This document shows positions 1 to 33,047 of a stretch of DNA of 33,047 nucleotides, piece by piece (within the stretch, counting starts at the first letter, position 1; each line of letters opens with the position of its first letter). The stretch covers positions 1 to 33,047 of IMG/VR virus record IMGVR_UViG_3300008267_000653. One strand, written 5' to 3'. This stretch comes from a virus. The translations under genes and the position numbers were made by a program. The notes below the pieces were generated by a model. The model had not been told where the DNA came from. It searched no databases and was given only the letters and a program-made list of their open reading frames with translations.

Positions 1-52
1 GATAATTCAACTCTTCTGTCTCTTTATTCTCTATCGAGCTAATATATAATCC

Positions 53-59
53 CTAAATA
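53..59 (+). promoter_or_regulatory. Late-promoter-like CTAAATA element
   Basis: CTAAATA is followed by exactly 5 bases and then the ATG at 65. The element and spacing recur at 1931 and 14203. It resembles the T4-family late promoter (TATAAATA, or NATAAATA in cyanophages). With T4 spacing, transcription would begin at the A of the start codon. The function is inferred. Confidence 0.45.
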
Positions 60-64
60 AATTT

Positions 65-1895
65 ATGTCATGTATTGTTAATTTTACTGATCTTTCTTCG
101 CTGCCTTCGTTGTCAACTAATGCTCAGTTTTTTATCTATCGTAATGATGGATCTTTGACCGGCAGTGCTAATTTCGGTAGAGCTACTTTGCTGGTGTTAA
201 ATAATAGCTTACCAGTTAACAGCACAGTATCTGCAAACTCGAGTGTATGGGGTGGGGGCGGAACATACGTTACAACATTAGCACAACTGAATACCGCACT
301 GGCAGATGCAAATGTAAAGAGAATTATTCTTGGGGCTGATATTACATTATCAGCAGCATTCACTACTATTCCAAAAACGCTGACGATTAATTTCAATGGC
401 TATAAATTTATCAAATCAAGTAGTGCGCGTGTATTTTATTATGGAGGAGTGGAGACAGATCGTTATCAAATTTTTTCAGGCTTTGTAGAAGGAGATATTA
501 GAGGAAATTTCAACAGCCAAGAAATTTATCCAGAATGGTGGGGATTGGTTAATAACAAACACCAAGACGCTATTAATGCTGCTATACGTTCAAGAGTTGA
601 CACGGGATCACCTGGTAATGTCATTAGCCTTGCTGCTGGCAATTATTATGTTTCTGCTCCTATTGATTTAGTTGGCAAACAACACCGTATATGGTCTTAG
701 TTCTCATACTGCTATTATATGGATGGGTGGTGACTATTCAGCGGCTGCTTTATCTGGTACTGCAGATAGAAGCCAAACATATCGTACAGGTGTTGAAGGA
801 ATTGGTATTAATGCTTTTAGTGCTACATGGCAGTATGGCGGGCCATTAAGTGGTAAATTTGTTTCGGGAATTTCATGCAGAGGCAATATTGAAGAAAATT
901 CATTTATTATCAACACTGGCATTGCGAATGCGGGTGGATTTGGAATCGGATTTGCAGCAACTACTGCAACAATACCAACCATTATTAATGGATTAGAAAT
1001 TCGTGATTTTTGGATTACCAATACTACGAGTGTTAGCTCATATCCAATTTATTTGCCTGAATGGTGCAATAATGTAGTAGTACAGGCAGGTACGATCGAT
1101 GTTGGTGTTGTTTCATCAGCAAGCTTGGCAAACTCCGCTGCTATTCTTACTGGTGATAGTGGTAATATGCCTTTTAGTGCTATTCGATATTTTCCTGAAA
1201 TAGGAATTCAAATTGATGGTGGTAAGACATTTTTAAGCAACATTCACATCGAAGGACCGACGATTGGCATCCGTGTCTCTACACAAGGATCATCTCCTGC
1301 ATTTTGCGTATTAAATTCAATCGCTGGTAATTATCTTTGGGATTATGATACTATCTTCGAAGAAAATCCAGCGAAGATGTCTCAGAACAATTCACCACCC
1401 CCTGCATTGTCTGCTCAGAGAAATGCGTTTCCAAATGTCACAACGGGCAATATTCAAATTGAACCATATTTAAGAAAATATTCTACGTTAGTTCTTATTG
1501 CTAAATCAGATAAGGACTTAGCTTCAATGGGCAGTAGTTGGTTTAATGTTCACGGTGCAAAGAATTACGAATCGAGAGTTGTTATTAACAATCTACAATC
1601 ACTAGGTAATGTAAGATACTTGTTGCGAGATCCTGCATATGGTATTAATATTTCAACATATGGACAAGGTGGAAATGTTGGGTTTTATTCAGGAGCGTAT
1701 GGTGGTGTTACACAATATGTAAGAGGAGTTGCTGTTCCTGTTATTACTAGCATTACATATGATGCTAGCGGTAATGCTACTACACCTCTAAGTACTAATT
1801 TCCAAACTGCAGCGGGTGCTATGACTAATCCTACATTCTCATACTGGGCAGCATCATCACATACCGATCGTCAATATTATCAGCTCATAATCTGA
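65..1895 (+). pseudogene. Tail-spike-like pectin-lyase-fold protein, frame broken by a deletion
   Basis: Two overlapping reading frames, 65-700 and 672-1895, together match the intact 601-aa paralog at 1943-3748 almost end to end. The first frame carries the N-terminus and the spike signature PEWWGL followed by DAINAAI, then stops at 698-700. The second resumes with SSHTAIIWMGG and runs to the shared C-terminus RQYYQLII. Between matching Gly codons, copy 1 has 19 bases (674 to 693) where the paralog has 105 (2471 to 2576). A net 86 bases are therefore missing, which is not a multiple of three. The start at 65 has no Shine-Dalgarno but sits 5 bases after a CTAAATA element. The N-terminal ~80 residues differ from the paralog, as expected for different attachment domains. 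The family role is binding or cleaving surface polysaccharide. The break could be real or an assembly error. Confidence 0.75.
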
Positions 1896-1930
1896 TATTA
1901 GTTTAATGTGAAAATATGCTTTGATTAAAT

Positions 1931-1937
1931 CTAAATA
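1931..1937 (+). promoter_or_regulatory. Late-promoter-like CTAAATA element
   Basis: CTAAATA ends 5 bases before the ATG at 1943, the same geometry as at 53 and 14203. Here the element lies inside an 18-base palindrome (1926-1943, TAAATCTA-AA-TAGATTTA) that touches the start codon. Assignment as a promoter is inferred from T4-family late promoters. Confidence 0.45.
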
Positions 1938-1942
1938 GATTT

Positions 1943-3748
1943 ATGCCAGACAATCCACTCACAGATGATAAACTATCATCATTATTTTGGGAGCATATTG
2001 AATCGAAATTCAATGTTAAATATGCGGAATTGTATACTTATATGCAAAGTATAAGTGCATCGAATAATAAACAGCAAATTACTACTCTACATGATATTGT
2101 TTCATCGTTAAACACCAGAATTGAATTATATTCTGATGTATTGATTGATGTAAATTTAATCATCCCTAAAACCACTACAATAGCATTCAATGGGTTCAAA
2201 TTTATCAAAAATGCATCTAAAATACGAATCACGTATAATGGCAATATAGAAGCAGGCCGTTATCAAATTTTTTCAGGATTTGATGCTGGTGAAATACGAG
2301 GAAATTTCAACAGCCAAGAAATTTACCCAGAATGGTGGGGTTTAGTTGATAATAAGCATCAAGACGCTATTAATGCTGCTATACGTTCAAGACTTGATAC
2401 ACAATCTCCGGGTAATATTATAAGTCTTGCTGCTGGTGAATATTACATATCGGCACCTATTGATTTGATCGGATCTTATAGTGTTCTTCAAGGAGCCGGT
2501 GCAGGTCGGACAAAAATTACAGCCTCTGATGCATTTCCTTGGCCATTATCGGCATATTACGATAATGCGATTTTTGGACCATCATCACACACTGCGATGA
2601 TTTGGATGGGTGGTAATTATTCTCAAGAAGCTTTAAAGAGTGAATATTATCAGACTTTCAACACTGGTGTTAAAGGTATTACGTTAAATTCGTTTTATGC
2701 GACTTGGCAATATGGAGGCCCATCGAAAGGCAAATTTGTTTCAGGCATTTCATCACAAGGATACATTGAAGAAAATTCCTTTATACATAATGTTAATGTA
2801 AATTATGCAGGTGGGTTTGGGTTTGGATTTGCACCGATTTCTAATGCAACGCCTATTGTTTTGAATGGTCTCGAAATTCGTGATTTTTGGATTACAGGGC
2901 CTATTAGTGTAAGTTCAATTCCAATTTACCTGCCAGAAACTACAAACAATGCCATTGTTGAAATGGGCACAATTGATATGCGGCTTGATAAATCAATTAG
3001 TGTTGTTAATTCGGCATTGAACATACCACCAAGCTACTTCCCTGAAATAGCAATACAAGTCGATGGTGGTAAGACATACATCAGCAATATCCATATTGAA
3101 GGAACTACAATAGGAATCCGTATATCAACTCCGGCATCTGCTCCTTCTTATTGCTATGTTAATTCTGTAGATGTTAATTGGATGTGTGATTATGATGCTG
3201 TGTATTTTGACAATCCATCAAAGACAGGCAATAATATGGTACCTCCGCCATTGCTTACAACACAAATTGCGCAATTTCCGAGCGTATATACTCCAACATC
3301 ACAAACTCAAATCGATCCACATCTGCGCAAATATTCAACAGCTATATTAATTGCTAAAAACGATAGAGATTTGGCAAGCATGGGGACTGGGTGGTCACGC
3401 ACACATGGTGCTAAAAATTACAATAGTCGTGTAGTTTTGAATAATATTAGAGCAATAGGCAATGTACGATACATACTCAGAGATCCTGCGTATAATATAC
3501 ACATCTCTTCTTTTGGGCAAGGTGATAATGTTGGCTATTATGCATCATACTATGGTGGAATAACTTTCTATGCTAGAGGTGTTGCGGTGCCAGTTATTAA
3601 TAATATTAAATACGATTCCAAAGGAAATGCTATTTTGCCAATAGTTCCTAACTTTACATCCGCCGCTGGTAATATGTCAAAACCAGCATTCTCTTATTGG
3701 AATGCAGATACTCATAAAGATCGTCAATATTATCAATTGATCATTTAA
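1943..3748 (+). CDS. Tail-spike / receptor-binding protein with pectin-lyase-like beta-helix
   Basis: The protein has 601 residues. The short N-terminus (W17-x-HIE-x-KF24, then a probable helical stretch) is likely an attachment domain. From about residue 80 the sequence is rich in beta-helix-like repeats. It has the phage-spike motif PEWWGL near 129-134 followed by HQDAINAAI, the usual start of a pectate-lyase superfamily domain. Family members bind or cleave capsular or O-antigen polysaccharide as trimers at the tail tip. No specific catalytic residues can be named. The C-terminal ~200 residues (from roughly HLRKYSTAILIAKNDRDLASMG) are strongly conserved with the preceding broken paralog, probably as a trimerisation or receptor module. 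No Shine-Dalgarno is visible; CTAAATA lies 5 bases before the ATG. Substrate unknown. Confidence 0.8.
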   Translation: MPDNPLTDDKLSSLFWEHIESKFNVKYAELYTYMQSISASNNKQQITTLHDIVSSLNTRIELYSDVLIDVNLIIPKTTTIAFNGFKFIKNASKIRITYNGNIEAGRYQIFSGFDAGEIRGNFNSQEIYPEWWGLVDNKHQDAINAAIRSRLDTQSPGNIISLAAGEYYISAPIDLIGSYSVLQGAGAGRTKITASDAFPWPLSAYYDNAIFGPSSHTAMIWMGGNYSQEALKSEYYQTFNTGVKGITLNSFYATWQYGGPSKGKFVSGISSQGYIEENSFIHNVNVNYAGGFGFGFAPISNATPIVLNGLEIRDFWITGPISVSSIPIYLPETTNNAIVEMGTIDMRLDKSISVVNSALNIPPSYFPEIAIQVDGGKTYISNIHIEGTTIGIRISTPASAPSYCYVNSVDVNWMCDYDAVYFDNPSKTGNNMVPPPLLTTQIAQFPSVYTPTSQTQIDPHLRKYSTAILIAKNDRDLASMGTGWSRTHGAKNYNSRVVLNNIRAIGNVRYILRDPAYNIHISSFGQGDNVGYYASYYGGITFYARGVAVPVINNIKYDSKGNAILPIVPNFTSAAGNMSKPAFSYWNADTHKDRQYYQLII

Positions 3749-3775
3749 TTATGTTGCAATAAAATAAAGTATTTC

Positions 3776-3783
3776 CATAAATA
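3776..3783 (+). promoter_or_regulatory. Late-promoter-like CATAAATA before the permuted ribozyme
   Basis: CATAAATA ends 6 bases before 3790, the first base of the 13-bp helix that closes the structured RNA. By T4 late-promoter geometry the transcript would start at 3789-3790. The promoter role is inferred from similarity only. Confidence 0.45.
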
Positions 3784-3789
3784 ATTTGT

Positions 3790-4045
3790 AATATGGGGAT
3801 TGAAGAAATAGTCCGAACTATGTGGCGACATATAGAAGCAAAGTTTAAATCACTTTGCGATAACAATACTTGCTGCTGCGCAGGGTCAATTAGGCCCATA
3901 TCGGGTGAATTCAAGGGAACACTGATACCAGTCAACCTTGAGCCAAGTCTAATAAAAGTCACAAATGTATTAGAAAGGTGCAGAGACTAGACAGTGAGCC
4001 GACTTAGCAATAATCTGTCCACGAGCGCCCGACAATCCCCATATT
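3790..4045 (+). ncRNA. Circularly permuted group I intron-like ribozyme
   Basis: All four conserved group I core segments are visible, in the order S-P-Q-R instead of P-Q-R-S. S: AAGAAAUAGUCC (3803-3814). P: AAUUCAAGGGAAC (3908-3920). Q: CAACCUUGAGCCAAG (3933-3947). R: GGUGCAGAGACUAGACAG (3977-3994). Helices drawn by hand: P8 3790-3802/4033-4045 (13 perfect bp, joining the two ends); P7 3985-3989/3809-3813; P3 3901-3907/4026-4032 (one G-U); P4 3911-3916/3936-3941; P5 3921-3924/3929-3932; P6 3942-3944/3977-3979 with P6a 3948-3954/3968-3974; P9 3818-3835, closed by a GCGA tetraloop and resembling P9 of the T4 td intron. A hairpin 3990-3994/4015-4019 between P7 and P3' is typical of subgroup IA (P7.1/P7.2). 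The break is in the P8 loop. The exon and splice sites must lie in 3836-3882. A P1 candidate is 3869-3873/3880-3884 with U3870-G3883. A 65-codon frame (3793-3990) overlaps the RNA. Splicing activity is inferred. Confidence 0.8.
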
Positions 4046-4054
4046 CTTTATTTT

Positions 4055-4855
4055 ATGTCTAGTTTTACAGAATCTATTACTGCTATTGATCCGAAATTAT
4101 GTGTAGGTAATACATTATCAACCATCAATAGCAATTTTGATTTATTAGATTACAAATTATCTAATATTGCATTATCTGCAGATCAAATTTGGAACAACCT
4201 ATATACACTGGCAACTACGACATCGGGAGATTGGCAAGATGCGGTAGCAGTAGTGAGAAGTAGTTCTGCTAATTGGGATGATACCTATACTATTGTTTCT
4301 TCGTATAGTGCGTGTTGGTTAAGGCCTATTTCATTAATTTTTCCATTAACACCAGATAATAATGCAATTAACCAGACAACATTCATTAATAGTATTTCGT
4401 CTTGGTTGAATTCTAATTTTCCCGTAACGTCGATTGTCGATAATGCTACAGTGCTGAATTACTGCCCTGGCCAGGAAATATATGTCTTTACATTGGGATT
4501 CTTTAAAGATTTTGAAACAGTCGCTCCTGATACTAGATTCATCACTGCAAAGTGTAATGCTGCTGTTTCTTGGTCATATCGCAGCTGTAGTATTCGAGGT
4601 CGTTGCGTAACTAACACAAGAACTGTGGTTGGCTATGACCGCAATAACGTAGGCAATATTAATGATAATAGAGCTACAGGATTTGATGCTGGTGGTGGTG
4701 CTTCTGTTTCTCTTCTTTCGCAAGTAGTTGGCTTAGAAAATCTGAACACTTCGATTGTAAATTATATTCCTGCCGTGTATCCAAATTATTATAAATTCGT
4801 AAACACTACAGGATCAAGATGGCAGTATATCACGACAAAACCATTAAGTACGTAA
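4055..4855 (+). CDS. Probable virion/fibre protein sharing a domain with the next gene
   Basis: The protein has 266 residues and no family I can name. The N-terminal ~85 residues look helical, with repeated short phrases ([23 protein letters not shown]). From [10 protein letters not shown] the sequence runs F[13 protein letters not shown] and then EIYVFTLGF, matching the N-terminal part of the 1258-aa protein encoded next ([10 protein letters not shown][13 protein letters not shown], LYVFAMKGY). The two genes therefore share a domain of roughly 60-70 residues and probably a structural role. Its stop is one base before the next start, suggesting co-expression. The ATG follows closely on the structured RNA at 3790-4045. 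No Shine-Dalgarno is evident. Confidence 0.7.
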
Positions 4856-4856
4856 C

Positions 4857-7800
4857 ATGTCATGTTCCTATCCACACATTAATGATCTCGAAAGTGCAGG
4901 CTCTGCTATTGTGCTTATCAATGATCATTTTAAATGGATCGACAAAACAACAAATGAAATATTCGCACAGGCTGATAAATTATCAAAGGTAATTGGTCCT
5001 CTTCAAGATATAGTTACGGTTTCAAATTACCTGCTCGAAACATCAACCGGCAAACCAAAATACAAAACATTGAACGATATCCGTTCAATTGTTCAATCTG
5101 TTTCTTGTTGCGCTTCTAAGCCAGTAACTGTAATATACCCATATAAAATTACAGATCGAACTGCCTTTACAAGCTCAATAGTTAATTGGCTCGAGCAAAT
5201 TTTTCCAGCATCAGACAGTGATTGTCGTTTAGCTGATTTGTATGTCTTTGCAATGAAAGGATATGTGGATGAGGGTACTAGAACAACACCTATCCTTGCA
5301 CCAAATTTTGAGCCAAAATTTAATCCGATAGATAACAATGAAAGATTTTTAATGGGGCGTTTTATTCGTACTGGGTATCCATTATTAAAATGGACTTATT
5401 GGCCTACGATGAATCCATTTTATTGCACAGATGCAATAGAACCTTGTGAACAACCAACACCAGAAGAAAATCACTATTACAAGTTTACATCTTGCTCTGT
5501 GCCTGGATTAGTATTTTATTCTGCGAATGATTATAGCCATTTAGTTAATCTTGGTGTTGTACTTGACAAATACCCAGAAGATCGTTTCTTAGTATCTAGA
5601 GTATCCGTTACTGACAAAATTACAACAACGGATATCAATCCATTATTAACAAGTAAAAAGGGATGCAGTGAAACCTGTTATATTCTAACTAATACATTTA
5701 CTAAAGAAAAAATTGTTGCTATCAATGATGATTTCCAATATTATCTATCACCAAACACGACCGTTCAAATCAAAGACCTTGCTGGTGATTGGACTGTAGA
5801 AGAATCTACCGAAGATTGTGAATGTGGATGTGTTTATGATATTGAACGTTCAACTCCTGTCATTATCAAATTAACTAATTGCTGTTGGAAATACGAACCA
5901 TGTCCTGATGTCGTTAATGGCACACTCCGCAAAGAAATTTTTGTAATTGATAATAAACGACTTTTAATTCCAGGCAAGGCAGTTACTTTAGCAGAATTTC
6001 CTGGTGTAAGGTGGTATATTGAAAAGGTCAATTATGATAATCAAGAGATAGTTGAAAATTATACAATTATAGATTTATACGAAGATTGTAATTCACAAAA
6101 TCTTCCTAAGCCTATTGATACACTGCTTTATAAATTAACACCTTCTTGTGTGAATACATCCCGAACTGTATTGTATTCATCAAATCCACTACTCAAGCCT
6201 TATGTAGGTGCTGTAGTGCAAATCAATCTAGATAACCGAAATTATTATCAAGTTTCAATTGTTCCGCGCACATCACAGACGATTGATAATGTTACTATTA
6301 TTGATGTTTTCCAATTTGGATTTGATTTGCCGGAATACATGCCAGGAGAAAAATTAGCAGAAAGCTCTCCAATTTTTTCTAACATATTACTACAAGATTT
6401 TATTGTCGATGGTGCAGAATATTATACAAGACCAAATATCAATTATACCAATAAACCTGCACCAGCTTGTAAGCGCAAATTTTCATACTGGAATATTAAA
6501 TCAGGCATTCGCTCTACTGCTTCAGATGAACCTATTGCCTATACGAGAAGCTGGTCCAAAAATCAGGTACAAAATTATTCTAAAATTCTAGATGAATGGT
6601 ATACTAGTGAATCGTGGTTTGATTTTTCAATTTCGCAGCTTGATGAAATTGCAGCATTAACTATGGGTATGTCTGCTAGCGATGCGGATGAATATCTCAA
6701 ATCTCATGATATGTATTTTGAGATTGAAGTAGAATTTTCTAGGTATCGCAAAATATTAAGAGGATCAAGAAATCAATTATATGGAGAAGAAAGCGATTCA
6801 ATTGCTACTATTAAATCAGCTGCTTTGTATGGTGCAACTATAGCAGATACTGCTCTTGAATATGAAAACTGCGGACGCACTTTAGTCATGTCTAAGTGTG
6901 GCGAAGGTGATAAATTAGCAATCATATCGGAAGATGGATTGCTTTCAGTTGGTGATCGTATTGTATATAACGGAGAATATTATTCAGTTACATACGGATT
7001 AAGATCAGAAGTAACTAATATTGTTACTTTGAACAGAACAAATATTACAAAAGTAGATGAGCTTACTTTCAAAGCTAATTGCAATGTTCAGATCACACCG
7101 ACCCCAACGCCATCTATAACTCCATCTATAACGCCAACTAGAACACCTACAAAGACTCCAACTCCTACTAGAACCCCAACTAGAACTCCTACTAGAACCC
7201 CAACATCGACACCATCTATAACACCAACTAGAACACCGACCCCGACACCAACTAGAACACCAACTAGAACACCAACGACAGGGTTAACACCTACACCGAC
7301 ACCTACAAACAGTTCAACTCCTACAAGGACACCAACCAACACACCATCACCGTCGAATACATCATCACCAACACCATCACCGACACCATCCCAATCACCA
7401 CCGGAACCCCCAATTATTTCTTCTTATATCGCAGGCAATGATAGTTTGATTGTATACCTATTTGTCAGTAATCCTGAAAATATTGCAGATTTTGAATATT
7501 CAATTGACAATGGTGCTACATGGACATCTGCTGGTACTAATATTTCTCCTATTAAAATTGGAAGTCTTTCATATTACACATCATATTTCTTCTTTTTCAG
7601 ATTTAAAAATCTTGCAGGTATTTATAGTGAACGAACCACGGGTAGTGTTAATATTACGACAGGAGCTCCTCCGGATGTCGTAACACCAACTCCAACACCA
7701 TCACCAACTAAAACCCCAACTCCAACACCATCTATAACGCCAACTATAACACCAACACCTTCACCAGAACCAGCACCATATATTGCAAGCTTTAATATAA

Positions 7801-8633
7801 GCTTAAATAATGTATTTTTAAATCTTGGTACTTCTTTGCCGGATGTTGCATATTATGAATATACAACAAATGGTGGCGGAATATGGACACCGACAATATA
7901 TAATGCATCTCCTATTAAGGTATCTGGATTGAGTTATGGTGTTACATATTTTATTGCAACAAGAGCAAGAAAAACTAATGGAACATATAGCCCTCAGTCA
8001 AATACTATTATTGCTGAAATACCAATACCACCATCACCAACACCGACAAGAACCCCAACTAATACCCCATCTAATACTCCAACCCCATCGGTAACTCCAA
8101 CGCCGGGATTAACTCCGTCAGTAACTCCTACTAATACACCAACACCATCTGTAACTCCTACTAATACACCATCCAATACCCCAACACCATCTATAACACC
8201 ATCCATAACACCGACAAGAACTCCAACACCATCCATAACACCGACAACAACCCCAACCCCATCCATAACACCGACAAGAACTCCAACACCATCCATAACA
8301 CCGACACAAATCTTACCACCCACCCCTATTGAATTATCATATTCCCTTAATAATGGAATTATAACTATTATATTCACACAAGAATTTGAAGGGGGTTCGC
8401 CAATAACTGCAGTCGAATATAAAACGAATGCATTTATGACATATCAATCCGCATATGATTTTAATATAACTGCTGGTGGTGCTGGTGAATCATATTTCGA
8501 TATATCGATTGATAATGATAATTATATCGAATATAACACCACATATGACATCACAATTCGTGTACAAAATAGTTTCGGATATTCAGGCGAAGCCACAATT
8601 ACAGGTGTTAATACAGGAGGTCCGCCATCTTAA
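4857..8633 (+). CDS. Large modular adhesin/fibre with Thr-Pro linkers and fibronectin-like modules
   Basis: The protein has 1258 residues. Residues ~1-150 share a domain with the preceding gene. Residues ~200-500 hold several loosely repeated modules beginning YKFTSC, YILTNT, IKLTNC and YKLTPSC, many with Cys pairs. From about 746 there are three low-complexity Thr/Pro/Ser linkers (about 746-851, 941-973 and 1056-1153) alternating with three beta-sandwich-like modules (about 852-940, 974-1055 and 1154-1258). The first two contain aromatic-rich phrases ([21 protein letters not shown]) typical of fibronectin type III. The design suits an extended surface fibre whose C-terminal modules contact the host. 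It is placed after spikes and before a glycosyltransferase cluster. Thr/Ser-rich linkers are plausible glycosylation sites, but that is inference. Confidence 0.75.
7094..8316 (+). repeat. Thr-Pro-coding minisatellite tracts in the fibre gene
   Basis: Three tracts (about 7094-7410, 7681-7776 and 8026-8316) consist of tandem ACA/CCA-type codons encoding [13 protein letters not shown] and PSITP units. Near-identical 12-36 base units recur, for example CCATCCATAACACCGACA several times at 8207-8302. Such tracts expand and contract readily. The long open frames on the opposite strand here are only their reflection. Confidence 0.85.
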
Positions 8634-8667
8634 TAGTTGCTAAATTTTTGATTTCATCTAAATTAGA

Positions 8668-9960
8668 ATGATGGAATCAAATGAGAAAATTTTTATTCAA
8701 ATTGCAGCATATCGAGATCCTCAATTAGTACCTACAGTTAAGGATTGTATTGCAAATGCAAAATACCCAGAAAATTTAAATTTCTGTATTGCATGGCAAT
8801 ACTCAGTAGACGAGAATATTGATGAAATTAGAAATTTGCCTAATGTTCACATTATTGACATTCCATGGTGGGAAAGCAGAGGTGCATGTTGGGCTCGTAA
8901 TTTAATACAACAGAACTATAATAATGAGCGATATACATTGCAATTAGACTCGCATCATCGTTTTATTAAAAATTGGGACGAAGTTATCATTGGAATGTAT
9001 AAAGAGTTACAAGAAAAGGGCCATAAAAAGCCCCTTTTAACTGGGTATATTCCGTCGTTCGATCCTGATAATGACCCAGTAGGTCGCGAAAAAACACCAT
9101 GGAAGATGGATTTTGATCGTTTCATTCCAGAAGGTGCCGTTTTTTTCTTGCCTGCTACGATTGAAAATTGGGAAAAATTAGATTGCCCTGTACCATCACG
9201 ATTTTATTCTGCTCATTTTTGTTTCACGGATGGGATATTTTGCAAGGAAGTACCACACGATCCTGAATATTATTTTCATGGGGAAGAAATTAGTATTGCA
9301 GCAAGAGCCTATACATGGGGATATGATCTCTTCCATCCGCATCGTATAGTAGCATGGCATGAATATACCAGAAAAGGCAGAACCAAACATTGGGATGATC
9401 ATGTATCATCTAATGAAAATAAAATTGCAGACCATCAAGATTGGTCAAAAAGAAACGATAGGTGCCACAAGAGAAACAGATGTCTTTTTTCAATGGATGG
9501 TGAAAAATATGACTCTATTGAATGGGGTCCTTTCGGCTTTGGTCCTATTCGGACTCTAAAAGATTATGAAAAATATGTAGGATTACTATTCTCAAAAAGA
9601 GCAGTTCAGCAAGAAACACTCGATAAAAAATACCCACCGAATACATATAACTACAACTCTGACGAAGAATGGGAAAAATCATTCTCCAGAATATTCAAAC
9701 ACTGTATTGATGTAGGATATGAATTAGTACCAGAAAAAGATTATGATTTTTGGGTTGTTGCTTTTCATGATTCTAATGATGAAACGATACACAGGCAAGA
9801 TTTAGATAAAAATGAAATTAATCGATTGTTTAGAGATCCAGATGGGTATTGCAAAATTTGGAGAGAATTTTCTACCGCAGTGAATCCAAAGTATTGGGTA
9901 GTGTGGCCTCATTCTGAATCAAAGGGATGGTGTGATAGATTGACTGGAAACCTAAGATAA
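8668..9960 (+). CDS. GlcNAc-transferase-family (GT60-like) glycosyltransferase
   Basis: The protein has 430 residues. The N-terminus IFIQIAAYRDPQLVPTVKDC followed by PENLNFCIAWQ is the hallmark opening of the GlcNAc-transferase family related to Skp1 GlcNAc-transferase. At about residues 89-96, LQLDSHHRF gives the D-x-H metal and nucleotide-sugar site. Further family-like segments are GACWARN, YFHGEEISIAARAYTWGYDL and HPHRIVAWHEY. The C-terminal ~120 residues are an extension of unknown role. Family members add a sugar, usually GlcNAc, from a UDP-sugar to a protein hydroxyl. It begins a run of six glycosyltransferase-type genes, with the next gene starting 1 base after the stop. An alternative ATG at 8671 is equally possible. 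A CTAAATT variant of the promoter-like element lies at 8658-8664. Confidence 0.8.
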   Translation: MMESNEKIFIQIAAYRDPQLVPTVKDCIANAKYPENLNFCIAWQYSVDENIDEIRNLPNVHIIDIPWWESRGACWARNLIQQNYNNERYTLQLDSHHRFIKNWDEVIIGMYKELQEKGHKKPLLTGYIPSFDPDNDPVGREKTPWKMDFDRFIPEGAVFFLPATIENWEKLDCPVPSRFYSAHFCFTDGIFCKEVPHDPEYYFHGEEISIAARAYTWGYDLFHPHRIVAWHEYTRKGRTKHWDDHVSSNENKIADHQDWSKRNDRCHKRNRCLFSMDGEKYDSIEWGPFGFGPIRTLKDYEKYVGLLFSKRAVQQETLDKKYPPNTYNYNSDEEWEKSFSRIFKHCIDVGYELVPEKDYDFWVVAFHDSNDETIHRQDLDKNEINRLFRDPDGYCKIWREFSTAVNPKYWVVWPHSESKGWCDRLTGNLR

Positions 9961-9961
9961 C

Positions 9962-10699
9962 ATGAAAGTATTGTTTACATTACTGTCTATAGATGCAGGA
10001 TCTCAAATGTATCTTGAAGCATCGAAAGCTTTAATTAAAGAGTTAATTCAAAATACACCTCACGATGTTTTGCTTACAACAAATAGACCTGAATATTTTG
10101 ACGATTTAAAAACAAATCGACTTTTTATTCGAAACAATATAACAGAAAATCTTATTTTTAAGTTTAATTATGAGTTTAATTATAATTTGAAATTTTTGTC
10201 TTTTAAAGATATACCAAAAGGATATGATGTTATTTTTTATATAGATGGTGACATAAAAAATAATTTTTGGACTGACTCTTCTAATCAATTTCTGTCATCC
10301 TTAGTATCTGAATATAATTTAATTGGCTCGAGAATGGATTGTGTGTTGCAAAATGAAGTTTATCAATATCAGTCTACAGGTCATGCGCTTTTCAAACATA
10401 AAATACTATCGTACGATATTTTATCAATACCACAAGAAGATGATATTTACAATTCGCAATTACCAAGCGAACATTATTTAATTTTTAAATATGATGAAAT
10501 TAAGATGGCTATGTTCGCACAAAAATGGGAAGAGTTGAATTTTATCATGCAATCTAAAAATGGCGGCAATGGTGTGTGGGGTGATGGATTTGAAATTGGT
10601 ATATCTGCAAGATATGCTGGGTATACAAATATAAAGGATTTAAATTGTGGTGATTTGGAATCAGAGTTTGGGTTTATTTTTAATGGCAATAAAAAATGA
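9962..10699 (+). CDS. Putative GT-A-type glycosyltransferase
   Basis: The protein has 245 residues. It opens MKVLFTLLSIDAGSQMYLEAS. The phrase YDVIFYIDGDI near residues 89-99 gives a D-x-D motif after a hydrophobic strand, the metal and nucleotide-sugar site of GT-A folds. Later GGNGVWGDGFEIGISA resembles the acceptor or acidic loop of such enzymes. I cannot assign a CAZy family. The gene is tightly packed, 1 base after its upstream and 1 base before its downstream neighbour, so it is likely co-transcribed with them. The substrate is unknown. Confidence 0.65.
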   Translation: MKVLFTLLSIDAGSQMYLEASKALIKELIQNTPHDVLLTTNRPEYFDDLKTNRLFIRNNITENLIFKFNYEFNYNLKFLSFKDIPKGYDVIFYIDGDIKNNFWTDSSNQFLSSLVSEYNLIGSRMDCVLQNEVYQYQSTGHALFKHKILSYDILSIPQEDDIYNSQLPSEHYLIFKYDEIKMAMFAQKWEELNFIMQSKNGGNGVWGDGFEIGISARYAGYTNIKDLNCGDLESEFGFIFNGNKK

Positions 10700-10700
10700 T

Positions 10701-11642
10701 ATGAAAAAAATCGCATTTTATAGTAATCAGCTGTGTTTAAGAGGCACTGAAACTGCTCTTTTTGCATATGCAGACTATAACGAAAAAATACTAGGAAATA
10801 AAAGTGTGATCTTTAGCTTGCCAGATCGGAATTTGGATGCGTTGCCAAAATTTCAAAAAAGATTTGAAGTGAATCTTATGCATTTTTACGAATATGAAAA
10901 ATATTTAAAAGAAAACAATTTTGATTTTTTATATATTATTAAAGCGGGTGATAACGATGGTTATTGTGTAAACTCAATTCCTACAATTGTACATGCTGTT
11001 TTTAGAATTAATGAACCACACGGTTACAAATATGTCTATGCATCAGATTGGCTGTGCGAAGATCAAGGATATTCAAAAGAAACACATTCTTTGCCTCATA
11101 TTTGTGAAAAGCTTCCAGATCCAAAATATAATTTAAGAGAAATACTAGATATTAGTAATGATGATATAGTTTTTGGGTATTATGGGGGTTCTACTGAGTT
11201 TAATATTGAATTTGTTAAAGATGCTATTCGGAAAATTTCAAGCGAAAGAAATGATATTAAATTTATCTTTATGAATATTGATAAATTTGTTGACAGTTCG
11301 AATGTTATATTTTTACCTGGAACATATGATTTAGACGAAAAGTCTGCATTTGTAAACGCATGTGATGCGATGATTCATGCAAGATATGGTGGTGAAACTT
11401 TTGGATTGGCTGTTTCAGAATTTGCACTTTGTAATAAGCCTATTATTACATATGAATTATCTGCTGAGAGAAGTCATATTGAAATTTTAGCCGAAAGAGG
11501 AATTTATTATAAAGATTATGATGAGGTGTATAATATTTTAACAAATTTAAAACAGCATGTTTTATACAATGATTATTTTTATCCATATTTGCATTTTTCT
11601 CCTGATAAAATAATGAAAAAATTTCAATTGCTATTGCATTAA
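10701..11642 (+). CDS. GT4-like (GT-B fold) glycosyltransferase
   Basis: The protein has 314 residues from ATG 10701, which sits 1 base past the previous stop; in-frame starts further upstream would overlap the upstream gene. KKIAFYSNQLCLRGTETALFAYA is a GT-B N-terminal Rossmann start with the acceptor-side Gly-rich loop. DDIVFGYYGGS opens the second Rossmann domain. The phrase ACDAMIHARYGGETFGLAVSEFALCNKPIITY is the group-1 donor-binding signature with E-x7-E spacing. Family members transfer sugars from nucleotide donors with retention. It belongs to the six-gene cluster and the acceptor is unknown. Confidence 0.8.
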   Translation: MKKIAFYSNQLCLRGTETALFAYADYNEKILGNKSVIFSLPDRNLDALPKFQKRFEVNLMHFYEYEKYLKENNFDFLYIIKAGDNDGYCVNSIPTIVHAVFRINEPHGYKYVYASDWLCEDQGYSKETHSLPHICEKLPDPKYNLREILDISNDDIVFGYYGGSTEFNIEFVKDAIRKISSERNDIKFIFMNIDKFVDSSNVIFLPGTYDLDEKSAFVNACDAMIHARYGGETFGLAVSEFALCNKPIITYELSAERSHIEILAERGIYYKDYDEVYNILTNLKQHVLYNDYFYPYLHFSPDKIMKKFQLLLH

Positions 11643-11649
11643 TTTTAAT

Positions 11650-12504
11650 ATGACAAAAATAAAATTATCTGCAGGCTGGGATACATCTGATAATTTAGTA
11701 GAAAGGTTGATTCGACAATTTAAAATAGATGACATTGATCTGAGCAATATTCAATTTGTTAATGACAATTCATATGATATTATTGTTTTCTTCAACTATG
11801 TTAATTTAAACATCGAACCTAATCGCAGATCATTTGTTTTTTTTCATGAACCCACCTGGAACGGATGTCATCAAAAACATTTTACTGAAAATATCACAAA
11901 AGTCTTTGGATTTGACAAGTCATTGTATAATGTTAATTGTGAAGAGATGCTAGCACATACATTCTACGGAGGCAGAGGGCCATGGATTGATACTTTGGAT
12001 TTTTGGAATATTGAAAATTTATTGAATTCTACCTTTAATAAAACAAAAACAATTTCATCACAAATAACAAAATTAAATAAAGACAATGGAACAACATGTC
12101 TGTATCCTCAAAGATTTAAAATAGCACAATTGCTTGATTCGGTTGTATATGTTGATTCGTTGAGAGGTGACATAAAAAAGAAAGACGGCTTAATTGATTA
12201 TAAATTTAATTTTATGATCGAAAATGAGTATCATGATAATTGGATTACTGAAAAATTTTATGACGCAGTTTTGACTGATACCATTCCAATTTATTATGGC
12301 TGTAAAAATATCAGACAATATTATCCAGAAGATGGTTATATTTTATTAGATAATGTAGATGATTTGAATTATATACATAGAGTTCTAGAAGATATTAACA
12401 ATAATGCAGATGAAATATACAATCAAAAAATCAGCGCTTTAAGGCAAATAAAACAAAAATATTTGAAAGATTTTAATTTATTAAGAAAAATCATTAATTT
12501 GTGA
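11650..12504 (+). CDS. GT10-like (fucosyltransferase-family) glycosyltransferase
   Basis: The protein has 284 residues. The C-terminal half carries the alpha-1,3-fucosyltransferase signature: YKFNFMIENEYHDNWITEKFYDAV followed by TDTIPIYYGCKNI. The asparagine, glutamate and lysine of EN...TEKF are the GDP-fucose-binding residues of family GT10. The N-terminal half is a divergent Rossmann domain with FVFFHEPTWN. A fucose-type donor is the family norm, but donor and acceptor here are inference. It starts 7 bases after the previous gene and ends 1 base before the next. No Shine-Dalgarno is visible. Confidence 0.75.
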   Translation: MTKIKLSAGWDTSDNLVERLIRQFKIDDIDLSNIQFVNDNSYDIIVFFNYVNLNIEPNRRSFVFFHEPTWNGCHQKHFTENITKVFGFDKSLYNVNCEEMLAHTFYGGRGPWIDTLDFWNIENLLNSTFNKTKTISSQITKLNKDNGTTCLYPQRFKIAQLLDSVVYVDSLRGDIKKKDGLIDYKFNFMIENEYHDNWITEKFYDAVLTDTIPIYYGCKNIRQYYPEDGYILLDNVDDLNYIHRVLEDINNNADEIYNQKISALRQIKQKYLKDFNLLRKIINL

Positions 12505-12505
12505 T

Positions 12506-14185
12506 ATGAAAAAAATTACATTAGTAACAGGGCTTTGGGATTTAGGACGAGATCAATTAAGTGAACGATGGTCAAGATCATTTAATCATTATCTTGATAG
12601 ATTTTCTGAGTTGCTGAAAGTAGAAAATAATATGATTATTTTCGGAGATGCTGAATTAGAAGAATTTGTATGGAAACATCGCTCAAAAGAAAATACTCAA
12701 TTTTATACAAGAAGCCAAAAATGGTTCGTTGAGAATGATTATTTTCATTTAATCCAGCAAATAAGAACTGATTCAAAATGGCTCAATCAGGTAGGATGGC
12801 TAGAGGATTCAACCCAAGCAAAGCTTGAATTATACAATCCGTTAGTCATGTCAAAAATGTTTTTGCTCAATGATGCAAGAATAGTTGACCGCTTTAGTTC
12901 TGAATATTTGATTTGGATTGATGCAGGCATAACTAATACAGTACATCCTGGTTATTTCACACATGATTTAGTTCTTGAAAAGATACTACCGCTCTTAAAT
13001 AAATTCTTATTCATTGCATTTCCGTATGAAACTTCAACAGAGATTCATGGTTTTGAAATTGAAGCAATGAATATATATGCAGAGCAACAAGTCAATAGGG
13101 TTGCTAGGGGTGGTTTCTTTGGTGGTCATCATAGTAAAATAGCTGACATCAATTCGATATATTATAATCTTTTGATTAATACACTATCAAATGGATACAT
13201 GGGTACAGAGGAAAGCATATTTACATTGATTAGTTATTTGTATCCAGATTTAACTCATACCGAACTGATTGATGGTGACGGGTTGCTTTCGACATTTTTT
13301 GAAAGAGCAAAAAGTATGCCTTTGCCAAAAAAAGAAATAACCATTCACAAGGATAATGATGACGAAATAGACTATTATCAATCTGCTGAAGAGGTTGAAA
13401 TGAATGATAATAGTAAAGGAACTAATCTTTATGTTACTTGCTTTAATATTCCAAAACAATTAAATCTTCTTTTAGATACAATACAAAAATCAAATCCAGA
13501 ATTATTAACAGATACCAACAAATTCCTTATTGATAATAGCACAGATGAAAGTGTTATGGGTAAATATGATGAAATTGCCAAACAGCATGGATTTCAATTA
13601 ATACGAAAAGGCAATATGGGAGTCTGTGGTGCACGAAAATGGGCAGCAAAACATTTTCATGAAAGTAATGCAAAGTATATTGTGTGGTTTGAAGATGACA
13701 TGCTTTTAGTTGATGAAATTAAAATATGCCGCAATGGTTTGAATATGCATATCAATGATTGGCTTTCAAAATGTATTCGTATTATAGAGTTAGAAAACCT
13801 AGATTTCATTAAAGTATCTTATAGTGAATTTTTTGGTGATCATCATAAGCAATGGGCGTGGCATAATGTGCCGGCTGATATGAAAAGAAAATATTTTCCT
13901 GATGGAGAACATCGCATGAGATGGAATAAATCTGGATGTGTTAACGGTGTGAGCTATCTTATTGGTGATGTCTATTATAGTAATTGGCCAAGTGTAATGA
14001 CTAAAGCTGGTAATTATAAAATTTTTATTGAGACTGACTATGAATTCCCATATGAACAGACAATTATGAGCCATGCATTTCAATTAATGAAAGGAGGCAG
14101 ACTTCGTGCTGCAGTTCTAATGGCATCTGTTATTAATCATAATCGTGTATATCATTACGATGGATCGATTCGAAAAGAATGTTGA
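12506..14185 (+). CDS. Fused HtrL/YibB-like plus GT2-like glycosyltransferase
   Basis: The protein has 559 residues in two domains. Residues ~1-260 match the HtrL/YibB (WlaTC-like) family: ITLVTGLWDLGRD at the start, then PLVMSKMFLL and EYLIWIDAGITNTVHP. Residues ~305-559 are a second, GT2-like domain. It starts NLYVTCFNIPKQL, followed by FLIDNSTDE, the Gly-rich GNMGVCGARKWA, then YIVWFEDDMLL as the D-x-D-type metal site. An acidic linker (NDDEIDYYQSAEEVEMNDN) joins them. Two active sites suggest successive transfers to one acceptor. A CTAAATA element and a new gene follow the stop. Confidence 0.7.
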   Translation: MKKITLVTGLWDLGRDQLSERWSRSFNHYLDRFSELLKVENNMIIFGDAELEEFVWKHRSKENTQFYTRSQKWFVENDYFHLIQQIRTDSKWLNQVGWLEDSTQAKLELYNPLVMSKMFLLNDARIVDRFSSEYLIWIDAGITNTVHPGYFTHDLVLEKILPLLNKFLFIAFPYETSTEIHGFEIEAMNIYAEQQVNRVARGGFFGGHHSKIADINSIYYNLLINTLSNGYMGTEESIFTLISYLYPDLTHTELIDGDGLLSTFFERAKSMPLPKKEITIHKDNDDEIDYYQSAEEVEMNDNSKGTNLYVTCFNIPKQLNLLLDTIQKSNPELLTDTNKFLIDNSTDESVMGKYDEIAKQHGFQLIRKGNMGVCGARKWAAKHFHESNAKYIVWFEDDMLLVDEIKICRNGLNMHINDWLSKCIRIIELENLDFIKVSYSEFFGDHHKQWAWHNVPADMKRKYFPDGEHRMRWNKSGCVNGVSYLIGDVYYSNWPSVMTKAGNYKIFIETDYEFPYEQTIMSHAFQLMKGGRLRAAVLMASVINHNRVYHYDGSIRKEC

Positions 14186-14202
14186 CTTAGAATTGTACTA
14201 TT

Positions 14203-14209
14203 CTAAATA
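14203..14209 (+). promoter_or_regulatory. Late-promoter-like CTAAATA element
   Basis: CTAAATA is followed by exactly 5 bases and ATG 14215, the same arrangement as before the two tail-spike genes. It restarts the operon after the HtrL-GT2 gene. The promoter function is inferred. Confidence 0.4.
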
Positions 14210-14214
14210 GATGC

Positions 14215-14835
14215 ATGGATGTAAAATTGTACGAAGAGTATCTTCAAAGGAATAATATCTCTACCATTCCATCAAGCTATTGGGAGCCTGATTATCCAAA
14301 TTCTTATACGCTCATTAAGCCTTTTGATAGGTCTATTTTCAATATAGATTATCCTACTAATATTGAGGATTGCAAAAAAACGTTTAATATCACATTTCTG
14401 TTTCAGAAAGAAAGCTATTATAATACTAATGACATTTTATCATTGATTAAATTTATTTTGAAGTCCAATTTATCTTCAAAATACAATGTCATTTTTAAAT
14501 TTAACTATGAGCCACATCCCCACATTATTAAAACAATACCTCTGGCAAAAATTAAATATATTGGTCAATTGCCTACTCATGAATATTTTGGTTTATTACA
14601 GAATAGCCATTTAATTTGTAGTATCCATCGCACTGCTTTTTCGGGTCGTTTTCTGGCAGAGGCTGCAATGTTCCGAGTTCCAATTATTTCTTCACCAGTT
14701 GGAGGTGCAATGCAATTTTTAGATGATAGCAATGCTTTATTTTTCAAATCAAAAAATGCGGATGGCCCTGAAAATTTTGTGCCTTGCGAAGAATGTTATG
14801 GTGGCATTTTTAAGATGCCATGCAATTGTTTCTAG
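14215..14835 (+). CDS. GT4-like glycosyltransferase, probably frameshifted near its C-terminus
   Basis: The open frame encodes 206 residues. Central FNITFLFQKESYY opens a Rossmann domain, and GRFLAEAAMFRVPIISSPVGGAMQFLDDSNALFF is the GT-B donor-site signature. After CEECYGG the frame ends in an odd tail, IFKMPCNCF. In the neighbouring frame, 14804-14896 encodes RCHAIVSRLYSQSNYNETLKYIREE, a typical C-terminal helix for this family, ending 2 bases before the next gene. Removing one T from the five-T run at 14807-14811 would join the two into a 226-residue protein. This is either a sequencing indel, a real mutation or a programmed shift. There is no N-terminal GT-B domain, so it is short for the family. 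Confidence 0.7.
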   Translation: MDVKLYEEYLQRNNISTIPSSYWEPDYPNSYTLIKPFDRSIFNIDYPTNIEDCKKTFNITFLFQKESYYNTNDILSLIKFILKSNLSSKYNVIFKFNYEPHPHIIKTIPLAKIKYIGQLPTHEYFGLLQNSHLICSIHRTAFSGRFLAEAAMFRVPIISSPVGGAMQFLDDSNALFFKSKNADGPENFVPCEECYGGIFKMPCNCF

Positions 14836-14898
14836 GCTATATTCTCAAAGCAATTATAATGAAACATTAAAGTACATCAGAGAGGAGACAGAATAATC

Positions 14899-15549
14899 AT
14901 GAAGTATATATTTTTCGGATTGCCCACTTTTATTTCTAGCAGAATAATAAACACATTCAGCCACTTAGGTTCATCTGTTGCAAGTGGAGCTTCTATTATT
15001 GGTGTTGATAGAACCGATATTCAATTTGTCATGTCGACAAAAAAAGGAATTAAATCTTCCCCACACTTAGCATATTATCTACCGTCATATCCGCCAAATG
15101 CATTGCCAATGTTTGCAAAATTGCCACCATGTGATTTTGAATATAGTTTAATTTATCTGAATTATACCATTCATGATTATATTCTGTACAAATCAATCGA
15201 GTCAATTCAAAATCCTAATATGAGTCTGCAAGATATCAATCGCTTTATTTTATCAAGCGATAACCATGTCAAATCATGGAAGTCTCTTTATGATCGAAAT
15301 AATAAAACTGGAGCTTTTGATCTATCATTTGTAAAAGTATTGAATGTTGAAGACTATGTTAAATCACAATTCAATACAATATCAAAAATTTCAAATGCCA
15401 ATGGATTACAAATTCAACAGGCAATGCATGCCAATAGTCCTTCTAGTGCTCTTTATACAAATCCTTATAATATCGCTGAACATTTTTACAACTCCACTAA
15501 AGACCTTATGCTAGGTGATAATACACTAAAACACATTCTCGAACTCTAA
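14899..15549 (+). CDS. Protein of unknown function
   Basis: The protein has 216 residues and I do not recognise a family. It begins MKYIFFGLPTFISSRIIN, a hydrophobic strand and loop that could start a Rossmann-like or P-loop-like fold but lacks a Walker motif. The rest is mixed and soluble, without membrane segments. It has one of the few clear ribosome binding sites in the window (AGAGGAGA about 12 bases before ATG). Its stop TAA overlaps the next start by one base, so it is translationally linked to the 2-oxoglutarate oxygenase gene and may supply or share its substrate. Confidence 0.6.
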   Translation: MKYIFFGLPTFISSRIINTFSHLGSSVASGASIIGVDRTDIQFVMSTKKGIKSSPHLAYYLPSYPPNALPMFAKLPPCDFEYSLIYLNYTIHDYILYKSIESIQNPNMSLQDINRFILSSDNHVKSWKSLYDRNNKTGAFDLSFVKVLNVEDYVKSQFNTISKISNANGLQIQQAMHANSPSSALYTNPYNIAEHFYNSTKDLMLGDNTLKHILEL

Positions 15550-16028
15550 TGCCGACGACTATTTCTAATTTTCAGCAAAACTCTGAACAAATTGTTCAAT
15601 ATGTTCAACAGCCTCATATCGCTGCATTGTTTCGTGAGCGCAGAGGCGAATTATCTCATGGCGATGTCCATGGTCATAGTTCAAGATTCATGAGCTTATT
15701 GAGTGAAGACATGCCCAAAGAACTCATCAAAATGATTTTCGATGGTGGTAATTGGGATGAAGACCTGAAAGACTTTTATCAGTTTATCCAAATTCAAAGA
15801 TACATGCCAGGAGATTATATTGCACCACACCAAGACAAATATGCAATTAAGAAATTACATCTTGTGGTTTTAACTACAAGTCAAAGTAATGGATTCTACG
15901 TCTTTGAGGACGATTATTTACATCGTGTCGAAGACGTAGCTGGCACCAAAATTGAATTCCAATACGACGCAGTTCATTTCGTACCCACATGTACATATGA
16001 GAGATATTCATTGGTAATTGCAGAATAA
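15549..16028 (+). CDS. 2-oxoglutarate/Fe(II)-dependent oxygenase
   Basis: The protein has 159 residues, a minimal double-stranded beta-helix of the prolyl-4-hydroxylase type. The iron triad is visible: the H-x-D motif in YIAPHQDKY (about residues 95-97) and the distal His in AVHFVPTCTYERYSLVI, followed by Arg positioned to bind 2-oxoglutarate. Such enzymes hydroxylate proteins or nucleic acids and are common in large T4-like phages. The start overlaps the preceding stop by one base. The substrate cannot be inferred. Confidence 0.8.
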   Translation: MPTTISNFQQNSEQIVQYVQQPHIAALFRERRGELSHGDVHGHSSRFMSLLSEDMPKELIKMIFDGGNWDEDLKDFYQFIQIQRYMPGDYIAPHQDKYAIKKLHLVVLTTSQSNGFYVFEDDYLHRVEDVAGTKIEFQYDAVHFVPTCTYERYSLVIAE

Positions 16029-16031
16029 TTT

Positions 16032-16505
16032 ATGGAGACTAATTTATACGCACTATTCAATAAAAACAACAAGAAATTTGTTTGCTTTTCAATTGGCAAA
16101 GATAATCTGCCTCCTGGCATGCTTTATAAAGAAATCGAAATCGAAGGGGGGTTTAATCTTGATGCATATGAGTGGGAAGGGGACTACGATAATGGCCAAT
16201 TCATTGATAAAAGCAAACAGCAATTCAAAGTTTCTGAAATTGATTTGCAAAAGCAAATGTATGATATCTTTTTCCGCAGATACGAACCAGTATATGTGTT
16301 GATGAATATTATCAATACGCTACTAATTCAAAGAGAAAAGGATCAGTTGCCTTGGATCGATGAATCGATGTCTGAGATGTTAGATTTTTACAAAAAGCTT
16401 TTGATCAAAACAGAAAACGATGCGCAATATTATAGAAACTCAAAATTTCATAAGTATGTAACAAAGAAAGAAATCAACGACGATTTTCATTCTCGATTAG
16501 AATAA
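16032..16505 (+). CDS. Protein of unknown function upstream of the gp4 homologue
   Basis: The protein has 157 residues and no recognised family. It starts METNLYALFNKNNKKFVCFSIGKD, has an acidic middle (GGFNLDAYEWEGDYDNGQF) and a charged helical C-terminal half (KQMYDIFFRRYEPVYVLMNIINTLL). Its TAA overlaps the ATG of the gp4-like nuclease by one base, so the two are probably made together. Involvement in head maturation would be a guess from position only. Confidence 0.6.
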   Translation: METNLYALFNKNNKKFVCFSIGKDNLPPGMLYKEIEIEGGFNLDAYEWEGDYDNGQFIDKSKQQFKVSEIDLQKQMYDIFFRRYEPVYVLMNIINTLLIQREKDQLPWIDESMSEMLDFYKKLLIKTENDAQYYRNSKFHKYVTKKEINDDFHSRLE

Positions 16506-16957
16506 TGGCCTATTCCAAATTCAAACAAGGAATCTATAAACCGATTTATCCTCGCAAATGCACAAATGCGGGTCAAATCCAGTATCGCAGTTGGCTTGAA
16601 CGCAATTTTATGGTGTGGTGTGATAAAAATGTGAACGTCATTGAATGGGGGTCGGAGAATGTAATTATTCCCTATATTTCACCAATTGATAATAGAGTTC
16701 ATCGTTACTTTGTAGATGCATACATAAAACTGCAGGAGCGCGATAAGATTCGCAAATATCTTGTAGAAATAAAGCCTTACAAACAAACGCTACCGCCTAC
16801 TGAATCAAAGAGGAAAAAAGAATCGACAGTCATTTATGAGCATGCTACATGGGTAATTAATAATGCAAAATGGGAAGCAGCAAGACAATTCGCACAAAAA
16901 CATGACATGAAATTTATCATTATAACCGATGAAGACCTCAAAAATGTCAATAAGTAA
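16505..16957 (+). CDS. Head-completion nuclease, T4 gp4-like
   Basis: The protein has 150 residues, the same length as T4 gp4. Shared features with gp4 are MAYS at the start, QYRSWLERNFMVWCDKN, IEWGSE, VIIPY, then HRYFVDAYIK and YLVEIKPYKQTLPP. Together with the upstream Glu these form a PD-(D/E)xK-type nuclease core (D in FVDAY, E-x-K in VEIKP). T4 gp4 acts after DNA packaging in head completion, before tail joining. The gene lies between an unknown protein (one-base overlap) and phoH (6-base gap). Assignment rests on motif order and length. Confidence 0.85.
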   Translation: MAYSKFKQGIYKPIYPRKCTNAGQIQYRSWLERNFMVWCDKNVNVIEWGSENVIIPYISPIDNRVHRYFVDAYIKLQERDKIRKYLVEIKPYKQTLPPTESKRKKESTVIYEHATWVINNAKWEAARQFAQKHDMKFIIITDEDLKNVNK

Positions 16958-16963
16958 TATCAC

Positions 16964-17698
16964 ATGTCTAAGAAAAAGCTACCTCGGCACCCCGAGGAAA
17001 CTGAAGAGCTTGTCAAATTATTTGGCAGGGAAATTGACGGGTTAAACTTTAAGGTACACTGCAAGTTTGATTTCAATGAAACACATAAGCATTTTTTAAA
17101 TCTACTTGATAACCAAGAAACTAAAATGGTTATTGTAGATGGTCCAGCTGGTTCTGGTAAGACATATTTATCAGTACTTGCTGCATTGAAACAATTATCA
17201 CGGCGCAATTACGACAAGATCATTTATATTCGAAGCATTGCAGAATCGGCAGCCAAGAGTATTGGTTCATTGCCTGGTGAGCTTGATGAAAAATTCAAGC
17301 CATGGTCGATACCATTAATGGAGAAGCTAAATGAGATTCTTGATAAAACTACTATTTCAAATCTCCTGCATGATGGTAGAATTGAATGTATACCTGTTAA
17401 CTTTGTACGGGGTATGACATTCCATGATAGCTTTGTGATTATCGATGAAGCACAAAATCTTGATTACAAAGAACTTACAACATGCTTAACACGCTTTGGT
17501 AACAACACCCAATATGTAATTATTGGAGACGGCAAACAAGCCGACATTGGCGATAGATCTGGATTTAATCGAGTTCTAAAGGCTCTTAATGATAAAGAAT
17601 GTATTGAAAATGGAATTCATTCATTCAAATTTACAGAAGACGACATTGTTAGATCCCCAATTCTTAAATTGCTTGTCCGCAAACTAGGAGCTGTATAA
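16964..17698 (+). CDS. phoH: PhoH-like P-loop ATPase
   Basis: The protein has 244 residues, matching the compact PhoH domain. Walker A is GPAGSGKT near residues 60-67, Walker B is FVIIDEAQN near 157-165, and QYVIIGDGKQAD acts as sensor I. YIRSIAESAAKSIGSLPGELDEKFKPW is the family insert after Walker A. PhoH proteins are ATPases linked to RNA metabolism and frequent in T4-like phages, but the phage role is not settled. The gene ends just before a 14-bp hairpin terminator facing the nrd operon. Confidence 0.9.
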   Translation: MSKKKLPRHPEETEELVKLFGREIDGLNFKVHCKFDFNETHKHFLNLLDNQETKMVIVDGPAGSGKTYLSVLAALKQLSRRNYDKIIYIRSIAESAAKSIGSLPGELDEKFKPWSIPLMEKLNEILDKTTISNLLHDGRIECIPVNFVRGMTFHDSFVIIDEAQNLDYKELTTCLTRFGNNTQYVIIGDGKQADIGDRSGFNRVLKALNDKECIENGIHSFKFTEDDIVRSPILKLLVRKLGAV

Positions 17699-17699
17699 A

Positions 17700-17736
17700 A
17701 AATGGGGTGGTAGCTTTTCACACTACCACCCCATTT
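17700..17736. terminator. Bidirectional terminator between convergent operons
   Basis: A perfect 14-bp stem (17700-17713 with 17723-17736, core GGGGTGGTAG) closes a 9-base loop. On the minus strand the stem runs into a six-T tract; on the plus strand only a short T run follows. It sits between the stop of phoH (17698) and the stop of the minus-strand gene at 17740, ending both operons. Confidence 0.9.
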
Positions 17737-17739
17737 GCT

Positions 17740-17946
17740 TCACTTGAGGTCTGATGCATTGAGTGATATATCGTACTTTTTATCACTCAGCAAATTATTT
17801 TTTAAATCAATTGGCAATATTTCTATCTTATCTTCTTCATTTTCAGATATAAAAACCAATCTACCTGTTTTTGAATCCTTGCGGATAAATTTGTATATTG
17901 TTTTTATCTTGTCTTTAACAATAGAAATATAATATTTAGCACTCAT
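17740..17946 (-). CDS. Small protein of unknown function downstream of nrdB
   Basis: The protein has 68 residues. It is beta-rich and charged (YYISIVKDKIKTIYKFIRKDSKTGRLVFISENEEDKIEILPI), with no membrane segment and no recognised domain. Its ATG immediately follows the nrdB stop (TAAATG), and it ends just before the shared terminator. It therefore looks like the last gene of the ribonucleotide reductase operon. Confidence 0.6.
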   Translation of the reverse strand: MSAKYYISIVKDKIKTIYKFIRKDSKTGRLVFISENEEDKIEILPIDLKNNLLSDKKYDISLNASDLK

Positions 17947-19008
17947 TTAGAGAACAATTCCTTTTAGCTTTTTCTTGTCAATGGTAGCATTGCGGCTTCC
18001 GATTTGATATGTTGTGAGATTTTGTTCTTGTGGTGCTGATTGAGCTAATGTTGGGTCAAGATACTCATATAGCCAAGAACCAATTGGATTTTTCTTGCAA
18101 GTGAAGATTTTTTCATAACCTAAACTTGAAAGACGATTATTTGCGAGCCATTCGATATATTGATGGACATTGTCTTCATTGAATCCGATTAAGCTGCCTT
18201 TAGAGAACAAATAGCTCGCCCAGTCTTTTTCGCACTGCACTGCTGTTTTATACATTTCATAAACTAGGTCGGTATGTTTTTCGACTGTATCTTGGAATCC
18301 TTCATCAGGATTAGTCTTCCAGTAACGAATGATGTTCTGTGTAATGGCTACATGAAGTGATTCATCCTTATTAATCAGACGAATAATTTTTGCCATTTGA
18401 GGAGCTTTTCCTTGTTTACCAAACCAAAATGAAAAAAGAAAGGATACATGGAAATTCAAGCCTTCTGCAATTTGTGTTGATAAAACAGTTTTGAAAATTT
18501 GTTCATGTATATTCTTATCTTCTACACCTAGTAAATCATCAAATGCTTTGGTAACCTCTGTTGATCTTTTGTTGATCTCTTCATTGGTCACAATGCTATC
18601 GAAGAAGTCTTCTGGTTTCTTGGTAAGGCCCTTAAGAGCATGAGTATATGACTCACTGTGGAGGACCTCACAGAATTGCCAATACGAACATGCTGCTTCT
18701 AATTCTGGTAATGTAATGTATTTAGTAATCTCATTGATACCGCGGCTCAATACAGAATCGGTTGCTGTTTGCCACATAAGATTATTTTCGAAGATCCACT
18801 TTTCAGTGGCTGACATCGTATCAATCTTTGCAGCTTCACCAGAGAAATCAATTTCCTCTGGGTTCCAGAATGCTGATTTTTGTTCTTGATATAAATCATA
18901 GAACTTCTTGTATTTGAACACATCAAATCTTTGAAGATTCAATTCAGGACCAAGAAACATCCTGCGTTGATCTGCTGGTATATTAATTTTATTATAAACA
19001 CTTTTCAT
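17947..19008 (-). CDS. nrdB: Ribonucleotide reductase class Ia small subunit
   Basis: The protein has 353 residues. All dimetal ligands and the radical tyrosine can be placed against E. coli NrdB: D84 (QTATDS), E114 and H117 with Y121 (FCEVLHSESYTH), E182 (IAEGLNFHVSF), E216 and H219 (NKDESLH). The C-terminal tyrosine of the radical path appears as TTYQIG near 332-336. NrdB generates the tyrosyl radical used by NrdA to reduce ribonucleoside diphosphates to deoxy forms. It starts 3 bases after the stop of the nrdA C-terminal gene. No Shine-Dalgarno is seen. Confidence 0.95.
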   Translation of the reverse strand: MKSVYNKINIPADQRRMFLGPELNLQRFDVFKYKKFYDLYQEQKSAFWNPEEIDFSGEAAKIDTMSATEKWIFENNLMWQTATDSVLSRGINEITKYITLPELEAACSYWQFCEVLHSESYTHALKGLTKKPEDFFDSIVTNEEINKRSTEVTKAFDDLLGVEDKNIHEQIFKTVLSTQIAEGLNFHVSFLFSFWFGKQGKAPQMAKIIRLINKDESLHVAITQNIIRYWKTNPDEGFQDTVEKHTDLVYEMYKTAVQCEKDWASYLFSKGSLIGFNEDNVHQYIEWLANNRLSSLGYEKIFTCKKNPIGSWLYEYLDPTLAQSAPQEQNLTTYQIGSRNATIDKKKLKGIVL

Positions 19009-19011
19009 ATT

Positions 19012-19563
19012 TTATAGAGAGCAATTTCCACTAGCACACCCACCTTCTTCAGGTTCTTCTTGAGGTGTATCATTACTTACGTCAGATACAAGGCTGGTGT
19101 CTGATTGAACTTTTTGTTTATTTTTAGCATAATATAGAGTTTTGAGACCATACTTATACGACAGAAGTATATCAGTTGCAACGTCTGTTGTCTCTAATTT
19201 ATTATCTTCATAATTACCATAATTATAATAGTGATTGGTACTAGCAGCCATGCAGAGCCACTTAGTAATAGTCGCTGCACATTTGATAATTCCTAGATTA
19301 GAACAATCATATGCCGACTTATAATATTTTCCATATTTCTTAGCACCTGGTGCAATCCATGCAGCAGATCCCTGGCGATCATCTTTAAATTGGAATAGCT
19401 GAACAATTGGCTCCATTCCATTTGTTGAATTCTGCATTAAGGAACTATTATGTGATACAATTTTGCTTTTCCCTGAGTCGATTACATAAGAATGGACATT
19501 CGGAGATTCCACATCGTATGTTGGGCAAATTTCGTTAGATTTTGTTATTCTTTTGATTTTCAT
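19012..19563 (-). CDS. nrdA: NrdA C-terminal fragment preceded by the C-half of a split intein
   Basis: From ATG 19563 the protein has 183 residues. Residues 1-39 are a split-intein C-half, MKIKRITKSNEICPTYDVES... ending IVSHN, with block F (TYDV...HSYV) and block G (His-Asn, then Ser as +1 residue). Residues 40-183 complete NrdA: SSLMQNSTNGMEP, LKTLYYAKNKQ (the Tyr-Tyr pair of the radical path) and the terminal Cys pair CASGNC that is re-reduced after turnover. Trans-splicing with the partner at 20672-22876 would give a 769-residue NrdA, close to the ~760 usual length. The start lies inside the endonuclease gene (29-base overlap) with no clear ribosome site. A TTG at 19593 is a less likely start. 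Confidence 0.9.
   Translation of the reverse strand: MKIKRITKSNEICPTYDVESPNVHSYVIDSGKSKIVSHNSSLMQNSTNGMEPIVQLFQFKDDRQGSAAWIAPGAKKYGKYYKSAYDCSNLGIIKCAATITKWLCMAASTNHYYNYGNYEDNKLETTDVATDILLSYKYGLKTLYYAKNKQKVQSDTSLVSDVSNDTPQEEPEEGGCASGNCSL
19447..19563 (-). other. Split intein C-half (IntC, 39 residues)
   Basis: It has the typical size of a natural IntC. It ends HN followed by Ser+1 of the C-extein at 19444-19446. It pairs with the 109-residue IntN at 20675-21001. Confidence 0.9.
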
Positions 19564-20623
19564 ATTCGTTATATAGTCTATACAATTCGTCAATACTGAT
19601 ACTTGACCTGCTTTGTTTTGAACAATTTTTTGATCTCTCTAAAATTTCTAAATTAACAACAGACCCAATCACTCTCGGTGATATATCGTTTATATATCCT
19701 TGCTTCTGTGAATATCTATGATCTACATGATATTCCTTACTTCTTTTTTCAAAAAGAGCTTCATTTTCATTGATTGATTGGGACGTCCAAAATCCTACTT
19801 CCATTTTATATTTTTTCCAGTCATCTAATTTGTCAAGGGATAACCACACTCCCTTTTTTTCCATTGTCTCTCTCAATTTATTATTAATTTCTTGATGATG
19901 CGCAAGCCATTCATCACCAAATATGCGTTGGAGATTCGCTGGGTTTCTTGTGTTGTTGAATATCCGCTTGGTGTTTATTTTTTCTAAAATAATATCAATA
20001 TCCTCGTCTGTATATCCTTTGTCGTAATATACCGAACATAGTAGCCCGCACTTTTGAAGATAATATTCACGGGCTAATTTACAGGCTTCCTCCTTGGTAC
20101 AATCTTGTCTTGATAAATAATATTCTTTACACCATTTGGATTTGCGTCGCATGTAATTACTGTATTCACATTTCCATGTATGTGGATATTTTTGTTTATA
20201 CTCATTCAATATATTAACTGAGGATTTCCTGCTTGACAACTGAAATTTTTTAAATAATGCTTCTCCTCTCTCCTTGCCGTGTCTTTCACAAAATCCTTTC
20301 AAAGATGTAGTCTTTTGTGATTTTAAATTAGTTATTTTTAATTCCGCTTCATCTAATGTAATGCCGAATTTGAGAGATGCAGTGAGAGGATCATACATAA
20401 CGGGAATTTTATTCTGAAGGCAATATTTGACTCGGTTGTTCCACTTGTAAAATCCATCTTTTGACCATTTGTCTTTTATCGCCATCGCAAAGAGTTTTAT
20501 TGTTTTACCTTGAAACCCTTCACTATACAGTTCATCTACATCTTTTTTGGCATTTATATTCGTTGAAAATGCATTTAAAAAATCAATAATACTACTCTTT
20601 AGATTAGAACGTTTAGTTGCCAT
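19535..20623 (-). CDS. HNH-type homing endonuclease between the split-intein halves
   Basis: The protein has 362 residues. The C-terminal motif YHVDHRYSQKQG (H299, D301, H302), followed by P-x-VIG-x-VVNLEIL (N324) and a Cys/Ser/Lys-rich tail, is the phage HNH signature. Earlier segments rich in basic and aromatic residues (ERHGKERGEALFKKF, NPANLQRIFGDEW) look like DNA-binding modules. The gene occupies the place where an intein endonuclease domain would normally sit, but as a free-standing cistron. Its product would be expected to cut intein-less nrdA alleles and spread the locus. Start codon ATG 20623 is inside an 18-bp inverted repeat with no Shine-Dalgarno; the 3' end overlaps the IntC start. 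Confidence 0.8.
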   Translation of the reverse strand: MATKRSNLKSSIIDFLNAFSTNINAKKDVDELYSEGFQGKTIKLFAMAIKDKWSKDGFYKWNNRVKYCLQNKIPVMYDPLTASLKFGITLDEAELKITNLKSQKTTSLKGFCERHGKERGEALFKKFQLSSRKSSVNILNEYKQKYPHTWKCEYSNYMRRKSKWCKEYYLSRQDCTKEEACKLAREYYLQKCGLLCSVYYDKGYTDEDIDIILEKINTKRIFNNTRNPANLQRIFGDEWLAHHQEINNKLRETMEKKGVWLSLDKLDDWKKYKMEVGFWTSQSINENEALFEKRSKEYHVDHRYSQKQGYINDISPRVIGSVVNLEILERSKNCSKQSRSSISIDELYRLYNEYENQKNNKI

Positions 20624-20662
20624 AATGCGTATAGATTTACTTATCGCATTATGGCAACTAAA
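20612..20662. repeat. 18-bp perfect inverted repeat over the endonuclease start codon
   Basis: The arms are 20612-20629 (TTTAGTTGCCATAATGCG) and 20645-20662, separated by 15 bases. On the minus-strand transcript the 3' arm contains the endonuclease ATG and its first four codons, so the mRNA should fold it into a stable hairpin. It lies 9 bases past the stop of the nrdA-IntN gene. No T-tract follows, so it is not a standard terminator. Confidence 0.85.
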
Positions 20663-20671
20663 TTAGGCATA

Positions 20672-22876
20672 TTATTCGATTTCCATAATTTCCTCATCAA
20701 CTGAAAGGGCTTCCACAGTCTTCCACCCATCCTTAGTCAAGAATCTATGATCTTTAGTTGCTTTGATAATATCACCATTTTCAAGTTCAATATCAAACAC
20801 TTCGCTAGTGCCATTGTAATAAATTCTATTCGTCTCGACCGGCCCGTCTTTGGTGTCGAGTGTAATCGTTTTATCAGACTCATGCCATCCTTTCATATCA
20901 TGCATTTCAATATTCTTCCACGAAAATCCAAGGTGTTCACAAATTTCATGGAAGTTCATGGACTTGCCATCAACAAAGACTTTGGTATCCCACTTTAGGC
21001 ACTTTTCACAAGGCATCTGCGAACTGACTGTCATATTGCGCATTCCATCTTTACGGATGTTTTCCATTAAAGCATCCCAATCCATAGTAGGTTTGCGAGT
21101 AATAAATTCATCTACATCTTTTTTATACAAATCAAGCTTTGAATACCCATGAGCATATTTGGAAAGATTCCAGTCAGGAGCAGCGCCCTTTTCTTTTGCT
21201 AATAACCAAGATGCTTCCATTAGATAGTACTGTTGTTTCTCCATGAATTCATCAATAGCATTTGGTGCTTCTGATGAGTCATGATTCAACCCCTTCGATG
21301 CTAGCCATCCCGCAAGATTGGTAATACCAATACCAAGAGATCTTTTATTCTTGGTAAATCTTTCAGCAGCAACCGAGAAATATGCTTGATTATCAATCAT
21401 ATCATCAAGCATACGAACGGCTTGATGGCAAACGGCACGATGCTGATTATCATTATGAATATTAAGCATGTTGATTGCTGCCAGCAGACAAGTCCCAATT
21501 TCACCATTAGGATCATCAAGACTTTGTAGTGTCTTAGTTGGCTGCAGAATCTCAACACATAGATTAGTCATATTGACTCTTTCTGTCCATGGTGAATATT
21601 CATTAGCCAAATCAATATTGAGAACATAAATGCGATTAGTTTCAATGCGCTCTTTAATCAGAAGATCAAATATATCATCTGCAGGTACTGACTTCTTGAA
21701 TCGAAGATTAGGATTGTTCTCTGCTTGAATATAAAGCTCGTCAAATCCAGGCAAGCCGAATGATTCAAATAATTCAGGAACTTCATGATATGAGAATAAT
21801 GTAATGTTTTCGCTATTATTCCAACGCTCATAGAAAAGCTTTGAAATACCAATTACATAGTCGAGATGGCGAACCCGATTATATTCAGTGCCACCAACAT
21901 TACGCAGCTGAAGAATAGACTCAATTTCATAATGGAAAATCGGCGCATTGGCAGTACCAGCACCACGACGTGCACCACCTTGTTGCTGTGATTTGATGGC
22001 ATCTTGAAACACCTTTAAATATGGAATAACACCACCATGAACAGTCTCTCCATTCTTTACAGGAGAACCTACAGCACGAATCTTGCCGAAGTCTAATCCA
22101 ATACCATAACCATAGCTAGTAGCCCTTGCCATAACATGAGTCGATGAGAAGATAGAATCTGCTGTATCGTCGACTTGAATGAGGCAACATGATGCACCAG
22201 TCTTAACATTAGTTCTCCATCGTGTGAGCATTGGAGTTGGAATGTTCAAACGTCTTTCTGCAACATCATTATAAAACTGTCGGACGAATTGCAGCTTTCT
22301 CTTTGAATCATAATTGGCATAATGTGTCATACCAATACACATGATAGCAAACTGAGGAGTTTCGTAAATTTTATTATTATGCCGATCTTGAATTAAGCCA
22401 GTCTTAATCAAGTGTTTCATTCCAGCGAAATCAAACATATTTTCATCATGTTCGTGATTGATCCAATTACCAATCTTATTGATTTCTTCTTCTGTATATT
22501 TTTCAAGAAGTTCTTTGGTGTATACACCTTGTTCCACACATTTCTTGATATGGTCATAAAGTTTAGGTGGATTATTTCCGCCCCAGACATCTTTGCGAAG
22601 ACCATAAAGTAGCAATCTAGCAGCTACAATAGAATAATTGGGATTTTCTAAAGAAATAAGATTTTCTGCTGACTTGACTAATGCATCTTGAATTTCTCTT
22701 GTGGTAATTCCATTATAGAAATTGATATTGGCATTCATGAGGATATCCATTGAGGATACTCCTGTAATGCATTTGGTTGCATAATATACCATACTGTTTG
22801 ACTTCTCTGCATCAAACATTTCCATTTCTCCATTACGTTTCTTAACTTGTATATTCATAGTATTTTTTACAGCCAT
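20672..22876 (-). CDS. nrdA: NrdA N-terminal fragment fused to the N-half of a split intein
   Basis: The protein has 734 residues. Residues 1-625 are class Ia NrdA: an ATP-cone-like N-terminus (about 10-100), active-site C230 (GASCCLIQVDD, equivalent to E. coli C225), N438-C440-E442 (TNLCVE) and C463 (GTCLLA). At K625 in MPCEK the sequence switches to a 109-residue intein N-half starting at Cys (CLKWDTKVFVDG, block A), with block B ATKDHRFLTKDGW, and then stops. NrdA is the catalytic subunit reducing NDPs; the final ~144 residues come from 19012-19563 by trans-splicing. CTAAATA lies 10 bases before the ATG. A second ATG at residue 7 is possible. Confidence 0.95.
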   Translation of the reverse strand: MAVKNTMNIQVKKRNGEMEMFDAEKSNSMVYYATKCITGVSSMDILMNANINFYNGITTREIQDALVKSAENLISLENPNYSIVAARLLLYGLRKDVWGGNNPPKLYDHIKKCVEQGVYTKELLEKYTEEEINKIGNWINHEHDENMFDFAGMKHLIKTGLIQDRHNNKIYETPQFAIMCIGMTHYANYDSKRKLQFVRQFYNDVAERRLNIPTPMLTRWRTNVKTGASCCLIQVDDTADSIFSSTHVMARATSYGYGIGLDFGKIRAVGSPVKNGETVHGGVIPYLKVFQDAIKSQQQGGARRGAGTANAPIFHYEIESILQLRNVGGTEYNRVRHLDYVIGISKLFYERWNNSENITLFSYHEVPELFESFGLPGFDELYIQAENNPNLRFKKSVPADDIFDLLIKERIETNRIYVLNIDLANEYSPWTERVNMTNLCVEILQPTKTLQSLDDPNGEIGTCLLAAINMLNIHNDNQHRAVCHQAVRMLDDMIDNQAYFSVAAERFTKNKRSLGIGITNLAGWLASKGLNHDSSEAPNAIDEFMEKQQYYLMEASWLLAKEKGAAPDWNLSKYAHGYSKLDLYKKDVDEFITRKPTMDWDALMENIRKDGMRNMTVSSQMPCEKCLKWDTKVFVDGKSMNFHEICEHLGFSWKNIEMHDMKGWHESDKTITLDTKDGPVETNRIYYNGTSEVFDIELENGDIIKATKDHRFLTKDGWKTVEALSVDEEIMEIE
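20675..21001 (-). other. Split intein N-half (IntN, 109 residues)
   Basis: It begins with nucleophile Cys (codon 20999-21001) directly after MPCEK of NrdA. It contains block A, and block B with T-x-x-H (TKDH). It ends at a natural stop instead of continuing into an endonuclease domain. Confidence 0.9.
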
Positions 22877-22886
22877 ACGTGTTTAG

Positions 22887-22893
22887 TATTTAG
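22887..22893 (-). promoter_or_regulatory. CTAAATA element upstream of nrdA
   Basis: CTAAATA on the minus strand ends 10 bases before the nrdA ATG. It is similar to the elements before the plus-strand virion genes, but with looser spacing. It could be chance in AT-rich DNA. Confidence 0.25.
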
Positions 22894-22928
22894 CAGTTGT
22901 GTGCTAATAAACACTGATTCATTTGACA

Positions 22929-23192
22929 TCAATCGTCTGATTCGGTATACGAAATAGTTTCATCCTCAATCAGATCTGCTTGTATCATTTCAAGCAATTT
23001 CATCTCTGCTGATTCGTGCTTAAAGGCATCTTCAATGGAACCAATTGCAGATTTCATCAAATAAACAAACAGTTGAGAAAATTCTTCTAAACTGACATCC
23101 CGGAAAATTTTAACACCGATTTGGCCTTCGTCATTTTCACCAAGCAAGATTAAAGGAGTATATCCCTTTAGCAATTCATTTTCGTCATTCAT
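22929..23192 (-). CDS. Small acidic protein of unknown function
   Basis: The protein has 87 residues. It is strongly acidic and mostly helical after residue 30 (LEEFSQLFVYLMKSAIGSIEDAF, AEMKLLEMIQADLIEDE). I see no recognised motif or membrane segment. It lies upstream of nrdA on the same strand. A short palindrome (23191-23205) overlaps its start codon. Confidence 0.55.
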   Translation of the reverse strand: MNDENELLKGYTPLILLGENDEGQIGVKIFRDVSLEEFSQLFVYLMKSAIGSIEDAFKHESAEMKLLEMIQADLIEDETISYTESDD

Positions 23193-23205
23193 GATATAAT
23201 ATCAT
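23191..23205. repeat. Short palindrome at a start codon
   Basis: ATGATAT-A-ATATCAT has 7-bp arms around one base and overlaps the ATG region of the gene at 22929-23192. It could be an operator or a weak hairpin. AT-rich palindromes also arise by chance. Confidence 0.35.
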
Positions 23206-23242
23206 GCAGGTCATAAATAGAATCAACGGGTTTATAATGTTA

Positions 23243-23596
23243 TTACATTAATATATCATCTGGTGTTGGATTGTATAAATTTTCCAACATTTGTCTCTCA
23301 GCATAAGCGTCCTTTGCAATTTGATAAATTATTGAAGCAGTCTTCTCAATTCCGCTAATTAGTAATTGGTTTGCAGCTTCATTGACATCCTCTGGGAAAT
23401 CATCCATGTCTTCTTGATTAGCCAGTGCACAATACTTTATCATATTCTGCCCCCAATTCTGGGCTATGGCATCTGCAATGTTTGGAATATCTTTTGCAGG
23501 AAACATTGACAAGTATTTTTTAAACATGTAAAAAATTAAATAACTCTCAAGATCAGTCTTGAACATGTCTTTAAGTTCTTTGTCAATAAGATTCAT
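23243..23596 (-). CDS. Protein of unknown function
   Basis: The protein has 117 residues and is predicted soluble and helical (LESYLIFYMFKKYLSMFPAKDIPNIADAIAQNWGQNM). There is no recognised domain. The ATG overlaps the end of the exonuclease gene by four bases, so the two are probably translated together. Confidence 0.6.
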   Translation of the reverse strand: MNLIDKELKDMFKTDLESYLIFYMFKKYLSMFPAKDIPNIADAIAQNWGQNMIKYCALANQEDMDDFPEDVNEAANQLLISGIEKTASIIYQIAKDAYAERQMLENLYNPTPDDILM

Positions 23597-24132
23597 GGAA
23601 GTTTCAAATTAAAATTCTTAAGAACAGCAATGATGTGTTTCGCTTCATATAGTGCATCAAATAGTGCATGGTGCGATGGATGCTTATCAGGCCTTTCTGG
23701 TTTTAGTTTATTACCTGAATCGAATTGCAGGATTGTACGAGCACATCTTTCTTTATTATATGGCCAGATACTTCTTTGACCACACAGCTTAAAATTGTCT
23801 TCTAAAATAGAACAATCAAAGGTGGGGCCATGTCCCCAGACAAAGCTATTAGGAATTTTTTGAAACCATTCTTGGAATTTGGCTAATGCTTTTTCAAGTG
23901 GTTGTTGATCAGTAATAAGAACCTTTTGAATTGCTTCTGGTTGTGTTTTCCACCAATTCATAGTTCTTTCGTCAGTGCATGCTCCTTTTTGAATGCAGTC
24001 CAATGGATCTACATTGCAATAGAACATATCATAAATACCATCACCGTCAAAACGAACTGCACCAATAGAAAGCAGTGCAGCATTGTGTTGTGTTGATAGA
24101 GTCTCGAGATCAACAATTACATGATTACGCAT
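23593..24132 (-). CDS. 3'-5' exonuclease, DEDDh family (DexA-like)
   Basis: The protein has 179 residues. Exo I is VIVDLETLST (D-x-E near residues 8-10), followed by LLSIGAVRFD. Exo II is VWGHGPTFDCSILEDNF, with Asp near 109. Exo III is HHALFDALYEAKHI, with the DEDDh His and Asp. The order and length fit phage exonucleases such as T4 DexA and the RecE/exonuclease VIII-like group, acting on DNA or RNA 3' ends. It shares a four-base overlap with the following unknown gene. Confidence 0.85.
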   Translation of the reverse strand: MRNHVIVDLETLSTQHNAALLSIGAVRFDGDGIYDMFYCNVDPLDCIQKGACTDERTMNWWKTQPEAIQKVLITDQQPLEKALAKFQEWFQKIPNSFVWGHGPTFDCSILEDNFKLCGQRSIWPYNKERCARTILQFDSGNKLKPERPDKHPSHHALFDALYEAKHIIAVLKNFNLKLP

Positions 24133-24143
24133 ATTAGTATATA

Positions 24144-24371
24144 CTATGATGCTTCTTGAAAATCAAGTTCTTCGCCGTATTTTTGAAGTATAGATTTTCT
24201 TACAAGATCGCCATCTTCATTAAGCGGAACTTTTTTTAATTTCGCCAAAACTACTTCAGCGATAGAATGCTGTACTTTGTAATGAACTGGCTTATTGTTG
24301 TTAATAACTGCGAGTAATAGCGAATGCTCGTCGTCATTAAGAGAATTAATAAAATCAGTGTGGAATGTCAT
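24144..24371 (-). CDS. Small protein of unknown function
   Basis: The protein has 75 residues and appears soluble and helical (NDDEHSLLLAVINNN, SIAEVVLAKLKKV). There is no recognised motif. Its ATG overlaps the upstream membrane-protein gene by four bases. Confidence 0.55.
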   Translation of the reverse strand: MTFHTDFINSLNDDEHSLLLAVINNNKPVHYKVQHSIAEVVLAKLKKVPLNEDGDLVRKSILQKYGEELDFQEAS

Positions 24372-24577
24372 TTATCCTGTGGGAGGTTAGATTTATGTTT
24401 CTCTGCTTTATTCGAAATTTCTTTACAATATTCTTCAATTTGGTGTTGTAGATTATCTTTAAATTTAGACATCGTCGCTGCAAATGCCAGCACAACCATA
24501 ATCACTGCAGCCCAAACAAAGATGTCATAAGCAGAAATATCTGATATCATCATAAAGGTATTTAGGTTGTAGTTCAT
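24368..24577 (-). CDS. Small single-span membrane protein
   Basis: The protein has 69 residues. One hydrophobic segment (AYDIFVWAAVIMVVLAFAATM, about residues 18-38) is followed by a charged, lysine-rich tail (NKAEKHKSNLPQDK). It lies just downstream of the spanin-like genes, but a lysis role is not shown by sequence. Function unknown. Confidence 0.55.
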   Translation of the reverse strand: MNYNLNTFMMISDISAYDIFVWAAVIMVVLAFAATMSKFKDNLQHQIEEYCKEISNKAEKHKSNLPQDK

Positions 24578-24594
24578 ACTTTTTTACTCAATTT

Positions 24595-24846
24595 TTATTT
24601 TGAGTATATTTGTCTTTCAAGAGTGCGGTATCGTTTATCAGAATGCCACGCCTCATTATCAGTCTGCACTTGATAATTGCCTTCCTTTGTGGGTATTACA
24701 GTGCCTTTAATTGGGACTAAAATGGATGGCTGATAAATGTTTAATGGGGTTGCAATGGGAACTGTATTATATACCGGATTTTTAGGTTCAGCAGTTTTGC
24801 ACGATGCCAATCCAATGCAACTGATGATTAAGAGAACATATTTCAT
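24595..24846 (-). CDS. Putative outer-membrane spanin lipoprotein (Rz1-like)
   Basis: The protein has 83 residues. A signal peptide MKYVLLIISCIGLASC ends in a lipobox (LASC, lipidated Cys at 16), followed by a Pro-rich stretch (PKNPVYNTVPIATPLNIYQPS). Small proline-containing lipoproteins directly after a coiled-coil membrane protein are the usual o-spanin arrangement. Its ATG overlaps the upstream gene by four bases. Together with that gene it would link inner and outer membranes and complete lysis. The assignment rests on architecture. Confidence 0.6.
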   Translation of the reverse strand: MKYVLLIISCIGLASCKTAEPKNPVYNTVPIATPLNIYQPSILVPIKGTVIPTKEGNYQVQTDNEAWHSDKRYRTLERQIYSK

Positions 24847-25112
24847 TTGCTTGATGTTGATGATGTTGTAGACGGGGAATAAAATTGCCCCATTTCTTTG
24901 ATGAATTTTTGTTCTGATAGAAGATATGCTGCTACTAAATCAGCTTGATCGGCAGCAGCATTTGTTCCGAGTGATCTCAGCCTTTCAATTTCATCTGCAT
25001 AGGCTTTTTGTTTATCACGAGATTTAGATTGCATCTCGTAATAAAAATATTTGCTTTTCCATTCAAAGAAAAGAATTGCAAATTCGAGGACTCTTTTGAT
25101 AAGGGATATCAT
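24843..25112 (-). CDS. Putative inner-membrane spanin (Rz-like)
   Basis: The protein has 89 residues. A short N-terminal hydrophobic segment (VLEFAILFFEW) is followed by a long charged helix suitable for a coiled coil (MQSKSRDKQKAYADEIERLRSL) and a Ser/Thr tail. The order small holin-like gene, this gene, then a lipoprotein, each overlapping by four bases, mirrors holin-Rz-Rz1 cassettes. The hydrophobic segment is short and contains Glu, so membrane anchoring is not certain. Confidence 0.5.
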   Translation of the reverse strand: MISLIKRVLEFAILFFEWKSKYFYYEMQSKSRDKQKAYADEIERLRSLGTNAAADQADLVAAYLLSEQKFIKEMGQFYSPSTTSSTSSK

Positions 25113-25309
25113 AGTGGCTTGTCTTTGCCAGTATCCTTTGCATATCCAATATTAATAGCAACAAAATCAATCACGCGATAAATTTTGCCAAGAAATGAAT
25201 CTGGATTAGGAGTTGGAATCGCTGCTGCGATTGCTGAAGCGAGAGTAACAAGCGCCGATAGAATCTTGAAATACTCGTTATTGAGAAGTGATGTAATTAG
25301 TGCTTCCAT
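25109..25309 (-). CDS. Small holin-like membrane protein
   Basis: The protein has 66 residues. A hydrophobic stretch FKILSALVTLASAIAAAIPTP (about 14-34) is followed by an amphipathic segment and a charged tail (KDTGKDKP). It overlaps the i-spanin-like gene by four bases and starts a three-gene lysis-like cassette. A CATAAATA element on this strand ends 6 bases before the ATG, overlapping the stop of the previous gene. Holin function is inferred from size and position. Confidence 0.5.
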   Translation of the reverse strand: MEALITSLLNNEYFKILSALVTLASAIAAAIPTPNPDSFLGKIYRVIDFVAINIGYAKDTGKDKPL

Positions 25310-25314
25310 AAAAT

Positions 25315-26220
25315 CTATTTATGGGGCGGAATCAATATTTTGTAAACTGAAAGAGCATCATTTATAGATTCCTGAATTGGCTTGAGTTCGATACCATATA
25401 ATTCGGCTTTGCTTGTGCTCAGTGCGCAATTTGCTCGTGGTATTGGATCTAATTGAACATACTCTTCAAAAGACATATATTTCTTGTCATCGTTAATAAT
25501 TCCTGCATTTAAAAGCAGTTGTACAAACTTTTGTGTAGTGATGAATCCTGGTTGAGTTAAATTGAATATATGCGAACCATTGGCATCTTCACATACCTCA
25601 AATGTCTTTAATGCAGCTCCTACAAACTCATCGAGGTTGGTATAAGAATTAGTGGTGTTTAAAAGTTGTGGGAATTTAATGTATTTGTCAATAATGTTTT
25701 TTTGTGACGGTATCGAAGAAAATGGCAGGCGCATTCTCCATATGTAAACACCTCCAATGTTATTTAACAATTCCTCGCCTAACGCTTTGGTTCCGCTATA
25801 CCATGAACAATGCCTTTGCCGAAATGAAAAATTAGGTCGATGGAATTCACCGTATATCTTTGATGGTTGTTCACCATAAGCACACTTCTCGTCATCATAA
25901 ATGCATCCTGTAGACACATGCCCGTATTTAATACCTATTGCATTGCATGTCTTAGCAATATCGAGAGGTAAGAATGCATTTGCTACTAAGCATTCGTGGT
26001 GAGTCTCGTCGTTCAATTCACATGCTGCGATATTTGGTGTTCCCGTATATGCCGAGCAGTTAATGACATATTTGATATTATTCTTTTCAGCAAAGTCGAT
26101 AAACTCTATAACATTCAGAGGATGGCGAACTGAAGCCGTAATAAATTTGATCTGCATCTTTTCAAGTTTCCTAGAAAAGAATTGACCCACATATCCAGAT
26201 GCGCCTAGTAGTAGAATCAT
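25315..26220 (-). CDS. RmlD-like NAD(P)-dependent sugar-nucleotide reductase (extended SDR)
   Basis: The protein has 301 residues. The N-terminal Rossmann motif is LLLGASGYVGQ (G-x-x-G-x-x-G). NCSAYTG follows at the position of the NAD-binding strand, with STGCIYDDE as the serine/threonine region and YSGTKALGE as the catalytic Y-x-x-x-K. FNLTQPGFITTQKFVQLLL is typical of dTDP-4-dehydrorhamnose reductase relatives. The family makes deoxysugar nucleotides, which would suit the glycosyltransferase cluster elsewhere in the window. The specific substrate is not determined. Confidence 0.75.
   Translation of the reverse strand: MILLLGASGYVGQFFSRKLEKMQIKFITASVRHPLNVIEFIDFAEKNNIKYVINCSAYTGTPNIAACELNDETHHECLVANAFLPLDIAKTCNAIGIKYGHVSTGCIYDDEKCAYGEQPSKIYGEFHRPNFSFRQRHCSWYSGTKALGEELLNNIGGVYIWRMRLPFSSIPSQKNIIDKYIKFPQLLNTTNSYTNLDEFVGAALKTFEVCEDANGSHIFNLTQPGFITTQKFVQLLLNAGIINDDKKYMSFEEYVQLDPIPRANCALSTSKAELYGIELKPIQESINDALSVYKILIPPHK
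25316..25323 (-). promoter_or_regulatory. Late-promoter-like CATAAATA element
   Basis: Minus-strand CATAAATA, then GATTTT and ATG 25309, is close to the CTAAATAGATTT-ATG arrangement at 1931. It overlaps the stop codon of the SDR gene (CAT AAA TAG). Late expression of lysis genes would fit. Inferred. Confidence 0.4.
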
Positions 26221-26229
26221 ACGATCTAC

Positions 26230-26367
26230 TTAATTGTTGTTATCTATAGTGCAACTCTTTTTAGATTTTGAAGGCCAATTGATTTGATCCCATCCTTCTG
26301 AGAATTTTTTAAGATTCTCACCTTTTCGTCTTTTAGACCCCTTACCTGCTTGGTGTTGTGACTTCAT
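26230..26367 (-). CDS. Short basic phage protein of unknown function
   Basis: The protein has 45 residues, from ATG 26367 to TAA 26230. It is very basic at the start (MKSQHQAGKGSKRRKGEN) and then KKFSEGWDQIDW with a lysine-rich end. Short proteins with a GSKRR-then-W-x-x-I-x-W pattern occur in other large phages as I recall, without known function. It fills the only gap between the holin-like gene and the SDR gene. Confidence 0.55.
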   Translation of the reverse strand: MKSQHQAGKGSKRRKGENLKKFSEGWDQINWPSKSKKSCTIDNNN

Positions 26368-26375
26368 AACTAATA

Positions 26376-26708
26376 TTACTCTTTGCGTAATAAAAAGTCA
26401 ATAATTCTTTGAGGCCTGTCAAATAATTTTTTGATAAGCAAAATAATACCCTCAATTATTTCAGGACTAACTACACCAACAACCCCATAGATCAGAGCTT
26501 TAGTAAAATTGGTAAAGTGTGATTGTTCGAGCATGAACCAAGCAATGATGCTAGCAATTATAGCTACAACAATTTTACGGACAAAATCCCAAATGGTATG
26601 CTTAACGTTACTATTCAATATTCTAGCAAGCATGCCTAATGCGCCTATCAGGGAAATAACCCAGCCACCTTCTAAGAATTGTTCGATAATGGATTTTTCT
26701 TTGTCCAT
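26376..26708 (-). CDS. Putative holin, multi-span membrane protein
   Basis: From ATG 26708 the protein has 110 residues; a longer version from TTG 26720 has 114. Three hydrophobic segments are visible: GGWVISLIGALGMLARIL, VVAIIASIIAWFMLEQ and KALIYGVVGVVSPEIIEGIILLI. The end is charged (KKLFDRPQRIIDFLLRKE). The opening GGW-hydrophobic-ARIL resembles LydA-type phage holins. The gene follows the wall-enzyme and DUF932-like genes after a terminator. Confidence 0.6.
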   Translation of the reverse strand: MDKEKSIIEQFLEGGWVISLIGALGMLARILNSNVKHTIWDFVRKIVVAIIASIIAWFMLEQSHFTNFTKALIYGVVGVVSPEIIEGIILLIKKLFDRPQRIIDFLLRKE

Positions 26709-26769
26709 GTTAATTATCAATACTTATTCTAATACCGATAATCTTTGGACATTGAGTAGGCTAATGATG

Positions 26770-26803
26770 AAAAAAATGCGGGTGTTTAATGTGGTTTACC
26801 CGC
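26770..26803 (-). terminator. Rho-independent terminator after the DUF932-like gene
   Basis: On the minus strand a 6-bp GCGGGT/ACCCGC stem (26798-26803 with 26778-26783) closes a 14-base loop and is followed by a seven-T tract (26776-26770). It lies between the stop at 26816 and the holin-like gene, separating the two transcripts. Confidence 0.7.
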
Positions 26804-26815
26804 GACCACAATTGA

Positions 26816-27841
26816 TTAATTGTTATAGATGTCGATGTATTGATCACCAAGCATAGGACCATCAATGAACATCGATGATGCTACGGCGTTCAAACGCAAC
26901 GATTTATTGGCTCCGATATCATTACGATTGTGAGAGCTAATCGCGGTTGCCGCATTGAATGCATCATAATGATTGACATTGGTGTATACACGGCCTTGTG
27001 CTTTTGCCGACATGTCATCGAGATTATACCCACGATTTGAATAATCATTGATGGTTTCTTGATACCAGCTTGGCATGAATTCATCAACTTCGTCTTCAGA
27101 GAGAGTACGCGCAATACGGTTCAGTTCGAGAAAGGATGCGCGAGATTTGCGCATTCTTTCAACTCGAGGCTTAATCATCGCCGAGAATGAGGATTTGCTG
27201 GTATGATTCAGGTATTGTTTACCGGCATCCTTTGTCCGATCTGCTTGGCGGTATGCAAGATTTTCTTTTGTGGTCATGCCGTTAGCACACATCAATCGAA
27301 GGAAGTAATTGGAATATGATTGTGCATTCATTCCAATTTTGCTTGTAGTTCCAAACTTCCAAATATCACCCAATCCGCAATCTACCTCTTGTGGATTAAT
27401 CGTATCCACATAGAATGACAGATCATCAGGATTGAAATAAGCACGGCTGAAATCATGCTTGGCAACATCGATTGCGTTCATAATAGAATCAATGCGATTA
27501 TCGTAATTCAGCTGCACTGATTCAACGGGTGCTGTTCTGGTTACGGTAACTACTCTCGATCGATCATTTTCATTGATTGCATATCCAAATCGATGATCTG
27601 GATTAATCGTAGAAAGAGCTTCTCTTAGAGGAGCCCAGTTCTTTCCCGGTTCTTTCATGACGTCACGCGCAAGTCGATTGCGAATGCCTAGAACATCTGT
27701 AAAATCTTCAAACTGAGATCGGTCAATCTCAAATTCATTGATTCGGAGAGATTCACCAGTCAAATTGACATCCAATGCAGAGAACGCATGAATGCTGTGT
27801 TGCTTGACTTGTGATTTGATTTCATCGATTGTATTTTGCAT
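26816..27841 (-). CDS. DUF932-like phage/plasmid protein
   Basis: The protein has 341 residues. The phrases DRSQFEDFTDVLGI, then a long middle part ending SYSNYFLRLMCANGMTTKENLAYRQ, match the plan of DUF932 proteins, which share a conserved R-x-V/M-C-x-NGM segment. Their function is unknown, but they are common on phages and plasmids. It has a reasonable ribosome site (GAGGTGA about 10 bases before ATG). A terminator follows. Confidence 0.6.
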   Translation of the reverse strand: MQNTIDEIKSQVKQHSIHAFSALDVNLTGESLRINEFEIDRSQFEDFTDVLGIRNRLARDVMKEPGKNWAPLREALSTINPDHRFGYAINENDRSRVVTVTRTAPVESVQLNYDNRIDSIMNAIDVAKHDFSRAYFNPDDLSFYVDTINPQEVDCGLGDIWKFGTTSKIGMNAQSYSNYFLRLMCANGMTTKENLAYRQADRTKDAGKQYLNHTSKSSFSAMIKPRVERMRKSRASFLELNRIARTLSEDEVDEFMPSWYQETINDYSNRGYNLDDMSAKAQGRVYTNVNHYDAFNAATAISSHNRNDIGANKSLRLNAVASSMFIDGPMLGDQYIDIYNN

Positions 27842-27886
27842 ACAACACTATCACCTCGGGTGTGAATGTGTGCAACACAATCTTGC

Positions 27887-28486
27887 TCACCAGATATCAT
27901 TTAAAAGAACATAGGTCAATATTTGTTTCTTATAGGCATTGCCATATACACGGATTGCTTCTGCTTTGGCTGCATTGTAGAAAGCATCCCATTGTGCCGG
28001 TGGTAAAGTCTGACACCCCTCTGATGATGTACCTACTCTTCCTCCTCTGTGAATGTTGATACCGAACATACCAGTATCTAATTCACCCCCATCACGTCGC
28101 ACTGTCACTACGCCTTTACGTTGACAAATTGCTGGATGAGGAACTGACCCGTTATGTGTATCAAACATGTAGCATGGCCATACGCCTGGTTCTAATACGG
28201 CAATACCTTTACGCACTCTTGTACCTGGTCGATAAACAGATGGATCTGTATTAGCATTGTAAGCAGCAAAGACATTAGGGGACACAATAAAGATTGCATC
28301 ATCGTAAATGCCTCTGTCGTTTGAATTTGGGTCGCCCATTGTTTGTTTGTAGTATCCTCGAATACCACATAGCCAAAGATTAGATTTAAAATCAAATGTA
28401 GTTAAGAATTTAGGAAATTGCTTTTTAATAGCAGTCAATAATTCTTTTTGAGTTAATCTTGGTCTTGATGGTGGTATGTGTGTCAT
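27887..28486 (-). CDS. Putative peptidoglycan enzyme, L,D-transpeptidase-like; endolysin candidate
   Basis: The protein has 199 residues. The C-terminal half carries FGINIHRGGRVGTSSEGCQTLPPAQW, an IH-x-G ... S-x-GC arrangement like the His/Cys site of YkuD-type L,D-transpeptidases. Preceding strands (KGIAVLEPGVWPCYMFDTHN and VVTVRRDGGELDTGMFG) suit a small beta fold. No signal peptide is seen, so export would depend on a holin. It lies in the same minus-strand group as holin-like and spanin-like genes, making it the best endolysin candidate in the window. Hydrolase or transpeptidase activity is not distinguishable here. Confidence 0.5.
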   Translation of the reverse strand: MTHIPPSRPRLTQKELLTAIKKQFPKFLTTFDFKSNLWLCGIRGYYKQTMGDPNSNDRGIYDDAIFIVSPNVFAAYNANTDPSVYRPGTRVRKGIAVLEPGVWPCYMFDTHNGSVPHPAICQRKGVVTVRRDGGELDTGMFGINIHRGGRVGTSSEGCQTLPPAQWDAFYNAAKAEAIRVYGNAYKKQILTYVLLNDIW

Positions 28487-28535
28487 ATAAGGTACTTACA
28501 CTCAGTGATATAAAAAATTATAAGCACATATCACT

Positions 28536-28838
28536 TTAGACATATACGTACCCTTTCACTTCGAATACCGCTCGTACTTGTTCTTCAGTGAATTTAACTG
28601 CATTGTTATAGCAATAAAAATTCCTACCAACATACTTTGGAGCACCTTCAAGAGAAGTGAGCTGATTGACACCGCAATGGAAATGCCCACCAACATATTC
28701 TGGTGCTCCTTCTAGTGAAGTGAGTTGATTGTGATAGCAATAGAAATTACCTTGAACCTTTACTCCTTGAAAGATATCTGGAATCTTTTTCAGATACAAA
28801 TTACGCAGATAAACACTGCTCTTAATAATCTTAGACAT
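28536..28838 (-). CDS. Short 21-residue-repeat (LRR-like) protein
   Basis: The protein has 100 residues. It has the N-cap LRNLYLKKIPDIFQGVKVQGN, two 21-residue repeats of the form FYC-x-x-NQLTSLEGAP-x-x-VGG-x, then the C-cap NAVKFTEEQVRAV. The consensus Leu/Phe spacing resembles leucine-rich repeats. The caps are almost identical to those of the next gene upstream. Its ATG overlaps the stop of that gene by eight bases. It looks like a contracted copy. Function unknown; a binding solenoid is inferred. Confidence 0.7.
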   Translation of the reverse strand: MSKIIKSSVYLRNLYLKKIPDIFQGVKVQGNFYCYHNQLTSLEGAPEYVGGHFHCGVNQLTSLEGAPKYVGRNFYCYNNAVKFTEEQVRAVFEVKGYVYV

Positions 28839-29508
28839 ACACCTTTCCTTTCACTTCGCATACTGCTCTTACTTGTTCTTCGGTGAATTTAACTGAATTA
28901 CTAGTGCAAACAAAATCACCATCAACATGCTCTGGGGCACCATCAAGAGAAGTAAGTCGATTGCACTGGCAATAAAAAGCACCACCAACATGCTCTGGAG
29001 CACCTTCAAGAGTAGTGAGTTGATTGACGAAGCAATAGAAATCACCACCAACATGCTCTGGAGCACCTTCAAGAGTAGTGAGTTGATTGACGAAGCAATA
29101 GAAATCACCACCAACACGTTTCGGACCACCTTCAAGAGTAGTGAGTTGATTGTAGTGGCAATAGAAATCACCACCAATCCATTCTGGTGCTCCTTCAAGA
29201 GAAGTGAGTGGATTGCATTCGCAATAGAAACCACCACCAATCTTCTCTGGAGCACCTTGTAGAGTAGTGAGTTGATTGGAGTGGCAATAAAAATTACCAT
29301 CAACATGCATTGGAGCACCTTTCAGAGAAGTGAGTTGATTGGAGTGGCAATAAAAATTACCATCAACATGCATTGGAGCACCTTTCAGAGAAGTGAGTTG
29401 ATTGGAGGGGCAACTAAAATCACCTTGAACCTTTACTCCTTGAAAGATATCTGGAATCTTTTTGAGATATAATTCTTTCAAATTTAAAGAGCCTCTGATT
29501 ACTTTCAT
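28831..29508 (-). CDS. 21-residue-repeat (LRR-like) protein, eight repeats
   Basis: The protein has 225 residues. An N-cap (LKELYLKKIPDIFQGVKVQGD) is followed by eight repeats of F-x-C-x-x-NQLT(S/T)L-x-GAP-x-x-(V/I)-x-G-x, then the C-cap NSVKFTEEQVRAVCEVKGKVYV. Two neighbouring pairs of repeats are identical at the DNA level over 63 bases, pointing to recent tandem duplication. The repeats should form a curved solenoid with variable surface residues, suitable for protein or glycan binding. The other paralogs are at 28536 and 32834. Confidence 0.75.
   Translation of the reverse strand: MKVIRGSLNLKELYLKKIPDIFQGVKVQGDFSCPSNQLTSLKGAPMHVDGNFYCHSNQLTSLKGAPMHVDGNFYCHSNQLTTLQGAPEKIGGGFYCECNPLTSLEGAPEWIGGDFYCHYNQLTTLEGGPKRVGGDFYCFVNQLTTLEGAPEHVGGDFYCFVNQLTTLEGAPEHVGGAFYCQCNRLTSLDGAPEHVDGDFVCTSNSVKFTEEQVRAVCEVKGKVYV
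28984..29109 (-). repeat. Identical 63-bp tandem duplication (repeat-protein gene)
   Basis: Units 28984-29046 and 29047-29109 are the same except at the far end, encoding NQLTTLEGAPEHVGG twice. The size equals exactly one protein repeat, so copy number can change without frame loss. Confidence 0.8.
29281..29406 (-). repeat. Second identical 63-bp tandem duplication
   Basis: Units 29281-29343 and 29344-29406 are identical, encoding SLKGAPMHVDGNFYC twice. Like the pair at 28984, it adds a single in-frame solenoid repeat. Confidence 0.85.
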
Positions 29509-29520
29509 TGATACAATATA

Positions 29521-29880
29521 TCATTCGGTGTTAACGCCAGCAACAATTTTGTGATAAAAATAAAACAGACATCTCGCCATCTTTAAAAGAGTCAAATGAA
29601 TTTGTAATTCTCTATAGGAATGCTTATTCCATAAAATCAATGAATCAGGAATTACAAATGATTTATTCTTTTGAATTCTCTCTTGGTAGTTCCAAATTAA
29701 TAATTGACCGTACACCCATCTTTCTGGATGTATGTTGATTTTATCATAACGGTAATATACTTTGTTTCTTTTCGCCTTGACGAGTAATTTGCCTATTCTT
29801 TTGACATATATTCTTTTTTCTTGTTGTGTGCCATCGTTATGATAAATGTAAAGTGTTTTTACATTTTTTGAATTTCTCAT
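29521..29880 (-). CDS. Basic protein of unknown function
   Basis: The protein has 119 residues and is very basic, with many Lys, Arg and Tyr (KTLYIYHNDGTQQEKRIYVKRIGKLLV, KAKRNKVYYRYDK). The N-terminal half appears beta-rich and the C-terminal half helical (LQIHLTLLKMARCLFYFYHKI). There is no recognised domain. The ATG overlaps the stop of the upstream lipoprotein gene (ATGA). Confidence 0.55.
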   Translation of the reverse strand: MRNSKNVKTLYIYHNDGTQQEKRIYVKRIGKLLVKAKRNKVYYRYDKINIHPERWVYGQLLIWNYQERIQKNKSFVIPDSLILWNKHSYRELQIHLTLLKMARCLFYFYHKIVAGVNTE

Positions 29881-30050
29881 TTGCCATTAAAGGTTTTGAT
29901 AATATCCATGCGATCTTTGTGGCTGAACAATGAATTAAGATTGTCATATATTTCTTTTTCAGAAACCGTCAACTTACTATATTGTTGATTGTGAATTGCT
30001 TCACAAGAAGATAGAAAGATTAGCGGGAGTAGAAAAAGAAGAAGTTTCAT
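29877..30050 (-). CDS. Small lipoprotein
   Basis: The protein has 57 residues. The signal peptide MKLLLFLLPLIFLSSC ends in a lipobox (LSSC), followed by a short helical domain (LTVSEKEIYDNLNSLFSHKDRMDIIKTF). It is four-base coupled to the following gene and lies 5 bases after the 3D-domain gene. It could be another spanin-like or immunity-type lipoprotein. Function unknown. Confidence 0.6.
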   Translation of the reverse strand: MKLLLFLLPLIFLSSCEAIHNQQYSKLTVSEKEIYDNLNSLFSHKDRMDIIKTFNGK

Positions 30051-30055
30051 AGAAA

Positions 30056-30511
30056 CTACTTACCCTTTATCTTTGACATAATTCGACTGTACATTGTCCT
30101 GCAATGAGAATATTTTAGCCTGGTCTTGAGAATATTAGCAGAAGCATTCCAATTGCCCCATTTGAGCACTTTAATAGTAAAGTATCTTACACCCCATTTA
30201 CGCATTGCGCTTTGTGATGGTTGATAAATATCAACGACTGGAGTACTGCCCGGCGGCTTAACTAATGCAGATCCATAATCCGTAATGACATATTTTTTAT
30301 TGTCAATAAGTAAAATTGTACCTGCTGGAAATACAGACCAATCAGCAGCAGCGGATGTAGAATGAAGCGGCGTTCCTAGTGCTGTTTTCTTTTTATATTT
30401 GATGTGGTCCTTTTCTGTATGAGTATATGCCGTGGTTTTAATGCGTAGTTCAGAACTATAGACTGACGATGTAATAATCGTCAACAACAAGGCAATTAGG
30501 ATTTTTTTCAT
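30056..30511 (-). CDS. Exported 3D-domain (RlpA/MltA-type double-psi barrel) protein
   Basis: The protein has 151 residues. A signal peptide (MKKILIALLLTIITSSVYS) precedes a 3D domain: TTAYTHTEKDH, then TPLHSTSAAADWSVFPAGTILLI, YVITDYGSALV and VVDIYQPSQSAM..WGVRYFTIKVL. The aspartates of ITDYG and VVDIY are the family acidic residues. Such domains occur in peptidoglycan-cleaving lytic enzymes, so a wall-acting exported protein is likely. It overlaps the upstream band-7 gene by four bases. Confidence 0.75.
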   Translation of the reverse strand: MKKILIALLLTIITSSVYSSELRIKTTAYTHTEKDHIKYKKKTALGTPLHSTSAAADWSVFPAGTILLIDNKKYVITDYGSALVKPPGSTPVVDIYQPSQSAMRKWGVRYFTIKVLKWGNWNASANILKTRLKYSHCRTMYSRIMSKIKGK

Positions 30512-31047
30512 ACGTCATATCGGTGATCTGGGGTTGTCTCATTGAACAACCGGAAACTGCGGATAGGGGCAATATCAGTCAAGGTGACAGCCTCAACATC
30601 AATTCCCCATTGTTTGGCTTCTATGTTTACTTGTTCGGTAAGAATTGTATCTACATTGTTACTAAAACAATCTTTTGATTTTAAATCGGTAATGACTTTC
30701 TTGATGATACCTTGTGTTACATCGGCTAGAGCATCCTTCGCAGCATTGACTTTCAAAATAAAAGTCTTACCATCAGAGATACGATATTTAATTACTCCTT
30801 TGACTACGATGTTTGTCTTAGAGTGTGAAATGTAAAGGGACTGTGGTGGAAGGCTGATAGTCGATGTAACAGTGTAGTATTCAACAACCTGATCGATGAT
30901 CGGGATTTTGAAATGTAGACCTGGTTCTATTGTTTTACAATATTTACCAAATCGAAGAATGACCGCCTCACTGTATGCAGGTATAATAACCGCTGGCTTG
31001 AAAATAGCCCAGAAGTTGATAATAGCATCAATGAGACGTTCAAACAT
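30508..31047 (-). CDS. SPFH / band-7 membrane protein
   Basis: From ATG 31047 the protein has 179 residues. An N-terminal membrane-associated stretch (FERLIDAIINFWAIFKPAVIIPAYSEAVILRFGKY) leads into the SPFH core: EPGLHFKIPIIDQVVEYYTV, then VKGVIKYRISD, followed by a helical part and KQWGIDVEAVTLTDI. Stomatin and prohibitin relatives form large ring assemblies on membranes and scaffold or regulate membrane proteases. The gene starts 1 base after the preceding lipoprotein gene. It is short, lacking the long C-terminal coiled coil of most homologues. A phage role is unknown. Confidence 0.8.
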   Translation of the reverse strand: MFERLIDAIINFWAIFKPAVIIPAYSEAVILRFGKYCKTIEPGLHFKIPIIDQVVEYYTVTSTISLPPQSLYISHSKTNIVVKGVIKYRISDGKTFILKVNAAKDALADVTQGIIKKVITDLKSKDCFSNNVDTILTEQVNIEAKQWGIDVEAVTLTDIAPIRSFRLFNETTPDHRYDV

Positions 31048-31048
31048 A

Positions 31049-31297
31049 TTATTTCTCAATCAATGGCTCTGCGTCAGGTACAAGAACATAACCTGCTTTG
31101 ATGCTTACATATGGCTTGACTTTAAAAATACGAGTAGAGGCATCTACTGATGTTTCATATCCAACTTCGGTTTCCCCTGCATTGACTGAAACCGACGCGT
31201 TTGATTTGAGTGCGGATAGTGTTACTCCTGCATTGGTTTTGAGAACCTCGCAGCTAGTTAGACTGGCACATAGAATTAGAAGGGCAATTGCTTTCAT
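31049..31297 (-). CDS. Small lipoprotein of unknown function
   Basis: The protein has 82 residues. The signal peptide MKAIALLILCASLTSC ends in lipobox LTSC. The mature part is beta-rich with alternating small and charged residues (ALKSNASVSVNAGETEVGYETSVDAS). It is transcribed just before the SPFH gene with a one-base gap, so the two may act together in the envelope. Confidence 0.6.
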   Translation of the reverse strand: MKAIALLILCASLTSCEVLKTNAGVTLSALKSNASVSVNAGETEVGYETSVDASTRIFKVKPYVSIKAGYVLVPDAEPLIEK

Positions 31298-31360
31298 AAA
31301 TATTACTTATGGTTGCTTCACATATTTAAGATAAATGCGGGTGTGGTGCGACTCAACTGA

Positions 31361-32122
31361 TTATTCGTTTACTACTTTACCATCTGGATTCTTAATAGAA
31401 CCTCCTTTGCTTGTTTTAAAAGGAATGCGGACATGCTTGTATTCATTTTTGCCTTTGATTTGTAAAATGCCTTTTGAAACATTCCATGCAGTGTCGGTTC
31501 CGATAAATGTATTACCTTCACAATATGCAATTGTATCTTTATTCGACCAAGATGATTCATGAACTCGAACTCCTGTAATGCCGCCAAATATCATATTGTC
31601 TGCGATGACCGCACCAGCAGCTTGATTGAGCTGAACGGACTTATCACCATTACGATCATTTAGAAATTCGCAATTTGTAACTTGAAAATTTCTTGCACCT
31701 CGAGATGTCGCTACAGCATCCTCACCCACATTTAGAAAAGTAACAGAATCAATACCAGAATTAGATTCAGCAAAGGTAGCTGCGTTCTTATTGTTTCTTA
31801 TAAATCCATTGCGCAGTACAAATGGCACATTTGCTCGAAATAAAGGTTCCTGGTTTTCATTCTGGCTTCCATCTCCTTTTTGTTTTGAACCATCAATAAT
31901 ACCTCCTTTCATATCAAAGACTAATACATCTCCTTGTATATAGACTTTACCATTTAATTGCTGCACAGCAGCATCAAGACTATCCTTTGAATTAATATTC
32001 CATGTGTTGGGTTTATATACTTTTGCTGATTTAGATGGTGTGCGGTGTTCTGGCTTCGGTAATGGGCTTGTAGTGGTGCAGCTTGTCAAAAACAAAAGAA
32101 TGATAAAAGAAAACAGTTTCAT
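31361..32122 (-). CDS. Pectate-lyase-like (PL3-type) beta-helix lipoprotein
   Basis: The protein has 253 residues. A lipoprotein signal (LFSFIILLFLTSC) is followed by a Pro/Ser linker and a right-handed beta-helix. Family PL3-like features are GGIIDGS, then FVLRNGFIRNN and the catalytic-region phrase GIDSVTFLNVGEDAVATS, matching the VGEDA-x-T motif of class III pectate lyases. It probably binds or cleaves acidic polysaccharide at the cell surface. Lipidation is unusual for a phage virion enzyme and suggests delivery to the host envelope. Confidence 0.75.
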   Translation of the reverse strand: MKLFSFIILLFLTSCTTTSPLPKPEHRTPSKSAKVYKPNTWNINSKDSLDAAVQQLNGKVYIQGDVLVFDMKGGIIDGSKQKGDGSQNENQEPLFRANVPFVLRNGFIRNNKNAATFAESNSGIDSVTFLNVGEDAVATSRGARNFQVTNCEFLNDRNGDKSVQLNQAAGAVIADNMIFGGITGVRVHESSWSNKDTIAYCEGNTFIGTDTAWNVSKGILQIKGKNEYKHVRIPFKTSKGGSIKNPDGKVVNE

Positions 32123-32135
32123 ATCTTTAATTATG

Positions 32136-32828
32136 TCAACCTACATAAAGATATAATTCATGAATATCGAGACATCTATATTTGGTATTTTCATATTGAC
32201 CGTTAACAAAGGTATGGAAGTGACCAAATATCCATTGAGCTGGTTTAGTTGCTTCGTAAAGCTTACTAACCTCCTGACGTTCCGATAACAGGTCACTGGT
32301 CAGTGTGTCGTCTTGTGCCGTATAATATTCCATATTTGTGCTTTGACCGTTATAGCCAAATTCATTCGGCTGTGTATGTGTTACAACCAGATCATATTTC
32401 TTGAAAGGAAAATCGGGCTTCCATTGAAAAGCTTCATCCGACCACCAATCTACACCTTCAATTCTTATTTTTCTATCAATCGAGGTAGCACCCCCGACCA
32501 ATAGAATACTACGACCTAGAAGATTGAGTTCTGAGTAATCTGGAAGGAATGTAATTCTTTCTAGATCAAGGTATGGTGATTTCTCTTGAAAGTATGATGG
32601 ATTGTCATGATTGCCACGAATTACATACAAATGGCAATTTGCATTTTGTAAATGAGCATTGAGTGCTTTTAATGATATGTGTTCGTTGGTATTAGAAAAT
32701 CCTACTCCAAAGTCACCTACATGAATGATGTAAGAATTCTCAATTTGAAATCTTTTAAGCCTTTCAAGCATTTTAAAAAACTGACCGTGGATATCACCGC
32801 AAAGAATAATTTGATTCATTGTATTCAT
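32136..32828 (-). CDS. Calcineurin-like metallophosphoesterase
   Basis: The protein has 230 residues with the five motif blocks of the family in order: CGDIHGQ, HVGDFGVG, VIRGNHDN, VTHTQP and FGHFHT. These give a two-metal site for phosphate ester hydrolysis, as in phage lambda-type protein phosphatases. The substrate could be a phosphoprotein or nucleotide. CTAAATA lies 2 bases before the first ATG; with late-promoter geometry the second in-frame ATG (32819) would be used. Confidence 0.85.
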   Translation of the reverse strand: MNTMNQIILCGDIHGQFFKMLERLKRFQIENSYIIHVGDFGVGFSNTNEHISLKALNAHLQNANCHLYVIRGNHDNPSYFQEKSPYLDLERITFLPDYSELNLLGRSILLVGGATSIDRKIRIEGVDWWSDEAFQWKPDFPFKKYDLVVTHTQPNEFGYNGQSTNMEYYTAQDDTLTSDLLSERQEVSKLYEATKPAQWIFGHFHTFVNGQYENTKYRCLDIHELYLYVG

Positions 32829-32830
32829 AT

Positions 32831-32837
32831 TATTTAG
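32831..32837 (-). promoter_or_regulatory. CTAAATA element before the phosphoesterase gene
   Basis: Minus-strand CTAAATA overlaps the stop codon of the upstream repeat-protein gene and lies 2 bases before ATG 32828 and 11 before ATG 32819. Promoter function is inferred from the shared motif. Confidence 0.3.
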
Positions 32838-33047
32838 ACATATACCTTTCCCTTTACATTACATACCGCACGCACCTGTTCTTCAGTGAATTTAACTGCA
32901 TTGTTATAGCAATGGAAATCACCACCAACATGTTCTGGAGCCCCTTCTAGTGAAGTGAGTTGATTGCTATCGCAATAGAAACCACCACCAATCTTCTCTG
33001 GAGCCCCTTCAAGAGAAGTAAGTTGATTGTCATAACAATAGAAACCA
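32834..33047 (-). CDS. 21-residue-repeat protein, partial at window edge
   Basis: Only the last ~70 residues are in the window. They show repeats FYCYDNQLTSLEGAPEKIGGG and FYCDSNQLTSLEGAPEHVGGD (21 residues each), and the C-cap NAVKFTEEQVRAVCNVKGKVYV. This is a third member of the family at 28536-29508. The start lies beyond position 33047. Confidence 0.75.
   Translation of the reverse strand, partial: GFYCYDNQLTSLEGAPEKIGGGFYCDSNQLTSLEGAPEHVGGDFHCYNNAVKFTEEQVRAVCNVKGKVYV

What the first reader, a model, noticed from the sequence alone, without database searches (positions are those of the whole stretch)
3790..4045. Naturally circularly permuted group I ribozyme in a phage virion-gene region
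Seen: the P, Q, R and S core elements of a group I intron are all present, but S (J8/7 plus P7') lies upstream of P-Q-R. The two ends are joined by a 13-bp perfect helix in the exact position of P8. Immediately inside it P3 (7 bp), P7, P4, P5, P6 and a GNRA-capped P9 all form, with a P7.1-like hairpin as in subgroup IA. Known: a permuted group I intron splices to give a circular exon, with the flanking intron halves held together. Inference: this 256-nt RNA makes a small circular RNA or acts as a processing ribozyme. I cannot say whether natural permuted group I introns of this kind are already described. The exon in 3836-3882 would be tiny.
Basis: partly seen in the sequence, partly recalled or inferred. 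Interest (0 to 1): 0.95.

Follow-up and report, generated by a model that had tools for sequence, protein, structure and literature searches.

The report
Natural circularly permuted phage group I ribozyme
A T4-like phage carries, between two genes (a likely tail spike and an unknown protein), a self-splicing-type RNA whose two halves are written in swapped order, so that instead of removing itself from a gene it is predicted to cut the phage messenger and release a 14-letter RNA circle; no such natural group I ribozyme was found described for any phage.

Summary
3790-4045 holds a complete subgroup-IA-like group I core in permuted order: P8 3' strand, S, P9, P9.1, 3' splice site, micro-exon, 5' splice site/P1, P3-P6, R, P7.1, P3', P8 5' strand. 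A covariance model made only from 13 normal phage introns, cut open at L8 and rejoined, gives one full-length hit (127.8 bits, E 1.4e-35). The same permuted RNA lies at the same site in seven other contigs (three distinct sequences in all). Every substitution that falls in a helix keeps its pair. The overlapping 65-codon ORF evolves without coding constraint (pN/pS 0.87-0.98; next gene 0.22). A late-promoter-like TAAATA places the predicted transcript start at the first P8 base in both P8 variants. Best reading: a natural circularly permuted group I ribozyme that cuts the late mRNA leader and releases a 14-nt circle, the group I counterpart of CP group II ribozymes (predicted circles 15-86 nt). 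Catalysis, the circle and its biological role are inferred. All eight occurrences belong to one phage lineage; four further short-spacing scans found no other.

The parts
3776..3783 (+). late-promoter-like CATAAATA; predicted start about 3789-3790, at the first P8 base
   Evidence: sense intergenic TAAATA upstream of ORFs 36 against 9 antisense in G001 and 5 against 0 in the window; spacing peak TAAATA-N5/6-ATG; TAAATA is kept upstream of the element in L031 and L012
3790..3802 (+). P8, 3' strand (AATATGGGGATTG)
   Evidence: 13-bp complement of 4033-4045; 10 bp in L004/L012
3803..3814 (+). S element: J8/7 plus P7 3' strand (AAGAAATAGTCC)
   Evidence: Rfam RF00028 alignment; identical layout in normal relatives
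3818..3835 (+). P9 hairpin with GCGA tetraloop
   Evidence: compensatory change at 3821/3832
3838..3858 (+). P9.1 hairpin
   Evidence: homologous to P9.1 of normal introns; compensatory change at 3844/3852
3859..3872 (+). 3' end of the intron; omega-G at 3872, predicted 3' splice site 3872^3873
   Evidence: P9.0 AA(3816-3817)/UU(3870-3871); covaries in the family as AC/GU and AG/CU; family motif TAAC...TG^
3873..3886 (+). predicted 14-nt micro-exon CTGCTGCGCAGGGT
   Evidence: identical in all permuted sequences; lies between the inferred splice sites
3883..3897 (+). P1: GGGU(3883-3886)^/IGS GGCCC(3893-3897), U3886.G3894 wobble at the 5' splice site 3886^3887
   Evidence: folds as drawn; U.G invariant, next pair C-G to U.G
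3901..3907 (+). P3, 5' strand
   Evidence: P3 covaries across relatives
3910..3978 (+). P4, P5, P4', P6 (P and Q elements)
   Evidence: RF00028 alignment; P5 3924/3929 G-C to C-G
3981..3989 (+). R element (CAGAGACTA), P7 5' strand
   Evidence: RF00028 alignment; invariant in relatives
3990..4019 (+). P7.1 and P7.2 hairpin as in subgroup IA
   Evidence: compensatory change at 3992/4017
4026..4032 (+). P3', 3' strand
4033..4045 (+). P8, 5' strand (CAATCCCCATATT)
4055..4855 (+). downstream gene (266 aa, unknown) whose leader is the ribozyme; no TAAATA of its own
1943..3748 (+). upstream gene, tail-spike-like (its positional equivalent in the related phage has a weak Pectate_lyase_5 match); has its own TAAATA-N5-ATG
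3793..3990 (+). 65-codon ORF overlapping the ribozyme, judged not coding
   Evidence: pN/pS 0.87-0.98, codon positions 11/8/7

Best explanation
A natural circularly permuted (CP) group I ribozyme of subgroup-IA type. Transcription from a late-type promoter starts at the 5' end of the element. The two intron halves fold into one ribozyme held by P8, P3 and P7. A guanosine cofactor attacks after U3886 (P1 U.G pair), and the freed 3'-OH of the exon attacks after omega-G 3872. The 14-nt exon 3873-3886 is released as a circle, or failing ligation as a linear 14-mer. The transcript is thereby cut into an 84-nt 5' piece (S half) and the mRNA of the downstream genes 4055-8633, which starts with the P1-P8 half, and the two stay paired through P8 and P7. 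Shown: architecture, homology, RNA-level selection. Inferred: promoter use, catalysis, circle, function as a processed leader.
For: The permuted model built without the window gives one hit with E 1.4e-35. Three distinct sequences in eight contigs share the order and the site. All 76 drawn pairs form in all sequences where letters exist, four of them with double changes; slid controls pair 37-42%. The element is 88% identical where the next gene is 73%. Core motifs of R, S, P4 and J4/5 match the normal introns. P9.0 fixes the 3' splice site and P1 U.G the 5' one. TAAATA is placed so that the start meets P8 in both the 13-bp and the 10-bp version. CP group II circles are predicted at 15-86 nt, so 14 nt is close to a known range (PMC8637638).
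Against: No RNA data. Only one phage lineage and three distinct sequences, so P3, P7 and P8 do not vary among permuted members. A 14-nt circle is tight for P1 plus splice-site geometry, and no P10 is evident. Four further short-spacing scans (three of viral contigs, one of genomes) gave no other permuted case.
Confidence: 0.72

Rival explanations
1. A group I fold in permuted order that no longer splices and serves as a structured 5' leader (stability or translation control) of the genes 4055-8633.
For: The element is the only leader of genes that lack their own TAAATA; the structure is strongly conserved; no activity data exist.
Against: The splice-site elements (U.G in P1, omega-G, P9.0, IGS) and the R, S and J8/7 motifs match the normal introns and are kept although loops vary. 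A mere leader would not need them.
Confidence: 0.17
2. A passive remnant: the 3' half of one intron and the 5' half of a second tandem intron with a micro-exon between, left behind by deletions, without function.
For: Tandem normal introns with a 15-nt micro-exon exist in the same subfamily (L003), which is a likely source of the permuted order.
Against: A perfect outer P8 made of the two halves, RNA-level constraint, every helix change paired, and retention in two diverged phages do not fit decay.
Confidence: 0.06
3. A small leaderless gene (65 aa, 3793-3990) after the TAAATA motif, the RNA fold being incidental.
For: The ORF is open in all three sequences and TAAATA lies 9 (window) or 6 (L031) nt before its ATG.
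Against: pN/pS 0.87-0.98, changes spread over codon positions 11/8/7, pS 0.15 against 0.69 in the next gene; a chance-open frame is likely (33% of random change sets leave it open); the permuted group I hit at E 1.4e-35 cannot be incidental.
Confidence: 0.03
4. Halves of two separate split introns that work in trans with pieces elsewhere in the genome.
For: Trans-spliced group I introns are known (reviewed in PMC6545197).
Against: No other intron halves in the 33-kb record, nor in the 196-kb record apart from one complete normal-order intron in a tRNA gene. The two halves pair with each other through P8, P7 and P3.
Confidence: 0.02

Closest known systems
Normal subgroup-IA-like phage group I introns with the motifs GGTGCAGAGACTA and CACGAGCG (e.g. 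L103, L110, L092)
   Same: Same R, S, P3-P7, P7.1, P9, P9.1 and 3' end; P9.0 follows the same rule; R half up to 77%, S half up to 81% identical
   Different: Order of the halves; P8 opened and lengthened to 10-13 bp; it splices around a micro-exon instead of joining flanking exons; not in a coding gene
CP group II ribozymes (Roth et al. 2021, PMC8637638)
   Same: Natural circular permutation of a self-splicing intron, splice sites reversed and internal, tiny exon (15-86 nt there, 14 nt here), unknown role
   Different: Different ribozyme class and chemistry (branched product there, guanosine cofactor here); bacterial and often on plasmids, against a T4-like phage here
Coral mitochondrial ND5-717 group I intron, back-spliced (Chi et al. 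2019, PMC6545197)
   Same: [quoted passage not shown] the break lies in P8
   Different: There the order arises because a giant intron spans a circular mitochondrial genome and the circle (2.1 kb) yields ND5 mRNA; here a compact 256-nt element is encoded permuted, with a non-coding 14-nt exon
Engineered permuted intron-exon (PIE) constructs from td or Anabaena introns (Puttaraju and Been 1992, cited in PMC6545197)
   Same: Same topology: 3' half, exon, 5' half
   Different: Man-made, with larger exons; this one is natural and carries a long P8 clamp, like the homology arms that engineers add (own knowledge)

Membership tests
Group I intron ribozyme, core | P3-P8 core with conserved P, Q, R, S elements | tested here: met
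   RF00028 on both halves; permuted model 127.8 bits, E 1.4e-35
Group I intron ribozyme, core | P7 guanosine-binding helix formed by R and S | tested here: met
   GACTA 3985-3989 with TAGTC 3809-3813, plus C3814-G3983, in all sequences
Group I intron ribozyme, core | P1 with U.G at the 5' splice site; omega-G and P9.0 at the 3' splice site | tested here: met
   U3886.G3894 invariant; AA/UU P9.0 before G3872; sequence criteria only
Group I intron ribozyme, core | guanosine-dependent splicing | not testable with these tools
   needs in vitro transcription
Canonical (linear) group I intron | order P1-P...R-P3'-P8-S with flanking exons joined | tested here: not met
   S precedes R; no second S or R in the record
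Circularly permuted group I ribozyme (natural) | 3' half, exon, 5' half in one transcript, halves joined at one helix | tested here: met
   order and joining helix in the sequence; that it is one transcript is inferred
Circularly permuted group I ribozyme (natural) | conservation as RNA in independent genomes | tested here: met
   three distinct sequences in eight contigs, compensatory pairs, no coding signal; one phage lineage only
Circularly permuted group I ribozyme (natural) | circular exon product | not testable with these tools
   predicted 14-nt circle
CP group II ribozyme | group II domains D5-D6 upstream of D1-D4 | tested here: not met
   no group II family in cmscan at E up to 1
Subgroup IA | P7.1/P7.2 extension between P7 and P3' | tested here: met
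   3990-4019, covarying pair 3992/4017

The most novel reading that the evidence does not exclude
A domesticated, dedicated circularly permuted group I ribozyme that a T4-like phage expresses from its own late promoter to cut the leader of a late gene pair, leaving the downstream mRNA with a guanosine-started 5' end clamped by an 84-nt trans-bound RNA, and releasing a 14-nt RNA circle: a group I self-processing element that is no longer an intron.
Probability: 0.45. Interest if true: 0.92.

Novelty: new variant of a known kind. Interest (0 to 1): 0.86.

Why it matters
Permuted group I introns are the workhorse for making circular RNA in the laboratory. The one natural case found in the held literature is a by-product of a giant coral mitochondrial intron. 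A compact, genome-encoded permuted group I ribozyme with its own promoter-like site would show that evolution made the same construct, would parallel the CP group II ribozymes, and would make the question of what permuted introns are for testable in a phage. The normal intron relatives and tandem introns with micro-exons in other phages also offer a plausible route of origin. As a natural PIE with a 14-nt exon and a long P8 clamp it is a practical starting point for circle-making constructs.

Tried and rejected
Scans for further permuted cases: S...R spacing about 195-255 nt, GATGA-type S, genome contigs, looser S with GTGCAGAGACTA or GTTCAGAGACTA. All other hits I looked at were tandem or single normal introns or chance matches; none showed an S-R permutation with an outer P8. 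tblastn of the neighbouring proteins against GenBank phages found nothing, so an empty site without the element could not be examined; distant protein search added only one partial relative (L196), in which the permuted model had no match. Exon 3836-3882 as given was rejected because P9.1 and the 3' end are homologous to normal introns. The 65-codon ORF was rejected as the selected feature. The Rfam hits' parts outside the core (3722-3790 and 4046-4141) are filler alignments and were ignored. A search for gp55, to support the late-promoter reading, found none among the ten small ORFs tried. Papers: no natural permuted group I intron in phages in the held library; bioRxiv and most subscription journals are not held, so prior description cannot be excluded.

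Full report
What was checked. The window is a 33,047-base IMG/VR virus record. Rfam's group I model hits the stretch twice on the + strand, but in swapped order: the part from P8's 3' strand through J8/7, P7' and P9 lies at 3796-3835, and the part from P3 through P4-P6, R and P3' lies at 3899-4032. The pieces are framed by a perfect 13-bp helix, 3790-3802 with 4033-4045, exactly where P8 closes in a group I intron. Shuffles of the two flanks gave an equally anchored helix of 8 bp or more in 22 of 20,000 cases and never 13. The 266-nt stretch folds far better than shuffles (z -4.7). No further S or R element exists in the record at E up to 1.

A clean test of permutation. Thirteen normal-order introns of the same subfamily were found with a motif scan (GGTGCAGAGACTA...CACGAGCG). 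Each was cut at the P8 loop and its halves were swapped, the set was aligned and a covariance model was built from it, with none of the window-type sequences included. This model finds the window once, 3797-4040, model positions 1-217, 127.8 bits, E 1.4e-35; the next match in the window has E 6.4. The R half alone gives 104.1 bits and the S half alone 33.7 bits.

Homologues. A pattern that demands S before R found seven other contigs with the same permuted RNA (L004, L012, L013, L019, L025, L031, L035). L019 carries the window's sequence; L004 and four others share a second sequence; L012 has a third. All sit at the same place, directly before a homologue of the 266-aa gene 4055-4855. The contigs come from several metagenomes and reach 196 kb, so this is no assembly artefact. 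The 196-kb relative has T4-type head, portal, tail, polymerase and terminase genes; its capsid protein is about 34% identical to cyanophage gp23.

Selection acts on the RNA. In an alignment of the three distinct sequences, all 76 pairs of the drawn structure (P1, P3-P6, P7, P7.1, P7.2, P8, P9, P9.0, P9.1) form in every sequence that has letters there; four pairs have changes on both sides (P5 G-C/C-G, P7.1 C-G/U-A, P9 U-A/C-G, P9.1 U-A/C-G). Slid structures pair only 37-42%. All 12 helix substitutions between the window and L004 keep pairing. The element is 88% identical where the next gene is 73%. A 65-codon ORF (3793-3990) runs through the element and is open in all three sequences, and I considered it a rival. 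Its pN/pS is 0.87-0.98, with changes at codon positions 11/8/7, while the next gene has pN/pS 0.22 and positions 49/41/131; even its synonymous sites change 0.15 against 0.69. It is not what is being conserved.

Where the splice sites are. In normal relatives P9 is followed by a P9.1 hairpin, then TAAC and a few bases, then ...TG and the exon; in L112 this junction restores the NrdA reading frame (sequence, own reading). The two bases before omega-G pair with J7/9 (P9.0) and covary across the family: AA/UU, AC/GU, AG/CU, 10 of 13 normal introns with both pairs; the window has AA/UU ending at G3872. On the other side GGGU(3883-3886) pairs with the guide GGCCC(3893-3897), with the expected U.G at the cleavage site; this pair is kept while the next one changes from C-G to U.G. 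The exon is then 3873-3886, CTGCTGCGCAGGGT, 14 nt, identical in all permuted sequences. The exon alone folds as a 4-bp hairpin, but no better than shuffles (z -0.97), so no weight is put on that.

Transcription. This phage has a T4-like late motif: TAAATA occurs in intergenic DNA upstream of ORFs 36 times in sense and 9 times in antisense in the 196-kb relative, 5 and 0 in the window, with a spacing peak at TAAATA-N5/6-ATG. Shine-Dalgarno-like sites are rare (15 of 217). Late mRNAs of this phage therefore look leaderless. One TAAATA lies at 3778-3783. Its predicted start falls one base before the first base of P8, and the same holds in L031 and L012, where P8 is three pairs shorter and the motif three bases closer. 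The genes 4055 and 4857 have no such motif of their own, so the ribozyme would be the leader of that pair. This is inference from sequence; no gp55-type factor was identified.

Mechanism. From established group I chemistry, guanosine attacks at 3886^3887 and the exon's new 3' end attacks at 3872^3873. In permuted order the exon leaves as a circle and the transcript falls into an 84-nt 5' piece and the downstream mRNA, both held in the folded ribozyme. Shown here: the anatomy, the homology and the selection on RNA. Inferred: that it reacts, that the 14-nt circle closes, that the promoter is used, and that processing matters to the phage. For comparison, CP group II ribozymes have predicted circles of 15-86 nt, were shown to react in vitro, and have no known role (PMC8637638).

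Novelty. The only natural permuted group I splicing found in the held library is the coral mitochondrial ND5-717 intron, a giant intron that becomes permuted because its genome is circular (PMC6545197). No natural permuted group I intron in phages was found in the papers held. Four further short-spacing scans gave no second lineage (three of viral contigs; one of genomes; classified), nor did one with longer spacing; they only test short exons with common S and R motifs. Tandem normal introns with micro-exons, such as the 15-nt one in L003 (own reading), have the same S-exon-R segment and are a plausible origin. I file it as a new variant of a known kind.

Limits. One phage lineage and three distinct sequences; P3, P7 and the shared P8 pairs do not vary within the permuted set; an empty site was not found; no RNA data.

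Noticed in passing
window 54-67, 1932-1945, 14204-14217 and the 196-kb relative (L164-L173): TAAATA-N5/6-ATG before many genes and very few Shine-Dalgarno sites: late mRNAs of this T4-like phage appear to be leaderless, with a T4-type late promoter.
   Followed up: partly
window 19012-22876 (-): NrdA is split: the first ORF ends in an intein N half (PF14890, 24.7 bits, below its cut-off), a 362-aa ORF (19535-20623) follows, and the rest of NrdA lies in 19012-19593; this looks like a split intein with an inserted gene.
   Followed up: partly
L162 1501-1709 (-) (196-kb relative, contig 4615-4823): A normal-order group I intron that appears to interrupt a tRNA gene in the related phage.
   Followed up: no
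L003 about 5973-6220; L008, L022, L114-L116, L120, L122-L124: Tandem normal group I introns in phage contigs separated by very short exons (15 nt in L003), the likely source of permuted order.
   Followed up: partly
L092, L102, L105: Introns of the same subfamily that lie between a stop codon with a Shine-Dalgarno-like AAAGGAG and the next ATG, i.e. possibly intergenic normal-order introns with unclear P1.
   Followed up: no
window 4055-4855 and 4857-8633: Two adjacent genes of unknown function whose products share a similar N-terminal pattern and have no match in GenBank phages.
   Followed up: no
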